A stretch of 64,000 nt of DNA from Streptomyces sp. SID8374 (GTDB taxonomy: Bacteria > Actinomycetota > Actinomycetes > Streptomycetales > Streptomycetaceae). This document shows positions 1-64,000 of this stretch, piece after piece. The stretch covers positions 1,736,001 to 1,800,000 of the forward strand of contig NZ_WWGH01000002.1 of assembly GCF_009865135.1 (NCBI RefSeq), read 5' to 3'. Within the stretch, counting starts at the first letter, position 1. Each line of letters begins with the position of its first letter. Below the pieces are notes generated by a model. That model was not told the DNA's origin. It did no database searches and saw nothing but the letters and a program-made list of their open reading frames with translations. A program made the position numbers and the translations under genes.

Positions 1-1
1 T

Positions 2-463
2 GAGCTGGACGGCGCGTTCATCCATCTGATGACCAACCTGGCCCAGGAGCGCATGGGCATAGCGGTCGCCGGGATCGCCGCCGCCGAACACCTGCTGGAG
101 ATCACCACGCGGTACGTCAAGGAGCGCGAGGCGTTCGGCCGTCCGCTCTCCAAGCTCCAGCACATCCGGTTCGAGATCGCGGAGATGGCCACCGAGTGCG
201 CCGTCACCCGGACCTTCCTGGACCGGTGCATCGTCGACCACTCCGACGGGACGCTGGACGCCGTCCACGCCTCGATGGCCAAGTGGTGGGCCACCGAACT
301 CCAAAAGCGCGTCGCCGACCGCTGCCTCCAACTCCACGGCGGCTACGGCTACATGAGCGAGTACAAGGTCGCCAAGGCGTTCACCGACGGCCGTATCCAG
401 ACCATCTACGGCGGCACCACCGAGATCATGAAGGAGATCATCGGCCGCTCGCTGCTCGCCTGA
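2..463 (+). CDS. Acyl-CoA dehydrogenase, C-terminal part (5' cut by window edge)
   Basis: The reading frame is already open at base 2 and ends with TGA at 461-463, so about 153 C-terminal residues are present. They form the all-helical C-terminal domain of flavin acyl-CoA dehydrogenases. The stretch YVKEREAFGRPLSKLQHIR and the late LQLHGGYGYMSEY and IYGGTTEIMKEII blocks are family hallmarks; the YGGTTEI region contacts FAD across the dimer. The enzyme removes two hydrogens from an acyl-CoA in the first step of beta-oxidation. It lies 45 bp upstream of a thiolase and a fused hydratase/dehydrogenase on the same strand, so the three probably form one operon. Chain-length preference cannot be read from this fragment. 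Confidence 0.93.
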   Translation, partial: ELDGAFIHLMTNLAQERMGIAVAGIAAAEHLLEITTRYVKEREAFGRPLSKLQHIRFEIAEMATECAVTRTFLDRCIVDHSDGTLDAVHASMAKWWATELQKRVADRCLQLHGGYGYMSEYKVAKAFTDGRIQTIYGGTTEIMKEIIGRSLLA

Positions 464-508
464 CCACCTCGTCGCTCTCCTCTCAACCACCCTCGAAAGG
501 CAGCTGTC

Positions 509-1723
509 TTGAGTACCGAAGCATTCGTCTACGACGCGATCCGCACCCCGCGCGGCCGCGGCAAGGCCAACGGCGCCCTGCACGGCACCAAGCCGATCGA
601 CCTGGTCGTCGGCCTCATCCACGAGATCCGGGGCCGCTTCCCGGACCTGGACCCTGCCGCCATCGACGACATCGTCCTCGGCGTGGTCAGCCCGCTCGGC
701 GACCAGGGCTCCGACATCGCCCGGATCGCCGCCATCGCCGCCGGGCTCCCCGACTCCGTCGCCGGGGTCCAGGAGAACCGCTTCTGTGCCTCGGGCCTGG
801 AAGCGGTCAACCTGGCCGCCGCGAAGGTCCGTTCGGGCTGGGAGGACCTCGTCCTCGCCGGTGGCGTCGAGTCGATGTCCCGGGTGCCGATGGGCTCCGA
901 CGGCGGGGCCTGGGCGATGGACCCGATGACCAGCTTCGAGACCGGCTTCGCCCCGCAGGGCATCGGCGCCGACCTCATCGCCACCATCGAGGGCTTCAGC
1001 CGCCGCGATGTCGACGAGTACGCCGCCCTCTCCCAGGAGCGCGCGGCGGCGGCCTGGAAGGACGGCCGCTTCGCCCGCTCCGTCGTCCCGGTCAAGGACC
1101 GCAACGGCCTGCTCGTCCTGGACCACGACGAGCACATGCGCCCCGGCACCACCGCCGACTCCCTCGCCGGCCTCAAGCCGTCCTTCGCCGCCATCGGTGA
1201 CATGGGCGGCTTCGACGCGGTGGCGCTCCAGAAGTACCACTGGGTCGAGAAGATCGACCACGTCCACCACGCGGGCAATTCCTCGGGCATCGTCGACGGC
1301 GCCGCCCTCGTCGCCATCGGCTCCCAGGAGGTCGGCGAGCGCTACGGACTCACCCCCCGCGCCCGCATCGTCTCCGCGGCGGTCTCCGGCTCCGAGCCCA
1401 CCATCATGCTCACCGGCCCCGCCCCCGCCACCCGCAAGGCGCTCGCCAAGGCCGGGCTCACCATCGACGACATCGACCTGGTCGAGATCAACGAGGCCTT
1501 CGCCGGGGTCGTCCTGCGCTTCGTCAAGGACATGGGCCTGAGCCTGGACAAGGTCAACGTCAACGGCGGCGCCATCGCGCTCGGCCACCCCCTCGGCGCG
1601 ACCGGAGCGATGATCCTCGGCACCGTGATCGACGAACTGGAGCGCCGCGACCAGCGGTTCGGCCTGGTCACCCTCTGCGTCGGCGGCGGCATGGGCGTCG
1701 CGACGATCGTCGAACGCATCTGA
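509..1723 (+). CDS. fadA: Acetyl-CoA C-acyltransferase (thiolase)
   Basis: A 404-residue thiolase that cleaves 3-ketoacyl-CoA in the last step of beta-oxidation. The nucleophilic cysteine is C93 in [12 protein letters not shown]. The second active-site block has H360 in [15 protein letters not shown], and the third has C390 in TLCVGGGMG. All three catalytic residues are therefore present and the length is normal for the family. The start is TTG, preceded by GAAAGG at 495-500 with a good spacing; no better ATG or GTG lies nearby. It sits between an acyl-CoA dehydrogenase and a FadB/FadJ-like protein, so a degradative FadA role fits better than a biosynthetic one. Confidence 0.95.
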
Positions 1724-1763
1724 CCTGTTCCCGGCCCCACCTGCTTACGGAGAAAACACCGAC

Positions 1764-3938
1764 ATGACGACCGAGAGCACCACCATCCGCTGGGAACAGG
1801 ACGAGACCGGCGTCGTCACCCTCGTCCTCGACGACCCGAACCAGTCCGCCAACACCATGAACCAGGCCTTCAAGGACTCCATCGCGGCCATCGCCGACCG
1901 CGCAGAGGCCGAGAAGGACTCCATCCGGGGCATCATCTACACCTCCGCCAAGAAGACCTTCTTCGCGGGCGGCGACCTCAAGGACATGATCAAGGTCGGT
2001 CCCGAGAACGCCCAGGCCGCCTTCGACACCGGCACCGCGATCAAGCGCTCGCTCCGCCGTATCGAGACCCTCGGCAAGCCCGTCGTCGCCGCCATCAACG
2101 GGGCGGCCCTCGGCGGCGGTTACGAGATCGCGCTCGCCTCCCACCACCGCGTCGCCCTCGACGCCCCCGGCTCCCGCATCGGCCTGCCCGAGGTCACCCT
2201 CGGCCTGCTCCCTGCGGGCGGCGGCGTCACCCGTACCGTACGGCTCATGGGCATCGCGGACGCGCTGCTCAAGGTGCTCCTCCAGGGCACCCAGTACACC
2301 CCGCAGCGCGCCCTGGAGAACGGCCTCGTCCACGAAGTCGCCGCCACCCGCGAGGAGATGATCGAGAAGGCCCGCGCCTTCATCGACGCCAACCCCGAGT
2401 CGCAGCAGCCGTGGGACGTCAAGGGCTACCGCATCCCCGGCGGCACCCCCTCCAACCCGAAGTTCGCGGCCAACCTCCCCGCGTTCCCCGCCAACTTGAA
2501 GAAGCAGCTCGCGGGCGCGCCCATGCCCGCGCCGCGCAACATCCTGGCGGCGGCCGTCGAGGGCTCCCAGGTCGACTTCGAGACCGCCCTGACCATCGAG
2601 GCCCGGTACTTCACCGAGCTGGTCACCGGCCAGGTCTCCAAGAACATGATCCAGGCGTTCTTCTTCGACCTCCAGGCCGTCAACTCCGGTGCCAACCGCC
2701 CCAAGGACATCCCCGAGCGCCCGCTCCGCAAGGTGGCCGTGCTCGGTGCCGGGATGATGGGCGCGGGCATCGCCTACTCCTGCGCCAAGGCCGGGATCGA
2801 GGTCGTCCTCAAGGACGTCTCCACCGAGGCGGCCGCCAAGGGCAAGGCGTACAGCGAGAAGCTGCTCGCCAAGGCGCTCTCCCGGGGCCGTACGACGGAG
2901 GCGAAGCGCGACGAACTGCTGGCCCGGATCACCCCCACCGGCGACGCGGCCGACCTCGCGGGCTGCGACGCGGTGATCGAGGCCGTCTTCGAGGACACCG
3001 CGCTCAAGCACAAGGTGTTCCAGGAGATCCAGGACGTCATCGAGCCCGACGCCCTGCTCTGCTCCAACACCTCCACCCTCCCCATCACGGTCCTCGCCGA
3101 GGGGGTGTCCCGCCCGGCCGACTTCATCGGCCTGCACTTCTTCTCGCCGGTCGACAAGATGCCGCTGGTCGAGATCATCAAGGGCGAGCGGACCGGCGAC
3201 GAGGCGCTGGCCCGCGCCTTCGACCTCGTACGACGCATCAAGAAGACGCCGATCGTCGTCAACGACTCGCGCGGCTTCTTCACCTCGCGCGTCATCGGCC
3301 AGTTCATCAACGAGGGCGTCGCCATGGTCGGCGAGGGTGTGGAGCCCGCCTCGATCGAACAGGCCGCCGCCCAGTCCGGCTACCCGGCCAAGGTGCTCTC
3401 CCTGATGGACGAGCTGACCCTGACCCTGCCCCGCAAGATCCGCAACGAGACCAAGCGCGCGGTCGAGGAGGCCGGCGGCACCTGGCCCGGCCACCCCTCG
3501 GACGAGGTCATCGACCGGATGGTCGACGAGTTCGGGCGCCCCGGGCGCAGCGGGGGAGCGGGCTTCTACGACTACGACGACGAGGGCAAGCGCGCAGGCC
3601 TCTGGCCCGGCCTGCGCGAGCACTTCACCAAGGCCGACGCGAACGTGCCCTTCGAGGACATGAAGGAGCGGATGCTCTTCTCCGAGGCCCTGGACAGTGT
3701 CCGCTGCCTGGAGGAGAACGTCCTCATCTCCGTCGCCGACGCCAACATCGGCTCCATCATGGGCATCGGCTTCCCGCCGTGGACCGGCGGCGTGCTCCAG
3801 TACATCAACGGGTACGAGGGCGGCCTGCCCGGATTCGTCGCCCGCGCCCGGGAGTTGGCCGAGCGGTACGGCGACCGGTTCCTGCCGCCCGCGCTGCTCG
3901 TGGAGAAGGCGGAGAAGGGCGAGACCTTCCACGACTGA
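1764..3938 (+). CDS. fadJ: Fused enoyl-CoA hydratase / 3-hydroxyacyl-CoA dehydrogenase
   Basis: A 724-residue FadB/FadJ-type multifunctional protein. Residues 1 to about 200 are a crotonase domain with the oxyanion-hole segment FFAGGDL and GAALGGGYEIA. From about 320 a Rossmann NAD domain begins (VAVLGAGMMGAGIAYS), followed by the HFFSPVDKMPLVEII substrate region and a C-terminal 3-hydroxyacyl-CoA dehydrogenase domain ending near GFPPWTGG. It hydrates 2-enoyl-CoA and oxidises the product to 3-ketoacyl-CoA for the thiolase encoded 40 bp upstream. ATG 1764 follows a purine-rich ACGGAG site. fadJ/fadB is chosen by architecture; the two are hard to tell apart here. Confidence 0.94.
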   Translation: MTTESTTIRWEQDETGVVTLVLDDPNQSANTMNQAFKDSIAAIADRAEAEKDSIRGIIYTSAKKTFFAGGDLKDMIKVGPENAQAAFDTGTAIKRSLRRIETLGKPVVAAINGAALGGGYEIALASHHRVALDAPGSRIGLPEVTLGLLPAGGGVTRTVRLMGIADALLKVLLQGTQYTPQRALENGLVHEVAATREEMIEKARAFIDANPESQQPWDVKGYRIPGGTPSNPKFAANLPAFPANLKKQLAGAPMPAPRNILAAAVEGSQVDFETALTIEARYFTELVTGQVSKNMIQAFFFDLQAVNSGANRPKDIPERPLRKVAVLGAGMMGAGIAYSCAKAGIEVVLKDVSTEAAAKGKAYSEKLLAKALSRGRTTEAKRDELLARITPTGDAADLAGCDAVIEAVFEDTALKHKVFQEIQDVIEPDALLCSNTSTLPITVLAEGVSRPADFIGLHFFSPVDKMPLVEIIKGERTGDEALARAFDLVRRIKKTPIVVNDSRGFFTSRVIGQFINEGVAMVGEGVEPASIEQAAAQSGYPAKVLSLMDELTLTLPRKIRNETKRAVEEAGGTWPGHPSDEVIDRMVDEFGRPGRSGGAGFYDYDDEGKRAGLWPGLREHFTKADANVPFEDMKERMLFSEALDSVRCLEENVLISVADANIGSIMGIGFPPWTGGVLQYINGYEGGLPGFVARARELAERYGDRFLPPALLVEKAEKGETFHD

Positions 3939-3947
3939 GCCTGATCC

Positions 3948-3991
3948 GGGCCGCGTTCACCGCCCATGTCACTCGGTGGTGAACGCGGCCC
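3948..3991. terminator. Bidirectional hairpin terminator, overlapping the end of the MerR gene
   Basis: A perfect 14-bp inverted repeat (3948-3961 and 3978-3991) with a 16-nt loop. It begins 10 bp after the fadJ stop. Its right arm is inside the last codons of the convergent MerR-type gene, whose stop codon falls in the loop. It probably terminates transcription from both sides. Confidence 0.75.
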
Positions 3992-4700
3992 GCAGCTCCT
4001 CCTTCAGCGACCGCTGGAAGGCCGTCACCAGGGCCTGCACGACGATCGGTTGCATGTGCGCGGAGAGCGACTTCATGGCCGCCACATGCTCCGGATCGCC
4101 CTCACGCTCCCGGTAGGGGTTCCACACCTCGTCCCGGAAGAGCCGCGTCATCTCCTGGGCGGCGGAGCGGGTGTGCTCCAGCAGCACGGTCCGCGCCGCA
4201 AGGATCGTCTCGTGAGCGATCGGCACGTCCAGCAGCTCCACCCCGAGCCGAAGCAGCCCGAGATCCACCCGGTACGCCCCGCCGTCCCCCTCCGGCCGCA
4301 CCAGCACCCCCATCGCCGCCAGCCGCTCCACATCCGGCTCCGCCAGCGCCCGCCCCGCCCGCTTCTCCAGCTCGGCCCGCGTCATGTCCTCCGCCGTGTC
4401 CGGCGCCCAGGACGCGACCAGCGCGCGGTGGATCGCCAGATCGTGCGCGCTCAGGTCGGGCGGCAGCTGCTCCAGATAGCGTTCGATGGCGGCGAGCGTC
4501 ATGCCCTGGTGCTGGAGCTCCTCGATCAGCGCGAGCCGCGAGAGATGATCGGCCCCGTAGTGCCCGACCCGGCGCGGCCCGATGACCGGGGGCGGCAGCA
4601 GCCCCCGGGTGCTGTAGAACCGCACGGTACGCACGGTGACCCCGGCGCGCGCCGCCAGCTCGTCCACCGTGAGCGTGGGCTCGTCGGTCCCCGTCGCCAT
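3969..4700 (-). CDS. MerR-family transcriptional regulator
   Basis: A 243-residue protein with an N-terminal MerR winged helix: LTVDELAARAGVTVRTVRFY followed by STRGLLPPP and the GHYGADHLSRLALIEELQ helix. A coiled-coil segment (GMTLAAIERYLEQLP) follows, then a long C-terminal domain of about 150 residues with no cysteine pattern for metal sensing. The effector domain therefore probably senses an organic ligand or partner protein. Start ATG at 4700 has GGGGAG just upstream. It is convergent with the beta-oxidation operon and divergent, 186 bp away, from the DUF2236 gene, which is a plausible target. Confidence 0.9.
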   Translation of the reverse strand: MATGTDEPTLTVDELAARAGVTVRTVRFYSTRGLLPPPVIGPRRVGHYGADHLSRLALIEELQHQGMTLAAIERYLEQLPPDLSAHDLAIHRALVASWAPDTAEDMTRAELEKRAGRALAEPDVERLAAMGVLVRPEGDGGAYRVDLGLLRLGVELLDVPIAHETILAARTVLLEHTRSAAQEMTRLFRDEVWNPYREREGDPEHVAAMKSLSAHMQPIVVQALVTAFQRSLKEELRAAFTTE

Positions 4701-4886
4701 CTCTGCTCCCCGCCGTCGAACCCTCGTATCGGACAGTGCCGCTGTCTCACCACTACTGCGAAAGTCTCCGGCACCGGGGGCGTGCCGTCCACCCCGGTCC
4801 GCATGCACCCTCTTTCCGCTCGCATACTGGGGATACGGAGGACGGGCAGCACACCGCAGGCCCGCCAGGAGTGCCGGGAGCACCCG

Positions 4887-5762
4887 ATGCGCAGCGCGAA
4901 GGACGTCGAGGAGCCCCTGCCGCCCCCGCCCGGCGGGGTCCTGTGGAGCCTGTCCGGGGACATCCGGGCGCTGCTCATGCTGCCCGCCGCCCTCACCCTC
5001 CAGGTCGCCCACCCGGCCGTCGGTGCGGGCGTCGACGAGCACTCCGTCTTCCGTACCGATCCCTGGGGGCGCGGCGAACGCTCCCTGCGCTCGCTCCAGC
5101 TCTGGGTGTACGGCGGGGCGGAGGCCGCCGAGGAGGGCCGCAGGCTGCGGAAGCTCCACCGTACGATCCAGGGCACCGACACCCGGGGCCGCGCCTACCA
5201 CGCGCTGACGCCCGCCAATTACGCCTGGGTGCACGCCACCGGTTTTCCCGTCTACCGGCACGCCGCGCGTTATCTCGTCCGGCCGATGACGCCCGCCCAG
5301 GAACGTGCCCTGTACGCGGAGTGGCTCCAGGTCGGCCGGATCCTCGGCATCCACGACCGGGACATGCCCCAGACCATCGAGGAGTTCTGGCCGTACTGGG
5401 AGAAGATGCTCGCCGGGGAGATCGAGGCGACGGTCGTCGTGCGCGAACTCATCGACGTCGACCAGCCCGTGCCGCCACCGGACCGCTGGCCGTGGCCGGT
5501 GCGGATGGTCCTGCGGGCCCTGTGGCCGGTACTCCTGCCGCCGCTGGCCCGCGGCCGGCGGTTCGTCACCCTCGGGCTCATGCCGCCGGACGCCCGCGCG
5601 GCGATCGGCCTGCCGTGGACGGCGGCCCAGGAGAAGCGGCTGCGGCGGATCTGCGCCGTGCTGCGGGTGGTCGTTCCCGCGCTGCCGGAGCGGCTGCGGT
5701 ACCTGCCGATGGCACGGGCGGCCCGCGCCGCGCACGCCGCCGGGGGCCGCCGGAACGGCTGA
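4887..5762 (+). CDS. Oxygenase MpaB-like / DUF2236 protein
   Basis: A 291-residue protein of the DUF2236 family (latex-clearing protein / MpaB-type haem oxygenases). Typical segments are LWSLSGDIRALLMLPAALT, LQVAHPAVGAGVDEHSVFR, and the later HATGFPVYRHAARY and YAEWLQVGRILGI. Characterised members are b-type haem proteins that cleave C-C bonds in polyisoprene or act as oxidases; the substrate here is unknown. ATG 4887 has CCGGGAG upstream. There is no signal peptide, so it is probably cytoplasmic. The MerR-type gene is divergent and may regulate it. Confidence 0.82.
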   Translation: MRSAKDVEEPLPPPPGGVLWSLSGDIRALLMLPAALTLQVAHPAVGAGVDEHSVFRTDPWGRGERSLRSLQLWVYGGAEAAEEGRRLRKLHRTIQGTDTRGRAYHALTPANYAWVHATGFPVYRHAARYLVRPMTPAQERALYAEWLQVGRILGIHDRDMPQTIEEFWPYWEKMLAGEIEATVVVRELIDVDQPVPPPDRWPWPVRMVLRALWPVLLPPLARGRRFVTLGLMPPDARAAIGLPWTAAQEKRLRRICAVLRVVVPALPERLRYLPMARAARAAHAAGGRRNG

Positions 5763-5805
5763 ACTTCACCGCTCCGAGGCCCCCGATGAGACACATGCAA
5801 GCGCG

Positions 5806-7338
5806 TCAGCGGTGGTCGTGACCGCCGTGACCGTGGTCATGGACCGTGTTCGTCGCCGCGATCTTCTTCCAGGACGCCGGCCGCTCCGGCCGGGCCGCCG
5901 CCCGGGACGACACCGCGCCCTTGGCGACCCCCGCCGAGGACACCGCAGGCAGCGCCGGCCGCTTCGGCTGGTACAGCCAGGTGTCGAACAGCGTCGCCAG
6001 CGGCTTGCCCGAGACCCGCTCCGCGTACCGCAGGAAGTCGCCGACCGTCGCGTTGGAGTGCGCCTTCTCGGTCGGCCACCCCTTCAGCAGGGCGAAGAAC
6101 GTCTCGTCGCCGACCTCGTTGCGCAGCGCCTGGAGCGCCAGCGCGCCCCGGTCGTAGACGGCGATGTCGAACTGCTTGTCCGGACCCGGGTCGCCCGGCT
6201 TCACCTTCCAGAACGGGTCGTTCGCCGGGTGCTGGGCGTAGACGTAGTCCGCCAGCTCCTGCGCGGTGCCCTCACCCTCCTTCTCCGACCAGAGCCACTG
6301 GCTGTAGCGGGCGAAGCCCTCGTTGATCCAGATGTCCTTCCAGCCGTCGACCGAGACGCTGTTGCCGTACCACTGGTGCGCGATCTCGTGGACGACGACC
6401 GAGACGTTGGCGCCGTTCGCGAACTGCCGCGGGCTGTAGAAGGGCCGGGTCTGGGTCTCCAGCGCGAAGCCGCTCGTCACATTGGGCACATAGCCGCCGA
6501 GCGCGTTGAACGGGTACGGGCCGAAGACCTCGGTCAGCCACTCCGCGACCTCGGCGGTCCGTTCGATGCTGGCCCGGGCGGCACCCGCGTGGGGACCGAG
6601 GTCCTTGCTGTACGCGTTCAGCACCGGCAGGCCGTCGGCCGTCTTGTCGGTCGTGATGTCGAACTTGCCGATCGCGAGCGTCGAGAGGTACGTGGCCTGC
6701 GGCTTGTCGGAGCGCCAGTTGAAGCGGGTCCAGCCGAGCTTCGAACTCTGCGACACCAGCACGCCGTTGCTGATGGCCTGCGTGCCGTCCGGCACGGAGA
6801 CCGAGATGTCGTACGTGGCCTTGTCGAGGGGGTGGTCGTTGCTCGGGTACCACCAGACCGCCGACTCCGGCTCCTGTGCGGCGACGCCGCCGTCCGGGGT
6901 CCGGGCCCAGGCGGTCCAGCCGTTGACCTTCACCTCGGAGGGCTTCCCGGCGTACCGGACGACCACCGAGATGTCCTTGCCCTTCGCCAGCGGGTCCGCC
7001 GGAGTGATCTCCAGCTCCTGCTCGCCGCTCTTGGCGTAGGAGGCCTTCTTGCCGTTGACCCGCACCTCGGAGACGGCGAGCCCGAAGTCGAGGTTGAACC
7101 GGGTCAGCTCCTGCGTCGTGGTGGCGATGATCGTCGCCGTGCCCTCCAGCAGGTCGGTCGTCGGCTGGTACTTCAGCCGCAGGTCGTAGTGGGAGACGTC
7201 GTAGCCGCCGTTTCCGCTGGCCGGGTAGTAGGGGTCGCCGATACCCGGGGCACCCACGGTGCCGGTGGCGGCCGACGCCGGGATCGCCAGCAGGAGGGTG
7301 GCCGCCAGTGCGCTGGGGACGATGAATCTGCGGTGCAC
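5806..7338 (-). CDS. Secreted M1-family zinc metallopeptidase with His-rich C-terminus
   Basis: A 510-residue exported aminopeptidase-like enzyme. Residues 1-23 are a signal peptide (MHRRF then a hydrophobic stretch ending ASAA). The zinc site is HEIAHQW (H317, E318, H321) with the third ligand E340 in [12 protein letters not shown]. The usual GAMEN exopeptidase motif is replaced by GFALETQTR, as in many actinobacterial M1 proteins. The protein is shorter than full aminopeptidase N and lacks its C-terminal helical domain. It ends in [11 protein letters not shown], a potential metal-binding tail. GTG 7338 is the start. It is divergent from the M14 carboxypeptidase gene, also secreted. Confidence 0.92.
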
Positions 7339-7642
7339 GCATACTCCAAGTCGTCGGGACGGTCGACCGGCCGGAGGGTGTCGCCGACCGGTCGTGAACC
7401 GGGCGGGGGATGGTTCCGACCGGTCAGGAAAAAGGCTAAGCAGCCCGCAGGGCAGGACGGTCGATTCCGGGCATCTCTGTCACATGATCGCCATGCCCTC
7501 GTCACGACCGGCAGTGATCGCCCCCTGTTGCACAGGAGTTCACCCGGGTAACGTCCGCGGCACCGACCGACCGGGCGGGCGCCGCGGTGCCCGCCGCCCG
7601 CGCCCGCCCGCACTCCGTCCGTACCCCGGGAGGCAGCCGCTG
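7339..7642. other. Intergenic region between divergent secreted-peptidase genes
   Basis: About 300 bp with no gene. It must hold promoters for both the M1 gene (leftward) and the M14 gene (rightward). The only repeated structure I see is the pair of CCGACCGGTC boxes at 7384-7425. GGGAGG at 7628-7633 is the M14 ribosome-binding site. Confidence 0.6.
7384..7425. repeat. Paired 10-bp boxes CCGACCGGTC, possible operator
   Basis: Identical decamers at 7384-7393 and 7416-7425, 32 bp apart (about three helical turns). Each contains the 8-bp palindrome GACCGGTC. They lie 45-90 bp upstream of the M1 peptidase start, suggesting a regulator bound on one face of the helix. Function is inferred only. Confidence 0.4.
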
Positions 7643-9031
7643 ATGACCCCTCGCACCACCCGCGCGCTCCGCATGCTCAGCCCGCAGCCCTGGCTAGGGC
7701 CGGTCGCCCACCCCGGCCGCCCGCCGTCCGGTACGCGGCGCGGAGGCCCGGCGGTCCGGCGCCGGAGTGCGGTGGTGGCAGCGGTCCTGGGCGCGCTGGC
7801 CGTTCCGTTCGCCATGGCACCCGCCGAGGCCGCGCCGCATCCGCCGCGCACCGGGTTCGAGGCGAGCGACGGGGCGCGCTGGACCGGGCTGGGGGAGGAG
7901 CAGGCCTTCCTGGGGGCGGTGGACCGGGGGAGCGACCGGGCCGCCGTCGAACGGATCGGGACGACCGAGGAGGGTCGCCCCCTCCAGCTCGTACGCATCG
8001 GAGAGCAGCGCCCCGCCACCACCACGGTCCTGCTGATATGCAGTCAGCACGGCGACGAGCCCGCCGGGCGTGAGGCCTGTCTGACCACCTTGCGCGACCT
8101 GGCCTTCGCCGAGGACCGCGCCACCCGCGCCTTCCTCTCCCGTACGACCGTGCTGGTGCTGCCCACGGCCAACCCCGACGGGCGCGCCGCCGACACCCGG
8201 GGCAACGCCGACGGCGTCGACATCAACCGGGACCACATCGCCCTGGAGACCACGGAGGGCCGGGCCGTCGCGGCCGTCGTCCGCGACGAACGGCCCGATG
8301 TCATCTACGACTTGCACGAGTACGGTGCAACGCAGCCGTACTACGACAAGGACCTCTTCGTCCTGTGGCCCCGCAACCTGAACGTCGACAGCCGTGTCCA
8401 CGACCTCTCGCGCACTCTCTCCGAGCGGTACGTGCGGCCCGCCGCGACCGGGGCCGGCTACAGCAGCGGCATCTACGGCATCTGGACCGACCCCGTCACC
8501 GGCGACCCCATCAAGCAGACGGCCGGGGACGGCCAGGAACGCATCCTGCGCAACACCTCCGGCCTCAAGCACGCCGTCGGCCTCCTCATCGAGTCGCGCA
8601 TCGACGCCCTGAGCGAGGCGGAGAAGGACGACCCCGCCCTCAACCACCGGCGCAGGGTCCACTCCCAGCAGACCGCGCTCGGCGGCCTCTTCGACTTCAC
8701 ACAGGAGCAGCGCGCCCGCATCCGCGCCGCCACCGCGCTCTCGCGCCTGAGCGGGTACGCCGACCGCGGCCCCGTATACCTGGGCGGCGCCGACAACGAT
8801 CCGGCCGGGCCCGGCGAGGTCCTCACCGACCCGCCGTGCGGCTACCGGCTGGAGGCCGCCCAGTACGCCGGGGTGAAGGACGGACTCGCCCTGCACGGCG
8901 TCCGGTCCCACCGGGACGGAGCTGGCGCATATGTGCCCCTGCGGCAGTCGGCCAGGAGCCTGATTCCGCTGCTCCTCGACCAGCGGGCGTCATATTCCAT
9001 CACATCTGGTCAAGCTGATACGGCTTGTTGA
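7643..9031 (+). CDS. Secreted M14-family zinc carboxypeptidase
   Basis: A 462-residue protein with a long, arginine-rich export signal (hydrophobic core near residues 45-60, cleavage probably after PAEA). The M14 zinc motif HxxE is H136/E139 in SQHGDEPAG and the distal ligand is H225 in [13 protein letters not shown] provides the substrate-carboxylate arginine region, and E in LLIESRID is a candidate general base. It hydrolyses C-terminal amino acids from peptides outside the cell. ATG 7643 is preceded by GGGAGG. The N-terminus contains two arginine clusters, so Tat export is possible but no clean twin-arginine motif is evident. Confidence 0.88.
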
Positions 9032-9104
9032 TCCTTCGGGATCGTAGGCAGGTGTGGTACTGCCTACGAAGAGTGTTTTTCGGACTCGGTGAAAGGTGCC
9101 ATTT

Positions 9105-10850
9105 GTGTCCCAGGACGACCAGTCAGCCGGGGGCCGGGAGGAACTGTCGGTCACGGCCGACCTTCCCCCCGAACCGCTCAGCACCCGGGCCCCGACCACC
9201 GACCGGGTGGTGTTCGGCGTCACGGCGGTCCTCACCCTCGCCTTCGTCATCTGGGGCGCGACCGCCACCTCATCGCTGGAGACGGCGTCCGGCAAGCTGC
9301 TCGAAGGGCTGATCCACAACGGCGGCTGGGCCTTCATGCTCGCCGCGTCGGGCTTCGTGATCTTCGCCCTCTGGCTGGCCATCAGCCGCTACGGGAAGAT
9401 CTGCCTCGGCCAGGAAGGGGAGCCGCCGGAGTTCCGGACCATCTCCTGGGTCGCGATGATGTTCAGCGCCGGTATGGGCATCGGGCTGATGTTCTGGGGC
9501 GTCAGTGAACCCCTGGCCCACTTCCGCACCCCGCCGCCCGGCACCGACCCCGCCGACGCGGCCGAGGCCATGCAGACGGCGATGGCCACCACCCTCTTCC
9601 ACTGGACGCTGCACCCCTGGGCGATCTACGCGGTGGTCGGCCTCGCCATCGCCTACAGCGCCTACCGGATGCGCAGGCGGCAGACGATCAGCGCGGTCTT
9701 CGAGCCGCTGATCGGCAAGCGCCGCGCACGCGGAGGCATCGGACGCGTCATCGACATCCTGGCCATCTTCGCGACGCTCTTCGGCTCGGCGGCCTCCCTG
9801 GGCCTCGGCGCGCTCCAGATCGGCAGCGGGATCCAGGAGCTGGACTGGCTGGAGAAGGCCGGCACCGGCCTCCTGGTCGCCATCATCGCCGTGCTGACGG
9901 TCGGCTTCGTCGCCTCCGCGGTCTCCGGCGTGGAGAAGGGCATCCAGTGGCTCTCCAACATCAACATGGTGCTGGCCCTGCTGCTGGTCGTGTTCGTCTT
10001 CATCGCCGGTCCCACGATCTTCGTCCTCGACCTGGTGCCCACCTCGCTCGGCGCCTACATCAGTGATCTCGGACAGCTCGCCGGCCGCACCGAGGCGACC
10101 GGCGGCGGCGAGGTGGCCGACTGGCTCGGCGGCTGGACGGTCTTCTACTGGGCCTGGTGGATCTCCTGGACGCCCTTCGTCGGCATGTTCATCGCCCGCA
10201 TCAGCCGCGGCCGCACCATCCGCCAGTTCGTCGGCGGCGTCATCCTGGTGCCCAGCACGGTCAGCCTGATCTGGTTCGCCGTCTTCGGCGGCACGGCCAT
10301 GAAGCTGGACGAGGCGGGCAAGCTCACCGGCGCCGACACCCCCGAGGCGCAGCTCTTCGGCGTCCTCCAGGAGTTCCCGATCGCCACCGTGACGAGCATC
10401 CTGGTGATGATCCTCGTCGGCATCTTCTTCGTCTCCGGCGCCGACGCCGCCTCGATCGTCATGGGCACGCTCTCGCAGAAGGGCGTCCTGGAGCCCAGCA
10501 AGTGGGTCGTCATCTTCTGGGGTGTCGTGACCGGGGCCGTGGCCGCGATCATGCTGCTCATCGGTGACGGCAAGGAGAACGCGCTGGAAGGGCTCCAGAA
10601 CCTCACCATCCTGGTCGCCGCGCCCTTCGTCGTCGTCATGATCGGCATGTGCGTGGCCCTGATGCGGGACCTGCGCAGGGACCCGCAGATCGTCCGCCAG
10701 GAGTTCGGCGTGGAGGCGGTCGAGTCCGCGGTGATCGAGGGGCACGCCAAGTACGACGGCGACTTCGAGATCCGGATCGGCCCCGGCACGACCGTCACCA
10801 CGGACGAACGCCACAAGGACACCCCGATCGAGAAGGGCCCCCAGGACTGA
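9105..10850 (+). CDS. BCCT-family betaine/choline/carnitine transporter
   Basis: A 581-residue, 12-helix secondary transporter for quaternary ammonium compounds. The family signatures are clear: the glycine-rich stretch AGMGIGLMFWGVSEP in helix 3, WTLHPWAIYAVVGLAIAY, and the helix-8 signature WWISWTPFVGMFIARISRGR. The cytoplasmic tail is about 70 residues and acidic. GTG 9105 is preferred over GTG 9096 because GAAAGG at 9091-9096 is then 8 nt away. Probable role: osmoprotectant uptake coupled to Na+ or H+. The substrate cannot be fixed from sequence alone. It is convergent, 34 bp away, with an FAD oxidase gene. Confidence 0.93.
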   Translation: MSQDDQSAGGREELSVTADLPPEPLSTRAPTTDRVVFGVTAVLTLAFVIWGATATSSLETASGKLLEGLIHNGGWAFMLAASGFVIFALWLAISRYGKICLGQEGEPPEFRTISWVAMMFSAGMGIGLMFWGVSEPLAHFRTPPPGTDPADAAEAMQTAMATTLFHWTLHPWAIYAVVGLAIAYSAYRMRRRQTISAVFEPLIGKRRARGGIGRVIDILAIFATLFGSAASLGLGALQIGSGIQELDWLEKAGTGLLVAIIAVLTVGFVASAVSGVEKGIQWLSNINMVLALLLVVFVFIAGPTIFVLDLVPTSLGAYISDLGQLAGRTEATGGGEVADWLGGWTVFYWAWWISWTPFVGMFIARISRGRTIRQFVGGVILVPSTVSLIWFAVFGGTAMKLDEAGKLTGADTPEAQLFGVLQEFPIATVTSILVMILVGIFFVSGADAASIVMGTLSQKGVLEPSKWVVIFWGVVTGAVAAIMLLIGDGKENALEGLQNLTILVAAPFVVVMIGMCVALMRDLRRDPQIVRQEFGVEAVESAVIEGHAKYDGDFEIRIGPGTTVTTDERHKDTPIEKGPQD

Positions 10851-10884
10851 CCCCCGGGGACCCCTGCGCACATACGGCGGCGGC

Positions 10885-11817
10885 TCAGCCCACCAGGGCG
10901 GCCGCCGCCCGTGCGCAGCCCCAGGCCACGGTCACGCCCGCACCCCCGTGCCCGTAGTTGTGGACCAGCAGACCGCCGCCCGGCAAGGCCTCCGCCTCGA
11001 TCCGCACCCCGGCCTCCCGCGCCGGCCGCAGCCCCACCCGGTGCCCCAGCACCCGGGCGCCCGCGATCTCCGGCCGGACCCGCGCACACCGCGCCACGAT
11101 CTCCCGGGCCGTCCCCGGATCGGGCTCCCGCCGCTCGTCGTCCGCCTCGGCCGTGCCGCCCAGCACCAGACCGGCCGGCTGCGGGAAGAAGTACGTCGTC
11201 GCGGCGGACGCCGGATCGGCCTCGGTGAACCACTCCGCGATCCCCGGGTTCTCCACCACGACCAGCTGCCCCCGCACAGCCCGCACCCCCGCGTCCGGCA
11301 CCAGCTCGCGCGCCCCCAGCCCCGTGCAGTTCACCACCACCGGGGCCGACGCCGCGGCCTCCTCGAACCCGGACACCGCCCGCCGCTCCACCGCGCCGCC
11401 CGCCGCCACCAGCCGCCCCTCCAGCCAGGCCAGGTGGACCGGCATGTCCAGCAGCGGCAGCACCACCCGCAGCCCCTCGGCCACCTCCACGGCACCCTTC
11501 AGCTCCGCCGCCCACGGCCCCAGCGCCGCGAACCGCTCACCGCCGTGCACCCCCGCCACCAGCCGTACGCCGGTGCCACCGGGCCCGGCCGCCAGCTCCT
11601 CGTACACCGCCAGTGTCTCCAGCGACCAGGCGCCGACCCGCTCCGCCGGTTCGATCCGGTACGGCCACCACAGCGCGCCCGCCACCGCCGAGGTCGTCGC
11701 CCCGGCCGGATCGCGCGACCAGACCCGCACCCGCAGCCCGCGCTCCGCCAGCGTCACGGCGGTGGTCAGGCCGATGACCCCACCGCCCACCACGATCACA
11801 TCCGCCACCACGGTCAC
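10885..11817 (-). CDS. FAD-dependent oxidoreductase, D-amino-acid oxidase type
   Basis: A 310-residue DAO-fold flavoprotein. The N-terminal ADP-binding motif is VIVVGGGVIGLTTAVTLAERG, the second FAD contact is in TTSAVAGALWWPY, and the C-terminal HNYGHGGAGVTVAWG is the flavin-binding signature of D-amino-acid oxidases and glycine-oxidase-like enzymes. VVNCTGLGARELV also matches. It would oxidise a D-amino acid to the 2-oxo acid, ammonia and hydrogen peroxide; D-aspartate oxidase is an alternative. The start is GTG 11817 with GAGGGG upstream; a second GTG two codons on is possible. Confidence 0.88.
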   Translation of the reverse strand: MTVVADVIVVGGGVIGLTTAVTLAERGLRVRVWSRDPAGATTSAVAGALWWPYRIEPAERVGAWSLETLAVYEELAAGPGGTGVRLVAGVHGGERFAALGPWAAELKGAVEVAEGLRVVLPLLDMPVHLAWLEGRLVAAGGAVERRAVSGFEEAAASAPVVVNCTGLGARELVPDAGVRAVRGQLVVVENPGIAEWFTEADPASAATTYFFPQPAGLVLGGTAEADDERREPDPGTAREIVARCARVRPEIAGARVLGHRVGLRPAREAGVRIEAEALPGGGLLVHNYGHGGAGVTVAWGCARAAAALVG

Positions 11818-11949
11818 TCCCGTCCCCTCGGCACACGCGCGGCCCGATCCACGCCCGTCGCTGGACGGACGCTAACGGACCCCGGAAGCCAGCGACCAGG
11901 GGCGCGGGGCGAAGGGCACGGAGCACCGGCGACTAGGATCGGCACCCTG

Positions 11950-13587
11950 ATGACTGCCACCCTCGTCGCCAAGGACCTCGCCGCCGGACACGGCGACCGC
12001 ACACTCTTCGCCGGACTCGACCTCGTCGTCGCCCCCGGAGACGTGATCGGTCTCGTCGGAGTCAACGGCGCCGGTAAATCGTCCCTGCTCCGCCTGCTCG
12101 CCGGACTCGACCGCCCGGAGGAGGGCGAGCTGCGGCTCTCCCCGCCCACCGCCACCGTCGGCCACCTCCCGCAGGAGCCCGAGCGGCGCGAGGGCGAGAC
12201 CGTGGCCGCGTTCCTGGCCCGCCGCACCGGCGTGGCCGACGCCCAGCGCGCCATGGACGAGGCGACGGAGGCCCTGGTCGCCGGGGCCCCGGGCGCGGAC
12301 GACGCGTACTCCGAGACCCTGGAGCGGTGGCTCGCCCTCGGCGGTGCCGACCTGGAGGAGCGGGCCGCGCAGGTCGCGGCCGAGCTGGGCCTCACCGTGA
12401 GCCTGGACCTGCCCATGACCGCCCTCTCAGGCGGCCAGGCGGCACGCGCCGGGCTCGCCTCCCTCCTCCTCTCCCGCTACGACGTCTTCCTGCTGGACGA
12501 GCCCACCAACGACCTCGACCTCGACGGCCTGGAGCGCCTGGAGCGCTTCGTGGCGGGGCTGCGGGCCGGGACCGTCGTCATCAGCCACGACCGCGAGTTC
12601 CTGATGCGCACGGTCACCAAGGTGCTCGAACTCGACCTGGCCCAGCAGCAGATCAACCTCTACGGCGGTGGCTACGCGGCCTATCTGGAGGAGCGCGAGA
12701 CCGCCCGTCGGCACGCCCGCGAGGGGTACGAGGAGTACGCCGACAAGAAGGCCGCCCTCGAAGCGCGCGGCCATATGCAGCGCTCCTGGATGGACAAGGG
12801 CGTCAAGAACGCCCGCCGCAAGGCCACCGACGGCGACAAGCTCGGCCGCAACGCCCGCAGCGAGGCCAGCGAGAAGCAGGCGGCGAAGGCGCGGCAGACC
12901 CAGCGCATGATCGAACGCCTCGACACCGTCGAGGAGCCGCGCAAGGAGTGGGAGCTGCGGATGGAGATCGCCACCGCCCCGCGCTCCGGCTCGGTCGTCG
13001 CGACCCTGCGCGAGGCCCAAGTGGTGCGCGGCGACTTCTCGTTCGGCCCCGCCTCGCTCCAGATCGACTGGGCCGACCGGGTCGCCATCACCGGAGCCAA
13101 CGGCGCGGGCAAGTCCACCCTGCTCGCGGCCCTGTTGGAGCGGCTCCCGCTGGACTCCGGCCAGGCCGCGCTCGGTTCGGGCGTCGTGGTCGGCGAGGTC
13201 GACCAGGCCCGCAGGCTCTTCCTCGGCTCCCAGTCGCTGCTGGAGGCGTTCTGCGCCGCCGTCCCCGACACGGAACCGGCCGAAGTCCGCACACTGCTCG
13301 CCAAGTTCGGCCTGCGCGCCGACCATGTGATGCGCCCCGCCACCAGCCTCTCCCCGGGCGAACGCACCCGCGCCGCCCTCGCCCTGCTCCAGGGCCGGGG
13401 CGTCAACCTCCTGGTCCTCGACGAGCCGACGAACCACCTGGACCTGCCCGCCATCGAACAGCTGGAAGCGGCCCTGGAGAGCTACACGGGCACCCTGCTG
13501 CTGGTCACCCACGACCGGCGGATGCTGGAGGCGGTGCGCACCACGCGCCGTATCGAAGTGGCGGACGGCCAGGTCAAGGAAGTCTGA
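11950..13587 (+). CDS. ABC-F family ATPase (ribosome-associated)
   Basis: A 545-residue protein with two ABC domains and no membrane domain. Domain 1 has Walker A GVNGAGKSS, signature LSGGQ and Walker B VFLLDEPTND; domain 2 has GANGAGKST, LSPGE and LVLDEPTNH. A charged, lysine/arginine-rich linker of about 90 residues separates them, as in ABC-F factors that enter the ribosomal E site. The family includes EttA-like translation factors and antibiotic-protection proteins such as Vga and OleB. Which it is cannot be told here, since no biosynthetic cluster is adjacent. ATG 11950 follows a weak TAGGAT site. Divergent from the FAD oxidase gene. Confidence 0.9.
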   Translation: MTATLVAKDLAAGHGDRTLFAGLDLVVAPGDVIGLVGVNGAGKSSLLRLLAGLDRPEEGELRLSPPTATVGHLPQEPERREGETVAAFLARRTGVADAQRAMDEATEALVAGAPGADDAYSETLERWLALGGADLEERAAQVAAELGLTVSLDLPMTALSGGQAARAGLASLLLSRYDVFLLDEPTNDLDLDGLERLERFVAGLRAGTVVISHDREFLMRTVTKVLELDLAQQQINLYGGGYAAYLEERETARRHAREGYEEYADKKAALEARGHMQRSWMDKGVKNARRKATDGDKLGRNARSEASEKQAAKARQTQRMIERLDTVEEPRKEWELRMEIATAPRSGSVVATLREAQVVRGDFSFGPASLQIDWADRVAITGANGAGKSTLLAALLERLPLDSGQAALGSGVVVGEVDQARRLFLGSQSLLEAFCAAVPDTEPAEVRTLLAKFGLRADHVMRPATSLSPGERTRAALALLQGRGVNLLVLDEPTNHLDLPAIEQLEAALESYTGTLLLVTHDRRMLEAVRTTRRIEVADGQVKEV

Positions 13588-13603
13588 GCGGAGTTACGGG
13601 AAG

Positions 13604-13634
13604 GGGGGCGGGCCGCACACGGCGACCCGCCCCC
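13604..13634. terminator. Hairpin terminator between ABC-F and tex
   Basis: A 9-bp perfect stem (13604-13612 and 13626-13634) with a 13-nt loop, followed by AGTCTTTCC. It lies between convergent genes, 16 bp after the ABC-F stop and 13 bp from the tex stop. Confidence 0.7.
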
Positions 13635-13646
13635 AGTCTTTCCGGG

Positions 13647-16088
13647 TCAGCGCCCCCGGCCGCCACCCTGCTTCGGATCGGTCAGCCCGGCCCGCCGCAG
13701 CGCGTCGGCCATCGCGCTGTTCGCCGGGGCTGGAGCGCCCTGCCCCTGCCGGGAACCGCCACCGCCACCGCGCCGGTCCCGGCCGCCGCCCTGCCCGCCC
13801 TGCCCGCCCTGCCCGCCACCGGACCCCTGGCCGCCGCCCTGGCCCTGCCGCTGCCTCGGCGGACGGGCGCCGCCCCGCTCACCACGGCCCTGCCCGCCGC
13901 CCGCGCCCGGCTCGTCGTCCAGCCGCAGCGTCAGCGAGATCCGCTTGCGCTGCGCGTCGACGTCCATGACCTTGACCTTCACGATGTCCCCGGGCTTCAC
14001 GACATCGCGCGGGTCCTTCACGAACGTCTTCGACAGCGCCGACACATGCACCAGACCGTCCTGGTGGACGCCGATGTCGACGAACGCGCCGAACGCCGCC
14101 ACATTCGTCACGACGCCCTCCAGCACCATGCCGGGCTCCAGGTCGCCGAGCTTCTCGACGCCCTCCTTGAAGGTCGCCGTGCGGAACGCGGGACGCGGGT
14201 CGCGCCCCGGCTTCTCCAGCTCCTTCAGGATGTCCGTGACGGTCGGCAGACCGAACATGTCGTCCACGAAGTCCGCCGCGCGCAGCGACCGCAGCGCCTC
14301 CGCGTTGCCGATCAGCGAGGCGACCTCCCCGCCCGCCGCCTTGCTCATCCGCCGCACCACCGGGTACGCCTCCGGGTGCACGCTGGAGCCGTCCAGCGGA
14401 TCGTCGCCGCCCCGGATCCGCAGGAATCCCGCGCACTGCTCGTACGCCTTCGGGCCGAGACGCGCCACGTCCTTGAGCGCCTTGCGGGAGCGGAAGGGTC
14501 CGTTGGTGTCGCGGTGCGCCACGATGTTCTCGGCGAGCCCCGAGCTGATCCCCGAGACCCGTGAAAGCAGCGGTGCGGATGCGGTGTTGACGTCCACGCC
14601 GACGCCGTTCACACAGTCCTCGACGACCGCGTCCAGCGAACGCGACAGCTTCACCTCGGACAGGTCGTGCTGGTACTGGCCGACGCCGATCGACTTCGGG
14701 TCGATCTTCACCAGCTCGGCCAGCGGGTCCTGGAGCCGCCGTGCGATCGAGACGGCGCCGCGCAACGACACGTCCATGTCGGGGAGTTCCTGCGAGGCGA
14801 AGGCGGAGGCGGAGTACACCGAGGCGCCCGCCTCCGAGACCATCACCTTGGTGAGCTTCAACTCCGGGTGCTTGTCGATCAGTTCACCGGCGAGCTTGTC
14901 CGTCTCGCGGGAGGCGGTGCCGTTGCCGATCGCGATCAGGTCGACCGCGTGCTCCTTCGCCAGGTGCGCCAGCTTGGCCAGCGCTTGGTCCCACTTGTTG
15001 GCGGGCACATGCGGGTGGATCACATCGGTGGCCACCACCTTGCCGGTCGCGTCGACGACCGCGACCTTCACCCCCGTACGGAAACCGGGGTCCAGGCCCA
15101 GCGTGGCGCGCGTCCCGGCCGGGGCGGCGAGCAGCAAGTCGCGCAGGTTCGAGGCGAAGACCCGTACCGCCTCGTCCTCCGCCGCCGTGCGCAGCCGCAG
15201 CCGCAGATCGATGCCCAGGTGCACCTGGATCCGGGTCCGCCACGCCCAACGCACCGTGTCGAGAAGCCACTTGTCGCCCGGGCGGCCCCGGTCGGCGATC
15301 CCGAAACGGCGGGCGACCATGTTCTCGTACGTGGAGGGGCCCGGCTTCTCGGCGGCCTCGGGCTCCTCCGGCTCCAGGACCAGGTCGAGTACGTTCTCCT
15401 TCTCGCCCCGCAGCATCGCCAGCACCCGGTGCGAGGGCAGCGCGGTGAACGGCTCCGCGAAGTCGAAGTAGTCGGCGAACTTGGCGCCCGCCTCCTCCTG
15501 GCCCTCCCGCACCTTCGCCGCCAGCCGCCCCCGGCTCCACATGCGCTCGCGCAGCTCACCGGTCAGGTCGGCGTCCTCGGAGAACCGCTCGGTGAGGATG
15601 GAGCGCGCGCCCTCCAGGGCCGCCGCCGCGTCCGCCACGCCCTTGTCGCCGTCCACGAACGCGGCAGCGGCGGCGAGCGGATCGGCCGACGGGTCGGCGA
15701 GCAGGCCGTCCGCCAGCGGTTCGAGCCCCGCCTCCCGGGCGATCTGCGCCTTCGTCCGCCGCTTCGGCTTGAACGGCAGGTAGATGTCCTCCAGGCGCGC
15801 CTTGGTCTCGGCACCCCGGATCGCGGCCTCCAGCGCGGCGTCCAGCTTGCCCTGTTCGCGGACGGAGTCGAGGATCGACGTCCGCCGCTCCTCCAGCTCC
15901 CGCAGATAGCGCAGCCGCTCCTCCAGCGTGCGCAGCTGCGCGTCGTCGAGCGATTCGGTCGCCTCCTTGCGGTAGCGCGCGATGAACGGCACGGTGGACC
16001 CGCCGTCGAGCAACTCGACGGCCGCCCTGACCTGTCGCTCACGTACGCCGAGCTCCTCGGCGATCCTGCCTTCGATGGACGTCGTCAC
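13647..16088 (-). CDS. tex: Tex-family RNA-binding transcriptional accessory protein
   Basis: An 813-residue Tex protein. The order is an N-terminal Tex helical domain with PFIARYRKE, a YqgF-like RNase H fold (LGLDPGFRTGVKVAVVDATG), helix-hairpin-helix motifs (GVDVNTASAPLLSRVSGIS and the following SRKALKDVARLGPKAYEQ), then an S1 RNA-binding domain starting about residue 650 (LEPGMVLEGVVTNVAAFGAF). The last 85 residues form a Gly/Arg/Gln-rich low-complexity tail of RG and GGQ repeats, which should add nonspecific RNA binding. The family affects transcription and ribosome-linked processes. The start is GTG 16088. A tandem repeat lies 66-85 bp upstream. Confidence 0.95.
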   Translation of the reverse strand: MTTSIEGRIAEELGVRERQVRAAVELLDGGSTVPFIARYRKEATESLDDAQLRTLEERLRYLRELEERRTSILDSVREQGKLDAALEAAIRGAETKARLEDIYLPFKPKRRTKAQIAREAGLEPLADGLLADPSADPLAAAAAFVDGDKGVADAAAALEGARSILTERFSEDADLTGELRERMWSRGRLAAKVREGQEEAGAKFADYFDFAEPFTALPSHRVLAMLRGEKENVLDLVLEPEEPEAAEKPGPSTYENMVARRFGIADRGRPGDKWLLDTVRWAWRTRIQVHLGIDLRLRLRTAAEDEAVRVFASNLRDLLLAAPAGTRATLGLDPGFRTGVKVAVVDATGKVVATDVIHPHVPANKWDQALAKLAHLAKEHAVDLIAIGNGTASRETDKLAGELIDKHPELKLTKVMVSEAGASVYSASAFASQELPDMDVSLRGAVSIARRLQDPLAELVKIDPKSIGVGQYQHDLSEVKLSRSLDAVVEDCVNGVGVDVNTASAPLLSRVSGISSGLAENIVAHRDTNGPFRSRKALKDVARLGPKAYEQCAGFLRIRGGDDPLDGSSVHPEAYPVVRRMSKAAGGEVASLIGNAEALRSLRAADFVDDMFGLPTVTDILKELEKPGRDPRPAFRTATFKEGVEKLGDLEPGMVLEGVVTNVAAFGAFVDIGVHQDGLVHVSALSKTFVKDPRDVVKPGDIVKVKVMDVDAQRKRISLTLRLDDEPGAGGGQGRGERGGARPPRQRQGQGGGQGSGGGQGGQGGQGGGRDRRGGGGGSRQGQGAPAPANSAMADALRRAGLTDPKQGGGRGR

Positions 16089-16153
16089 GGTTTTCCCGAC
16101 TCGCCTTCTCGTACTGGCTGTGCTGGCCGTGCTCGCGGTGCGATGAGCACGTT

Positions 16154-16173
16154 CTTACCTAGGCTTACCTAGG
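16154..16173. repeat. Tandem repeat of CTTACCTAGG upstream of tex
   Basis: Two exact, adjacent copies of CTTACCTAGG (16154-16163, 16164-16173), each containing the palindrome CCTAGG. The right part, AGGCTTACCTA, matches one half of the DmdR/IdeR iron-box consensus, but the other half does not. It lies in the promoter region of tex. An operator role is only a possibility. Confidence 0.45.
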
Positions 16174-16220
16174 CCTGCATTCTGCCGGGTGGCCGGGGCC
16201 GATGTCGCGCGACCTCGGCG

Positions 16221-16266
16221 AACACGCCCGGAGCCCCCGCCACCGCGTGCGAGGGCTCCGGGTGTT
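16221..16266 (-). terminator. Hairpin terminator after the SCO6745-family gene
   Basis: A 10-bp perfect stem (16227-16236 and 16253-16262), extended by four more pairs across a 2-nt bulge, lies 10 bp beyond the stop of the leftward gene. It would separate that gene from tex. Confidence 0.65.
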
Positions 16267-16275
16267 GCAGCAGGG

Positions 16276-17142
16276 TCAGCGCCCGGTCGCCTCGGCCGGG
16301 AAAGCGCCGTTCGAGGCCGCCGTGAACAGGAAGCCGCGGCCCAGCTCGGTGAGCCGCTCCACGCCTTCCGCGCCCAGGTGTTCGTACGGGGCCCGGTCCA
16401 TCCGGTCCGTCGCCTCCTCCACCTCCGCGCGCAGCGCCGTCCCCGCGTCGGTCAGCGCCAGCTCCTCGCCCGACTCCAGCAGCCCGCGCTCCCGCAGTCG
16501 GCCGGACGCCGCCTCCCAGTCGGTGCGGCGCCAGCCCCGGGAGGACAGGAGCCAGCGGATCGCCATGCCCTTGCCCGTGGCGGTGTGGCTGACGAGCGAC
16601 TCCACCGGGTCCAGACCGGCGGCGAGCAGCGCCGCGAGGTGGGCGTCGCCACGGTGCTCGCGCAGCAGGGTCGCGGCGTGCCAGAACGCCAGGTGCGGCT
16701 CGTCGGGCACGGGCAGCTCCGCGTGCGCCGCGTACAGCGGGCGGGCGTGCGGGGTGCAGGCCTCGGTGGCGCGCAGCGCGAGCCGGGCCGCCTCCGCCAT
16801 CTCGTCCGAGGCGATGATCTCCTCACCGAGCAGCCGCCGCAGCGTCGCGTCCGCCGCCCGCAGCCGTGCCCCGAGCACCTGCTCGGGCGAGGCCACGGAC
16901 CAGACGGCGGGCACATGCTGGGCCACCAGGGCGGGGTTGAAGTTGTAGAAGGTCGCGGTGACGGTGCCCGCCCCCACGGCCCCGAACGCGGCGGCCCGGG
17001 TGGCGAAGTAGACGGCGCTCGGGTCCTCGACGCCGAGCTTGCCCAGCTCGGCGCCCAGGTCGGGGGAGAAGAAGAGGCACGAGTGCAGCGGGTTGACGGC
17101 GTTGTGGCAGCGGCGTTCCGCGCGGGCCGGAAGAGAACTCAT
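16276..17142 (-). CDS. SCO6745-family protein, winged-helix-like
   Basis: A 288-residue protein that I recognise as the actinobacterial SCO6745 family. Marker segments are CHNAVNPLHSCLFFSPDLG at the N-terminus, then VYFATRAAAFGAVG and TFYNFNPALV, and a C-terminal winged-helix-like part (WLLSSRGWRRTDWEAASGRL, LTDAGTALRAEVEEATD). The first half is helical and may bind a small ligand; the second resembles MarR-like DNA-binding domains. The function is unknown, but a DNA-binding regulator is plausible. ATG 17142 is the start. It is divergent (133 bp) from an AraC-type gene. Confidence 0.82.
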   Translation of the reverse strand: MSSLPARAERRCHNAVNPLHSCLFFSPDLGAELGKLGVEDPSAVYFATRAAAFGAVGAGTVTATFYNFNPALVAQHVPAVWSVASPEQVLGARLRAADATLRRLLGEEIIASDEMAEAARLALRATEACTPHARPLYAAHAELPVPDEPHLAFWHAATLLREHRGDAHLAALLAAGLDPVESLVSHTATGKGMAIRWLLSSRGWRRTDWEAASGRLRERGLLESGEELALTDAGTALRAEVEEATDRMDRAPYEHLGAEGVERLTELGRGFLFTAASNGAFPAEATGR

Positions 17143-17275
17143 ACCCGCACGTTACCGACTGGTCGGTACGGCGGGAACCCTGGGGAGGGCCCAGGCGCGG
17201 GGAACGGCGCGATGGCAGAAAAGGTGGGGTATTCGTCGTTGTGGCCATCACCGCCCGCCGCCCAGGATGGCAGGT

Positions 17276-18238
17276 GTGATCCAGCGAACCGTGCTCGTCG
17301 TCCTCTTCGACGGCGTCCAGAGCCTCGACGCGACCGGCCCGATGGAGGTCTTCGCCGGGGCCTCCCGGGCGCCGGGCGCCTCCTACGACCTGCGGACCGC
17401 CTCCCTCGACGGCGGCCCCGTCCGGGCCACCAGCGGGCTGACCCTGATGCCCGACAGCAGCCTGGCGGAGGCACCCGTACCGCACACCCTGCTGGTCCCC
17501 GGCGGCTACGGCACCCGCTCCTCCCACCCGGAGCTGACGGCCTGGCTGCGGGCCCACGCGCCACGGGCCGAGCGGCTGGTCTCCGTATGCACCGGGGCCC
17601 TGCTGCTGGCCGAGGCGGGCCTCCTGGACGGCCACCGGGTAACCACCCACTGGAACTACTGCGAGCAGCTCGCCCGCGACTTCCCCGACGTCCACGTCGA
17701 CCCCGACCCGATCTTCGTACGGGACGGGAAGCTGGCCACCTCGGCGGGCGTCACCGCAGGCATCGACCTGGCCCTCGCGCTCGTCGAGGAGGACCACGGG
17801 CGGGACCTCGCGCTGACCGTCGCCCGCCACCTCGTGGTCTTCCTGCGCCGCCCCGGCAACCAGGCCCAGTTCAGCGCGCAGCTCAGCGCCCAGACCGCAC
17901 AGCGCGAACCACTGCGCGAGGTCCAGCACTGGATCACCCAGCACCCGGACGCCGACCTCGCCGTGGACTCCCTCGCGGCCCGCGCCCGGCTCTCGCCCCG
18001 GCACTTCGCCCGCGCGTTCCGGGCGGAGACGGGGACGACCCCGGGGCGGTACGTCGACCGCGTACGCCTGGAGCACGCCCGCAGGCTCCTGGAGGACACC
18101 TCCGAGCCGGTCGAACGGATCGCCCGCGCCAGCGGCTACGGCACGCCCGAAGCCATGCGCCGCGCCTTCGTGAAGGCACTCGCCACGGCACCCGCCGAGT
18201 ACCGCCGCCGCTTCCGTACGCCGATGTCCACCACCTGA
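17276..18238 (+). CDS. GlxA-type AraC regulator with DJ-1/PfpI domain
   Basis: About 320 residues. The N-terminal half is a class-I glutamine-amidotransferase-like domain (VLVVLFDGVQSLDATGPMEV, with VCTGALLLAEAGLLDG around the nucleophile-elbow cysteine). The C-terminal half is an AraC/XylS DNA-binding domain with two helix-turn-helix units (DSLAARARLSPRHFARAF and PVERIARASGYGTPEAMRRA). Such proteins sense amino-acid-derived or quaternary amine ligands and act as activators. GTG 17276 has AGGA at a good distance; ATG 17267 in the same frame is an alternative. It is followed 26 bp later by a second PfpI-domain gene, probably its target. Confidence 0.9.
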   Translation: MIQRTVLVVLFDGVQSLDATGPMEVFAGASRAPGASYDLRTASLDGGPVRATSGLTLMPDSSLAEAPVPHTLLVPGGYGTRSSHPELTAWLRAHAPRAERLVSVCTGALLLAEAGLLDGHRVTTHWNYCEQLARDFPDVHVDPDPIFVRDGKLATSAGVTAGIDLALALVEEDHGRDLALTVARHLVVFLRRPGNQAQFSAQLSAQTAQREPLREVQHWITQHPDADLAVDSLAARARLSPRHFARAFRAETGTTPGRYVDRVRLEHARRLLEDTSEPVERIARASGYGTPEAMRRAFVKALATAPAEYRRRFRTPMSTT

Positions 18239-18264
18239 CCCGCCCGTCCACCGAAAGGCAGACC

Positions 18265-18900
18265 GTGCAGATCGCCATCACCCTCTTCGACCGCTTCACC
18301 GCCCTGGACGCGGTGGGGCCCTACGAGATCCTCAGCCGCGCCCCGGGCGCCGAGGTCGTCTTCGTCGCCGAACGGACCGGCCCCGTGGCCAACGACAGCG
18401 GCAGCCTGGAACTCGTCGCCCACAAGACCCTCGCCGAGGTCCCGGCCCCCGACCTGGTGATCGTGCCGGGCGGACCGGGGCAGAGCGACCAGATGGAGAA
18501 CGGGACGCTGCTCAGCTGGCTGCGCGCGGCCGACGCCTCCACCACCTGGACGACCTCCGTCTGCACCGGCTCCCTGCTCCTCGCGGCGGCCGGACTGCTT
18601 CAGGGCCGGCGGGCCACCTCGCACTGGCTGGCGCTGGAGACCCTGAAGGGGTTCGGCGCCGAGCCGACGATGGAGCGGGTGGTGTTCGACGGGAAGTACG
18701 TCACCGCCGCCGGGGTCTCCTCCGGCATCGACATGGGCCTCACCCTGCTCGGCCGGATCGCGGGCGACGACGCCGCGCGCTCGGTGCAGCTGCTCACCGA
18801 GTACGACCCTCAGCCGCCCTACGACTGCGGGTCCCCCGAGAAGGCCCCGGCCGCCCTGGTCGAGGAGTGGCGGGCCCGGAGCCGCCACGTCATGCGGTAG
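18265..18900 (+). CDS. DJ-1/PfpI-family protein, isonitrile-hydratase-like
   Basis: A 211-residue stand-alone DJ-1/PfpI domain. It has ITLFDRFTALDAVGPYEIL at the N-terminus, VIVPGGPGQ, and the nucleophile elbow TSVCTGSLLLAAAGLLQGRR. TSHWLALETLKGFGA after the elbow is typical of isocyanide (isonitrile) hydratases, which convert isonitriles to N-formamides. Other DJ-1-type roles (glyoxalase III, chaperone) remain possible. GTG 18265 has GAAAGG 6 nt upstream. It follows a GlxA-type AraC gene on the same strand and is probably co-transcribed with it. Confidence 0.82.
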   Translation: MQIAITLFDRFTALDAVGPYEILSRAPGAEVVFVAERTGPVANDSGSLELVAHKTLAEVPAPDLVIVPGGPGQSDQMENGTLLSWLRAADASTTWTTSVCTGSLLLAAAGLLQGRRATSHWLALETLKGFGAEPTMERVVFDGKYVTAAGVSSGIDMGLTLLGRIAGDDAARSVQLLTEYDPQPPYDCGSPEKAPAALVEEWRARSRHVMR

Positions 18901-18918
18901 GCCCGTCGTCCAGGCACA

Positions 18919-19683
18919 TCACCGGGTAGCGCCCGTCGTATACGTGAAGTGCGGCACACGCCGCTCCAGGAAGGCGGCGACCCCCTCCGCGGTGTCGCCG
19001 CTGCCCTGCGCCTGCCCGGCCCAGTACGCGTCCCGCTCCTGCCGCCCCGCCGCGAACTCCTTCGCCGCCGCCTGCGTCAGCTGGGAGCGCGAGGCCAGCA
19101 CCCCGGCATACGCCGCCACCCGTTCGTCCAGTCCGCCGGCGGGGAGCACCTCGTCGACCAGACCGGTGCGCAGGGCCCTCTCCGTGTCGATCAGCTCGCC
19201 CGAGAACAGCAGGTGCTTCGCCGTTGCCGGGCCGACCAGGGCGACCAGCCGCCGGGTGGAGGAGGACGGGTAGACGATGCCGAGCTTGGCGGGGGTGACG
19301 CCGAACAGCGCGCCCTCCTGGGCGAACCGCAGATCGCAGGCGGCGGCGAGCTGGCTGCCGCCGCCCACGCAGTAGCCGCGCACGGCGGCGAGCGTCGGCC
19401 GGGGGAAGGCGGCGAGCGCCTCCTCGGCCGACACCGCCAGCGCCTGGGCGTCCCCGGCGCTCTCCCGCAGCGTGGAGATGTCGGCCCCGGCGCAGAAGGT
19501 CTCGCCGGCGCCCGTCAGCACCAGCACGCGGACCGCCGGGTCGGCGGCCAGCCGCTCCAGCAGCTCCGGCAGGCTCCGCCACATCGCGGCGGTCATGGCG
19601 TTGCGCTTGGCGGGGTGGCTGATCACGACGGTGGCGATCCCGCCGTCGACGGAGCAGAGCAGCTGGGGTTCCGTACGGTCCAT
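18919..19683 (-). CDS. Enoyl-CoA hydratase/isomerase family protein
   Basis: A 254-residue single-domain crotonase. The oxyanion-hole segments are TFCAGADISTLRE and AAVRGYCVGGGSQLAAACDL. The second catalytic position reads KLGIVYPSSSTRRL, where canonical hydratases have a glutamate, so hydratase chemistry is not assured and isomerase or another crotonase reaction is possible. ATG 19683 is the start. It stands alone between convergent and divergent neighbours, so the pathway is not indicated by context. Confidence 0.88.
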   Translation of the reverse strand: MDRTEPQLLCSVDGGIATVVISHPAKRNAMTAAMWRSLPELLERLAADPAVRVLVLTGAGETFCAGADISTLRESAGDAQALAVSAEEALAAFPRPTLAAVRGYCVGGGSQLAAACDLRFAQEGALFGVTPAKLGIVYPSSSTRRLVALVGPATAKHLLFSGELIDTERALRTGLVDEVLPAGGLDERVAAYAGVLASRSQLTQAAAKEFAAGRQERDAYWAGQAQGSGDTAEGVAAFLERRVPHFTYTTGATR

Positions 19684-19764
19684 GCGCCGGATGCTATCCG
19701 CAGGGTTCGAACCTATGATCAAGAAGGGGTCGCGCAGCGGACACGCACCGTGAAGGAGCTGTCG

Positions 19765-20442
19765 ATGAACGGACCCACCGCCGAAGGCCGGAAGCACGGA
19801 CGCGGCACCAAGGGCGGGAAGCACGGAACCACCGCCGAGGGCAGAAAGCTCACCCGAAGTTTCAGCTGGCTCGCCCTGCTCGGCACGCTGCTGGTGATCG
19901 CCGGGATCGTCGGCCTCATCTACACCGGCGTCGCCACCCTCACCTCGATGCTGCTCTTCGGCTGGCTGCTGCTGATCGGCGGTCTCGTCGGTCTGGCGCA
20001 CGCGATCGAGTCACGCGGCACCAACTACTTCTGGCTCGGCGTCGTGGTCGCCGCCCTGAACCTGGCCGCCGGTGTCGTGGTGATCCGCCACCCGGAGGGC
20101 ACCGCCGAGGCGCTGACCATGTTCGCCGCGCTGCTCTTCCTGACGGGCGGGGTGTTCCGGCTGGTCGGCAGCGTCGTCGTCCGGGGGCCGCAGATGGGGT
20201 GGACGCTGCTCCAGGGCGCCTTCGGGCTGCTGCTGGGCCTGCTGGTGCTGTTCGACTGGCCGCACAGCAGCCTGTACGTGCTCGGCGTCTTCTTCTCGCT
20301 GGCCCTGCTCTTCGACGGCCTCGGCCTCATCGCCATCGGGGTCGGCGGCAGGCGTATCGTCAGCATGGTCTCGGACCGGCTCGAAGAATCCGGCCCGGCT
20401 ACGGACAGTCCGCCCCAGGCCCCGGGAGACGGGCGGAAGTAG
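19765..20442 (+). CDS. HdeD-like DUF308 membrane protein
   Basis: A 225-residue integral membrane protein with six predicted hydrophobic helices in three pairs, the DUF308/HdeD pattern. The first begins at about residue 32 (SWLALLGTLLVIAGIVGLIY). Segments such as GWLLLIGGLVGLAHAIESRG and TLLQGAFGLLLGLLVLFDWP repeat the family motif. The basic N-terminus contains an internal repeat, TAEGRKHGRG and TTAEGRKLTR. HdeD-type proteins are linked to acid or general stress but have no known chemistry. AAGGAG 6 nt before ATG 19765 supports the start. Confidence 0.85.
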   Translation: MNGPTAEGRKHGRGTKGGKHGTTAEGRKLTRSFSWLALLGTLLVIAGIVGLIYTGVATLTSMLLFGWLLLIGGLVGLAHAIESRGTNYFWLGVVVAALNLAAGVVVIRHPEGTAEALTMFAALLFLTGGVFRLVGSVVVRGPQMGWTLLQGAFGLLLGLLVLFDWPHSSLYVLGVFFSLALLFDGLGLIAIGVGGRRIVSMVSDRLEESGPATDSPPQAPGDGRK

Positions 20443-20475
20443 TCCGCCACCTGGCGCCATCGCGCACCTTCGGTC

Positions 20476-20500
20476 AAATAGCGCCGATACACAGCTATTT
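20476..20500. promoter_or_regulatory. AT-rich inverted repeat upstream of the RsbW-like ATPase gene
   Basis: AAATAGC at 20476-20482 and GCTATTT at 20494-20500 form a 7-bp inverted repeat with an 11-nt spacer, in a patch noticeably richer in A/T than its surroundings. It could be an operator or promoter element of the downstream gene. No functional evidence. Confidence 0.35.
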
Positions 20501-20588
20501 CCGATCAGTGGCACGGTATGGACCAAGCCATTCCCAACACTCTTTACTCGACGGTCAGTGCAGTGCGAGTGAGAGCTGGTGCCGGACG

Positions 20589-21044
20589 ATGGAGAGCCCC
20601 GGGAGTGCCCCTGCCGAACCCGTGTCGTACGAGGGGGTGTGGCGCTTCACCGCCCCCGCCGTCGACGTGTCCGTGCCCCAGGCCCGGCACGCCGTACGCG
20701 ACCTCCTCGGCCGCCAGGGCGTGCCGATCGAGGACGACATCCTCCAGGGACTGCTGCTGATCGTCTCGGAGCTGGTCACCAACGCGGTCAAGCACGCGGC
20801 GCTGCTCTCGCCGGAACTGGCGGTCGAGGTGGCCATCGGCGCCGACTGGGTCAGGGTCTCCGTCGAGGACAGCCACCCCTACCGGCCCACCGCGCTGGAG
20901 ACGGACTACGCGCAGACGGGCGGCCGCGGGCTCCTGCTGGTCAAGGAGATCACCGCCGAGGCCGGCGGGACCTGCGACGTGGAGCACACCGCGAGCGGCG
21001 GCAAGACCATCTGGGCGGCGCTGCCGTTGAAGACGCAGCTCTGA
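20589..21044 (+). CDS. Anti-sigma-factor-like ATP-binding protein (HATPase_c, RsbW type)
   Basis: A 151-residue GHKL ATPase domain with nothing else attached. The N-box is LIVSELVTNAVKHA, the G1 region is VSVEDSHPYRP, and the G2 region is GGRGLLLVKEI. This matches the many small Streptomyces ATP-binding proteins related to RsbW/SpoIIAB, which can bind a sigma factor or phosphorylate an anti-anti-sigma partner. No partner gene is adjacent. ATG 20589 fits the first conserved residues but has only a weak ribosome site. Confidence 0.87.
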   Translation: MESPGSAPAEPVSYEGVWRFTAPAVDVSVPQARHAVRDLLGRQGVPIEDDILQGLLLIVSELVTNAVKHAALLSPELAVEVAIGADWVRVSVEDSHPYRPTALETDYAQTGGRGLLLVKEITAEAGGTCDVEHTASGGKTIWAALPLKTQL

Positions 21045-21071
21045 CCGCCCCGTACGCGATCCGCGCGAGGG

Positions 21072-21665
21072 TCACCAGCCCGCGGACGGACCCGTCAGCT
21101 CGCGGATCGCCGGACGCGCCGCGTCCAGCACCGTCATGAACCACGCCGAGAACGGCGCCCGCGCATGCCGCTCCGCCAGCTCCGCCGCCGTCACGAAGGC
21201 CGTATCGCCGACCTCCTCCGGGTCCGGCTTCAGCGCCTCCTGCGCCATCCCCACGAACAGGTGGTTGAACTCCTGCTCCACCAGGCCCGAGGCCGGGTCC
21301 GGGTGGTTGTAGCGGACCGTGCCCGCCTCGGCGAGCAGCGAGGGCGCGATCCCCAGCTCCTCGTACGTACGCCGCGCGGCGGCCGCGAAGGGGGCCTCGC
21401 CCGGGTAGGGGTGGCCGCAGCAGGTGTTCGACCAGACACCGGGGGAGTGGTACTTGCCGAGCGCCCTGCGCTGGAGCAGCAGCCGTCCCTGCTCGTCGAA
21501 GAGGAAGACGGAGAACGCGCGGTGCAGCTGCCCGGGGGCCTGGTGGGCCGCCAGCTTCTCCGCGGTGCCGATGGTGGTGCCGTTCTCGTCGACCAGTTCG
21601 AGCATGATCGCTTCTGCGGTGCCGTTCGACGAGCTGTGCGTCGCGGTGGCTGGTGTGGTCGGCAT
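21072..21665 (-). CDS. idi: Isopentenyl-diphosphate delta-isomerase, type I
   Basis: A 197-residue Nudix-fold IPP isomerase that interconverts IPP and DMAPP. The catalytic cysteine lies in WSNTCCGHPYPGE, the metal-binding Nudix region in ARRTYEELGI, and the catalytic glutamate in LVEQEFNHLFVG. ATG 21665 is preferred because AAGGA is 5 nt upstream; ATG 21671 would place the same site against the start codon. The enzyme supplies DMAPP for prenyl chain starters, so it may serve the hopanoid cluster about 11 kb away, although it is not in the same operon. Confidence 0.95.
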   Translation of the reverse strand: MPTTPATATHSSSNGTAEAIMLELVDENGTTIGTAEKLAAHQAPGQLHRAFSVFLFDEQGRLLLQRRALGKYHSPGVWSNTCCGHPYPGEAPFAAAARRTYEELGIAPSLLAEAGTVRYNHPDPASGLVEQEFNHLFVGMAQEALKPDPEEVGDTAFVTAAELAERHARAPFSAWFMTVLDAARPAIRELTGPSAGW

Positions 21666-21812
21666 ACCCATCCTTGTCTGTGGTCCCCGGCCTCGTGCGC
21701 CGGACCCCTCGAGTCCGGTCAAGTCTGCCGTACAAAAGCCGCTTGTCCGCACTTCGGGTCCGGGCATGTCCGCCCCGCCGCGCTCCTCGCGCACGCCGGG
21801 GCGGACGGGTCG

Positions 21813-22109
21813 TCAGACCTCCAAGGCCGCCGGATTGCGGATCATGCCCACCGGAACCGGAGCGGAATCGTCCAGCACCAGCGCCGTCACCGCCTCGTCC
21901 GGCAACCTCGAAACCGGGCCGGATCGAGTGGCGGGACGCCGGTACCGAGCCGAAGCGCGGGGTAGTGACCGGGGTGCCCGGGCACCCCCACGAGCGCCTC
22001 GCCGCGCACCCGTGCGCCATCGAGGACCGCCCGCACCACGGCCTGCCCGGCCCCCTGCCGCCGGTGGGCGGGCGAGGCCGTCACCGGGGCCTCCGCGAGC
22101 GCCGGGGGG
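21813..22109 (-). pseudogene. Remnant of a GNAT acetyltransferase (5' truncated, two frameshifts)
   Basis: Reading leftward from 22109, one frame gives VTASPAHRRQGAGQAVVRAV then LDGARVRGEALVGVPGHPGHYP, the acetyl-CoA-binding core of GNAT enzymes. The match then continues in the second frame (PRFGSVPASRHSIRPGFEV) and finishes in the third (PDEAVTALVLDDSAPVPVGM and a stop at 21813-21815). Each switch is explained by one extra base: a C in the run after CACTAC, and a T in GAGGTTGCC. The N-terminal half is missing, replaced by the methyltransferase stop at 22110. Two insertions plus truncation argue for a decayed gene rather than a single sequencing error. Confidence 0.8.
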
Positions 22110-22889
22110 TCACCGGCCCGGCACCGGATCGGCCGGGCGCAGCACGTACGCGGCATAGCCGTACTCCGCGCCGTACTCCCGCCGTACCGCCAGCTCCTCA
22201 CGGGTGGCCGCGAGCGCCCACTCCATGCCGGGGACCGTCGGATCGGCGCTCTCCACCCGTTCGGCGAGCGGGACGTAGTACGTGTCCCAGTCGCTGTCGG
22301 GGTGGAGCAGGACCGCCGAGACCGCGCAGCCGGCGGCGACGGCCGCCGCGGTGGTCTCCGGCAGGGTGCGCAGGGAGCCGTTGCGCTCCCAGAAGGCGCG
22401 CGCCCCGGCCGAGGGCGCTTCGGTGGTCCAGACGCACTCGGAGACCATCATCGCGCCGCCCGGGGCGAGCAGCCGCTGCCAGTCGCGTACGGCGGTGGCG
22501 AAGCCGATGCGGTACGCCGACCCCTCGGCCCAGACCAGGTCGAAGGAGCCCGCCGGGAAGTCGGGGCCGGTGAGGTCGCCCATGTCGGCCCGGACCGTAC
22601 GGACACGGTCGCCCAGGCCGCGCGCCTGAGCCGCCTCGTCCAGCTCGTCCAGGAACGGCCGGTGCAGGTCGACCGCGGTCACCTCGGCGCCCGCCTCGGC
22701 GGCGAGCAGCAGCGAGGCCCGGCCCGGACCGCAGCCCAGGTCGAGGGCGCGCGGACGGTCGGGGAGAGGGCCGGCCAGGGCGAGCAGCCGGCGCGTGGTG
22801 GCGTCGGAGCCGGGGCTCTGCCGGGGGAGACGGTGGTGCAGGGCGAAGAACGCCTCGGTGCGCGAGGCGTCGTCGATGTGGTCGGTCAA
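22110..22889 (-). CDS. Class I SAM-dependent methyltransferase
   Basis: A 259-residue Rossmann-fold methyltransferase. Motif I is ALDLGCGPGRASLLLAAEAG, motif II ends in VTAVDLHRPFLDEL, and DLVWAEGSAYRIGF with LLAPGGAMMVSE covers motifs IV-V. The substrate is not evident; the AEGSAYRIGF variant also occurs in small-molecule methyltransferases. The start is TTG 22889, with AAGGG upstream. It is followed directly by the GNAT remnant and preceded by a strong terminator, so it is probably monocistronic. Confidence 0.88.
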   Translation of the reverse strand: MTDHIDDASRTEAFFALHHRLPRQSPGSDATTRRLLALAGPLPDRPRALDLGCGPGRASLLLAAEAGAEVTAVDLHRPFLDELDEAAQARGLGDRVRTVRADMGDLTGPDFPAGSFDLVWAEGSAYRIGFATAVRDWQRLLAPGGAMMVSECVWTTEAPSAGARAFWERNGSLRTLPETTAAAVAAGCAVSAVLLHPDSDWDTYYVPLAERVESADPTVPGMEWALAATREELAVRREYGAEYGYAAYVLRPADPVPGR

Positions 22890-22942
22890 CGTGGGAACCC
22901 TTGGGTGCGAGGGCTCCGGCCTGATCCGGGAAGAGGTGGACC

Positions 22943-22980
22943 CAGGGCGTGTCCGGCGGATCAGGGCCGGACACGCCCTG
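22943..22980. terminator. Perfect 15-bp hairpin terminator
   Basis: Arms 22943-22957 and 22966-22980 are perfectly complementary with an 8-nt loop. It lies between the stop of the leftward CDF exporter gene (23156) and the start of the leftward methyltransferase gene (22889), so it should end CDF transcription. Confidence 0.75.
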
Positions 22981-23155
22981 GCCGGAGACCCGGGAGATGA
23001 GGAAGGAGTGATTGCTGCGCCGGGAAGGTGTCGTCGCGACCGTCATCAACCTCAGCTCCTCTCGAAAAGGGCCCCGGTCCACCCGGGGCCGTCCACCGCG
23101 AGACTCGAACGTCTCGGCGAAACGCACCCGAGGGCCTGTCGTCACCGCACCCGGC

Positions 23156-24097
23156 TCAGTGGCACAGATGCGCCTCGTGCTCCGCGTGGCCGCTCGGCTC
23201 GAGCTGGAAGGTGCAGTGCTCCACGTCGAAGTGGTCCCCGAGGCAGCCCTGCAACTCGTGCAGCACCTTCTCGTGCCCTATCGAGTCCAGCATCTCCTGG
23301 CGCACCACCACATGGGCGGAGAGCACCGGCATCCCCGAGGTGATCGTCCAGGCGTGCAGGTCGTGGACGCCCAGGACACCGGGCAGCGCCGTGATGTGGG
23401 CCCGTACCTCCGCCATGTCCACGCCCTTGGGGGCCGCCTCCAGCAGCACGTTCAGGGTCTCCCGCAGCAGCTTCACCGTCCGGGGGACGATCATCAGGCC
23501 GATCACCAGCGAGGCGATCGGGTCGGCGGCCTGCCAGCCGGTCCCCATGATGATGGCCGCCGAGACGATCACCGCGACCGAGCCCAGGGTGTCCGCCAGC
23601 ACTTCCAGATAGGCGCCGCGCACATTCAGGCTCTCCTTCTGCCCACGCATCAGCAGAGAGAGGGAGACGATGTTGGCCACCAGGCCGACCGCGGCGAACA
23701 TGATGGCGAGGCCGCCCTTGGTCTCCGCCGGGGTGATGAACCGGTCGACCGCCTCGAAGATCAGGAAGCCGCCGACGCCCAGCAGCAGCAGACAGTTGGC
23801 CAGCGCCGCCAGGATCTCGGCGCGGGCGAAGCCGAAGGTGCGGTTCGGCCCGGCCGGCCGGTTGGCGAAGTGGATGGCCAGCAGCGCCATCCCGAGCCCC
23901 AGGGCGTCGGTGGCCATATGGGCGGCGTCCGCGATCAGGGCCAGCGAGTCGGAGAGCACCCCGCCGACGATCTCCATGACCATCACGCTCAGCGTGATGC
24001 CCAGGGCCACCCGGAGCCTGCCCCGGTACGCGGCGGCCGCCGTGCCGGTCGGAGGCGGCCCGCCGTGCGTATGCCCGTGATCGTGGCCAGCCCCCAT
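23156..24097 (-). CDS. Cation diffusion facilitator (CDF) metal exporter
   Basis: A 313-residue six-helix CDF transporter of the ZitB/CzcD type, exporting Zn2+ or a related divalent ion in exchange for protons. The transport-site motifs are DAAHMATDALGLG in helix 2 and EVLADTLGSVAV in helix 5. The cytoplasmic C-terminal domain (GVDMAEVRAHITALPGVLGV, HDLHAWTITSG) has the ferredoxin-like fold that senses metal. Both ends are His-rich: HDHGHTHGG at residues 5-13 and GHAEHEAHLCH at the terminus. ATG 24097 has GGAG upstream. Confidence 0.93.
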   Translation of the reverse strand: MGAGHDHGHTHGGPPPTGTAAAAYRGRLRVALGITLSVMVMEIVGGVLSDSLALIADAAHMATDALGLGMALLAIHFANRPAGPNRTFGFARAEILAALANCLLLLGVGGFLIFEAVDRFITPAETKGGLAIMFAAVGLVANIVSLSLLMRGQKESLNVRGAYLEVLADTLGSVAVIVSAAIIMGTGWQAADPIASLVIGLMIVPRTVKLLRETLNVLLEAAPKGVDMAEVRAHITALPGVLGVHDLHAWTITSGMPVLSAHVVVRQEMLDSIGHEKVLHELQGCLGDHFDVEHCTFQLEPSGHAEHEAHLCH

Positions 24098-24208
24098 GCG
24101 AAACGCCTCCAGCTCCGTGCGACAGCGCCCGGCGAAACCGCCCGACCACGCCAGTGAACTACGGGTGGGGGGTATCGGGCAACACGGCACTGAACACCGT
24201 TGTCATAT

Positions 24209-24243
24209 GCTCTGACCTGCGGAAACGTTCCGCAGGTCAGAGC
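24209..24243 (-). terminator. Perfect 16-bp hairpin terminator after galE
   Basis: Arms 24209-24224 and 24228-24243 pair perfectly around a 3-nt loop, 10 bp beyond the galE stop. A very stable structure for leftward termination; it also insulates the CDF promoter. Confidence 0.8.
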
Positions 24244-24253
24244 GCTGACGTGA

Positions 24254-25231
24254 TCAGGTACGGACCTCCGGACGGCGCAGACGCCACCCCTCCCAGGCCG
24301 ACTCCACCATCGACCTCACGTCCCGGCGGGCCGTCCACCCCAGCGCCTCGACCATCCGCGCGTCCGACGCCACCGCCTTCGCCGCGTCGCCCGGACGGCG
24401 CCCCTCCACCACCGGCTCCACCGCGTACCCCGTGACATCGAGGATCACGTCGATCAGCTCCCGTACCGAGACGCCCTCGCCCCGGCCGACGTTCAGCGTC
24501 AGATCGCCGCCCTCCAGCACCGCCAGCTTCCGGGCGGCGGCGAGGTGGGCCTCGGCCAGGTCCGCGACATGGATGTAGTCACGGATGCAGGTGCCGTCGG
24601 GCGTCGGGTAGTCGTCACCGAAGATCCGGGGCGCCTCACCGCGCGTCAGCCGGTCGAAGACCATCGGGACGATGTTGAAGATCCCGGTGTCCGCCAGCTC
24701 GGGCTCGCCCGCCCCCGCCACGTTGAAGTACCGCAGACAGGCGGTGGAGATCCCGTGCGCCTTCCCCGTCGCCCGCACCAGCCACTCCCCGGCGAGCTTG
24801 GTCTCGCCGTACGGGTTGATCGGCAGGCACGGCGTCTCCTCGGTGATGAGCTCCACATCCGGTACGCCGTAGACGGCCGCCGACGACGAGAAGACGAAGC
24901 GCCGCACACCCGCCGCGACCACGGCCTCCAGCAGCACGCCCAGCCCGGCGATGTTCTCCCGGTAGTACAGCAGGGGCTTCTCCACGGACTCGCCGACCTG
25001 CTTCTTCGCCGCGAGATGCACCACACCGCTCACCGCGTGGTCGGCCAGCACCCGGTCCAGCAGAGCCCGGTCCGAGGCCGAGCCCTTCACCAGCGTGACG
25101 GCCTCCGGCAGCCGGTCGGCGACGCCCGTGGAGCCGTCGTCGACCACCACGACCCGCTCACCCGCCGCGACCATGGCCCGCGCCACGTGTGCCCCGATGT
25201 ATCCCGCCCCGCCTGTGATCAGCCATGTCAT
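24254..25231 (-). CDS. galE: UDP-glucose 4-epimerase
   Basis: A 325-residue extended short-chain dehydrogenase. It has the Rossmann motif LITGGAGYIGAHVARAMVAA, the catalytic YxxxK in NPYGETKLAGEW, the upstream serine in FVFSSSAAVYG, and CLRYFNVAGA, all typical of GalE. It interconverts UDP-glucose and UDP-galactose. ATG 25231 is the start. It is divergent, with 238 bp between, from the CDP-alcohol/ABC-exporter operon, and could supply UDP-galactose to that operon's glycosyltransferase. A housekeeping galactose role is equally possible. Confidence 0.93.
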   Translation of the reverse strand: MTWLITGGAGYIGAHVARAMVAAGERVVVVDDGSTGVADRLPEAVTLVKGSASDRALLDRVLADHAVSGVVHLAAKKQVGESVEKPLLYYRENIAGLGVLLEAVVAAGVRRFVFSSSAAVYGVPDVELITEETPCLPINPYGETKLAGEWLVRATGKAHGISTACLRYFNVAGAGEPELADTGIFNIVPMVFDRLTRGEAPRIFGDDYPTPDGTCIRDYIHVADLAEAHLAAARKLAVLEGGDLTLNVGRGEGVSVRELIDVILDVTGYAVEPVVEGRRPGDAAKAVASDARMVEALGWTARRDVRSMVESAWEGWRLRRPEVRT

Positions 25232-25469
25232 GACGGCCACCCTAAGCGTCGCGTCCACCCGGTCCGACCGGCGGTTTGTGGGCCGGGGCACCGATCGATG
25301 ATGATGATCGCGAACGGAACCGGCGCGAGCAGGTCCACCCGAACGGCGCACAAACGGGTGGTGAACTCGGCCTTCCGTTCATCCGATAGCCTCAGCCGAC
25401 ACGCCGCCGGCCCGCCTTGTGGCCGTGCTGCCGTGTGTCGTCCTCGTCAGTGCCAAGGAGTGAGTTCGT

Positions 25470-27302
25470 CTGTCGACCGCCATTCTCACCGGTACGCCGG
25501 TACCCGGGTCGTCGCTCGCGGACGATCTGAGGTCCCTGGGCTTCGACGTGCTCAGCGCCGTCGACGCCGGTGACGCCGCAGCACTCCTCGCCGCCGTCCC
25601 GGCCGGCCGCCGGGTCGCCCTCGTCGACCCGCGCTTCGTGGGCCATGTCCACGCGCTGCGGCTCGGCCTGACCGACCCGCGCTTCGCCGCCGCCACCGTC
25701 CCCGGTGCCCTCACCGCGCAGCCCGAGGCCCGCGGGGCCCTGCTCCGCGCGCTGCACCGCACCACGGCCGCCGTCGGCGCGGGCGCCCCCGTCGTCGACC
25801 CGGAGACCGACCCGGCACCCGAGGACCGCACCGTCCCCGGCCGCATCGCCGTCGCGCTGGAGGCCGAGGGCACCGCTGTACAGCGCCCCGCCCTCGGCTC
25901 GCTCGTCGCGACCGTGCCCACCGACGCCGGGCAGGAGGCCGCCGCCGCGGCCGAGGTCGCCGCCGTCGACGACGAGGCGGTACGGCTGCGCAGCGCGGTC
26001 AAGGCCCACGACGGGTTCTTCACCACGTTCTGCATCAGCCCCTACTCCCGCTACATCGCCCGCTGGTGCGCCCGCCGCAACCTCACCCCGAACCAGGTCA
26101 CCACCGCGTCCCTGATCACCGCGCTCATCGCGGCGGGCAGCGCGGCCACCGGCACCCGGGGCGGCTACATCGCCGCCGGGATCCTGCTCCTGGTCTCCTT
26201 CGTGCTGGACTGCACCGACGGGCAGCTCGCCCGCTACTCGCTCCAGTACTCGACGATGGGCGCCTGGCTGGACGCCACCTTCGACCGGGCCAAGGAGTAC
26301 GCGTACTACGCGGGCCTCGCCATCGGTGCCGTACGCGGCGGCGACGACGTATGGGTCCTGGCGCTCGGTGCGATGGTCCTCCAGGCCTGCCGCCATGTCG
26401 TGGACTTCTCGTTCAACGAGGCCAACCACGACGCGGTCGCCAACACCAGCCCCACCGCCGCCCTCTCCGGCAAGCTGGACAGCGTCGGCTGGACGGTCTG
26501 GGCGCGCCGGATGATCGTGCTGCCGATCGGCGAGCGCTGGGCCATGATCGCGGTGCTCACCGCGTTCACCACCCCCCGTATCGTCTTCTACGCCCTGCTC
26601 GTCGGCTGCGCGCTGGCCGCCTGCTACACCACCGCCGGCCGCCTCCTGCGCTCGCTGACCCGCAAGGCCAGCCGCACCGACCGGGCCGCCCAGGCCCTGG
26701 CGGACCTCGCCGACTCCGGCCCGCTCGCCCAGGGTGTCGCGGCGGTCGCACCGGGACTGCGGGGCGCGTTCACGGCCCCGGCCGTCGCCCTGCTCGGCAC
26801 CCTCGTGATGGTCGGCGCCGCGCTCCTCCTCCCGTACGGCAGCTGGCTCACCGTCGCAGCGGCGGCCGTGTACGTGGTCCTCTCCGGCCTCGCCGTCGCC
26901 CGCCCGCTCAAGGGCGCCCTCGACTGGCTGGTGCCGCCGTTCTTCCGGGCCGCGGAGTACGTCACGATCCTCGTGCTGGCCGCCCGCAGCGACGTACCGC
27001 ACGCCGTTCCGGCGGCCTTCGGGCTGGTTTCGGCCGTCGCCTACCATCACTACGACACGGTGTACCGCATCCGCGGAGGCACCGGCGCGCCGCCCCAGTG
27101 GCTGGTGCGGACGATCGGTGGACACGAGGGCCGCACCGCGCTGGTGGCCGTCCTCGCCGCCGTACTCACCCACGCCTCAGGTTTCACCACGGCCCTCACC
27201 GCCCTCGCGGTGGCCGTGGCTCTGGTGGTGCTCGTGGAGTCCATCCGCTTCTGGGTGTCCTCCTCGGCCCCCGCCGTACACGACGAAGGAGAACTCGCAT
27301 GA
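25470..27302 (+). CDS. CDP-alcohol phosphatidyltransferase with N-terminal domain and DUF5941-like C-terminus
   Basis: About 610 residues. An N-terminal domain of roughly 160 residues (STAILTGTPVPGSSLADDLR onward) precedes a membrane CDP-alcohol phosphotransferase with the full motif DCTDGQLAR, then G-A-W-L-D-A-T-F-D, so all four metal/catalytic aspartates are present. The remaining 300 residues hold several hydrophobic segments; I believe this is the DUF5941 region. The enzyme should transfer a phospho-alcohol from a CDP donor, releasing CMP. The first convincing in-frame start is CTG 25470, 9 nt after AAGGAG and matching the remembered N-terminus of homologues; GTG 25548 is the next canonical choice. 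The stop overlaps the next gene's ATG (ATGA). Confidence 0.83.
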   Translation: MSTAILTGTPVPGSSLADDLRSLGFDVLSAVDAGDAAALLAAVPAGRRVALVDPRFVGHVHALRLGLTDPRFAAATVPGALTAQPEARGALLRALHRTTAAVGAGAPVVDPETDPAPEDRTVPGRIAVALEAEGTAVQRPALGSLVATVPTDAGQEAAAAAEVAAVDDEAVRLRSAVKAHDGFFTTFCISPYSRYIARWCARRNLTPNQVTTASLITALIAAGSAATGTRGGYIAAGILLLVSFVLDCTDGQLARYSLQYSTMGAWLDATFDRAKEYAYYAGLAIGAVRGGDDVWVLALGAMVLQACRHVVDFSFNEANHDAVANTSPTAALSGKLDSVGWTVWARRMIVLPIGERWAMIAVLTAFTTPRIVFYALLVGCALAACYTTAGRLLRSLTRKASRTDRAAQALADLADSGPLAQGVAAVAPGLRGAFTAPAVALLGTLVMVGAALLLPYGSWLTVAAAAVYVVLSGLAVARPLKGALDWLVPPFFRAAEYVTILVLAARSDVPHAVPAAFGLVSAVAYHHYDTVYRIRGGTGAPPQWLVRTIGGHEGRTALVAVLAAVLTHASGFTTALTALAVAVALVVLVESIRFWVSSSAPAVHDEGELA

Positions 27303-28036
27303 TCGGCCTCGTACTGGCAGCCGGTGCAGGACGACGTCTGCGCCCCTACACGGACACGCTCCCCAAGGCGCTCGTCCCTGTCGACGGCGACAAGACGGTC
27401 CTCGACCTCACGCTGGCCAACTTCGCAGAGGTCGGACTCACCGAGGTCGCGATCGTCGTCGGCTACCGCAAGGAGGCCGTCTACGCGCGCAAGGCCGAGC
27501 TGGAGGCGACGTACGGCCTCACGCTCACGCTCATCGACAACGACAAGGCTGAGGAGTGGAACAACGCCTACTCCCTGTGGTGCGCCCGTGACGTCATCAA
27601 GCGCGGCGTGATCCTCGCCAACGGCGACACCGTCCACCCGGTCTCCGTCGAGAAGACCCTCCTGGACGCCCGCGGCAAGGGTCAGAAGATCATCCTCGCC
27701 CTGGACACCGAGAAGAGCCTCGCCGACGAGGAGATGAAGGTCATCACCGAGGAGGGCAAGGGCGTCCAGCGCATCACCAAGCTGATGGACCCGGCCACCG
27801 CGACCGGTGAGTACATCGGCGTCACCCTCATCGAGGCCGAGGCCGCCGAGGAGCTCGCCGACGCGCTGAAGACCACCTTCGAGCGCGACCCCGACCTCTA
27901 CTACGAGGACGGCTACCAGGAGCTCGTCAACCGCGGCTTCACCGTCGACGTCGCCCCCATCGGCACCGTCACCTGGGTCGAGATCGACAACCACGACGAC
28001 CTGAAGAAGGGCCGGGAGATCGCGTGCCAGTACTGA
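27299..28036 (+). CDS. Nucleotidyltransferase, probably CTP:polyol-phosphate type
   Basis: A 245-residue single-domain NTP transferase. It has the nucleotide-binding LVLAAGAGRRLRPYTDTLPK with the catalytic lysine in LPKALVPV, and later ILANGDTVHP, where the metal-binding aspartate sits. The domain resembles sugar-1-phosphate nucleotidyltransferases and CTP:phosphocholine or CTP:inositol-phosphate cytidylyltransferases. Located between two CDP-alcohol phosphotransferase genes and next to a glycerol-1-phosphate-dehydrogenase-like gene, it probably makes a CDP-activated polyol; this is inference. ATG 27299 overlaps the upstream stop by four bases, so translation is coupled. Confidence 0.85.
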   Translation: MIGLVLAAGAGRRLRPYTDTLPKALVPVDGDKTVLDLTLANFAEVGLTEVAIVVGYRKEAVYARKAELEATYGLTLTLIDNDKAEEWNNAYSLWCARDVIKRGVILANGDTVHPVSVEKTLLDARGKGQKIILALDTEKSLADEEMKVITEEGKGVQRITKLMDPATATGEYIGVTLIEAEAAEELADALKTTFERDPDLYYEDGYQELVNRGFTVDVAPIGTVTWVEIDNHDDLKKGREIACQY

Positions 28037-29085
28037 CCCGGCTCATTCCGTCCCCGGTCGTCGTCGACATCCGGCGCGGCGCCATGGACGATCTGGCGGG
28101 TCTCCTGGCCGATCAGCGGATCTCCTCCTCGGGCAAGCTCGCCATCGCGATCAGCGACGGCTCCGGGCGTGCCCTGCGGGAGAGGCTGGCCCCGGTCCTG
28201 CCGGGTGCCGACTGGTACGCCGTCGCCGACGGCACGATCGACTCCGCGGTGAAGCTCGCCGACGGCATCAAGGGCAACCGGTACGACGCGGTGGTGGGCC
28301 TCGGCGGCGGCAAGATCATCGACGTGGCGAAGTACGCCGCGGCGCGGGTCGGGCTGCCCATGGTCGCCGTCGCGACGAACCTCTCGCACGACGGCCTGTG
28401 CTCGCCGGTCGCCACCCTGGACAACGACAACGGGCGCGGCTCCTACGGTGTCCCCACTCCGATCGCCGTGGTCATCGACCTCGACGTGATCCGTGAGGCG
28501 CCCGCCCGCTACGTCCGCTCCGGCATCGGCGACGCGATCTCGAACATCTCCTGCGTCGCCGACTGGGAGCTGGCCCACGAGGTCAACGGCGAGGAGATCG
28601 ACGGCCTCGCGGCCGCGATGGCCCGCCAGGCCGGCGAGGCCGTGCTGCGCCACCCCGGCGGGGTCGGCGACGACGCCTTCCTCAAGGTGCTGGCCGAGGG
28701 GCTCGTGCTCACCGGCATCTCGATGTCGGTCGCGGGCGACTCCCGTCCGGCGTCCGGTGCCTGCCACGAGATCAACCACGCCTTCGACCTGCTCTACCCC
28801 CAGCGCGCGGCCAGCCACGGCGAGCAGGTCGGCCTCGGCGCCTGCTTCGCCATGCATCTGCGCGGTGCCCGCCAGGAGTCCCTCCTGATGGCATCGATAC
28901 TGCGCCGCCACGGTCTGCCGGTCCTGCCGCAGGAGATCGGGTTCAGCGTCGACGAGTTCGTGAAGGCCGTCGACTACGCGCCGCAGACGCGCCCGGGACG
29001 CTTCACGGTCCTGGAGCACCTCAACCTGTCCACCGACCAGATCAGGGACGCGTACGCCGACTATGCCTCGACCATCAGTAGCTGA
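28024..29085 (+). CDS. sn-Glycerol-1-phosphate dehydrogenase-like (AraM/EgsA family)
   Basis: A 353-residue iron/zinc-dependent alcohol dehydrogenase of the dehydroquinate-synthase-like fold. VVGLGGGKIIDVAKYAAA is the NAD(P)-binding glycine-rich turn, ATNLSHDGLCSPVATLD matches the G1P dehydrogenase substrate loop, and metal ligands are expected in SGIGDAISN, SGACHEINHAFD and SHGEQVG. Relatives reduce dihydroxyacetone phosphate to sn-glycerol 1-phosphate, the archaeal glycerophosphate enantiomer also made by Bacillus AraM. GTG 28024 overlaps the upstream gene by 13 bases. It probably supplies the polyol phosphate that the neighbouring nucleotidyltransferase activates; another polyol ketone is possible. 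Confidence 0.85.
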   Translation: MPVLTRLIPSPVVVDIRRGAMDDLAGLLADQRISSSGKLAIAISDGSGRALRERLAPVLPGADWYAVADGTIDSAVKLADGIKGNRYDAVVGLGGGKIIDVAKYAAARVGLPMVAVATNLSHDGLCSPVATLDNDNGRGSYGVPTPIAVVIDLDVIREAPARYVRSGIGDAISNISCVADWELAHEVNGEEIDGLAAAMARQAGEAVLRHPGGVGDDAFLKVLAEGLVLTGISMSVAGDSRPASGACHEINHAFDLLYPQRAASHGEQVGLGACFAMHLRGARQESLLMASILRRHGLPVLPQEIGFSVDEFVKAVDYAPQTRPGRFTVLEHLNLSTDQIRDAYADYASTISS

Positions 29086-29842
29086 ACTCCGTCCGGTCGT
29101 GCACCCCCCGGGGGTGAAGGACCGGCGCAGCGGCGAGCACTGGGCCGGCCGCATGTACATGCGTGAGGTCTCCCTGCGCGTGGACCGCTACCTGGTGAAC
29201 ACCCGGGTCACCCCGAACCAGGTCACGTACGTGATGACGCTGGCCGGAGCCCTGGCCGCCCCGGCCCTGCTGGTGCCGGGCATCTGGGGCGCGGTGCTCG
29301 GTGTGGTGATGGTCCAGCTCTACCTGCTCTTCGACTGCGTGGACGGCGAGCTGGCCCGCTGGAAGAAGCAGTACTCGCTCAGCGGCGTCTACCTGGACCG
29401 GGTCGCCGCCTATCTGTGCGACGCGGCGGTGCTCGTCGGCCTCGGCCTGCGTGCCGCCGACATCTGGGGCGAGGGCCGGACCGACTGGCTCTGGGCGTTC
29501 CTCGGGACCCTCGCCGCACTCGGCGCGATCCTGATCAAGGCCGAGACGGACCTGGTCGGCGTGGCCCGCCACCAGGGCGGGCTGCCGCCGGTCAAGGAGG
29601 CGGCGTCCGAGCCGCGCTCCTCCGGCATGGCGCTGGCCCGCCGGGCCGCCGGGGCGCTCAAGTTCCACCGGCTGATCCTCGGCATCGAGGCCTCGCTGCT
29701 GATCCTCCTGGTGGCGATCCTCGACACCATCGGCGGCGACCTCTTCTACACCCGCCTCGCCACCGCCGTCCTGGCCGGCATCGCGCTGCTGCAGACCCTG
29801 CTGCACCTGGTGTCCGTCCTGGCGTCCAGCAGGCTGAAGTGA
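29063..29842 (+). CDS. CDP-alcohol phosphatidyltransferase family protein with altered motif
   Basis: A 259-residue membrane protein with about six hydrophobic helices. The CDP-alcohol phosphotransferase motif starts normally (FDCVDGELAR) but the second part reads G-V-Y-L-D-R-V-A-A. The fourth aspartate, proposed as catalytic base in this family, is alanine; the next aspartate is five residues later. The partner enzyme in the same operon keeps all four. Activity may be reduced, changed, or dependent on the partner. ATG 29063 overlaps the dehydrogenase gene by 23 bases, and its stop overlaps the next start (GTGA). Confidence 0.82.
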   Translation: MPRPSVAELRPVVHPPGVKDRRSGEHWAGRMYMREVSLRVDRYLVNTRVTPNQVTYVMTLAGALAAPALLVPGIWGAVLGVVMVQLYLLFDCVDGELARWKKQYSLSGVYLDRVAAYLCDAAVLVGLGLRAADIWGEGRTDWLWAFLGTLAALGAILIKAETDLVGVARHQGGLPPVKEAASEPRSSGMALARRAAGALKFHRLILGIEASLLILLVAILDTIGGDLFYTRLATAVLAGIALLQTLLHLVSVLASSRLK

Positions 29843-30723
29843 CCTCTGCCATGAAACTGGGCGCGGTGATCATCACCATGGGCAACCGCCCCGACGAGCT
29901 CCGCGCCCTCCTCGACTCGGTCACCGCGCAGGACGGTGACCGGATCGAGGTCGTGGTGGTCGGCAACGGGGCCCCGGTCCCGGACGTCCCGGCCGGGGTG
30001 CGGACCGTAGAGCTGCCCGAGAACCTGGGCATCCCCGGCGGCCGCAACGTCGGCATCGAGGCGTTCGGCCCCTCCGGCGCCGACGTGGACGCCCTGCTCT
30101 TCCTCGACGACGACGGGCTGCTCCCCAACCGGGACACCGCCGAGCTCTGCCGCCAGGCCTTCGAGGCGGACCCGAAGCTCGGCATCGTCACCTTCCGGAT
30201 CGCCGACCCGGACACGGGCGCCACCCAGCGCCGCCACGTGCCCCGGCTCCGGGCGGCCGACCCGCTGCGCTCCTCACGCGTGACGACCTTCCTCGGCGGC
30301 GCCAACGCCGTACGGACGAAGGTCCTCGCCGAGGTCGGCGGGCTGCCGGAGGAGTTCTTCTACGCCCACGAGGAGACGGACCTGGCCTGGCGGGCGCTGG
30401 ACGCGGGCTGGATGATCGACTACCGCGCGGACATGGTGCTGAACCATCCCACCACCGCCCCCTCCCGCCACGCGGTCTACCACCGCATGGTGGCGCGCAA
30501 CCGGGTCTGGCTGGCCCGGCGCAACCTGCCCGCCCCGCTGGTCCCCCTCTATGTGGGGATCTGGCTGCTGCTGACGCTGGTCAGACGCCCCTCGCCGCCC
30601 GCGCTGAAGGCATGGTTCGGCGGTTTCCGGGAAGGCTGGTCGACGCCCTGCGGACCCCGGCGCCCGATGAAGTGGCGTACGGTGTGGCGGCTGACGAGGC
30701 TGGGCCGACCTCCGGTCATCTGA
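29839..30723 (+). CDS. GT2-family glycosyltransferase
   Basis: A 294-residue GT-A glycosyltransferase. It opens with AVIITMGNRPDELRALLDSV, has ENLGIPGGRNVGIEA, the metal-binding DDD in LLFLDDDGLL, and the acceptor-side motif YAHEETDLAWRALDAGW (the E(E/T)D-xxW type of the rhamnosyl/galactofuranosyl-transferase group). A C-terminal hydrophobic stretch near residues 235-250 may tether it to the membrane. It should decorate or extend the glycoconjugate made by this operon. GTG 29839 overlaps the upstream stop (GTGA); ATG 29851 has no ribosome site. Confidence 0.88.
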   Translation: MTSAMKLGAVIITMGNRPDELRALLDSVTAQDGDRIEVVVVGNGAPVPDVPAGVRTVELPENLGIPGGRNVGIEAFGPSGADVDALLFLDDDGLLPNRDTAELCRQAFEADPKLGIVTFRIADPDTGATQRRHVPRLRAADPLRSSRVTTFLGGANAVRTKVLAEVGGLPEEFFYAHEETDLAWRALDAGWMIDYRADMVLNHPTTAPSRHAVYHRMVARNRVWLARRNLPAPLVPLYVGIWLLLTLVRRPSPPALKAWFGGFREGWSTPCGPRRPMKWRTVWRLTRLGRPPVI

Positions 30724-30824
30724 GAGGCTTTCCTCTGAGAGCATGAGGCGTATTTTCTTTCCGGGACCTGTCCGCCTGAGCCGCGCCCGCGACTGGCTGC
30801 GCGTGAAGACGAGAGTTTCAACTT

Positions 30825-31754
30825 GTGAGTGACACGACCCACGACGGCGGGGTAGCCCTCGGGACCCCACCGTCCGCCGACGAGGGCCTCGGCGCGGCCC
30901 AGCTGGCCGCCAAGTACGGCCTGACCGTGAGCGGCGCCCGGCCGGGGCTGTTCGCATACATGAGACAGCTCTGGGGACGGCGCCACTTCATCCTGGCCTT
31001 CTCCCGGGCGAAGCTGACCGCCCAGTACAGCCAGGCCAAGCTGGGCCAGCTGTGGCAGGTGGTCACCCCTCTCCTGAACGCCGCTGTCTATTACCTGATC
31101 TTCGGACTGATCCTGGGCACCAGGAGGGGCATTCCGGACGACGTCTTCGTCCCGTTCCTGGTCACCGGCGTCTTCGTCTTCACCTTCACGCAGAGCTCCG
31201 TGATGGCGGGCGTCAAGTCGATCTCCGGCAACCTCGGACTGGTCCGGGCCCTGCACTTCCCCCGGGCCTCGCTGCCCATCTCCTTCTCGCTCCAGCAGCT
31301 CCAGCAGCTGATGTTCTCGATGATCGTGCTGGTCGCCGTCACCGTGATCTTCGGCAGCTATCCGTCGCTGTCGTGGCTGCTGGTCATCCCGGCGCTGCTC
31401 CTCCAGTTCGTCTTCAACACCGGTCTGGCCCTCGTCATGGCCCGGCTCGGCTCCAAGACCCCCGACCTCGCGCAGCTGATGCCGTTCGTCATGCGGACCT
31501 GGATGTACGCCTCGGGCGTCATGTTCTCCATCCCCGTGATGCTCAAGGACAAGCCCGCGTGGATCGCCGACGTGCTCCAGTACAACCCGGCGGCCATCTA
31601 CATGGACCTGGTCCGCTTCGCCCTGATCGACGGGTACGGCTCCGAGAACCTGCCGGACCACGTCTGGGCCGTCGGCCTCGCCTGGGCCCTGCTGCTGGGG
31701 GTCGTGGGATTCGTGTACTTCTGGAAGGCAGAGGAACGGTACGGCCGTGGCTGA
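30825..31754 (+). CDS. ABC-2 type polysaccharide/polyol-phosphate exporter, permease
   Basis: A 309-residue permease of the TagG/Wzm type, with about six membrane helices after an amphipathic N-terminal region. LTAQYSQAKLGQLWQVVTPL is the characteristic cytoplasmic gate helix region of O-antigen and teichoic-acid exporters, and QYNPAAIYMDLVRFAL near the C-terminus is also typical. It exports a lipid-linked glycopolymer together with the ATPase encoded by the next gene, whose start overlaps by 8 bases. It is separated from the glycosyltransferase by about 100 bp, so a secondary promoter is possible. GTG 30825 follows GAGAG. Confidence 0.9.
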   Translation: MSDTTHDGGVALGTPPSADEGLGAAQLAAKYGLTVSGARPGLFAYMRQLWGRRHFILAFSRAKLTAQYSQAKLGQLWQVVTPLLNAAVYYLIFGLILGTRRGIPDDVFVPFLVTGVFVFTFTQSSVMAGVKSISGNLGLVRALHFPRASLPISFSLQQLQQLMFSMIVLVAVTVIFGSYPSLSWLLVIPALLLQFVFNTGLALVMARLGSKTPDLAQLMPFVMRTWMYASGVMFSIPVMLKDKPAWIADVLQYNPAAIYMDLVRFALIDGYGSENLPDHVWAVGLAWALLLGVVGFVYFWKAEERYGRG

Positions 31755-32532
31755 GGACAACGCACGGGGACGCATCCCCACGGTGATCGCCGACGACGTC
31801 CACATCGTCTACCGGGTCAACGGCACCGGCGGCGGCCGGGGCAGCGCCACCGCGGCGCTCAGCCGCATGCTGCGCCGCGGCAAGGGCGAGCCGCGCGGGG
31901 TCAGGAAGGTGCACGCCGTGCGCGGCGTCTCCTTCACCGCCTACCGCGGCGAGGCCATCGGCCTCATCGGCACCAACGGCTCGGGCAAGTCGACGCTGCT
32001 GCGGGCCATCGCCGGCCTGCTGCCGACCGAGTCCGGCCATGTCTACACCGACGGCCAGCCCTCGCTGCTCGGCGTCAACGCGGCGCTGATGAGCGACCTC
32101 ACCGGCGAGCGCAACGTGGTGCTGGGCGGCCTGGCCATGGGCATGACCCGGGACGAGGTCCGCGAGCGCTACCGCGAGATCGTGGACTTCTCCGGCATCA
32201 ACGAGAAGGGCGACTTCATCACCCTGCCGATGCGGACGTACTCCTCCGGCATGGCGGCCCGTCTGCGCTTCTCCATCGCCGCCGCCAAGAACCACGACGT
32301 CCTCATGATCGACGAGGCGCTGGCCACCGGTGACCGCAAGTTCCGGGTCCGCTCCGAGGAGCGGATCCGCGAGCTCCGCAAGGAGGCGGGCACCGTCTTC
32401 CTGGTCAGCCACAACAACAAGTCGATCCGGGACACCTGCGACCGGGCGCTCTGGCTGGAGAAGGGCGAGCTCCTGATGGACGGCCCCACCGAGGAAGTCC
32501 TCAAGGCCTACGAACGCGAGACGGGCAAGTAG
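31747..32532 (+). CDS. ABC-2 type polysaccharide/polyol-phosphate exporter, ATPase
   Basis: A 261-residue TagH/Wzt-type ATPase. Walker A is IGTNGSGKSTLL, the signature is YSSGMAARLRFSIA, Walker B with the catalytic glutamate is HDVLMIDEALATGD, and the H-loop is FLVSHNNKS. A long insertion before Walker A (HIVYRVNG with a Gly-rich, basic segment) is usual for this subfamily. It lacks the C-terminal carbohydrate-binding domain found in some Wzt proteins, so export is probably not controlled by recognising a modified chain end. It is the last gene of the operon. Confidence 0.92.
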   Translation: MAEDNARGRIPTVIADDVHIVYRVNGTGGGRGSATAALSRMLRRGKGEPRGVRKVHAVRGVSFTAYRGEAIGLIGTNGSGKSTLLRAIAGLLPTESGHVYTDGQPSLLGVNAALMSDLTGERNVVLGGLAMGMTRDEVRERYREIVDFSGINEKGDFITLPMRTYSSGMAARLRFSIAAAKNHDVLMIDEALATGDRKFRVRSEERIRELRKEAGTVFLVSHNNKSIRDTCDRALWLEKGELLMDGPTEEVLKAYERETGK

Positions 32533-32905
32533 CTTCCCAGTCACCCGTGGCCTCCGCCGGAGCGGTTCCGGCGGGGGCCACTGCGGTGTACGGGCGCGGT
32601 GGCCGAGGCGGTGGAGGCCACCCGCAGTACGCCTCAGGGGGTGATCTCCTCCCGGCGGATGACGTCAATCCACCGGCGTACGAGGAAGGTTGACAGGCGG
32701 TACGGTCCCCGCCCCGCGGGCGCTCCACCCCGCCGCACCCCTGTGAGCTGTACAACGTAAGCTGTAGCGGTGCTGATTCATGGCAAGTGGGGCGATACGC
32801 CCCCGGCGCTCCGCCCGCTGTGCCGCAGTGCACTCGGAAGAACGAGCGGCGTGTCCGAAAAGGGTTGTTTTGGGTCAGCAGTGTAGAACGGGAGATGTGA
32901 CGGCA
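32533..32905. other. Intergenic region ahead of the hopanoid cluster
   Basis: About 370 bp with no convincing large gene. It should contain the main promoter of the hopanoid operon. A TTGACA-like hexamer occurs at 32690-32695 but no matching -10 is obvious. AGCTGTA is repeated at 32746-32752 and 32760-32766, 14 bp apart. An in-frame upstream ATG at 32780 could extend the small leader ORF to 62 codons. Confidence 0.55.
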
Positions 32906-32968
32906 ATGACGGAAAATCTCCAGCTCCGACGTGGTTCCGCCGTCCCCGCCCCGGGCGGTCCGCAGTGA
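32906..32968 (+). CDS. 20-codon leader ORF translationally coupled to hpnC
   Basis: A 20-residue ORF beginning MTENLQLRRGSAVPAPGGPQ. GGGAG lies about 11 nt upstream of its ATG, and its TGA stop overlaps the GTG start of hpnC in a GTGA. hpnC has no good ribosome site of its own here, because its upstream bases are GC-rich coding sequence of this ORF. A leader that feeds ribosomes to hpnC is therefore likely. A longer version from ATG 32780 is in the same frame. I do not recognise a protein family. Confidence 0.5.
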   Translation: MTENLQLRRGSAVPAPGGPQ

Positions 32969-33876
32969 CCTCCACCCCGCAGGCGCGCACCGGTGACGCC
33001 ACGCTCGGCAAGGCCGCGGACGAGAACTTCCCCGTGGCCCCCTTCTTCCTGCCCCGCGCCTGGCGCGACGACCTGATGGCGGTCTACGGCTACGCCCGGC
33101 TCGTCGACGACATCGGCGACGGCGACCTCGCCCCCGGCGGCGCCGACGCCCGCCACCTGGGCCTGGAGCCGGACCAGAGCGACGACCGGCTCGCGATGCT
33201 GGACGCCTTCGAGAGGGACCTGCACCGGGTCTTCGCCACCACCGGCCAGGAGCCGCACCACCCCCTGCTGCGCGCCCTGCGCCCCACCGTCCGGCGCCGC
33301 GCGCTCACCCCCGAACCCTTCCTCGGGCTGATCGAGGCCAACCGCCAGGACCAGAAGGTCCGCCGCTACGCCACCTACGCGGAGCTCGCCGCCTACTGCG
33401 AGCTCTCCGCCAACCCGGTCGGCCGCCTGGTCCTCGCCCTGACCGGCACCACGAGCCCGGAGCGCGTCCGCCGTTCCGACGCGGTCTGCACCGCGCTCCA
33501 GATCGTCGAACACCTCCAGGACGTGGCCGAGGACCTGGCCCGCGACCGGATCTATCTGCCCGCCGAGGACATGGACCGCTTCCGGGTCACCGAGGCCGAC
33601 CTGGCCGTGCCGTCCGCCGGAGCCTCGGTCCGCGCCCTGATCGCGTACGAATCCGAACGCGCGAGCGAGCTGCTGAATGAAGGCACCCCCCTCGTGGGTA
33701 GCGTCAACGGCAGACTCAAGCTCCTCCTCGCCGGATTCGTCGGCGGCGGGCGCTCCGCCCTCACGGCGATCTCGGCCGCCGGATTCGACGTACTGCCCGG
33801 ACCGCCCAAGCCCACCAAGCCCAGCATGCTGCGCGAAGTCGCAGTCGTCCTGCGAAGAGCGCGTAGAGAGGGGTGA
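32965..33876 (+). CDS. hpnC: Squalene synthase HpnC
   Basis: A 303-residue trans-isoprenyl diphosphate synthase of the squalene/phytoene synthase class. The first aspartate-rich region is YGYARLVDDIGD and the second is EHLQDVAEDLARDRIYLP. In the three-step bacterial route, HpnD makes presqualene diphosphate from two farnesyl diphosphates, HpnC converts it to hydroxysqualene, and HpnE reduces that to squalene. The order hpnC-hpnD-hpnE here matches that pathway. GTG 32965 overlaps the leader ORF, and the stop overlaps the hpnD start (GTGA). Confidence 0.94.
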   Translation: MTSTPQARTGDATLGKAADENFPVAPFFLPRAWRDDLMAVYGYARLVDDIGDGDLAPGGADARHLGLEPDQSDDRLAMLDAFERDLHRVFATTGQEPHHPLLRALRPTVRRRALTPEPFLGLIEANRQDQKVRRYATYAELAAYCELSANPVGRLVLALTGTTSPERVRRSDAVCTALQIVEHLQDVAEDLARDRIYLPAEDMDRFRVTEADLAVPSAGASVRALIAYESERASELLNEGTPLVGSVNGRLKLLLAGFVGGGRSALTAISAAGFDVLPGPPKPTKPSMLREVAVVLRRARREG

Positions 33877-34826
33877 GCCCGACCGTGGAGGGACAGACGA
33901 CGTACATGTCGCCGCCGGTACAGGCCGCATACAGTTACTGCGAGGCCGTCACCGGACAGCAGGCCCGGAACTTCGCCTACGGCATCAGGCTGCTGCCGTA
34001 CGAGAAGCGGCAGGCCATGTCGGCGCTGTACGCCTTCTCCCGCCGGGTCGACGACATCGGCGACGGCGAACTGGACCCGGGCACCAAGCGGACCCGGCTG
34101 GAGAGCACCCGCGAGCTGCTGGACCGGATCCGGCACGGCAAGGTCGAGGAGGACGACACCGACCCGGTGGCCGTCGCCCTGTCCGACGCCGCCCGCCGCT
34201 TCCCGCTGCCGCTGGACGGCCTCGACGAGCTGATCGACGGCGTCCTGATGGACGTCCGCGGCGCCACGTACGAGACCTGGGACGACCTGAAGACGTACTG
34301 CCGCTGCGTCGCCGGTGCCATCGGCCGCCTCAGCCTCGGCGTCTTCGGCACGGAACCGGGCGCACCCGGCGCCGAGCGGGCCTCCGAGTACGCCGACACC
34401 CTCGGCCTCGCCCTCCAGCTCACCAACATCCTGCGCGACGTCCGCGAGGACGCCGCCAACGGGCGCACCTACCTCCCCGCCGACGACCTGGCCAAATTCG
34501 GCTGCTCGGCGGGCTTCCACCGGTCCACCCCGCCGCCCGGCTCCGACTTCGCGGGCCTCGTCCACTTCGAGGTGCGCCGGGCCCGCGCCCTGTTCGCCGA
34601 GGGGTACCGCCTGCTGCCGATGCTGGACCGCCGCAGCGGCGCCTGCGTCGCCGCCATGGCCGGGATCTACCGCCGCCTCCTGGACCGCATCGAACGCGAC
34701 CCGGAGGCCGTGCTGCGCGGCCGCGTCTCGCTGCCCGGCCACGAGAAGGCGTACGTCGCGGTGCGCGGCCTCTCCGGCCTGGACGCCCGCCATGTCTCCC
34801 GGCTGACCTCCAGGGGGCGTGCCTGA
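33873..34826 (+). CDS. hpnD: Presqualene diphosphate synthase HpnD
   Basis: A 317-residue squalene/phytoene-synthase-fold enzyme. It contains YAFSRRVDDIGDGE (first Asp-rich site), GVLMDVRGATYETWDDLKTY, and LTNILRDVREDAANGRTYLP (second site). The Y-C-R-C-V-A-G segment after it is diagnostic of this class. It condenses two farnesyl diphosphates into presqualene diphosphate. GTG 33873 overlaps the hpnC stop by four bases. Its own TGA shares a base with the ATG of the next tiny ORF (TGATG), so the operon is tightly coupled. Confidence 0.94.
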   Translation: MSPTVEGQTTYMSPPVQAAYSYCEAVTGQQARNFAYGIRLLPYEKRQAMSALYAFSRRVDDIGDGELDPGTKRTRLESTRELLDRIRHGKVEEDDTDPVAVALSDAARRFPLPLDGLDELIDGVLMDVRGATYETWDDLKTYCRCVAGAIGRLSLGVFGTEPGAPGAERASEYADTLGLALQLTNILRDVREDAANGRTYLPADDLAKFGCSAGFHRSTPPPGSDFAGLVHFEVRRARALFAEGYRLLPMLDRRSGACVAAMAGIYRRLLDRIERDPEAVLRGRVSLPGHEKAYVAVRGLSGLDARHVSRLTSRGRA

Positions 34827-34948
34827 TGCGTTCCGGCAGGCCCGGCGCCCGGGCAACCCTCCGGTGGCCCGACGCGTCCACGACTGCGACGATTCCTTCC
34901 GGGGCGACCCGGCGAACGGTGACGGCCCGGCGAGAGGGGCAGGCATGA
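34826..34948 (+). CDS. 40-residue small protein between hpnD and hpnE (DUF6380-like)
   Basis: This small ORF starts at ATG 34826, sharing a base with the hpnD stop (TGATG), and its TGA overlaps the hpnE ATG (ATGA). A chance ORF would rarely fit both junctions. The product is basic, with ARATLRWPDASTTAT in the middle. This resembles my memory of the DUF6380 small proteins encoded in Streptomyces hopanoid clusters, but I cannot confirm it. It has no membrane segment. It may be functional or serve only to couple translation between hpnD and hpnE. Confidence 0.62.
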   Translation: MRSGRPGARATLRWPDASTTATIPSGATRRTVTARREGQA

Positions 34949-36330
34949 GCGACGAGACCCAGCCCCCCGTCGCCGTCGTCGTCGGCGGCGGACTCGCCGG
35001 CATCACGGCCGCCCTCCGCCTCGCCGACGCCGGACTCGACGTGACCCTGCTGGAAGGGCGGCCCCGCCTCGGCGGCCTCGCCTTCTCCTTCCAGCGCGGC
35101 GACCTCACCGTCGACAACGGCCAGCACGTCTACCTGCGCTGCTGCACCGGCTACCGCTGGTTCCTCGACCGCATCGAGGCCGCCCACCTCGCCCCCCTCC
35201 AGGACCGCCTGGACGTCCCCGTCCTGGACGTCGGCCGCGCCGCCGGACCCCGCCTGGGACGGCTGCGCCGCACCGGCCTGCCCGTACCGCTGCACCTCGC
35301 CGGCGGCCTCGCCGCCTACCCGCACCTCTCCCTCGCCGAGAAGGCGAACGTCGGCCGCGCCGCCCTGGCGCTCGGCCGCCTCGACCCCGCCGACCCGGCC
35401 CTGGACCGCATCGACTTCGCCACCTGGCTGAAGCAGCACGGCCAGTCCGAGCGCACCATCGAGGCCCTCTGGGACCTCGTCGGCGTCGCCACCCTCAACG
35501 CCACCGCGTCCCACGCCTCCATGGCCCTGGCCGCCAAGGTCTTCAAGACCGGCCTGCTCTCCGAGCCCGGCGCCGCCGACATCGGCTGGGCCACCGTCCC
35601 GCTCGGCGAACTGCACGACACCCTCGCCCGCAAGGCCCTGGACACCGCGGGCGTCCGCACCGAGCTGCGCGCCAAGGTGGGGTCCCTGACCCGCACCGAG
35701 GACGGCCGCTGGAGCGTCGAGACGGCGGGGGAGCACCTCACCGCCGACACCGTCGTCCTCGCCGTACCCCAGCACGAGACCCACGACCTGCTGCCCGCAG
35801 GGGCGCTGGACGAGCCGGACCTGCTCCTCGACATCGACAACGCGCCCATCCTCAACGTGCACGTCGTCTACGACCGCAAGGTGCTGCGCCGCCCGTTCTT
35901 CGCCGCGATCGGCTCCCCGGTCCAGTGGGTCTTCGACCGTACGCACTCCTCGGGGCTCAAGGGACCCGGGCAGTATCTGGCGGTCTCCCAGTCCGCCGCC
36001 CAGGACGAGATCGACCTCCCCGTCGCCGAGCTGCGCGAGCGCTACCTCCCCGAGCTGGAGCGGCTCCTGCCCGCCGCGCGCGGCGCAGGCATCCGGGACT
36101 TCTTCGTCACCCGGGAGCGCACCGCCACCTTCGCGCCCGCCCCGGGCGTCGGCGCCCTGCGCCCCGGCCCCCGTACGCGGGCGCCCGGACTGCACCTCTC
36201 GGGCGCCTGGACCGCCACCGGCTGGCCCGCGACGATGGAGGGTGCCGTGCGCAGCGGCTCCCAGGCCGCCGACGCGGCCCTCCACGACCTCGGCCGCCCC
36301 CATGGACATCCGCTGCAGGAGGCGGCATGA
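34945..36330 (+). CDS. hpnE: Hydroxysqualene dehydroxylase HpnE
   Basis: A 461-residue FAD-dependent amine-oxidase-fold protein. The dinucleotide motif is VVVGGGLAGITAALRLADAG, followed by the substrate-side LEGRPRLGGLAFSF. The C-terminal flavin motif is LHLSGAWTATGWPATMEGAV. It reduces hydroxysqualene to squalene in the HpnCDE route. ATG 34945 is chosen: GAGAGGGG is just upstream, the conserved N-terminus begins here, and the start overlaps the preceding small ORF. Its stop overlaps the next gene's start (ATGA). Confidence 0.93.
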   Translation: MSDETQPPVAVVVGGGLAGITAALRLADAGLDVTLLEGRPRLGGLAFSFQRGDLTVDNGQHVYLRCCTGYRWFLDRIEAAHLAPLQDRLDVPVLDVGRAAGPRLGRLRRTGLPVPLHLAGGLAAYPHLSLAEKANVGRAALALGRLDPADPALDRIDFATWLKQHGQSERTIEALWDLVGVATLNATASHASMALAAKVFKTGLLSEPGAADIGWATVPLGELHDTLARKALDTAGVRTELRAKVGSLTRTEDGRWSVETAGEHLTADTVVLAVPQHETHDLLPAGALDEPDLLLDIDNAPILNVHVVYDRKVLRRPFFAAIGSPVQWVFDRTHSSGLKGPGQYLAVSQSAAQDEIDLPVAELRERYLPELERLLPAARGAGIRDFFVTRERTATFAPAPGVGALRPGPRTRAPGLHLSGAWTATGWPATMEGAVRSGSQAADAALHDLGRPHGHPLQEAA

Positions 36331-37430
36331 GCAGTACCACCGGAACAAGAGGAGAGTCAGTGACCCCGGCGAATCCGGCTTCCGACACCGTGGACCAGAC
36401 CACGGACGTCACCGCGCTTCTGGAGCGCGGACGAGCCCTGTCAGCGCCGGTGCTGCGGGCTGCCGTGGACCGGCTGGCGCCGCCCATGGACACCGTCGCG
36501 GCCTACCACTTCGGCTGGATCGACGCCGAAGGACGGCCCTCGGACGGCGACGGCGGCAAGGCCGTGCGCCCCGCCCTCGCCCTGCTGTCGGCCGAAGCGG
36601 CCGGTGCCCCCGCCGAGGCGGGCGTCCCCGGCGCCGTGGCCGTCGAACTCGTGCACAACTTCTCGCTGCTGCACGACGACCTCATGGACGGCGACGAGCA
36701 GCGCCGCCACCGCGACACCGTATGGAAGGTGCACGGCCCCGCCCAGGCCATCCTGGTCGGCGACGCGCTCTTCGCCCTCGCCTACGACGTCCTGCTGGAG
36801 CTCGGCACGGTCGAGGCGGGCCGCGCGGCCCGCCGGCTGACCTCCGCCACCCGCAAGCTCATCGACGGCCAGGCGCAGGACATCTCCTACGAGCACCGCG
36901 AGCGGGTCACCGTCGAGGAGTGCCTGGAGATGGAGGGCAACAAGACCGGCGCCCTGCTGGCCTGCGCCGTCTCCATCGGCGCGGTCCTCGGCGGCGCGGA
37001 CGACCGCACCGCCGACACCCTGGAGGCGTACGGCTACCACCTGGGCCTCGCCTTCCAGGCCGTCGACGACCTGCTCGGCATCTGGGGCGACCCCGAGGCC
37101 ACCGGCAAGCAGACCTGGAGCGACCTGCGCCAGCGCAAGAAGTCCCTCCCGGTCGTCGCCGCGCTCGCCGCGGGCGGACCGGCCTCCGAGCGGCTGGGCG
37201 AACTGCTCGCCGCCGACGCCAAGAGCAGCGACTTCGACAGCTTCTCCGAAGAGGAGTTCGCCGCCCGCGCGGCGCTCATCGAGGAGGCGGGCGGCCGCGA
37301 GTGGACCGCACAGGAAGCCCGTCGTCAGCACGCGGTCGCCATCGAGGCGCTGCACGGTGTCGACATGCCGCATCAGGTACGGGCGCAGCTCACCGCGCTC
37401 GCGGACTTCGTGGTGGTGCGGAAGCGGTGA
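36327..37430 (+). CDS. Polyprenyl (probably farnesyl/geranylgeranyl) diphosphate synthase
   Basis: A 367-residue trans-prenyltransferase. The first aspartate-rich motif is LLHDDLMDGD. The second reads FQAVDDLLGIWGDPEATGK, with glycine where the usual DDxxD has its last aspartate. GGKAVRPALALLSAEA carries the conserved lysine/arginine for diphosphate binding. In this cluster it presumably supplies farnesyl diphosphate to HpnD. ATG 36327 has a perfect AGGAGG 4 nt upstream and overlaps the hpnE stop; GTG 36360, with GAGGAG upstream, is a second possible start. Confidence 0.9.
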   Translation: MSSTTGTRGESVTPANPASDTVDQTTDVTALLERGRALSAPVLRAAVDRLAPPMDTVAAYHFGWIDAEGRPSDGDGGKAVRPALALLSAEAAGAPAEAGVPGAVAVELVHNFSLLHDDLMDGDEQRRHRDTVWKVHGPAQAILVGDALFALAYDVLLELGTVEAGRAARRLTSATRKLIDGQAQDISYEHRERVTVEECLEMEGNKTGALLACAVSIGAVLGGADDRTADTLEAYGYHLGLAFQAVDDLLGIWGDPEATGKQTWSDLRQRKKSLPVVAALAAGGPASERLGELLAADAKSSDFDSFSEEEFAARAALIEEAGGREWTAQEARRQHAVAIEALHGVDMPHQVRAQLTALADFVVVRKR

Positions 37431-37538
37431 TCAGCACCCGCATATGACTCGCAGTCGCCGGCCGGCGCCCTGATACGGGGCGTCGGCCGACGGAGACCCC
37501 AGCACAGCAGAGAAACCACTGCACGTAAGGGGAAGCTC

Positions 37539-39539
37539 ATGACAGCGACGACCGACGGATCGACCGGGGCCGCGAACCTCTCCGCGAGCCCGGCAGGACA
37601 TCCGGCCGACACGACCACCGCCGCGGACGACGTGCTCGCCGCCGCGCGGCGGGCCGCGGAACGCTCCGTGGCCCACCTCCTCGGCAGACAGGACGAGCAG
37701 GGCTGGTGGAAGGGCGACCTGGCCACCAACGTCACGATGGACGCCGAGGACCTGCTCCTGCGCCAGTTCCTCGGCATCCAGGACCCGGAGACCACCCGGG
37801 CGGCCGCCCTCTTCATCCGGGGCGAACAGCTCGGTGACGGCACCTGGAACACCTTCTACGAGGGGCCGAGCGACCTCTCCGCCACCATCGAGGCCTATGT
37901 GGCCCTGCGGCTGGCGGGGGACCGCCCCGACGAGCCGCACATGGCACGCGCCTCCGCCTGGGTCAGGGAGCAGGGCGGCATCGCGGCCGCCCGGGTCTTC
38001 ACCCGGATCTGGCTCGCCCTGTTCGGCTGGTGGAAGTGGGACGACCTCCCCGAACTCCCGCCCGAGCTGATGTTCTTCCCGAAGTGGGTCCCGCTCAACA
38101 TCTACGACTTCGGCTGCTGGGCCCGCCAGACCATCGTCCCCCTCACCATCGTCTCCGCGAAGCGCCCCGTGCGGCCCGCGCCCTTCGCCCTGGACGAGCT
38201 GCACACCGACCCCGCCGAGCCCAGTCCGCCCAGGAAGCTTGCTCCGGCGGCCAGTTGGGACGGCCTCTTCCAGCGGCTGGACAAGGGACTTCACCTCTAC
38301 CACAAGGTCGCCCCGCGCCCGCTGCGCCGGATCGCGATGAACGTGGCCGCCCGGTGGATCGTCGAACGCCAGGAGAACGACGGCTGCTGGGGCGGCATCC
38401 AGCCCCCGGCCGTCTACTCCATCATCGCCCTGCACCTGCTCGGCTACGACCTCGACCACCCGGTGATGAAGGCGGGCCTGGCCTCGCTGGACCGGTTCGC
38501 CGTCCACCGCGAGGACGGCGCCCGGATGGTCGAGGCCTGCCAGTCGCCCGTCTGGGACACCTGCCTGGCCACCATCGCCCTGGTCGACGGCGGACTCAGA
38601 CCCGACCACCCCGCGCTGGTGAAGGCCGCCGACTGGATGCTGGCCGAGGAGATCACCCGGCCCGGCGACTGGTCCGTACGCAAACCCGAACTGGCCCCGG
38701 GCGGCTGGGCGTTCGAGTTCCACAACGACAACTACCCGGACATCGACGACACCGCCGAAGTCGTCCTGGCGCTGCGCCGGGTACGCCACCCCGACCCCGC
38801 CCGGCTGGAAGCCGCCATCGAACGCGGGGTGCGCTGGAACCTCGGGATGCAGTCCCGCAACGGCGCCTGGGGCGCGTTCGACGCCGACAACACCAGCCCC
38901 TTCCCCAACCGCCTGCCGTTCTGCGACTTCGGCGAGGTCATCGACCCGCCCTCGGCCGATGTCACCGGCCATGTCGTGGAGATGCTCGCCGTCGAAGGGC
39001 TCGGCAGCCACCCCCGTACCCGACGGGGCATCGAGTGGCTGCTCGCCGAACAGGAGGCGTGCGGCGCCTGGTTCGGCCGCTGGGGCGTCAACTACGTGTA
39101 CGGGACGGGGTCGGTGGTGCCCGCGCTGGTCGCCGCCGGACTGCCCGCCGCGCACCCCTCGATCCGCCGGGCGGTGACCTGGCTGGAGTCCGTGCAGAAC
39201 GACGACGGCGGCTGGGGCGAGGACCTGCGCTCGTACCAGGAGGAGAAGTGGATCGGGCACGGCGAGTCCACCGCCTCCCAGACCGCCTGGGCCCTGCTCG
39301 CCCTGCTCGCCGCGGGCCGCCGCGACAGCCGGGCCGTCGCCCGCGGGGTCACCTGGCTGACCGAGGCCCAGCAGGCCGACGGCTCCTGGGACGAGCCGTA
39401 CTTCACCGGCACCGGCTTCCCCTGGGACTTCTCGATCAACTACCACCTCTACCGCCAGGTCTTCCCCCTCACGGCACTCGGGCGCTACGTGTACGGCGAC
39501 CCGTTCGCCGACCGTACGGGCGCCGCCAAGGGGGCCTGA
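37539..39539 (+). CDS. shc: Squalene-hopene cyclase
   Basis: A 666-residue class II triterpene cyclase that folds squalene into hopene/diplopterol at the membrane. The protonating DxDD motif is D401-I-D403-D404 in YPDIDDTAEVV. Five QW repeats are visible: QGWWKGDL, QENDGCWGGIQ, QSRNGAWGAFD, QNDDGGWGEDL and QQADGSWDE. Length is normal for the family. ATG 37539 has AAGGGGAAG upstream. 108 bp separate it from the prenyl synthase gene; its stop overlaps the hpnG start (TGATG). Confidence 0.97.
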   Translation: MTATTDGSTGAANLSASPAGHPADTTTAADDVLAAARRAAERSVAHLLGRQDEQGWWKGDLATNVTMDAEDLLLRQFLGIQDPETTRAAALFIRGEQLGDGTWNTFYEGPSDLSATIEAYVALRLAGDRPDEPHMARASAWVREQGGIAAARVFTRIWLALFGWWKWDDLPELPPELMFFPKWVPLNIYDFGCWARQTIVPLTIVSAKRPVRPAPFALDELHTDPAEPSPPRKLAPAASWDGLFQRLDKGLHLYHKVAPRPLRRIAMNVAARWIVERQENDGCWGGIQPPAVYSIIALHLLGYDLDHPVMKAGLASLDRFAVHREDGARMVEACQSPVWDTCLATIALVDGGLRPDHPALVKAADWMLAEEITRPGDWSVRKPELAPGGWAFEFHNDNYPDIDDTAEVVLALRRVRHPDPARLEAAIERGVRWNLGMQSRNGAWGAFDADNTSPFPNRLPFCDFGEVIDPPSADVTGHVVEMLAVEGLGSHPRTRRGIEWLLAEQEACGAWFGRWGVNYVYGTGSVVPALVAAGLPAAHPSIRRAVTWLESVQNDDGGWGEDLRSYQEEKWIGHGESTASQTAWALLALLAAGRRDSRAVARGVTWLTEAQQADGSWDEPYFTGTGFPWDFSINYHLYRQVFPLTALGRYVYGDPFADRTGAAKGA

Positions 39540-40186
39540 TGGCCGGCCCACCGCAGTCCGCGACGCCCCGGGCGCCGCTGCTGGTCGCCTGCGCGCTGGG
39601 CATCGAGCAGCTGGCCCTGCGCAGCGGCAAGCGGGCCGGGGGCCCGGTGCGGGTCCTGCGGACCGGTATGGGCCCCCGGGCGGCGGAGGCGGCCGTCGCG
39701 GCGGCCCTCGCCCCCGATGGCGTACCGGACGCCGCCGTCATCGCCTCCGGCTTCTGCGCCGGCCTCGCCCCCGGGATGCACCCCGGGGACCTGGTCGTCG
39801 CCGAGGAGACCCGGGACGCGGACGGCGCCACCCCCTGCACCGGCACCGGGCTGCTGGTCGCCGCCCTGGCCCGGGCCGCCCCCGGCTCAGCCGTCCACAC
39901 CGGCCCCCTGACCGGCTCCGACCACGTCGTACGCGGCCCCGAGCGGGCCGCGCTGCGGGCCACCGGGGCCATCGCGGTGGACATGGAGTCCGCCGCGACA
40001 CTGCGTACCGCCCTGTGCCACGGACCGCGCCCGGTTGCGGCCGTCCGGGTGGTCGTGGACGCTCCAGAGCATGAGCTCGTCCGTATCGGCACGGTACGCG
40101 GTGGAATATCGGCCTTCCGTGTTCTCCGTGCCGTCCTTCCCGCTTTCTACGAATGGCACCGATCTTTACTGCTCCCCAGGAGGTGA
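39539..40186 (+). CDS. hpnG: Hopanoid-associated nucleoside phosphorylase HpnG
   Basis: A 215-residue phosphorylase-fold protein. VIASGFCAGLAPGMHPGDLV and AVDMESAATLRTAL (the DMES nucleoside/phosphate-site motif) mark the PNP/UDP family. HpnG removes adenine from adenosylhopane, giving ribosylhopane. The protein is shorter than typical purine nucleoside phosphorylases, as usual for HpnG. It shares a base with the shc stop and is followed at once by hpnH, whose product supplies its substrate. Confidence 0.92.
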   Translation: MAGPPQSATPRAPLLVACALGIEQLALRSGKRAGGPVRVLRTGMGPRAAEAAVAAALAPDGVPDAAVIASGFCAGLAPGMHPGDLVVAEETRDADGATPCTGTGLLVAALARAAPGSAVHTGPLTGSDHVVRGPERAALRATGAIAVDMESAATLRTALCHGPRPVAAVRVVVDAPEHELVRIGTVRGGISAFRVLRAVLPAFYEWHRSLLLPRR

Positions 40187-40191
40187 GCCAG

Positions 40192-41211
40192 ATGGCCATG
40201 CCGCTCCGTCAGTCCATCAAGGTCGCGACGTATCTCTTCGAACAGAAGCTCCGCAAGCGTGAGAAGTTCCCGCTGATCGTCGAACTGGAGCCGTTGTTCG
40301 CCTGCAACCTCGCCTGCGAGGGGTGCGGGAAGATCCAGCACCCTGCCGGTGTCCTGAAGCAGCGCATGCCGGTCGCCCAGGCAGTGGGCGCGGTCCTCGA
40401 ATCCGGTGCCCCCATGGTCTCCATCGCCGGCGGCGAGCCGCTGATGCATCCGCAGATCGACGAGATCGTGCGCCAGCTCGTCGCGAAGAAGAAGTACGTC
40501 TTCCTCTGCACCAACGCGATGCTCATGCGCAAGAAGCTGGACAAGTTCACCCCCTCGCCCTACTTCGCCTTCGCCGTGCACATCGACGGACTGCGGGAGC
40601 GGCACGACGAGTCGGTCGCCAAGGAGGGCGTCTTCGACGAGGCCGTCGCCGCGATGAAGGAGGCCAAGGCGCGCGGCTTCCGCGTCACCACCAACTCCAC
40701 CTTCTTCAACACCGACACCCCGCAGACCATCATCGAGGTCCTCAACTACCTCAACGACGACCTCAAGGTCGACGAGATGATGATCTCTCCCGCCTATGCC
40801 TACGAGAAGGCGCCCGACCAGGAGCACTTCCTCGGCGTCGACCAGACCCGCGAACTCTTCAAGAAGGCCTTCGCGGGCGGCAACCGGGCCCGCTGGCGGC
40901 TCAACCACTCGCCGCTCTTCCTGGACTTCCTGGAAGGCAAGGCGGACTTCCCGTGCACCGCGTGGGCGATCCCCAACTACTCGCTCTTCGGCTGGCAGCG
41001 CCCCTGCTACCTGATGAGCGACGGCTACGTACCCACGTACCGTCAGCTCATCGAGGAGACCGACTGGGAGAAGTACGGCCGGGGCAAGGACCCGCGCTGC
41101 GCCAACTGCATGGCGCACTGCGGCTACGAACCCACAGCGGTGCTAGCCACCATGGGGTCGCTGAAGGAATCCCTGCGCGCGGCCCGGGAGACCATCAGCA
41201 GCAACCGGTGA
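40192..41211 (+). CDS. hpnH: Adenosyl-hopene transferase HpnH (radical SAM)
   Basis: A 339-residue radical SAM enzyme with the 4Fe-4S motif C38-x3-C42-x2-C45 in CNLACEGCGK, and the SAM-binding SIAGGEPLMHP. It attaches 5'-deoxyadenosyl to hopene, forming adenosylhopane. C-terminal cysteines (DPRCANCMAHCGYE) match the family. A full-length AGGAGGTGA at 40178-40186 sits 5 nt before ATG 40192, fixing the start; the upstream in-frame ATG 40153 would be inside hpnG. Confidence 0.95.
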   Translation: MAMPLRQSIKVATYLFEQKLRKREKFPLIVELEPLFACNLACEGCGKIQHPAGVLKQRMPVAQAVGAVLESGAPMVSIAGGEPLMHPQIDEIVRQLVAKKKYVFLCTNAMLMRKKLDKFTPSPYFAFAVHIDGLRERHDESVAKEGVFDEAVAAMKEAKARGFRVTTNSTFFNTDTPQTIIEVLNYLNDDLKVDEMMISPAYAYEKAPDQEHFLGVDQTRELFKKAFAGGNRARWRLNHSPLFLDFLEGKADFPCTAWAIPNYSLFGWQRPCYLMSDGYVPTYRQLIEETDWEKYGRGKDPRCANCMAHCGYEPTAVLATMGSLKESLRAARETISSNR

Positions 41212-41293
41212 CGTCGTGACGGGTGAGGGGGCCGGTCACCCGGCCTCCTCACGGCACGTACCGACCCACGGAACGCAAGGAGAAGAGCGGGCG

Positions 41294-42691
41294 ATGACGG
41301 ACGGCGGGCCCAAGGGCTTCGACCTGGGACGGCTCCTGGCGGAGCGCGGGGCCGAGCGGTACGAGCTGCACGCGCGCCACCTCAACCACCAGCTGCCGCG
41401 CATGCTGCACACCATCGGCTTCGACAAGGTCTACGAGCGGGCCGAGGGCGCGTACTTCTGGGACGCGGAGGGCAACGACTACCTCGACATGCTCGCCGGG
41501 TTCGGTGTGATGGGCATCGGCCGGCACCACCCGGTCGTCCGCCAGGCCCTGCACGACGTCCTCGACGCCCAGCTCGCCGACCTCACCCGCTTCGACTGCC
41601 AGCCGCTGCCCGGCCTCCTCGCCGAGAAGCTGCTCGGCCACAGCCCGCACCTGGACCGCGTCTTCTTCGGGAACAGCGGTACGGAGGCGGTCGAGACGGC
41701 GCTGAAGTTCGCCCGGTACGCCACCGGCAAGCCCCGCGTCCTCTACTGCGCCCACGCCTTCCACGGGCTGACCACCGGCTCCCTCTCCGTCAACGGCGAG
41801 AGCGGCTTCCGCGACGGCTTCGCCCCGCTGCTGCCCGACACCCCGATCGCCCTTGGCGACCTGGACGCGCTCCGCCGGGAGCTGAAGCGCGGCGACGTCG
41901 CGGCCCTCGTCGTGGAGCCGATCCAGGGCAAGGGCGTGCACGCCGCGCCGCCCGGCTTCCTGCGCGAGGCACAGGAGCTGCTGCACCGGCACAAGGCGCT
42001 CCTGATCGCCGACGAGGTGCAGACGGGGCTCGGCAGGACCGGCGACTTCTACGCGTACCAGCACGAGGACGGCGTCGAACCCGATCTCGTCTGCGTGGCC
42101 AAGGCCCTCTCCGGCGGCTATGTGCCGGTCGGCGCGACGCTCGGCAAGGAGTGGATCTTCCGCAAGGTCTACTCCTCGATGGACCGGGTCCTCGTCCACT
42201 CCGCCAGCTTCGGCTCCAACGCCCAGGCCATGGCGGCGGGGCTGGCGGTGCTCTCCGTCATGGAGGACGAGGAGACCGTCGCCAATGCCCGGCGCACCGG
42301 TGATCTGCTGCGGGAACGCCTGTCGGCCCTGGTGGACCGCTACGAGCTGCTGCACGAGGTGCGCGGGCGCGGGCTGATGATCGGCATCGAGTTCGGCCGC
42401 CCCGTCTCGCTGAAGCTCCGCAGCCGCTGGACCATGCTCCAGGCGGCCCGCAAGGGACTCTTCGCCCAGATGGTCGTGGTGCCCCTGCTCCAGAAGCACC
42501 GCATCCTCACCCAGGTCTCCGGCGACCACCTGGAAGTGATCAAGCTGATCCCGCCGCTGATCATCGGGGAGGCGGAGGTGGACCGCTTCGTGGCGGCGTT
42601 CACGGAGGTCATGGACGACGCGCACAGCGGCGGCGGGCTGATGTGGGACTTCGGCCGGACCCTGGTCAAGCAGGCCGTGGCCAACCGCTGA
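41294..42691 (+). CDS. hpnO: PLP-dependent class III aminotransferase, HpnO-like
   Basis: A 465-residue fold-type I aminotransferase. FFGNSGTEAVETALKFAR binds the cofactor phosphate, LLIADEVQTGLGRTG holds the pyridine-N aspartate, and the Schiff-base lysine is in VCVAKALSGGYVPVGA. HpnO converts ribosylhopane/bacteriohopanetetrol precursors to aminobacteriohopanetriol. Position after hpnH supports that role. ATG 41294, with AAGGAG 10 nt upstream, is preferred over GTG 41216. Only 82 bp separate it from hpnH, leaving no room for the ispG and dxs genes I remember at this point in S. coelicolor. Confidence 0.88.
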   Translation: MTDGGPKGFDLGRLLAERGAERYELHARHLNHQLPRMLHTIGFDKVYERAEGAYFWDAEGNDYLDMLAGFGVMGIGRHHPVVRQALHDVLDAQLADLTRFDCQPLPGLLAEKLLGHSPHLDRVFFGNSGTEAVETALKFARYATGKPRVLYCAHAFHGLTTGSLSVNGESGFRDGFAPLLPDTPIALGDLDALRRELKRGDVAALVVEPIQGKGVHAAPPGFLREAQELLHRHKALLIADEVQTGLGRTGDFYAYQHEDGVEPDLVCVAKALSGGYVPVGATLGKEWIFRKVYSSMDRVLVHSASFGSNAQAMAAGLAVLSVMEDEETVANARRTGDLLRERLSALVDRYELLHEVRGRGLMIGIEFGRPVSLKLRSRWTMLQAARKGLFAQMVVVPLLQKHRILTQVSGDHLEVIKLIPPLIIGEAEVDRFVAAFTEVMDDAHSGGGLMWDFGRTLVKQAVANR

Positions 42692-42698
42692 GTTTTTG

Positions 42699-42727
42699 CC
42701 TCCCGGGCAAGATATTTGCCCGGGAGG
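42699..42727. promoter_or_regulatory. Palindromic operator candidate upstream of the XRE-cupin gene
   Basis: A perfect 12-bp inverted repeat (42699-42710, CCTCCCGGGCAA; 42716-42727, its complement) around GATAT. The left arm region also contains TTGCC-N5-GGCAA. It starts 8 bp after the aminotransferase stop and ends 23 bp before the regulator's ATG. No T-run follows on the + strand, so an operator for autoregulation fits better than a terminator. Confidence 0.6.
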
Positions 42728-42750
42728 AAAGTTCCTGGCCCAATGGAGGT

Positions 42751-43359
42751 ATGAACCCTCCGGACGAAGGGGCGGCCGACGAGCTCCCCGGCGTCGCACC
42801 CCGCCTGCGCGACCTGCGCCGCGGCCGCGGCCTCACCCTGGAGACCGCCGCCCAGCGGGCCGGACTCTCCCCGGCCCACCTCTCCCGGCTGGAGACCGGC
42901 CGCCGACAGCCCTCGCTGCCGATGCTGCTGGGCCTGGCCCGCATCTACGGTACGACGGTCTCCGAGCTCCTCGGTGAGAAGCCGCCCGAGCGGGAGTCGA
43001 TCATCCGGGGCGGCGCCTTCGAGGGCGCCGAGGCCGACGGCTGGATGTACCGCAGGGCGGGCGGTTCCGGCCGCGCCATGCAGGCGCTGCGGGTCAGGGT
43101 CCCCTACGGCGCCCAGGGCGATCTGGTCCGCGTGCACCCCGGTGAGGAGTGGCTGTACGTCCTCGGCGGGCGGCTGCGGGTCGCGCTGGGGGAGACCGTG
43201 CACGATCTGGACCCGGGCGACAGCGCCCACTTCGACTCGCTCACCCCGCACCGGATCGCGGCCCTGGACCGGGGCGGGGCGGAGCTGCTCTTCGTCCACT
43301 CCCTGCTCCAGAGCCCCTCGGCCGAGCTCTGCCTCGGCAACGCGCTCCACGCGCGCTGA
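42751..43359 (+). CDS. XRE-family regulator with cupin sensor domain
   Basis: A 202-residue protein. Residues 15-70 form an XRE helix-turn-helix (LRRGRGLTLETAAQRAGLSP then HLSRLETGRRQPSLPML). Residues about 110-195 form a cupin domain (VHPGEEWLYVLGGRLRVALG, LDPGDSAHFDSLTPHRI). Such proteins sense a small ligand in the cupin barrel. ATG 42751 abuts GGAGGT (no spacer), so initiation may be inefficient or leaderless. It sits at the end of the hopanoid cluster, next to a strong palindrome that is probably its own binding site. Confidence 0.88.
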   Translation: MNPPDEGAADELPGVAPRLRDLRRGRGLTLETAAQRAGLSPAHLSRLETGRRQPSLPMLLGLARIYGTTVSELLGEKPPERESIIRGGAFEGAEADGWMYRRAGGSGRAMQALRVRVPYGAQGDLVRVHPGEEWLYVLGGRLRVALGETVHDLDPGDSAHFDSLTPHRIAALDRGGAELLFVHSLLQSPSAELCLGNALHAR

Positions 43360-43402
43360 CCCCTTCGTCCCACCGGCCGCGAGGCCGGCAGAGAGGACCG
43401 TC

Positions 43403-43579
43403 ATGTCCGATTCCGAGCACTACGACCCGCTGAGCCCGAGGCACCCGAAGTCCACCAAGGACTCGCAGGAGCGCCGGATGCCGCGCGGTCTGGTCATCCG
43501 GCTCTTCGCCTACCTGGTGGTCGGCCACGTGATCGCGGCCTTCCTCTACCTGCTCTTCATGGTGGCGGGTGCCGAGTAG
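43403..43579 (+). CDS. Small single-pass membrane protein (DUF6126-like)
   Basis: A 58-residue protein. The first half is polar (MSDSEHYDPLSPRHPKSTKD), then comes RRMPRGLVIRL and a single hydrophobic helix to the end (LFAYLVVGHVIAAFLYLLFM). The charge pattern suggests the C-terminus is outside or within the membrane. I recall such proteins as DUF6126, adjacent to the XRE-cupin gene at the end of Streptomyces hopanoid clusters; this is unverified. GAGAGGA precedes ATG 43403. It may act with hopanoids in the membrane. Confidence 0.75.
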   Translation: MSDSEHYDPLSPRHPKSTKDSQERRMPRGLVIRLFAYLVVGHVIAAFLYLLFMVAGAE

Positions 43580-43583
43580 GCCG

Positions 43584-44396
43584 TCAGCCCTGGTCGAGGA
43601 GCCGCTCGCGCAGCCGCTCCCGGGTCTCGGGGGAGACGTTCAGCCCTTCGGACAGATAGCGGTCCGTCGTGCCCCAGGTCTCGTCGATGGCCGCGAACGC
43701 CGCCTCCAGGTAGGAGGACTGCGCCCCGAAGAGCGGGTTGAGGAGCTCCATCACCTCGGCGGACATCCCGACCTCGGACATGTCCGTGCGCTTCACCTTG
43801 TACCGGCGGTGGGGGTCGTTGGACTTGAGGTAGTCCGCCTCGATCGCCTCGCGCTCCACACCGACCGCGAGCAGCGAGACCGCGATCGACAGCCCTGCCC
43901 GGTCCTTGCCCGCCGCGCAGTGCATCAGCGCGGGCACACTGTCCTCCGCCAGCGCGTGCAGCACCCGGCTGTGCTCGGCGGTGCGGTCCACGATGGTCGA
44001 CCGGTACATGGTGATCATGCGCTCGGTGCCCTTGCCGTTGGCGAGGATGGAGCGCAGCTGCTGGATGTTCCCGTCGCGCACCAGCCGCCAGAACTCGGCT
44101 CCGTCGGCCGGGTCGGAGAGCGGAATGCTGACATTGCGGACACCGGCCAGCTCGATGTCGTACCCGTCGAGTTTGTGGTCGGCGGAGTTGCGGAAGTCGA
44201 AGACGGTGTGCAGCCCGAGCCCGCCGAGGAAGAGCGCGTCCTCGGCGGTGGCGTGCGCCAGGTGGCCGCTGCGGTAGAGCCTGCCGAAGGCGGTGCGCCG
44301 CCCGTCCGTGGTGGGGAGCCCGCCCACGTCGCGGAAGTTGCGGACTCCGGTCAGTGCGGTCTCGGTCGGCGGGACCTGCGGCACCTGCTGCGTCAC
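43584..44396 (-). CDS. Tyrosine/dual-specificity phosphatase (LptpA/PtpB-like)
   Basis: A 270-residue PTP-fold protein. The active site is C160 to R166 in MHCAAGKDRAGLS, the HCxxGKDR form typical of actinobacterial PtpB-like phosphatases with phosphotyrosine and sometimes phosphoinositide activity. GVRNFRDVGGLPTTDGRRTA at the N-terminus and LYRSGHLAHATAEDALFL are family hallmarks. GTG 44396 has CAGGAG upstream. No kinase gene is adjacent. Its stop is 5 bp from the small membrane-protein stop, so the two genes converge. Confidence 0.9.
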   Translation of the reverse strand: MTQQVPQVPPTETALTGVRNFRDVGGLPTTDGRRTAFGRLYRSGHLAHATAEDALFLGGLGLHTVFDFRNSADHKLDGYDIELAGVRNVSIPLSDPADGAEFWRLVRDGNIQQLRSILANGKGTERMITMYRSTIVDRTAEHSRVLHALAEDSVPALMHCAAGKDRAGLSIAVSLLAVGVEREAIEADYLKSNDPHRRYKVKRTDMSEVGMSAEVMELLNPLFGAQSSYLEAAFAAIDETWGTTDRYLSEGLNVSPETRERLRERLLDQG

Positions 44397-44822
44397 GGTG
44401 GCTCCTGGAATCTCTGGCGTCGGCGCGGCTCTCCGGCGAGGGCGCTCCTGCGACGATACGACATCGGTGCACGGGGAAATCAATGGTCTGCTGACGGCGC
44501 GTCAGGGATGGCGTCCACGCCATGTCCGTATTGGTGTATTTCGCAGAACATGCCCCGCTAATGGGGGAGATGGGATTCCGCAGGTGAGCGGGATCATATC
44601 CGTGACGGACCGTGGCGGTGGCGCCCGGCCGTTTTCCCGGGATCCGTACGGAAAGCCAAGATCCGTAATCCACGGAGTGTGACGGGAAATCCGAACCGGA
44701 ATTGAATCGATGTTTCCGGCGTGCAACCGACGGCTTGTTCCTGTCGTCCTGACTCGTTTACGGTCACCGTCAATCCGGACGGACCGCCTAATCCTGCCGC
44801 CGCCCGGAATTCGCACCCACCC
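44397..44822. other. Intergenic region between phosphatase gene and riboswitch
   Basis: About 425 bp without a gene. It must hold the promoter of the phosphatase (leftward) and of the riboswitch-peptidase transcript (rightward). It is lower in GC than its surroundings, especially near 44480-44720. I see no other clear repeat or structure. Confidence 0.5.
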
Positions 44823-44956
44823 ACTCACGTGTGGCAGGAGCGGGGGAACCAGGTAAGCCGCCGGCCCGGAGCGATCCGGACCGGCTCGGGGTGAAGTCGC
44901 CATCCGGCGGCCGGGCATCTCCAGCCCGAACCCGACAGCTCACCTCGCAGGCGCCG
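44823..44956 (+). promoter_or_regulatory. ydaO-type c-di-AMP riboswitch
   Basis: The segment matches the actinobacterial ydaO/yuaA motif I know from cell-wall hydrolase leaders. It has CGGGGGAACCAGGTAAGCC at about 44841, CTCGGGGTGAAGTCGCC near 44885, CCGGGCATCTCCAGCCCGAA, and the closing CCCGACAGCTCACCTCGCAG ending near 44950. It lies directly upstream of a LysM-M23 peptidase gene. In Streptomyces, c-di-AMP binding to this RNA represses cell-wall lytic enzymes such as RpfA. Exact ends are approximate. Confidence 0.9.
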
Positions 44957-44971
44957 GAGAGGAACTTCCCC

Positions 44972-45949
44972 ATGCCCGCAAAGGGTAAGCACCGCCGTCC
45001 CAAGTCCGGCCCGATCCACCGCGGCGTCCTCGCCGCGGGCACCGGCGGCGCCGTACTCGCCCTCCCGCTGATGGGTGCCACCGGCGCCCACGCCGCGGAG
45101 AAGGCGGCCCCCGCCGTCAAGCCCGCCGCCGCGCAGAGCGCGCAGCAGCAGGCCGCACCGCAGACCGCGCCCGCCACGGCGAAGAAGGCCGCCCCGAAGA
45201 CGTACTCCGTCGTCTCCGGCGACTACCTCGCCAAGATCGCGGCCGAGCACCAGGTCAAGGGCGGCTGGCAGAAGCTGTACCAGGACAACCGCTCCACCGT
45301 CGGCGGGAACCCCAGCCTGATCTTCCCGGGCATGAAGCTGACCCTCGGCGCCAAGGCGTCCGGCTCCGCCGCGCCTTCCGAGGCCAAGAAGTCCGCCCCG
45401 GCGCCCAAGGCGGCCGCCCCGAAGGCCGCGCCGAAGAAGGCCGAGCCGGCCCCGAAGGGCGACACCCTCTCGGCCGACGAGTCCGACGCCGCCGCGCAGA
45501 CCGGCACCTCCGCGCAGACCGGCTCTTCGCAGTCCACCGGCTCCGGCTGGACCGCCCCGCTGGACAACCCCAACGTCACCACCCAGTACCGCGCTTCCGG
45601 CTCCAGCTGGTCCAGCGGCTACCACACCGGCTCCGACTTCCAGGCCGCCTCCGGCACCCCCGTCAAGGCCATCGGCCCGGGCACCGTGGTCTCGGCCGGC
45701 TGGAGCGGTTCGTACGGCAACGAGGTCGTCATCAAGCACGAGGACGGCATGTACTCCCAGTACGCCCACCAGTCCTCACTGAGCGTCTCCGCCGGCCAGA
45801 CCGTCACCGCCGGCCAGCAGATCGGCCTCTCCGGCTCCACCGGCAACTCCACCGGCCCGCACCTCCACTTCGAGGTCCGCACCGGCCCGAGCTACGGCTC
45901 GGACGTCGACCCGGTCGCCTACCTGCGGCAGCACGGCGTCTCCCTCTGA
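44972..45949 (+). CDS. Secreted LysM-M23 peptidoglycan endopeptidase
   Basis: A 325-residue exported cell-wall hydrolase. The signal region runs to about residue 42 (VLAAGTGGAVLALPLMGATG, cleavage after AHA). A LysM-like domain at about 70-125 (TYSVVSGDYLAKIAAEH to FPGMKLTLG) binds peptidoglycan. An Ala/Pro/Lys-rich linker leads to an M23 domain with zinc ligands in YHTGSDF and HLHFEVRTG. It should cleave peptide cross-bridges. GAGAGGAA precedes ATG 44972. The c-di-AMP riboswitch upstream predicts repression when c-di-AMP is high. Confidence 0.94.
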   Translation: MPAKGKHRRPKSGPIHRGVLAAGTGGAVLALPLMGATGAHAAEKAAPAVKPAAAQSAQQQAAPQTAPATAKKAAPKTYSVVSGDYLAKIAAEHQVKGGWQKLYQDNRSTVGGNPSLIFPGMKLTLGAKASGSAAPSEAKKSAPAPKAAAPKAAPKKAEPAPKGDTLSADESDAAAQTGTSAQTGSSQSTGSGWTAPLDNPNVTTQYRASGSSWSSGYHTGSDFQAASGTPVKAIGPGTVVSAGWSGSYGNEVVIKHEDGMYSQYAHQSSLSVSAGQTVTAGQQIGLSGSTGNSTGPHLHFEVRTGPSYGSDVDPVAYLRQHGVSL

Positions 45950-45972
45950 CCCGAGGGCAACACGAAGTGATC

Positions 45973-46004
45973 GAGGGGCGGTGCGCGGCGGCGCACCGCC
46001 CCTC
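45973..46004 (+). terminator. Perfect 14-bp hairpin terminator after the M23 gene
   Basis: Arms 45973-45986 and 45991-46004 pair perfectly around a 4-nt loop, 24 bp after the stop, followed by CGCTTATTCC. A strong factor-independent terminator. Confidence 0.8.
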
Positions 46005-46111
46005 CGCTTATTCCGGGTTTACCAAAACCTGACCGGGTGGTCTATCTCACCACCCGTCAACCCCATATTACGGTCGCGTAGGTCACATTGAACGGTGCAG
46101 GATAAGTGCTT

Positions 46112-46942
46112 GTGGCAGACGATTCGAGAACCCAGCAGCAGAACATCATCGGGTCGTACGCGGCGATCGGGGACAGTTTCACCGAGGGCGTCGGCGATCC
46201 CGGTCCCGACGGCACCTTCGTCGGCTGGGCGGACCGGTTCGCGGTTCTGCTCGCCGACCGGCTCCCGGCCCCCGACGACGCGGCGACGAACCCGGACGAG
46301 ACCCGGCACGGCAATTTCCGTTACGCCAATCTCGCCGTACGCGGACGCCTCCTCGACCAGATCGTCGAGGAGCAGCTCCCCCGCGCCAAGGAGCTGGCTC
46401 CCGACCTGGTCAGCTTCTGCGCGGGCGGCAACGACATCATCCGGCCCGGCACCGACCCCGACGATCTGGCCGAGCGCTTCGAGCGGGCCGTCGCGGACCT
46501 GACCAACGCCGTCGGCACCGTCATGGTCACCACCGGGTTCGACACCCGGGGCGTCCCGGTGCTGCGCCATATGCGCGGCAAGATCGCCACGTACAACGTC
46601 CACCTGCGGGCCATCGCCGACCGCTACCAGTGCCCCGTACTCGACCTGTGGTCGCTGCGCTCGGTCCAGGACCGGCGCGCCTGGGACGCCGACCGGCTCC
46701 ACCTCTCGCCCGAGGGCCACACCCGTGTCGCCCTGCGCGCCGCCCAGGTCCTCGGCCACGACGTGCCCGCCGACCCGGACCAGCCCTGGCCGCCGCAGGC
46801 CCAGCGCCGCCCCTTCGACGAGCGGCGCGACAACATCCAGTGGGCCAGGGAGTACCTGGTGCCGTGGATCGGGCGGCGGCTGCGCGGCGAGTCGTCCGGC
46901 GACCACGTCGAGGCGAAGCGGCCGGACCTGCTGCCGCTGTAG
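46112..46942 (+). CDS. SGNH/GDSL hydrolase family protein
   Basis: A 276-residue esterase-fold protein. Block I with the serine nucleophile is AAIGDSFTEGVGDPG, block II glycine is in NLAVRGRLLDQ, block III is SFCAGGNDII, and block V with Asp-His is DRLHLSPEGH. It would hydrolyse an ester or acyl group; the substrate is unknown. No signal peptide is visible, so it is probably cytoplasmic. GTG 46112 is preferred: AGGA is then 9 nt away; GTG 46106 would be too close. Its stop is 3 bp from the convergent STM4011-type gene. Confidence 0.9.
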   Translation: MADDSRTQQQNIIGSYAAIGDSFTEGVGDPGPDGTFVGWADRFAVLLADRLPAPDDAATNPDETRHGNFRYANLAVRGRLLDQIVEEQLPRAKELAPDLVSFCAGGNDIIRPGTDPDDLAERFERAVADLTNAVGTVMVTTGFDTRGVPVLRHMRGKIATYNVHLRAIADRYQCPVLDLWSLRSVQDRRAWDADRLHLSPEGHTRVALRAAQVLGHDVPADPDQPWPPQAQRRPFDERRDNIQWAREYLVPWIGRRLRGESSGDHVEAKRPDLLPL

Positions 46943-46945
46943 CGG

Positions 46946-47863
46946 TCAGGGCTCCAGCAGCGGAAGCGCACGCCGGGACGGGCCCCTGGGGATGGGCCCG
47001 GTCGGCGGCGTGCCCGCGCCGAACCCGGCGGGTATCCGCTCCAGGACACCGCCCGCGAACACGTCGTACAGCGGCAGCGTCTCCAGGTGCACATAGCCGA
47101 TGTGGCAGTCGCACACGGCGAGCGGGCAAGCCCGGGGGCCGAGCGCCGCGCGGTAGCTGCCGTCGTAGAGGTTGCCCAGCTCCGCCTTGACGAAGTGGCA
47201 GCGGCGCACCGTGCCGTCACCGTCCACCGAGATCACCGACTCACCCGTCCGGCAGGGCAGCCCCGCCGAGGTGTGCGGATGTCTGCTGTAGGGGAAGAGC
47301 GGGTCCAGCTCCGTCCACCGCTCGGCCTCCTCGTCGGTGTACGTATGGCCCTCGGCGGCGTTCACCCAGAGGTAGACCTCGGAGGGCAGCGCGGCGCGCA
47401 GCCGCCGCGCCTCGTCGAGGTGCTCGTCGAACCCCACCACGCCCACGCTGTAGCGGATGCCCCGGGCGGACAGCTCCTGGCACTTCCCGAGGAACCGCTC
47501 GTACGGTGTCTGCCCCGGGTGGTACGTGCACCAGAGCGCGACCCGCTCCGGATCGGCGTCCGCCAGCCATGCGGTGCGGCCGCTGAGGTTCGTCTGGATG
47601 GCGACCCGGCCGATGTGCGGCAGATGGGAGAGCTCGGTCAGCGCGCGCCGGTACCAGGAGCGCACCAGGCCCTCGCCCCACGGCGTGAACAGCACCGAGA
47701 GCCGGTCACCGGTCTGCGCCGCCGCCCACGCGGTGAACCGCTCCAGCGCCTCCCGGTCCGCCGTCAACTGGGCCCTGCTGTCACGCCGTTTGGCGAACGG
47801 GCAGTACGGACAGTCGTAGTCGCACGAGGCCAGCGGGCCCCGGTAGAGGATGGTCAGGTCCAT
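46946..47863 (-). CDS. STM4011-family radical SAM protein
   Basis: A 305-residue radical SAM enzyme beginning MDLTILYRGPLASCDYDC. The cluster-binding cysteines are C14, C18 and C21 (CDYDCPYC). FTPWGEGLVRSWYRRAL and IQTNLSGRTAWL follow the usual beta-barrel order, and C-terminal cysteines (RRCHFVKAELGNLY, CPLAVCDCHIGYVHLE) could hold an auxiliary iron-sulfur cluster, as in SPASM-type peptide-modifying enzymes. It is the last gene of the STM4015-4011 operon; its ATG lies 7 bp after the STM4012 stop. Substrate unknown. Confidence 0.9.
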   Translation of the reverse strand: MDLTILYRGPLASCDYDCPYCPFAKRRDSRAQLTADREALERFTAWAAAQTGDRLSVLFTPWGEGLVRSWYRRALTELSHLPHIGRVAIQTNLSGRTAWLADADPERVALWCTYHPGQTPYERFLGKCQELSARGIRYSVGVVGFDEHLDEARRLRAALPSEVYLWVNAAEGHTYTDEEAERWTELDPLFPYSRHPHTSAGLPCRTGESVISVDGDGTVRRCHFVKAELGNLYDGSYRAALGPRACPLAVCDCHIGYVHLETLPLYDVFAGGVLERIPAGFGAGTPPTGPIPRGPSRRALPLLEP

Positions 47864-47870
47864 GGCCCGC

Positions 47871-49262
47871 TCACTTCCGCTCGTACGCGGCCATCGCGGC
47901 CCGCACCCCGGGGGAGAACAGCGCCGGACCCAGCGCGTCCGAGTGGGCCAGCCCCAGCGGGGAGAGCCGCAGCAGACCCTCCGGAGCCTGGCCGTCCAGC
48001 CAGCCCCGGTCCGCGAACCGCTCCAGCTCGGCGGGGAAGTCCTCCGACGGGTCCGTGCCGAAGCGGGCGCGGTAGTCGGCCACGGGCAGACCGGCTGCCT
48101 GGAGCAGCGACTGGAGGAGGTGGCGCCTGCGGGCCTCATCCGCGTCGACGTATCTGCCGACCTCGGCCCGGGAGAAGTCCTCGGTGGTGGTGAAGCGGTC
48201 GATGATGGAGCGGATCTCCCGCATCTCCACCGCGTAGTCGAAGGAGTAGTGCAGGGCCGCCGTGTAGGAACGGGCCCCGCAGCCGAGCCCGATCATGCCG
48301 TCCGTCTGGCACGCGTAGTCCTCGGGGCCGTCCTGCGACTCGCGGGGGGCGTCGGCGCGCCGGAACATCCGCATCGACACCTGCTCGTAGCCGTACGCCA
48401 GCAGATGGTCCCGGCCCACCGCGTACAGCCGCAGCCGCTGCTCGTCCCAGGCGGCCTGCTCCAGGGCCTCCGCCTCCGGGCCGCTCCCGCTTGCACCCAG
48501 ACGGTGCAGACCGGTCAGCGGGCGGACGTACAGCGGGTAGAGATACAGCTCCTCGGGCCGCCAGGCCAGCGCGGCGTCCAGCGAGGTGAGCCAGGTCCGC
48601 TCGGTCTGGCCGTCGATGCCGTAGATCAGGTCGATGTTCAGCACCGGTATCCGGGCGTCCCGGATCCGGCCGAGCGCCCCCTCCACCTCTGCCCGGCGCT
48701 GCGGCCGGACGGCGGCCCGCGCCTCTTCGTCCACGAAGCTCTGTACGCCGATGCTGACCCGGGTCGTCCCCCGGTCCGCCAGCACGGCCAGCCGGTCGGC
48801 GGTCGCGGTGGACGGGGACGTCTCCACCGACAGCGGGACCGCGAGCAGGTCGGCGCCCATCCGCTTCTCCGCTATGTCGCAGAGCCGCTCCAGCTCACCC
48901 GCGGTCAGGAAGGTCGGGGTGCCGCCGCCGAACGCCGCCGCCGCGAACCGCACCGGCTCGTCGTCGCCGAGCGCGTCCCGTACGGCTGCGGCCTGCCGGT
49001 CCAGGGCGTCGAGATAGCGGGTCGTCAGCTCCTCGGGCGCGCCGATGCGGGTGAAGAGGTTGCAGAAGCCGCAGCGGACCTCGCAGAACGGTATGTGGAG
49101 GTAGAGGGAGAGGGCATCCTTGGGCTCCGCCGCCCACAGCTCGCGCAGTGCGGGCCGGTCCGCCAGGGGGCGGTAGGCGGTCTTGTGCGGGTAGGCGTAG
49201 ACGTAACTCTCGTACGGCCTCACGGCGGGCGTGCCCGTCGCCGTGGCGGTGCTGGTGGTCAT
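47871..49262 (-). CDS. STM4012-family radical SAM protein (HemW-like)
   Basis: A 463-residue radical SAM protein with C60, C64 and C67 in LHIPFCEVRCGFCNLF, the pattern of coproporphyrinogen III oxidase/HemW relatives. FGGGTPTFLTAGELERL and VSIGVQSFVDEEARAAVRPQ are also HemW-like, but the STM4012 family is distinct and uncharacterised. HemW-type proteins bind haem or use SAM for methylation-type chemistry, so either is open. ATG 49262 overlaps the STM4013 stop (ATGA), showing tight coupling. Confidence 0.9.
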   Translation of the reverse strand: MTTSTATATGTPAVRPYESYVYAYPHKTAYRPLADRPALRELWAAEPKDALSLYLHIPFCEVRCGFCNLFTRIGAPEELTTRYLDALDRQAAAVRDALGDDEPVRFAAAAFGGGTPTFLTAGELERLCDIAEKRMGADLLAVPLSVETSPSTATADRLAVLADRGTTRVSIGVQSFVDEEARAAVRPQRRAEVEGALGRIRDARIPVLNIDLIYGIDGQTERTWLTSLDAALAWRPEELYLYPLYVRPLTGLHRLGASGSGPEAEALEQAAWDEQRLRLYAVGRDHLLAYGYEQVSMRMFRRADAPRESQDGPEDYACQTDGMIGLGCGARSYTAALHYSFDYAVEMREIRSIIDRFTTTEDFSRAEVGRYVDADEARRRHLLQSLLQAAGLPVADYRARFGTDPSEDFPAELERFADRGWLDGQAPEGLLRLSPLGLAHSDALGPALFSPGVRAAMAAYERK

Positions 49263-50107
49263 CAGGAGGCCCCCGGTTCGAGGAAGAAGTGGGCGTACGG
49301 CACGGTCCAGACGGCTTCGTGGCCGAGCCGGTGGCCGGTGTAGCCGTCGTCGCCGTACGTCGTGCCGTGGTCGGAGCAGACGATGGCGAAGCAGCGGCGG
49401 CGGCTGCTCGCGGCGGCGAAGAGCCGGCCGATGTGCCGGTCGACGTACTCCAGGGCGGCCGCGTGCGTGGCCCGGGAGTCGCCCGCCTCACGGGTCGCGC
49501 CCGGGGTGTGGAACCAGTTCGGCTGGTGGAGCGCGGACACGTTGACGAAGAGGAAGAGCCGCTGCTCCCGCGGAAGTTCCGCCACCACCTTCTCGGCGCG
49601 GGTCACCTGCTCCTCGAACGAGGTCGGGGAGGCGACACCGAACTCCGGCTCCCAGTGGCTCTCCTGGAACATCCCGGGCAGCACCGACCCCAGCGCCCCC
49701 TGCCGGTTGAAGAACCCGACACCGCCGATGCACACCGTGCGGTAGCCCTCGGCGGCCAGACCCGACACCAGGTCCGGGGTGTCGAAGACGAACGTGCCGT
49801 CCGCCGTCGTCTCGCTGCCCGCGAAACGCGCCGCGAACAGCCGCGGATGCGGGCCGGGGGCGGCGGGCGTCGGCAGGAACCCGGCGAACATCGCCTGGTG
49901 CGAGGCGTAGGTGAAGCTGCCCGGCGCGTGCCGCTTCTCCCAGACCCCGCCGGGGAGATGGGCGGCCAGATTGGGGATGCGCCCGGCGGCGGCCAGCTCG
50001 GCGGCGACATCGTGGCGCAGGGTGTCCAGGGTGACCAGCAGCAGGTCATGGGTGCCCACGACCTCGGCCATATCGGGGCGTGGGGGGTCAGGCAGACGTG
50101 ACGGCAT
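49262..50107 (-). CDS. STM4013/SEN3800-family hydrolase (alkaline phosphatase/sulfatase fold)
   Basis: A 281-residue protein. LLLVTLDTLRHDVAAELA at the N-terminus has the metal-binding aspartate and nucleophile threonine position of the alkaline phosphatase superfamily; the C-terminal CSDHGTTYGDDGYTGHRLGH supplies further metal ligands. It is short for a sulfatase and has no signal peptide, so a cytoplasmic phospho- or sulfo-ester substrate is likely. ATG 50107 is chosen because GAGGAA is 6 nt upstream; ATG 50071 has none. It overlaps the STM4014-type gene by 20 bp. Confidence 0.88.
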   Translation of the reverse strand: MPSRLPDPPRPDMAEVVGTHDLLLVTLDTLRHDVAAELAAAGRIPNLAAHLPGGVWEKRHAPGSFTYASHQAMFAGFLPTPAAPGPHPRLFAARFAGSETTADGTFVFDTPDLVSGLAAEGYRTVCIGGVGFFNRQGALGSVLPGMFQESHWEPEFGVASPTSFEEQVTRAEKVVAELPREQRLFLFVNVSALHQPNWFHTPGATREAGDSRATHAAALEYVDRHIGRLFAAASSRRRCFAIVCSDHGTTYGDDGYTGHRLGHEAVWTVPYAHFFLEPGAS

Positions 50108-51245
50108 GGTCGTTCCTCGTTCGGTCCAGTACGGCGGCGACCTGCGCCGCATAGGTGTCCAGCCCCTCGGCACCGCTGCCCGGCAGGCCGGTGAGCCCGG
50201 GCAGCAGATCACCGAAGGCGTTGACCTCGCCGACGGCGAAGCGCCGCCAGCCGGCCGCGGGCAGCAGGTCCACGCCCACACAGAGCGTCCCGGGGAAGCA
50301 GGCGGCGGCCCGCTCGCACATCGCCAGCGCCTCGCGCCAGCAGCCGCCCACCGCCGACACGGCGGCCCGGACCTCGTCGAGATCGCCGCGGGCGCCCCCC
50401 AGGTGGAGGTTGGTCATGGGGGAGAGGCTGGTGCGCACGACGGCATGGGTGGCCCGGCCGCCGACCACCACGATCCGCAGATCGGCGGCCCGCCCCCGCT
50501 GCGACGCCTTCGGCAGCCAGCGTTCGATGTGCAGCCCGTCCGGGGCGAGCGCGTCCACGAGTGCGCCCACCTCCTGCTCCGTGGTGTACCGGCGGACCCG
50601 CAGCGAGTTGAACAGCCGCCCCTCGGCGTCCCGTTCCACCGAGGTGCTCGCCCGGACCCGGCCAGGCCCTGCCGTCTCCACCGCCAGCACCCCCGAGGCG
50701 GAGGAGCCGTGGGCGAGCTTCACGAACGCCCGGGGCATCCGGTGCTCCCGCATCAGCGCCCGTACGTCGGACCAGCCCCGCACCTCCGCCGCGTCCGGGC
50801 CGGACGTGGGCGAGGGCGGAACCGGCACCTCCGCGGCCGCCAGGAGGCCGTGGCAGAGCCGCTTGTCGAAGAGCGCGGCGAGGTCACCGGGGGAGGTGAG
50901 CACCTCGGCACCGGCCGCCGAGGCCGCCCGCGCCACCTCGCCGACCGCCGTGCGGAACCCGGCGTACCACCGTGCGGACCCCTCCACCCGGGTCGGATCG
51001 TCGACCCCGCGCAGCCGCCGCTCCACCTCCGCGTTCTCGCCGGGCGAGTCGATCCGTACGGTCTCGCCCGGCTCGAACGCCGCCTCGCCGCGCAGCACCT
51101 GGAGCCAGGGCACCACCCGGGCCGGCTCCAGCCCGGCGGCCCGCACGGCCTCCCGGAAGAAGGCGACCCGGCGGTTCTCCGGGTTGCCGACGACCGCGAA
51201 GCGCGGGGCCGCAAGGCTCCCGGGGCTACTCGCTGACGGCGACAT
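50088..51245 (-). CDS. STM4014-family ATP-grasp-like protein
   Basis: A 385-residue protein. The middle and C-terminal parts look like an ATP-grasp fold: MPRAFVKLAHGSSASGVLAV resembles the lysine and glycine-rich loop, and VGVDLLPAAGWRRFAVGEVN with NAFGD the metal-binding acidic/asparagine end. ATP-grasp enzymes join a carboxylate to an amine or hydroxyl through an acyl phosphate. The first 110 residues form a separate domain (FAVVGNPENRRVAFFREAV). ATG 51245 has GGAG 5 nt upstream and lies inside the last codons of the STM4015-type gene (20-bp overlap). Confidence 0.85.
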   Translation of the reverse strand: MSPSASSPGSLAAPRFAVVGNPENRRVAFFREAVRAAGLEPARVVPWLQVLRGEAAFEPGETVRIDSPGENAEVERRLRGVDDPTRVEGSARWYAGFRTAVGEVARAASAAGAEVLTSPGDLAALFDKRLCHGLLAAAEVPVPPSPTSGPDAAEVRGWSDVRALMREHRMPRAFVKLAHGSSASGVLAVETAGPGRVRASTSVERDAEGRLFNSLRVRRYTTEQEVGALVDALAPDGLHIERWLPKASQRGRAADLRIVVVGGRATHAVVRTSLSPMTNLHLGGARGDLDEVRAAVSAVGGCWREALAMCERAAACFPGTLCVGVDLLPAAGWRRFAVGEVNAFGDLLPGLTGLPGSGAEGLDTYAAQVAAVLDRTRNDHAVTSA

Positions 51246-52191
51246 AGCGCTCCGGTTCCTCGTCCTCGTCCTCGTAGTCCTCCTCGGCCTCGCCTGCCTC
51301 GACCACGGCCGGAGCACACGCGGCCCTGATCCGCTCCAGCACCGGGCCGGTGAGGTAGTGGTGGCGCAGGTCGAGAGCGGAGAGGTGGTTCAGGGGCTGC
51401 CCGTTCAGCAGGGCCTCCCCGCCCGCGTCGCTGAGGGTGCCCATGGAGAGCGCGAGGGTCTCCAGCTGGGCGACGACGGGCGCCGACGCCACGGCCACCG
51501 CTATCTCGTCCTGGAGCTCGCTGTTCTGCAGGCCCAGGTGGCGCAGCCGGGGGAACGTGCCGCCCGACAGGACCGGCCCGATGTCCTCGACGGTGGCGTC
51601 CGCTCCGTACCACGAGCTGCCGAACCACAGGTCCAGCCGCTCCAGCGCGGGCAGTTCACTCGCGGCGACCGCCCGCACCAGATCGCCGGGCAGCCCGCCG
51701 GACTCGAAGCGCAGCGACTTCAGCGCCGTATGGCGGACGGGCCGCAGCGCCAGCCCCTCCTGGCCGCAGCCGCGCACCGTGAACTCCTCCAGCAGTGGGA
51801 ACGCTTCGAGCACCGGCGTGATGTCACACATGCGCAGCCACGACACCTCGCACTCCTCGCCCACCACATCGGCGAGGAAGAGCCCCCGCAGGGCCGGGAA
51901 GCGGTCCGCGTGGGCGACGATCAGCTCCATCACCGGGGCGAACGGCGTGTACTCCTGATGCCACCAGGGGCCGATCAGGAGCGCCCGGACCCGCGTGGTG
52001 TCGACCGTGTCGAGGAACCGCTGCCACACGGCGGCGAAGTCCGTCCGCTCGTCGTAGCCGCACCCCAGCAGCCAGGCCACCACGTCGGCGTCGGGAAGCG
52101 CCGGGGAGGTGTCCGCTCCGGACGGCGGCGCCAGGAAGTGGACCGGCAAGCCGTGGAACCGGTCGGGATGTTGGATGTGGACGGGGGTCAT
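51226..52191 (-). CDS. STM4015-family leucine-rich protein, copy 1
   Basis: A 321-residue cytoplasmic protein. After an N-terminal domain of about 150 residues, it has leucine-rich-repeat-like units (LPALERLDLWFGSSWYG, FPRLRHLGLQNSELQDEI, APVVAQLETLALSMGTLSD, HLSALDLRHHYLTG). An acidic linker (EAGEAEEDYEDEDEEPE) leads to the last residues RYVAVSE. The tail is shared with copy 2 although the linkers differ. It probably serves as scaffold or substrate for the radical SAM and ATP-grasp enzymes encoded downstream; this is inference. ATG 52191 lies 6 bp after the copy 2 stop. Confidence 0.85.
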   Translation of the reverse strand: MTPVHIQHPDRFHGLPVHFLAPPSGADTSPALPDADVVAWLLGCGYDERTDFAAVWQRFLDTVDTTRVRALLIGPWWHQEYTPFAPVMELIVAHADRFPALRGLFLADVVGEECEVSWLRMCDITPVLEAFPLLEEFTVRGCGQEGLALRPVRHTALKSLRFESGGLPGDLVRAVAASELPALERLDLWFGSSWYGADATVEDIGPVLSGGTFPRLRHLGLQNSELQDEIAVAVASAPVVAQLETLALSMGTLSDAGGEALLNGQPLNHLSALDLRHHYLTGPVLERIRAACAPAVVEAGEAEEDYEDEDEEPERYVAVSE

Positions 52192-52197
52192 GACACC

Positions 52198-53151
52198 TCA
52201 CTCCGACACGGCGGTGTAGCGGCCCTCGGCGCCGCGGTTGTCCCACGGCTCGTTCCGCTCGGAGAGGTCGACACGCACCCCGTGCGGCTCCAGGGCCGAG
52301 CGGACCCGCTGCTCCATCGCCTCGGTGAGGAAGTGGTGGTGGAGGTCCAGCAGGTCGAGATGGGTGAGCGGCTGCCCTTCGAGGAGCGCGGCCGCCCCCT
52401 CGTCCCCCAGCGTGCCGTTCGACAGGTCGAGGGTCTTGAGCTGGGCCACGACCGGGGCGGACGCGAGGGCCGCCGCGATCTCGTTCTGCACCTCGCTGTT
52501 GCGCAGGCCGAGGTGGTGCAGGCGGGGGAACCGGGTGCCCGAGAGCAGCGGTGCCAGGTCCGCCACATCGGTGTCGCCGCCGTAGGCAGAGATGCCGAGC
52601 CAGAGGTCCAGCCGCTCCAGCGCGGGCAGTTCGCTGTCCTGCACCCCGCGGACCACCTGCACGGGCAGGCCGCCCGCCTGGATGGTCAGCGACCGCAGCC
52701 GCTCGTGCTTCGTCGGCGGGAACAGCAGGTCGGTGCCGCCCCGGACCCCGAACTCGGTCAGCGCGGGGAAGGCGGCCAACAGCGCCGTCACATCGGACTG
52801 TTCGATCCAGGTGATCTCGGCCTGCTCCGCCTCCAGATCCCCGACGAACACGGCCTCCAGCGAGGTCAGCCGGTCGGCGGCGGCGATCACCAGATTGATC
52901 GGCACCGAGGAGTCCTCCTCGTACGCCTCGCCCCACTGGCCGATGATCAGTACCTTGGCCCCGGCCGGGTCGACCGCGTCCAGGAAGCCGGCGAACTCCT
53001 GCTCCCAGCTCCGGTCGTCGTCGCCGTACGGATCGACGGAGATCCGCCAGGCCACATCATCGGCGGCGGGCCGGTCGGCCGGACGGTCCTTGTGCTGGAA
53101 GTCGACGGCCGGAAGGCCGCCGAACGCTTGCAGATGCTGCGCACCGTACAT
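52198..53151 (-). CDS. STM4015-family leucine-rich protein, copy 2
   Basis: A 317-residue paralogue of the next gene, first in the operon. The LRR-like part is closely similar (LPALERLDLWLGISAYGG, FPRLHHLGLRNSEVQNEI, APVVAQLKTLDLSNGTLGD, HLDLLDLHHHFLTE), while the N-terminal third and the linker (RNEPWDNRGAEG) have diverged. It ends RYTAVSE, matching copy 1 with different codons. AGGAG precedes ATG 53151 by 9 nt. A tandem pair implies duplication and perhaps two alternative substrates or a heteromeric scaffold. Confidence 0.84.
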   Translation of the reverse strand: MYGAQHLQAFGGLPAVDFQHKDRPADRPAADDVAWRISVDPYGDDDRSWEQEFAGFLDAVDPAGAKVLIIGQWGEAYEEDSSVPINLVIAAADRLTSLEAVFVGDLEAEQAEITWIEQSDVTALLAAFPALTEFGVRGGTDLLFPPTKHERLRSLTIQAGGLPVQVVRGVQDSELPALERLDLWLGISAYGGDTDVADLAPLLSGTRFPRLHHLGLRNSEVQNEIAAALASAPVVAQLKTLDLSNGTLGDEGAAALLEGQPLTHLDLLDLHHHFLTEAMEQRVRSALEPHGVRVDLSERNEPWDNRGAEGRYTAVSE

Positions 53152-53371
53152 CGCACTGAGCTCCTGGTCCTGGGGACGGCTGATGTCCGCAAGGTTTATC
53201 AAGCCCCACTGACAACGCCGCGACCGGGACCGCTCCGAGGCTGCCGCGGGGCCGCTGCGAACCTGCTGCGGCACCTCTCCGGACCTGCCGGAGAGGCCCG
53301 TTGTCAGACCCTGCCCGTAGCGTTTTTCCCGTGGCCGGCACAGCGGGTGCCGCGACCGAGGGGAGACGTCT

Positions 53372-53698
53372 GTGTACCGGCAGGGCGATGTACTGATCAT
53401 GGCGCTGGAGGAGTCGGCGGTGCCCGCCCCCTTCCTCAAGGCTTCGGGCGAACTGCGCGACGGGCGGGGGCGGCTGGTGCTGGCGCTGGGTGAGGTGACC
53501 GGGCACGCGCACGCCGTGCAGGGACCCGGCCGGCTGATCCGGGAGGCGGGACCGTTCGGCCCGATGCTGCTCCATCTCCCCGAGGGCGGGCGGGTGGTGC
53601 ACGAGGAGCACGCCACGATCGCGCTGCCGCAGGGCTGGTTCCGGGTGGTGCGCCAGAGGGAGTACGCGCCCGGCGCGATCCGCATCGTCGCGGACTGA
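53372..53698 (+). CDS. Small conserved protein of unknown function
   Basis: A 108-residue protein beginning YRQGDVLIMALEES (after the start) with LVLALGEVTGHAHAVQGPG, HEEHATIALPQGWFRVVRQ and a final REYAPGAIRIVAD. The histidines in GHAH and HEEH could bind a metal. It looks like a compact beta-rich domain. I know this type of protein as a frequent partner of DUF6745 proteins, encoded next here, but no function is established. GTG 53372 has GGGGAG upstream. It is divergent from the STM4015 operon. Confidence 0.75.
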   Translation: MYRQGDVLIMALEESAVPAPFLKASGELRDGRGRLVLALGEVTGHAHAVQGPGRLIREAGPFGPMLLHLPEGGRVVHEEHATIALPQGWFRVVRQREYAPGAIRIVAD

Positions 53699-53776
53699 CG
53701 TACGTACGGACACCAGCAGCACACCGAGCACGACCAGCAGATACGAAGCAGACATGAACTGGGGACGGGACAACCG

Positions 53777-54778
53777 ATGCAGCACGTGAATTCCTGGCGG
53801 GACGTGGCGGCGGCGACCGGTGCGGCGGACCGGGTGGCCGCCGAGGAGGGCGTACGGCGCGCCTACCGCACCGCCGGGCTCGCCGAGCCCGAGCGGATCG
53901 TCTGGGCCGAATCGCCCCGGGCGGCCGTCGAAGCCGTCGAGAAGCTGGCCGACGCCGGGCGTTCGGTGCGCGAAGAGGTCCGCACCCGGCCGTGGGCCGA
54001 GGAGCGCCGCCGGATGTACGACGAGCTGGGCCCGGCCGGCTGGTCCGCCCTCTGGTCCGCCACCGGGGCCCAGCTGTGGGAGACCACGGCCGCGCTCGCC
54101 GAGCGCATCCGGTCCGGTGTCGTCGCCGATCTGGCGCCCAGGCCGGAGGACGAGGGCGGTTTGCGGCTGGTCCTCCTCGACGCGGTGCTCGGGCAGCACG
54201 ACGCCGCCTGGCTCGCCGCCTTCGACGGGCGCGGTGACCGGCTCACCGGCCTGGCCGAGGTCGCGCGGAACGCTGGCTGGTGGTGGCCGTACGAGAAGGC
54301 CGTGGTCATCAGCGAACGGCCCGAGGTCCTGCACCGCGACGAGGCGGGCAGACTCGACCACGGGGCCGGGCCCGCCCTCGCCTACCCGGACGGATTCGCC
54401 CTGTACGCCTGGCGCGGTATGCCGGTGCCCGCCGCCTTCCTGGCGGAGCTGGCGTCGCTGACCCCGCAACGCATACGGGAGGAGGAGAACGCGGAGCTGC
54501 GCCGCGTGATGCTGGAGTTCTACGGCTACGACCGCTACCTCACGGAGTCGGGGGCCGAGCCCGTCCACCGCGACGAGACGGGCATCCTCTGGCGCATCGC
54601 GCTCGAAGGCGACGAGGACGTGGTGATGGTCGAGGTGGTCAACTCCACCCCGGAACCCGACGGCACACACCGCACCTACTGGCTCCGCGTACCCCCGGCG
54701 ACCCGGACCGCGAAGGACGGGGTCGCCTGGACGTTCGGACTGGACGGTGCCGCCTACGCGCCGGTACGTCAGACCTGA
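53777..54778 (+). CDS. DUF6745-type protein of unknown function
   Basis: A 333-residue protein that I recognise as DUF6745-like. The core is NAGWWWPYEKAVVISERP, LHRDEAGRLDHGAGPALAY, FALYAWRGMPVPAAFL and the helix RRVMLEFYGYDRYL, followed by a second half-repeat (PVHRDETGILWRIAL). These proteins occur in diverse bacteria beside a small RQGDVL protein, as here (78 bp upstream), and near leucine-rich-repeat genes. A pair with the neighbouring STM4015 operon is suggestive but unproven. ATG 53777 follows GGGACGGGA. Confidence 0.75.
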   Translation: MQHVNSWRDVAAATGAADRVAAEEGVRRAYRTAGLAEPERIVWAESPRAAVEAVEKLADAGRSVREEVRTRPWAEERRRMYDELGPAGWSALWSATGAQLWETTAALAERIRSGVVADLAPRPEDEGGLRLVLLDAVLGQHDAAWLAAFDGRGDRLTGLAEVARNAGWWWPYEKAVVISERPEVLHRDEAGRLDHGAGPALAYPDGFALYAWRGMPVPAAFLAELASLTPQRIREEENAELRRVMLEFYGYDRYLTESGAEPVHRDETGILWRIALEGDEDVVMVEVVNSTPEPDGTHRTYWLRVPPATRTAKDGVAWTFGLDGAAYAPVRQT

Positions 54779-54805
54779 CGCGCCGGGGCCGATCCGACGG
54801 ACGCG

Positions 54806-55417
54806 TCAGCCGGTCAGCGCGGCGTGGTCGATGCCCAGCTCACGGGCGAGCGCGTCGTCGGTCCAGCGCAGCATCGTGGTCCGGGAGAGCGGACCGGCGT
54901 ACGAGGTCATCTGCACGGCCAGGCCGTCCAGCAGGGCGGTCAGCCGCCAGGCCGCCGACTCCGGGTCCTCGCACCGGAACTCACCGGCGGCGGCGCCCTC
55001 CGCGATGACCTCGGCCAGCTCCGCCTTCCACCGCTGGTCGAGGTGGCCCGCCACCTCGCGCAGGGCGGGCTCGCGCAGGGAGGCCGCCCACCCCTCGATC
55101 CACAGCCGCCACCCCTTGGCCTGCCCGGTCGGCGCGTACCACCGCACGGCGGCCCGCAGGCGCCGTACGGCGGTGGTGCGGCGGGCCAGCAGCTTTCGCA
55201 GCTGGGCGAGGTCGGCCTCGGCCGCGTACGAGAAGGCGGCGGAGACCAGCTTCTCCTTGGTCGAGAAGTGGTAGAGCACCAGCGCGTTGCTCACCCCCAG
55301 CGCGGACGCCACATCGGCGATCCGTACGGAGGAGGCCCCGCGGATCTCGATCTGTTCGACCGTCGCCTTCAACAGCTCCTCGCGCCGTTCCGCCACGTTC
55401 AACCGGACTCTTGCCAC
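54806..55417 (-). CDS. TetR-family transcriptional regulator
   Basis: A 203-residue regulator. The N-terminal helix-turn-helix is clear: ATVEQIEIRGASSVRIADVA then ALGVSNALVLYHFSTKEKLV. The C-terminal ligand domain has WRLWIEGWAASLREPALRE and ends AWRLTALLDGLAVQMTSYAG, typical of the TetR_C group with BetI-like proteins. GTG 55417 is the start. It is divergent from a PPOX gene, and the 149-bp intergenic region carries a symmetric repeat that may be its operator. Confidence 0.92.
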   Translation of the reverse strand: MARVRLNVAERREELLKATVEQIEIRGASSVRIADVASALGVSNALVLYHFSTKEKLVSAAFSYAAEADLAQLRKLLARRTTAVRRLRAAVRWYAPTGQAKGWRLWIEGWAASLREPALREVAGHLDQRWKAELAEVIAEGAAAGEFRCEDPESAAWRLTALLDGLAVQMTSYAGPLSRTTMLRWTDDALARELGIDHAALTG

Positions 55418-55433
55418 CCGACCACCCTAGTCA

Positions 55434-55463
55434 ATCTTCCGGTCACTGCCGGTCACCGAAGAT
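55434..55463. promoter_or_regulatory. Candidate TetR operator with inverted and direct repeats
   Basis: ATCTTC (55434-55439) and GAAGAT (55458-55463) form an inverted repeat enclosing two direct copies of CCGGTCAC (55439-55446 and 55449-55456) spaced exactly 10 bp. It begins 17 bp upstream of the TetR start, so autoregulation and control of the divergent PPOX gene are likely. Confidence 0.55.
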
Positions 55464-55506
55464 CACGCCCTCATGGGGATGACGCGATGGGGGCACCCGT
55501 ATGTGA

Positions 55507-56007
<501 letters not shown>

Positions 56008-56136
56008 ACCGCCACCGAACGGATCGCGGCGGGGTCCCGGTGGGGGTCCCGCCCGCCGTGTGCCGGGTTCCGGCGGCCGCGTGCCGGGTCCCGCCGTCCG
56101 GGGCGGCTGCCCCGTTCACCTTCCTCTTCTCGCCCT

Positions 56137-56157
56137 GTCGGACAGTCCGACGATAAT
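56137..56157 (+). promoter_or_regulatory. Palindrome overlapping a -10-like box upstream of the MBL gene
   Basis: GTCGGAC-A-GTCCGAC (56137-56151) is a perfect 7-bp palindrome with a single central base. It is followed immediately by CGATAAT, whose GATAAT (56152-56157) resembles a -10 box. The gene start (56188) is 30 bp downstream. A repressor bound here would block the promoter. Confidence 0.5.
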
Positions 56158-56187
56158 GAGACGACACCGACTCCCCCAGGAGATGTT

Positions 56188-57396
56188 GTGACCGGCGCCG
56201 ACTACTTTGTCCCCTTCCGTACGAAACTGCGTTCGATGCGCTCCGAACCCTTCGGGGCCGATCCCGCCGGAGCGCGGATGCAGCGCATCCTCAGCTCGCC
56301 GAACTTCGCCGACGGAGTGTTCCAGAACCCGCTGGGGGCCCGCACCAGGCCGTCCGGGTCCGGGCTGGAGTTCGCCAAGGTCTACTTCCAGAAGGAGCAG
56401 CGGATCCGCAGGGCGCCGGCGGGCCCTGTCCCGGTCCATGCCACCACCCTCGCGGACCTGGCCGCACCGCCCGCCACCGGGCTGCGGCTGACCTGGATGG
56501 GCCACTCCAGCGTCCTCGCCGAGATCGACGGCCGCCGGGTCCTGTTCGACCCGGTGTGGGGCGACCGGTGTTCCCCGTTCCCGTTCGCCGGACCCAAGCG
56601 CCTGCACCCGGTGCCGGTGCCGCTGGCCGCGCTCGGCTCCGTCGACGTGGTGGTGATCTCGCACGACCACTACGACCACCTCGACCTGCCGACGATCCGC
56701 GCGCTGGCGGGCACGGACACCGTCTTCGCCGTGCCGCTCGGGGTCGGCGCCCATCTGGAGCGCTGGGGAGTGGCACCCGCCCGGCTGCGCGAGCTGGACT
56801 GGAACGAGACCGCCGAGGTCAACGGCATCAGCCTCACCGCCACGCCCGCCCGCCACTTCTGCGGCCGCGGCCTGCGGAACAACCAGCACACCCTGTGGGC
56901 CTCCTGGGCGGTCTCCGGCCCGGAGCACCGGATCTACCACAGCGGCGACACCGGCTACTTCCCCGGCTTCCGGGACATCGGCGCCGAGCACGGCCCCTTC
57001 GACGCCACGATGATCCAGATCGGCGCCTATTCGGAGTACTGGCCGGACATCCACATGACCCCCGCCGAGGGGATGCGGGCGCATCTGGACCTCCAGGGCG
57101 GACGCCCGCACGGGGTGATGCTGCCGATCCACTGGGGCACCTTCAACCTCGCCCCGCACGCCTGGGCCGAGCCCGGCGAGTGGACCAAGGACGCGGCCGA
57201 GGAGGCCGAGCAGGCGGCGGCGTTCCCCCGCCCGGGCGAACCCTTCGAACCTGCCGGAACGCTCCCGGTGGAGCCCTGGTGGCGGGCCGTCTCCGCACCG
57301 ATGGCCGCCCCGCAGTGGCGTACGGCGGCACCGGACGCGGTCCCGGGCGGCGCACCGGTCGCGCGGCGCGACCTCGATGTGGCCGGGGAGCGCTGA
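56188..57396 (+). CDS. MBL-fold metallo-hydrolase, NAPE-PLD-like
   Basis: A 402-residue metallo-beta-lactamase-fold hydrolase. The metal motif is ISHDHYDHLDLPTI (HxHxDH with variation), with further ligands in ATPARHFCGRGL, YHSGDTGYFPGF and PIHWGTFNLA. LTWMGHSSVLAEIDGRRVLF and FDPVWGDRCSPFPFAGPKR match N-acylphosphatidylethanolamine phospholipase D and UlaG-like relatives. It may hydrolyse a phosphodiester lipid. AGGAG precedes GTG 56188. A palindrome at the promoter suggests local repression. Confidence 0.87.
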   Translation: MTGADYFVPFRTKLRSMRSEPFGADPAGARMQRILSSPNFADGVFQNPLGARTRPSGSGLEFAKVYFQKEQRIRRAPAGPVPVHATTLADLAAPPATGLRLTWMGHSSVLAEIDGRRVLFDPVWGDRCSPFPFAGPKRLHPVPVPLAALGSVDVVVISHDHYDHLDLPTIRALAGTDTVFAVPLGVGAHLERWGVAPARLRELDWNETAEVNGISLTATPARHFCGRGLRNNQHTLWASWAVSGPEHRIYHSGDTGYFPGFRDIGAEHGPFDATMIQIGAYSEYWPDIHMTPAEGMRAHLDLQGGRPHGVMLPIHWGTFNLAPHAWAEPGEWTKDAAEEAEQAAAFPRPGEPFEPAGTLPVEPWWRAVSAPMAAPQWRTAAPDAVPGGAPVARRDLDVAGER

Positions 57397-57444
57397 CGGC
57401 GGGAGCCGGAGAGCAGTGACAGCGGGAAGCCGGGGGTGTGGTGA

Positions 57445-57488
57445 CCGTTCGGGAGCCGGGCGGGCACCCGCCCCCGGCTCCCGAACGG
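57445..57488. terminator. Long bidirectional hairpin terminator
   Basis: A 16-bp perfect stem (57445-57460 and 57473-57488) with an extra CGGG/CCCG pairing inside its loop. It separates the convergent MBL and XRE-DUF2690 genes. Confidence 0.8.
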
Positions 57489-57496
57489 ACCAAGCC

Positions 57497-58423
57497 CTAG
57501 CCGCTCTCCGCCGGCGCAGGCTTGCGGGCCGGTTCGCGCTCGTCGGTGAGTGCGGGCGGCATGGGCGAGGGTCCGCCCGCCGAGGTGCAGGTCTCCTCGC
57601 CCCTGATCACTCCGCAGGCCCGCGCGGAAGCCGGGTAGGGCGCCTCCACCATGGGGGAGTAGGTGTCGTTCTCGTACGTCACCGAGCGCTCGTTGCGGGC
57701 TCCTCGGGGCCCCTCCACCCTGGCGGTGTCATCGACATGGGCATCGGTGATGCGGGCCCAGGCGGACCGGCAGCGAGGGCTGTAGCGCAGTTCGATGTAG
57801 GTGCGGCCCGACCAGGTCGCGGCAGCCGTCCAGGCCCCGATATGGCAGCCCGTCCGCTGGGAATCCTTGTCGCGGCATTCGAATTCCAGGCATTGGGGTT
57901 CGCCCGCCGCCTTCTCCCGGTTCTGCCCCTCCGCCTCGGTCCCGCCGAATATCCAGCCGCCGATCAGTATTCCGGCCACCAGCGCCGTGCAGGCGGAAAT
58001 CGTGGAGACGAGGGTCGTTCGCGTGCCGAATGCCCGGGACCTCGGAGGCTTGTCCACCGGCGGAGCCGCCTCCGCCGACCCCTCTCGCCCTGAGGTCTCC
58101 GGCGGTACGTCCTTATCGGGGGCAGCCGTCTCACGGGTGGGCGGGGTGCTCCCCGTCTCGGGTCTCCGGCCGTCCTGCTCCTGCTCCCGCTGTCTCAACA
58201 GGGCGGCCGCGGGGACCCCGACGGCGGCCGCGAATTCGGTGATCGCCGTTGCCGGCGGGAGGGCCTTTCCGTTGAGATAACGCTCCCAGGAGGACCGGCT
58301 GTAGGAAGTGCGTTTGGCCAATGCGCTGAGGGTCAGACCGCGGCGCATACGCAGGGAACGTAACTGCGCTGCCAGGGAACCGCGGTCTCCATGCAATTCA
58401 TCCATATCATGCCTGTCTGTCAT
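57497..58423 (-). CDS. Membrane-anchored XRE protein with DUF2690 domain
   Basis: A 308-residue protein. Residues about 12-65 are an XRE helix-turn-helix (LRSLRMRRGLTLSALAKRTS, SWERYLNGKALPP). A Pro/Glu-rich linker precedes one membrane helix (STISACTALVAGILIGGWIF, near 148-168). The external part has a cysteine-bearing DUF2690 domain (CLEFECRDKDSQRTGCHIGA, IELRYSPRCRSAWARI). This links a cytoplasmic DNA-binding domain to an extracytoplasmic sensor, as in RodZ-like proteins. ATG 58423 is the likeliest start. Ligand unknown. Confidence 0.88.
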   Translation of the reverse strand: MTDRHDMDELHGDRGSLAAQLRSLRMRRGLTLSALAKRTSYSRSSWERYLNGKALPPATAITEFAAAVGVPAAALLRQREQEQDGRRPETGSTPPTRETAAPDKDVPPETSGREGSAEAAPPVDKPPRSRAFGTRTTLVSTISACTALVAGILIGGWIFGGTEAEGQNREKAAGEPQCLEFECRDKDSQRTGCHIGAWTAAATWSGRTYIELRYSPRCRSAWARITDAHVDDTARVEGPRGARNERSVTYENDTYSPMVEAPYPASARACGVIRGEETCTSAGGPSPMPPALTDEREPARKPAPAESG

Positions 58424-58499
58424 GAAATTGGGCTTCCTTGCGCTCAGGAATGGTGTGGACGGAGCCCCCATTCTTTCCCGAAGGGGCGGCCGAACACGA

Positions 58500-58576
58500 G
58501 CGGGCCGGCGCCCCGGGGCAGGGGCGCCGGCCCGCGAGGCCGTGCTGTGAGGCCGCCCCGTCACGGAGGGGCGGCC
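58500..58576 (-). terminator. Two successive hairpins downstream of gap
   Basis: Leftward from the gap stop come a 9-bp hairpin (58551-58559 with 58568-58576) and a 15-bp hairpin (58500-58514 with 58521-58535). A third copy of the GGGGCGGCC arm at 58483-58491 could instead pair with 58551-58559 around the inner hairpin, so alternative folds exist. Probably a tandem terminator. Confidence 0.7.
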
Positions 58577-58586
58577 CTGTCGAGTG

Positions 58587-60032
58587 TCAGACGGCCGGGG
58601 CCGGGTACGTCGGGTACTCCACGCCGGAGACGTGCTGGACGACCCGGATGACCTGGCACGAGTAGCCGAACTCGTTGTCGTACCAGAGGTAGAGGATCGC
58701 GTTGTCGCCGTCGACCTTGGTGGCGCCCGCGTCGACGATCGAGGCGTGGCGCGAGCCGATGAAGTCGCTGGAGACCGCGTCGGGGGCGCTGATGAAGTCG
58801 ATCTGGCGCTTGAGCGGCGAGGCCAGCGACACGTTGCGGAGGTAGTCGAGGACCTCCTCGCGGTTGGTCTCGCGGCCCAGGCGCAGGCTCAGGATGGCGA
58901 TCGAGACGTCCGGCACCGGGACGCGGATGGAGCTGCCGGTGATCGGCGCGTCCAGGTCCGGGAGTGCCTTGGCGACGGCGGAGGCCGCACCGGTCTCGGT
59001 GATGACCATGTTGAGCGCCGCCGAGCGGCCGCGCCGGTCGGAGCTGTGGTAATTGTCCAGCAGGTTCTGGTCGTTGGTGTACGAGTGGACGGTCTCCACG
59101 TGGCCGCGCAGCACGCCGTACTCGTCCGCCATCGCCTTGAGCGGCGGGACGATCGCGTTGGTGGTGCAGGACGCGCAGGACAGGATCTGCTCGTCGTCCT
59201 TGATCGTGTCGTGGTTGACCCCGTGCACGATGTTGGGGACGTCGCCCTTGCCCGGCGCCGTCAGGACGACCTTGGCGATGCCCGGGCGCAGGTGGTTCGA
59301 GAGCCCCTCGCGGTCGCGCCACCGGCCGGTGTTGTCGATCAGGATGGCGTCCTTGATCCCGTACTCGGTGTAGTCCACCGACGTCGGGTCGTCCGAGTAG
59401 ATCACCTTGATCTCGTTGCCGTTGGCGACGATCTTGCTGTTCGCCTCGTCGACGGTGATCGTGCCGGAGAACTGGCCGTGGATCGAGTCGCGCCGCAGCA
59501 GTGAGGCGCGCTTGACGATGTCCTGGCCGGAGCCCTTGCGTACGACGATGGCGCGCAGCCGCAGTCCGTTGCCGGAACCGGCCTTCTCGATGAGGAGACG
59601 GGCGATGAGGCGGCCGATGCGGCCGAAGCCGTAGAGGACGACATCCCGGGAGTCGCGGCGCTCGATCTTGTTGGCGCCGGTCGCCCCGGCGACGGCCTCG
59701 GCGGTGAACTCCTCCACCGTCAGACCGCGGTCGTCGGCGCGGAACGTCGCGGCCAGCATGCCTATGTCGATCTGGGAGGGGCCGAGGTCGAGTGTCGTCA
59801 GCGCCCGCAGGAACGGCATCGTCTCGGTGACGGAGAGTTCCTCACCGGCTATCTGCCGGGCGAAGCGGTGGGTCTTGAGGATGCTGACCACCGACTTGTT
59901 CACCAGGGAGCGGCTGTGCAGCAGGACGTTCACGTCCTGCTCGCGGTGCAGCTTCCCGATGATCGGGATCATCGACTCCGCGATCTCCTCGCGGTGCATC
60001 CAGTTGGTGAACGAGTCGTCATTGACAGTCAC
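58587..60032 (-). CDS. gap: Glyceraldehyde-3-phosphate dehydrogenase with N-terminal extension
   Basis: A 481-residue GAPDH. The usual domain begins near residue 130 with LYGFGRIGRLIARLLIEKAG, preceded by about 130 extra residues that are partly helical (WMHREEIAESMIPIIGKLHR). The catalytic cysteine is C289 in SCASCTTNAIVPP. The segment after the second Rossmann strand reads AIVVRKGSG where NAD-specific enzymes have an aspartate, so cofactor preference may differ. The long form is known in actinobacteria alongside a standard GAPDH. GTG 60032 has GAAAG upstream. It oxidises glyceraldehyde 3-phosphate or runs in the gluconeogenic direction. Confidence 0.93.
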   Translation of the reverse strand: MTVNDDSFTNWMHREEIAESMIPIIGKLHREQDVNVLLHSRSLVNKSVVSILKTHRFARQIAGEELSVTETMPFLRALTTLDLGPSQIDIGMLAATFRADDRGLTVEEFTAEAVAGATGANKIERRDSRDVVLYGFGRIGRLIARLLIEKAGSGNGLRLRAIVVRKGSGQDIVKRASLLRRDSIHGQFSGTITVDEANSKIVANGNEIKVIYSDDPTSVDYTEYGIKDAILIDNTGRWRDREGLSNHLRPGIAKVVLTAPGKGDVPNIVHGVNHDTIKDDEQILSCASCTTNAIVPPLKAMADEYGVLRGHVETVHSYTNDQNLLDNYHSSDRRGRSAALNMVITETGAASAVAKALPDLDAPITGSSIRVPVPDVSIAILSLRLGRETNREEVLDYLRNVSLASPLKRQIDFISAPDAVSSDFIGSRHASIVDAGATKVDGDNAILYLWYDNEFGYSCQVIRVVQHVSGVEYPTYPAPAV

Positions 60033-60384
60033 GTGTTTATCTTTCGAGCTAGGCGGCGCTCATATGGTAGCCGCCCCGGTCTGCTCATCCTTCAGGTGGT
60101 CCCGTCCGGAGATCCGGGACGCGGACGCTCCGGTGTCAATGCGGCGTAATCGGGCGCCCGTGCGAGAGGTCATACCAGAGCGGGACGGATGGCGGGCAAG
60201 TTCCACAACTGCCCGTCGCACACAGGTCGGTGGCGACTACCGTGTGTGCTCGGTGATCAACGGGGGGCTCCCGGCTTCGGGTCCGCCCGGCCGATGCCCC
60301 CAGCCCGACCGACCACCGTAGGTGCCACCGCATGAACGCCGACAGGAACGCCGATTCCTGGTGCCCCCTGTACCGAGGACGCTG
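60033..60384. other. Intergenic region between gap and the conservon
   Basis: About 350 bp with no gene that I can support. It should carry the gap promoter (leftward) and the conservon promoter (rightward). A weak 6-bp hairpin occurs at 60052-60075; nothing else is recognised. An upstream GTG at 60322 could extend the kinase by 21 codons but lacks a ribosome site. Confidence 0.5.
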
Positions 60385-62424
60385 ATGTCTCAACTTCGCG
60401 CACCCGCCGCGCGACCGGACCGCCGTGAGGGCGGGCGGCACGGCCGCCCCGGCGCACGCACCCACTCGGCCCCGAGCAGGCCGCGCGCCGCTCAGCCGAC
60501 CCCCGAGGGGCGCATACGCCCCCAGTTGTTGCGCACCGCCCTGCTCCCCACCATCGCAGCCCTGCTCAGCGGCGCGGCAGCCGTCATCTTCACCGTCCGG
60601 GACGGCGCCGTCGACCCGTCCCCGAGCCTGTGGGCCGCGCTCGGCGGATCGGCAGCCCTGGCCGTCGCCGCCGTCGCGGCCGCCTACCTCGGCGCCCACC
60701 GCGTGGCCGGTGCCGTGCTGGACAGGGCCCTGACGCTCCGCCGCGCCAGCGCCCAGGGCCAGGCCGAACTCCAGCGGGTGGTGGAGCAGCTCCGGGCCGG
60801 GGAACCCGTCGGCCCCCGGCGGCCCCCGCCGCCGCCCACCCCCGACGGCGACGCCTTCGACCTGCTCGCCCAGGAGATGGGACGGGCCCAGGACGCCGCG
60901 GTCACCGCCGTCGTCCAGGCCTCGCAGCTCTTCAGCTCCACCGGCAACGAACAGAAGGTCGAGGTCTTCGTCAACCTCGCCCGGCGGCTCCAGTCCCTGG
61001 TCCACCGCGAGATCCAGATCCTCGACGAGCTGGAGCACGAGGTCGAGGACCCCGACCTGCTCAAGGGCCTCTTCCACGTCGACCACCTGGCCACCCGCAT
61101 CCGCCGCCACGCGGAGAACCTCGCCGTCCTCGGCGGGGCCGTCTCCCGGCGCCAGTGGAGCAACCCGGTCACCATGACCGAGGTGCTGCGCTCGGCCATC
61201 GCGGAGGTGGAGCAGTACCCCCGGGTCAAGCTGGTCCCCCCGATGGAGGGCACCCTGCGCGGCCACGCCGTCGCCGATGTGATCCACCTCCTGGCCGAAC
61301 TGGTCGAGAACGCCACGGTGTTCTCCGCCCCCCACACCCAGGTCCTGCTGCGCGTCCAGCGCGTCACCGCCGGACTCGCGCTGGAGGTGGAGGACCGCGG
61401 CCTCGGGATGCCGGACCACGAGCAGAACCGGATGAACGCCCTCCTCTCCGACCCGGACCAAGTCAACGTCGCCCATCTCCTCCAGGACGGCCGGATCGGC
61501 CTGTTCGTCGTCTCCGCCCTGGCCCGCCGCCACGGCATCGCGGTCCGCCTCCAGAGCAACATCTACGGCGGCACCCAGGCGGTCCTCGTCCTGCCGCAGA
61601 CCCTCCTCGGAGCCGACCCGGACACCGCGACAGCGCCCGGCGCCGCCCCCGTACCGCCGCCCGGAGCCGTACACCGGCCGCCCGCCGACGGTGGACGCAC
61701 GGCCCCGCCCGCACCGCCGCAGGTCCAGGCCGCCCAGCCGCAGGCCGTCCCCGGACCGCCCGCCCAGGCGCCCGCCGGCCACCCGCGCGACGCCCAGGCA
61801 CCCGGCTCGCACGCGCACGCCGCACCGGAGAGCCGCGCGCCGGGACCACGCGGCGAGGCCCCGCCCCTCCCGCTGCGCGCCGAACGGGTCGACCGCCCCG
61901 CACCGCCCGCGTCCGCCCCCGACCGGCCCGCACCGGCGGCCTTCACGCCGGAGCACACGGAGCGCCCCGCCCCGGCCGCCTTCACACCGGAGCGCGCCGA
62001 CCACTCCGCACCGGCCGCCTTCGTTCCCGAGCGGGTCGACCGGCCCACGCCACCCGCCGCCCGCCCCGAACTGCCCAAGCGGGCCAACCAGGAGAGCCTC
62101 GTCCCGCAGTTGCGGGAGGCCCCCGCCCCCCGGGTCGAGGACGAGCACGCCCTGCACGACCCGGGCCTCATGGCCGCCTTCCGGCGCGGTGTCGACCTCG
62201 CTGAGGCGCAGACCGCACAGGAGGAAGGGACCGGCACCGGATACGGCGATGCCATCGGTGCGCCGACCGCACTCGACGCCCCCCTGGAGACCCTCGCCCC
62301 CCTCCCCGTACGCGGAACAGGCGAAGCGCCCACGCCCGCCGGCCGCCCGCAGACCGGGCACGACACCTTCCTGCCGGGCCACGCCGTGCCGGAACCCCGT
62401 AAAGACACGACCTTCAAGGAGTAG
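60385..62424 (+). CDS. Conservon sensor histidine kinase-like protein (CvnA type)
   Basis: A 679-residue membrane protein. Two hydrophobic helices lie near residues 52-105 (LLPTIAALLSGAAAVIFTV; LWAALGGSAALAVAAVAAAY). A helical dimerisation region follows, with LLKGLFHVDHLATRIRRHAE around the presumed phospho-histidine site, then the ATPase N-box HLLAELVENATVFSAPH and DRGLGMPD. The C-terminal third is Pro/Ala-rich and includes four imperfect 13-14-residue repeats of the RPAPAAFTPER type. CvnA proteins work with the roadblock, DUF742 and GTPase products of the same operon, forming a G-protein-like membrane complex. ATG 60385 has GAGG upstream. Confidence 0.9.
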   Translation: MSQLRAPAARPDRREGGRHGRPGARTHSAPSRPRAAQPTPEGRIRPQLLRTALLPTIAALLSGAAAVIFTVRDGAVDPSPSLWAALGGSAALAVAAVAAAYLGAHRVAGAVLDRALTLRRASAQGQAELQRVVEQLRAGEPVGPRRPPPPPTPDGDAFDLLAQEMGRAQDAAVTAVVQASQLFSSTGNEQKVEVFVNLARRLQSLVHREIQILDELEHEVEDPDLLKGLFHVDHLATRIRRHAENLAVLGGAVSRRQWSNPVTMTEVLRSAIAEVEQYPRVKLVPPMEGTLRGHAVADVIHLLAELVENATVFSAPHTQVLLRVQRVTAGLALEVEDRGLGMPDHEQNRMNALLSDPDQVNVAHLLQDGRIGLFVVSALARRHGIAVRLQSNIYGGTQAVLVLPQTLLGADPDTATAPGAAPVPPPGAVHRPPADGGRTAPPAPPQVQAAQPQAVPGPPAQAPAGHPRDAQAPGSHAHAAPESRAPGPRGEAPPLPLRAERVDRPAPPASAPDRPAPAAFTPEHTERPAPAAFTPERADHSAPAAFVPERVDRPTPPAARPELPKRANQESLVPQLREAPAPRVEDEHALHDPGLMAAFRRGVDLAEAQTAQEEGTGTGYGDAIGAPTALDAPLETLAPLPVRGTGEAPTPAGRPQTGHDTFLPGHAVPEPRKDTTFKE

Positions 62425-62429
62425 ACACG

Positions 62430-62864
62430 ATGCCGAGCGACATGCAGGCCGGTCAGGTCTCGGACCTGGACTGGCTGCTGAGCGGACTGGTCCAACGCGT
62501 GCCCTACACGCGCAGCGCGGTGCTCCTCTCCGCCGACGGACTGGTGAAATCCGTCCACGGCATGGACCCCGACAGCGCCGACCACATGGCCGCCCTGGCC
62601 GCCGGGCTGTACTCCCTGGGCCGCAGCGCCGGTGCCCGCTTCGGGGACAACGGCGACGTCCGGCAGGTGGTCGTCGAACTCGACTCCACGCTCCTGTTCG
62701 TCTCCACCGCCGGATCCGGCACCTGTCTCGCCGTCCTCGCCGGACGCGAGGCGGACGCCGCGGTGCTCGGCTACGAGATGGCGATGCTGGTCAAGAGTGT
62801 CCGTCCCTATCTGATGACCCCGCTGCGGCAGCCGGCCGGGGCGCCGTTCACCCCGGGGCTGTGA
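62430..62864 (+). CDS. Roadblock/LC7-domain protein (CvnB type)
   Basis: A 144-residue roadblock/LC7 protein. It has LDWLLSGLVQRVPYTRSAVL, LSADGLVKSVHGMD, and VVELDSTLLFVSTAGSGTCL, the usual strand order. It probably dimerises and acts as a GTPase-activating or scaffold partner for the small GTPase encoded two genes on, as MglB does for MglA. It starts 5 bp after the kinase stop and its own stop overlaps the next start. Confidence 0.94.
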   Translation: MPSDMQAGQVSDLDWLLSGLVQRVPYTRSAVLLSADGLVKSVHGMDPDSADHMAALAAGLYSLGRSAGARFGDNGDVRQVVVELDSTLLFVSTAGSGTCLAVLAGREADAAVLGYEMAMLVKSVRPYLMTPLRQPAGAPFTPGL

Positions 62865-63238
62865 GGATGCCGGCCCCGCAGGACGGGCCCCTGCTCGACG
62901 ACGCGGCCGGCCGGCTGATCCGCCCGTACACCGTCAGCAACGGCCGCACCCGGCCGTCCACCGGATTCGACCTGCTCTCCCTGGTCATGGCCACGGGCAT
63001 CGAACCCGACATCCACCTCGGCCCCGAACACACCGTGGCGCTCGGACTGTGCGAGGGCCCCATGTCCGTCGCCGAGATCGCCGCACACCTCCGGCTGCCC
63101 GCGGTCGTCACCAAGGTCCTCCTCTCCGACCTGGTCGACTGCGGAGCGGTCACCGCGCACGCCCCCGCTTTCCATGACACACCCACCGACCGATCCCTGC
63201 TGGAGGCAGTGCTCGATGGTTTACGACGACAGCTCTGA
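62861..63238 (+). CDS. DUF742 protein (CvnC type)
   Basis: About 125 residues. RLIRPYTVSNGRTRPSTGFD and LLSLVMATGIEP are followed by a winged-helix-like part (EGPMSVAEIAAHLRLPAVVT, VLLSDLVDCGAVTAHAP). DUF742 proteins are the third conserved member of conservons. GTG 62861 overlaps the roadblock stop (GTGA); ATG 62867 in the same frame has GAGG directly adjacent and is an alternative start. Confidence 0.92.
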   Translation: MRMPAPQDGPLLDDAAGRLIRPYTVSNGRTRPSTGFDLLSLVMATGIEPDIHLGPEHTVALGLCEGPMSVAEIAAHLRLPAVVTKVLLSDLVDCGAVTAHAPAFHDTPTDRSLLEAVLDGLRRQL

Positions 63239-63839
63239 CCGCACCGGAACCACCGAGTTCTTCCCCGTGGCCCTCAAGGTCCTGGTCGCGGGCGGATTCG
63301 GCGTCGGCAAGACGACCTTCGTCGGTGCGGTCAGCGAGATCGCCCCGCTGAGTACGGAGGAGCTGCTGACCCAGGTCAGCGTGGGGACCGACAACCTGGA
63401 CGGCGTCGAGTCCAAGACGGCCACCACCGTCGCCATGGACTTCGGCCGCATCACCCTCTCCGAACAGCACGTCCTGTATCTGTTCGGCACGCCGGGCCAG
63501 GAGCGGTTCTGGTTCATGTGGGACGAACTCTCCCAGGGCGCGCTCGGCGCCGTGGTGCTCGCCGACACCCGGCGGCTGGCGGAGTGCTTCGCCGCCGTGG
63601 ACTTCTTCGAGCGGCGCGGCATCGGATTCATCGTCGCCGTCAACGAGTTCGACGGCGCCTACCGCTACGAGCCCGACGAGGTGCGCTCCGCACTCGACCT
63701 CGGGCCCGAGGTGCCCGTCGTCCTGTGCGACGCGCGGATCGCCAGCTCCGGTACGGGAGCGCTGGTCACCCTCGTACAGCATCTGATCAACGCCACCTCC
63801 GCGCCCGCTCCGCTCCAGGCCTTCGGGGCCCACCAGTGA
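63216..63839 (+). CDS. Small Ras/MglA-like GTPase (CvnD type)
   Basis: A 207-residue GTP-binding protein. The P-loop is GGFGVGKTT starting near residue 26, the switch II region is YLFGTPGQERFWFMW, and the base-specificity motif reads VNEFDG where most Ras proteins have NKxD. CDAR near the end corresponds to G5. It cycles with the roadblock and DUF742 partners at the membrane kinase. ATG 63216 has GGAGG upstream and overlaps the DUF742 gene by 23 bases. Confidence 0.94.
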   Translation: MVYDDSSDRTGTTEFFPVALKVLVAGGFGVGKTTFVGAVSEIAPLSTEELLTQVSVGTDNLDGVESKTATTVAMDFGRITLSEQHVLYLFGTPGQERFWFMWDELSQGALGAVVLADTRRLAECFAAVDFFERRGIGFIVAVNEFDGAYRYEPDEVRSALDLGPEVPVVLCDARIASSGTGALVTLVQHLINATSAPAPLQAFGAHQ

Positions 63840-64000
63840 CGTCCTTCGCCACCGGCCGGATGCTGCTCACCCCCGCCGACCGGGACGGCCCGGCCCGCGC
63901 GGAGCGGCTGCGGAGGCTGGATCTCGGTGAACGGGCCGACGCCTCGTTCGACAGCTTCGACGCCTTCGCCGACAAGGTGGCCGAAGTGACCGCATCGCCC
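63836..64000 (+). CDS. Start of a GAF-like protein, cut by window edge
   Basis: GTG 63836 overlaps the GTPase stop (GTGA) and opens a frame that runs off the end (55 codons). It reads LLTPADRDGPARAERLRRLD then LGERADASFDSFDAFADKVA and EVTASP. The spacing of LDLGERxDxxFDxFA followed by V-A-E-V-T resembles the N-terminus of single-GAF-domain proteins in Streptomyces. Cytochrome P450 is the classical fifth gene of some conservons, but this start does not look like one. More sequence is needed to be certain. Confidence 0.65.
   Translation, partial: MTSFATGRMLLTPADRDGPARAERLRRLDLGERADASFDSFDAFADKVAEVTASP

Follow-up and report, generated by a model that had tools for sequence, protein, structure and literature searches.

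A C-terminal glutamate tail of STM4015 leucine-rich repeat proteins is conserved alongside the ATP-grasp ligase STM4014 and is a putative site of modification

Introduction

Why should two divergent leucine-rich repeat (LRR) proteins, encoded beside two radical SAM enzymes, a hydrolase and an ATP-grasp ligase, end in almost the same seven residues? This question is raised by an STM4011-STM4015 cassette in Streptomyces sp. SID8374 (NZ_WWGH01000002.1). All coordinates given here are positions in the window, the whole 64,000-nt stretch of DNA that was analysed. A sequence-only reading of the locus had proposed that the shared tail is the site modified or recognised by the radical SAM and ATP-grasp enzymes, as part of a RiPP-like or protein-modification system. 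No functional study of the STM4011-4015 cassette was found in the literature searched. In tables of two papers, STM4015 appears in a selection list (PMC2784778) and STM4013.S in a sigma-54 binding list (PMC3844500).

Results

The six cassette genes lie on the minus strand, each with a single open frame and a single stop, and 6/6 exceed the curated cut-offs of the NCBIfam STM4011, 4012, 4013, 4014 and 4015 models. STM4015 copy 2 (52198..53151, 317 aa, leucine-rich repeat; NF038076 E 2.7e-116, profile positions 1-290 of 290) and STM4015 copy 1 (51226..52191, 321 aa; NF038076 E 3.5e-111) are accompanied by STM4014 (50088..51245; NF038074 E 7.4e-139), STM4013 (49262..50107; NF038075 E 2e-129), STM4012 (47871..49262; NF006067/PRK08208.1 E 1.9e-192) and STM4011 (46946..47863; NF038073 E 2.6e-127). 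The genes had been described as tightly overlapped. This holds for the STM4015/STM4014, STM4014/STM4013 and STM4013/STM4012 junctions, but 7 bases separate STM4012 from STM4011 and 6 bases separate the stop of STM4015 copy 2 from the start of copy 1. Two divergent genes on the plus strand, a small one of 108 aa (53372..53698) and a DUF6745 gene (53777..54778; PF20530 E 1.2e-116), accompany the cassette in some lineages, and the latter shares 42 loci with STM4014. The full five-gene set is present at 120 of the 125 loci having STM4014 and STM4013, with one enzyme set for up to 4 STM4015 copies.

Both STM4015 copies do carry the tail, as RYVAVSE in copy 1 (51226..51249 with the stop, minus strand) and RYTAVSE in copy 2 (52198..52221 with the stop, minus strand). 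The shared residues are encoded differently, by CGC TAT GTC GCC GTC AGC GAG in copy 1 and CGC TAC ACC GCC GTG TCG GAG in copy 2. The copy 1 tail overlaps the start of STM4014 (ATG at 51245) and the copy 2 tail overlaps no other cassette gene, as had been noticed. The two proteins are 50% identical and fall in separate clades of the tree. At this level of identity, tail sharing by two copies is weak evidence when taken alone. The tail is already part of a public profile, since the NCBI model is matched through its final position (290/290) by both copies.

The family-wide comparison was more informative. STM4015 C-termini did not vary freely, and the proposal survived this alignment: among 183 unique proteins, 177 have Glu as their very last residue, 175 have R at -7 and 175 have Y/F at -6, and a variable acidic linker precedes the tail. 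The typical end is R[YF]xx[VLI][STAG]E-COOH, and an alignment of 51 members has Glu at the last position without exception. The C-termini of the partner proteins vary, the commonest last residue being A in 33/127 STM4014, L in 45/126 STM4013, K in 47/125 STM4012 and R in 43/123 STM4011. In STM4015 pairs with 20-30% identity in the LRR domain, identity is 50% over the last 7 residues and 8% over the preceding 15. The tail was also kept in 8/8 representatives under 40% LRR identity, which were chosen by profile-score order with a profile that itself contains the tail. Synonymous codons differ at every tail position among 66 Streptomycetaceae STM4015 genes. R and Y are not universal, since the Salmonella proteins end in YMNAMYTE, those of E. 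coli in YMNPMFTE and those of Bacteroides in YYPMITE, and Glu-ended tails recur in loci of nine phyla. Outside the cassette families, none of 24,636 ORFs (at least 50 aa, with a stop) ends in R[YF]xx[VLIM][SATG]E, where 1.4 would be expected by chance; among these ORFs, the idea that neighbouring families of other kinds share the tail was rejected.

At about 280-350 residues, STM4015 is a folded LRR protein. The AF2 model of copy 2 has a pLDDT of 95.7, with fairly high confidence for the tail (86-89 over the last two blocks), and its best Foldseek match is 2ra8 (E 1.4e-20, TM 0.79). This entry (PDB 2RA8, Q64V53, from Bacteroides fragilis) is an STM4015 homologue of solved structure (E 1e-75). 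Its alignment runs through the tail to the end, YSYPMITE, and the aligned residues begin at chain position 72. A related protein of B. finegoldii bears an N-terminal WGR domain. No paper naming 2RA8 or Q64V53 was found in the literature searched.

The tail is linked to the presence of STM4014. STM4014 was found in 190 of 392 Streptomyces genomes (E <= 1e-20; genomes G605 and G660 were searched at this threshold only, and G320, G361 and G385 also at 1e-6), and STM4015 in all 190 when the genome lists were compared by eye. Five of the 392 genomes have STM4015 without STM4014, and the terminal Glu is absent in 5/5; the Streptomyces C-termini were read among the match positions listed, that is, in part of the genomes. 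The terminal Glu is kept in 78/78 STM4015 copies on the same stretch as STM4014. Tail-less copies occur at three places read off the tree, every one at a locus away from the cassette, as a count of 3 changes between tail-less and unlinked tail-bearing rows. For the tree, any end in E was scored as a tail (including ...RSVAISE in G618), linkage meant STM4014 on the same fetched stretch, and rows with fewer than 200 profile positions matched or no stop were omitted; cassette genes are broken in G618, G360, G678 and G407, and some rows were lost for length. Eight of the 11 tail-less rows form one clade, 7 of these ending in ...VGP(L/V)(T/S)Y, and two others end in ...FVADGRDF. Given these recurring alternative ends, degeneration is not a full account of the tail-less copies. 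Six of them, at unlinked loci, are in genomes with STM4014, and thus losses are not confined to STM4014-less genomes. At unlinked loci, 15 copies with the tail and 6 without were counted in genomes with STM4014 against 0 and 5 in those lacking it (Fisher test, p 0.007, three L275 rows from a tandem array beside STM4014 having been removed), a value that is only a guide since the rows share ancestry. Among 16 genomes reached from STM4013 loci, STM4015 was not seen in two metagenome assemblies. In the draft genome G391, part of STM4014 lies at the edge of a contig, and no STM4015 was seen.

STM4014 is a RimK/LysX-like ATP-grasp protein by fold and conserved residues, and amino-acid ligation is its predicted reaction. 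RimK-family matches were obtained for 25 of 38 members. The structures nearest to STM4014 include ArgX with LysW, LysX, RimK with RpsF, and the graspetide ligase PsnB, the last being the best Foldseek match of the model (E 1.6e-12). VIA Z scores were tied (24.0 to ArgX/LysW 3vpb and to LysX 3vpd, 23.4 to RimK) and ranged from 19.6 to 24.0 over the listed LysX, ArgX and RimK entries. Z is slightly lower for glutathione synthetase, inositol-phosphate kinases and D-Ala ligases, so the reaction is not fixed by the fold alone. RimK, LysX, MptN and CofF share the ATP-grasp residue patterns DxR...R...TN and D...[ED]xN, loose forms of which are matched by 126/127 and 125/127 STM4014 proteins.

STM4012 is HemN/NocN-like, a class C radical SAM relative, with PDB matches to HemN (3e-58) and NocN (1e-35). 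STM4011 is SPASM-like: its five further Cys beyond CX3CX2C are present in 123/123 proteins, and the C-terminal region of SkfB matches it (0.0022). CX3CX2C itself is found in 123/125 STM4012 and 123/123 STM4011. STM4013 is a hydrolase of the alkaline-phosphatase superfamily, with a phosphodiesterase/nucleotide pyrophosphatase as its best PDB match (9e-8). Type I sulfatases carry the formylglycine motif C/S-x-P-S-R. The earlier label of a sulfatase-like enzyme needed correction, because CxPSR or SxPSR occurs within the first 110 residues in 1/126 STM4013 and the nucleophile position is Thr in the motif FT[YL][AP][AS]H, found in 120/126 (6 unmatched) and as FTYA[AS]H in the window gene. A second STM4013 subfamily (score 340-366) was set aside, since no other cassette gene lies within the stretch in 13/16 regions. 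The remaining three regions comprise a cassette with broken frames (L219) and two weak matches (L232 and L233).

No extra neighbour family was consistent when neighbour ORFs of at least 70 aa were compared with families unannotated, the widest spanning 4 groups and 15 ORFs; within this comparison a conserved transporter, peptidase or regulator was set aside, whereas a short precursor peptide may be encoded far from the cassette. In cyanobacteria one neighbour family occurs in four loci, and one member that was checked is SUKH-1. The only PADLOC-DB match of the cassette proteins is a weak one of STM4012 to PDC-M51A (1e-4), and a reading as anti-phage defence was set aside on this single match.

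Discussion

The most likely role of the cassette is to make a group on the C-terminal Glu of an LRR protein or to add one there, the protein being a putative carrier or final recipient. In the form that we favour, with a probability of roughly one half, the STM4015 tail on its variable acidic linker serves as a substrate handle for STM4011-4014. STM4014 would activate one of the carboxylates of the C-terminal Glu and couple it to an amine, probably an amino acid. Radical chemistry by STM4011 and STM4012 would follow, either on the tail or on the group so added, and the role of STM4013 may be hydrolysis of a phospho-intermediate or product release. The same enzymes would act in trans on paralogues with the tail, whether these lie in tandem or elsewhere in the genome. 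The steps, their order and the joined molecule are what we infer, as is the role of the LRR protein, which may be a temporary carrier like LysW or the protein finally modified; several STM4015 paralogues per genome fit poorly with a pure carrier role. The earlier proposal is thus partly supported. The conservation of the tail, its coupling to STM4014 and the kinds of enzyme involved, which suit protein or peptide modification, agree with a site that the cassette may modify or only bind. A RiPP in the usual sense is the weaker half of that proposal, given a folded LRR bearer and no consistent extra family among the neighbour ORFs compared.

Known ATP-grasp systems offer partial parallels. RimK, the S6 glutamate ligase, acts at the C-terminal Glu of a protein and resembles STM4014 in fold and family matches, but its partner protein is another one, and STM4014 is encoded in a fixed gene set that also holds two radical SAM enzymes. 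The graspetide ligase PsnB activates carboxylates on a ribosomal product. Graspetide precursors are short with a repeated Thr/Glu core, whereas no such precursor was seen with the cassette among neighbour ORFs of at least 70 aa, and the conserved part is one terminal tail. A further likeness is to LysW, a carrier with an exact Glu end following a short acidic/aromatic stretch and paired with an ATP-grasp enzyme of the same structural group. According to PMC10433800, the terminal Glu of LysW is the covalent attachment point for LysX/ArgX, and the LysX motif GSWGR recognises EDWGE of LysW. However, 0/183 STM4015 end in EDWGE and 0/127 STM4014 contain GSWGR. LysW is also a small Zn-binding protein, not an LRR protein, and its pathway uses downstream enzymes of its own where the cassette has radical SAM enzymes and a hydrolase of the phosphatase superfamily. 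STM4011 resembles the C-terminal region of SkfB, and STM4012 HemN and NocN, but here two radical SAM enzymes are paired with an ATP-grasp enzyme and an LRR protein.

Other explanations of the tail were weighed against the substrate handle. Motifs at the exact C-terminus commonly serve as docking signals. The tail might thus be a docking peptide by which the LRR protein binds STM4014 or a different enzyme of the cassette, while the LRR domain recognises a separate modified molecule. A diversified LRR domain beside a constant tail, with several copies per enzyme set, suits this idea. A confidence of 86 in the last block of the AF2 model could also fit a docked structural role. A docking motif, however, need not stop at the terminal Glu, which is the strictest position (177/183) and, in PMC10433800, the acceptor for LysX/ArgX on LysW. 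We regard docking as rather unlikely, although it is the best of the alternatives. A structural C-terminal cap, kept for folding of the LRR domain, agrees with the AF2 confidence of 86-89 across the last two blocks, but the linker before the tail is 8% identical at 20-30% LRR identity, and the tail was lost in three tree places with the LRR domain retained and in 5/5 STM4014-less genomes; this we hold to be improbable.

RiPP-like or cofactor maturation, in which the radical SAM enzymes would join or rearrange tail residues, such as the -6 aromatic with the terminal Glu, before release of the tail, has an appeal between these two and is doubtful. PqqE, for instance, joins Glu and Tyr, and MftC decarboxylates a C-terminal Tyr. 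STM4011 is SPASM-like, Y/F stands at -6 in 175/183 STM4015, and MftC acts on a C-terminal Tyr according to the discussion of PMC9062424. Against maturation, the -6 aromatic is absent from the Salmonella and E. coli tails, the precursor would be an entire LRR protein, and the lack of a consistent extra family (widest 4 groups, families unannotated) leaves no peptidase or exporter family as a constant companion. Finally, a tail arising by chance or as a DNA-level by-product would find a cause in the overlap of copy 1 with the STM4014 start or in recent gene copying, but copy 2 is free of overlap, the two tails use different codons, the copies belong to separate clades and Glu-ended tails reach nine phyla. 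These observations and the family-wide counts refute it, and the match is one at protein level, as originally argued.

A fixed protein end that is absent without the ligase narrows the search to one residue and one peptide mass. Should the terminal Glu prove to be modified, new protein-attached chemistry would result from the joint action of an ATP-grasp ligase and two radical SAM enzymes. A tentative extension of the substrate handle, possible at best, is that folded, diversifying LRR recognition proteins share one group built on the terminal Glu by the ATP-grasp and radical SAM enzymes and supplied in trans to each paralogue with the tail, with the LRR domain choosing the target and the group acting on it or being a cofactor. 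If true, this would be a new kind of protein chemistry. The cassette is widespread: about half of the sampled Streptomyces species (190/392) carry STM4014, and the cassette itself is found in eight phyla, a ninth having a reduced form of it. A relative of STM4012 is present in 154 of 5,426 complete E. coli genomes.

Conservation of the STM4015 tail

The window carries, on the minus strand at 46946-53151, two STM4015 genes (copy 1, 51226-52191; copy 2, 52198-53151) together with STM4014, STM4013, STM4012 and STM4011. Each of the six cassette genes is one open frame and exceeds its NCBIfam cut-off, and a search of the 7.78 Mb source assembly with copy 2 recovered only these two STM4015 genes. 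Divergent from the cassette lie a small gene for a 108 aa protein (53372-53698), which had no match in Pfam or NCBIfam, and, downstream of it, a DUF6745 gene (53777-54778; PF20530, E 1.2e-116).

The two STM4015 copies are 50% identical and end in RYVAVSE (copy 1) and RYTAVSE (copy 2), with different codons for Tyr, Val and Ser. This C-terminal tail, picked out by the sequence-only reading, is real and old. We tallied STM4015 ORFs scoring at least 150 with a real stop from the window and loci L043-L133 and L164-L233, counting each distinct last-120-residue sequence once. The terminal Glu was present in 177 of 183, Arg at -7 and Tyr or Phe at -6 in 175 each, and T/A/S/G at -2 in 168, in a sample that was uneven (Paenibacillus or close kin made up 57 of the 80 named loci). 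The six without a final Glu were from L111, L172, L121, L164, L122 and L182; the L111 protein has the motif followed by extra residues, and the L182 gene is broken. As a control in the same tally, the last residues of STM4014, STM4013, STM4012 and STM4011 were variable. Constant ends were also seen in DUF6745 (Thr in 40/43), whose Pfam domain reaches the end of the protein, and in the 108 aa family (Asp in 41/41). Glu, Arg and Tyr/Phe were all retained in 8/8 STM4015 representatives with less than 40% LRR identity. Between pairs at 20-30% LRR identity, the last seven residues were 50% identical and the preceding 15 only 8% (811 non-independent pairs). Synonymous codon variation occurred at all tail positions among 66 Streptomycetaceae STM4015 genes, one of them broken.

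Coupling of the tail to STM4014

Among 392 Streptomyces genomes, STM4014 (E <= 1e-20) was found in 190 and STM4015 (E <= 1e-40) in 195, which include all of the 190. The five with STM4015 only (G320, G361, G385, G605 and G660) have the C-termini SISVGPLTY, RYVSIAV, RSICVEGLP, ICVGPVSY and HNFVADGRDF; a terminal Glu was seen in 0/5, and no tail-bearing STM4015 was found in this small sample of genomes lacking STM4014. A looser search turned up one draft genome, G391, in which STM4014 is a fragment at the edge of a contig and STM4015 is missing.

In a tree of 107 Streptomycetaceae STM4015 sequences, built with the last 40 residues omitted, the tail was present in 78/78 copies linked to STM4014 on the same stretch. 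Of the unlinked copies, 18 had it, three of these lying in a tandem array beside STM4014, and 11 did not. The tree rows share ancestry and the STM4015-only genomes number only five, which limits how these counts are read. The tail-less rows fall in three places in the tree. Six of them are in genomes possessing STM4014, which counts against a simple coupling; a genome can therefore retain the system while one of its paralogues drops out. One clade of unlinked paralogues replaces the Glu tail with an end that is itself conserved, ...VGP(L/V)(T/S)Y (L248, L251, L252, L277, L293, L294 and L297).

Kinship of the cassette proteins

Among 38 STM4014 members, matches at E <= 0.05 were to the NCBIfam families RimK (25), MptN (18), CofF (14) and LysX (13); the protein of the window scores far under the cut-offs of all four models. 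Its AF2 model (pLDDT 93.3) gave tied similarity to ArgX with LysW and LysX (Z 24.0) and to RimK (Z 23.4), slightly ahead of glutathione synthetase (22.1) and PPIP5K2 (21.5), and the top Foldseek match was the graspetide ligase PsnB. A smaller-profile sequence search placed LysX first (8e-5), and a deeper profile placed inositol-pyrophosphate kinase (2.7e-4) ahead of LysX (0.005).

STM4012 matched HemN (3e-58) and NocN (1e-35) in the PDB. STM4011 matched the C-terminal region of SkfB (0.0022) and, weakly, many radical SAM families, including SPASM maturases; five further Cys are present in 123/123. The top PDB match of STM4013 was nucleotide pyrophosphatase/phosphodiesterase (9e-8); unlike sulfatases, which have Cys or Ser at the corresponding position, STM4013 has Thr (120/126). 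The AF2 model of STM4015 had a pLDDT of 95.7, and the closest solved structure is 2RA8 from Bacteroides fragilis, in an alignment that covers its tail, YSYPMITE.

A proposed substrate and its ligase

LysX and ArgX use the terminal Glu of their carriers LysW and ArgW, and in Natrinema a Glu-to-Ala change at the carrier's terminal Glu gives an arginine auxotroph, according to PMC10433800. Because its strictest position is the terminal Glu and it is encoded beside a LysX/ArgX-group ligase, STM4015 is best read as the putative substrate and STM4014 as its ligase. Several diversified paralogues favour the LRR protein as the final recipient; its likeness to LysW would favour a carrier. The LysW system itself is ruled out: LysW and LysX have EDWGE and GSWGR, whereas STM4015 and STM4014, respectively, lack them.

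No functional study of the cassette was found by gene and family names, accessions, 2RA8 and related terms, in a search that covered a minority of subscription-journal papers. In the literature covered, STM4013 and STM4015 are each mentioned once, in a table.

Distribution and gene content

By record titles and taxonomy lines, cassette loci occur in Actinomycetota, Bacillota, Deinococcota, Pseudomonadota, Cyanobacteriota, Myxococcota, Chloroflexota and Planctomycetota, and in reduced form in Bacteroidota. In Bacteroides finegoldii (L267) a HAD phosphatase domain is fused to STM4011 (9820-11778), and STM4013 and STM4012 are short remnants. All five genes were present in 120 of 125 loci carrying STM4014 and STM4013; one of these loci had no STM4015, 87 had a single copy, 31 two copies, 2 three copies and 4 four copies. 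Whole-genome searches found STM4015 in 14 of 16 STM4013-bearing genomes, the other two being metagenome assemblies. DUF6745 accompanied STM4014 in 42 loci, and loci of Actinomycetota, Deinococcota, Methylobacterium and Chloroflexota have its pair with the 108 aa gene alongside the cassette.

In the loci inspected from E. coli and Salmonella, the gene after STM4011 encodes a Cof-type HAD phosphatase. Among complete E. coli genomes, 154/5,426 have an STM4012 relative. In strain NRG 857C, the only E. coli locus read in this survey, the full cassette is flanked on one side by yihU-side sugar genes and on the other by typA-glnA (L266:3237-8773), with the STM4015 tail YMNPMFTE and the Cof-type HAD gene trailing. 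The Salmonella record NZ_CP019203.1 (L050) is labelled a plasmid; its cassette adjoins the normally chromosomal typA, glnA and glnL. Four cyanobacterial loci that carry several STM4015 copies share a further family (L123:7245-7988 and its Nostoc/Calothrix relatives), whose tested member is SUKH-1 (SMI1/KNR4).

A second STM4013 subfamily occurs without other cassette genes. On a Kitasatospora plasmid (L048:4738-8157) it is accompanied by genes for a MoaA-like radical SAM protein, a thymidylate-kinase-like protein, a small protein and a NUDIX protein. At L049:6681-8844 it lies with a small gene, a NUDIX gene and an annotated lasso-peptide B2 gene, and CRISPR-like repeats adjoin.
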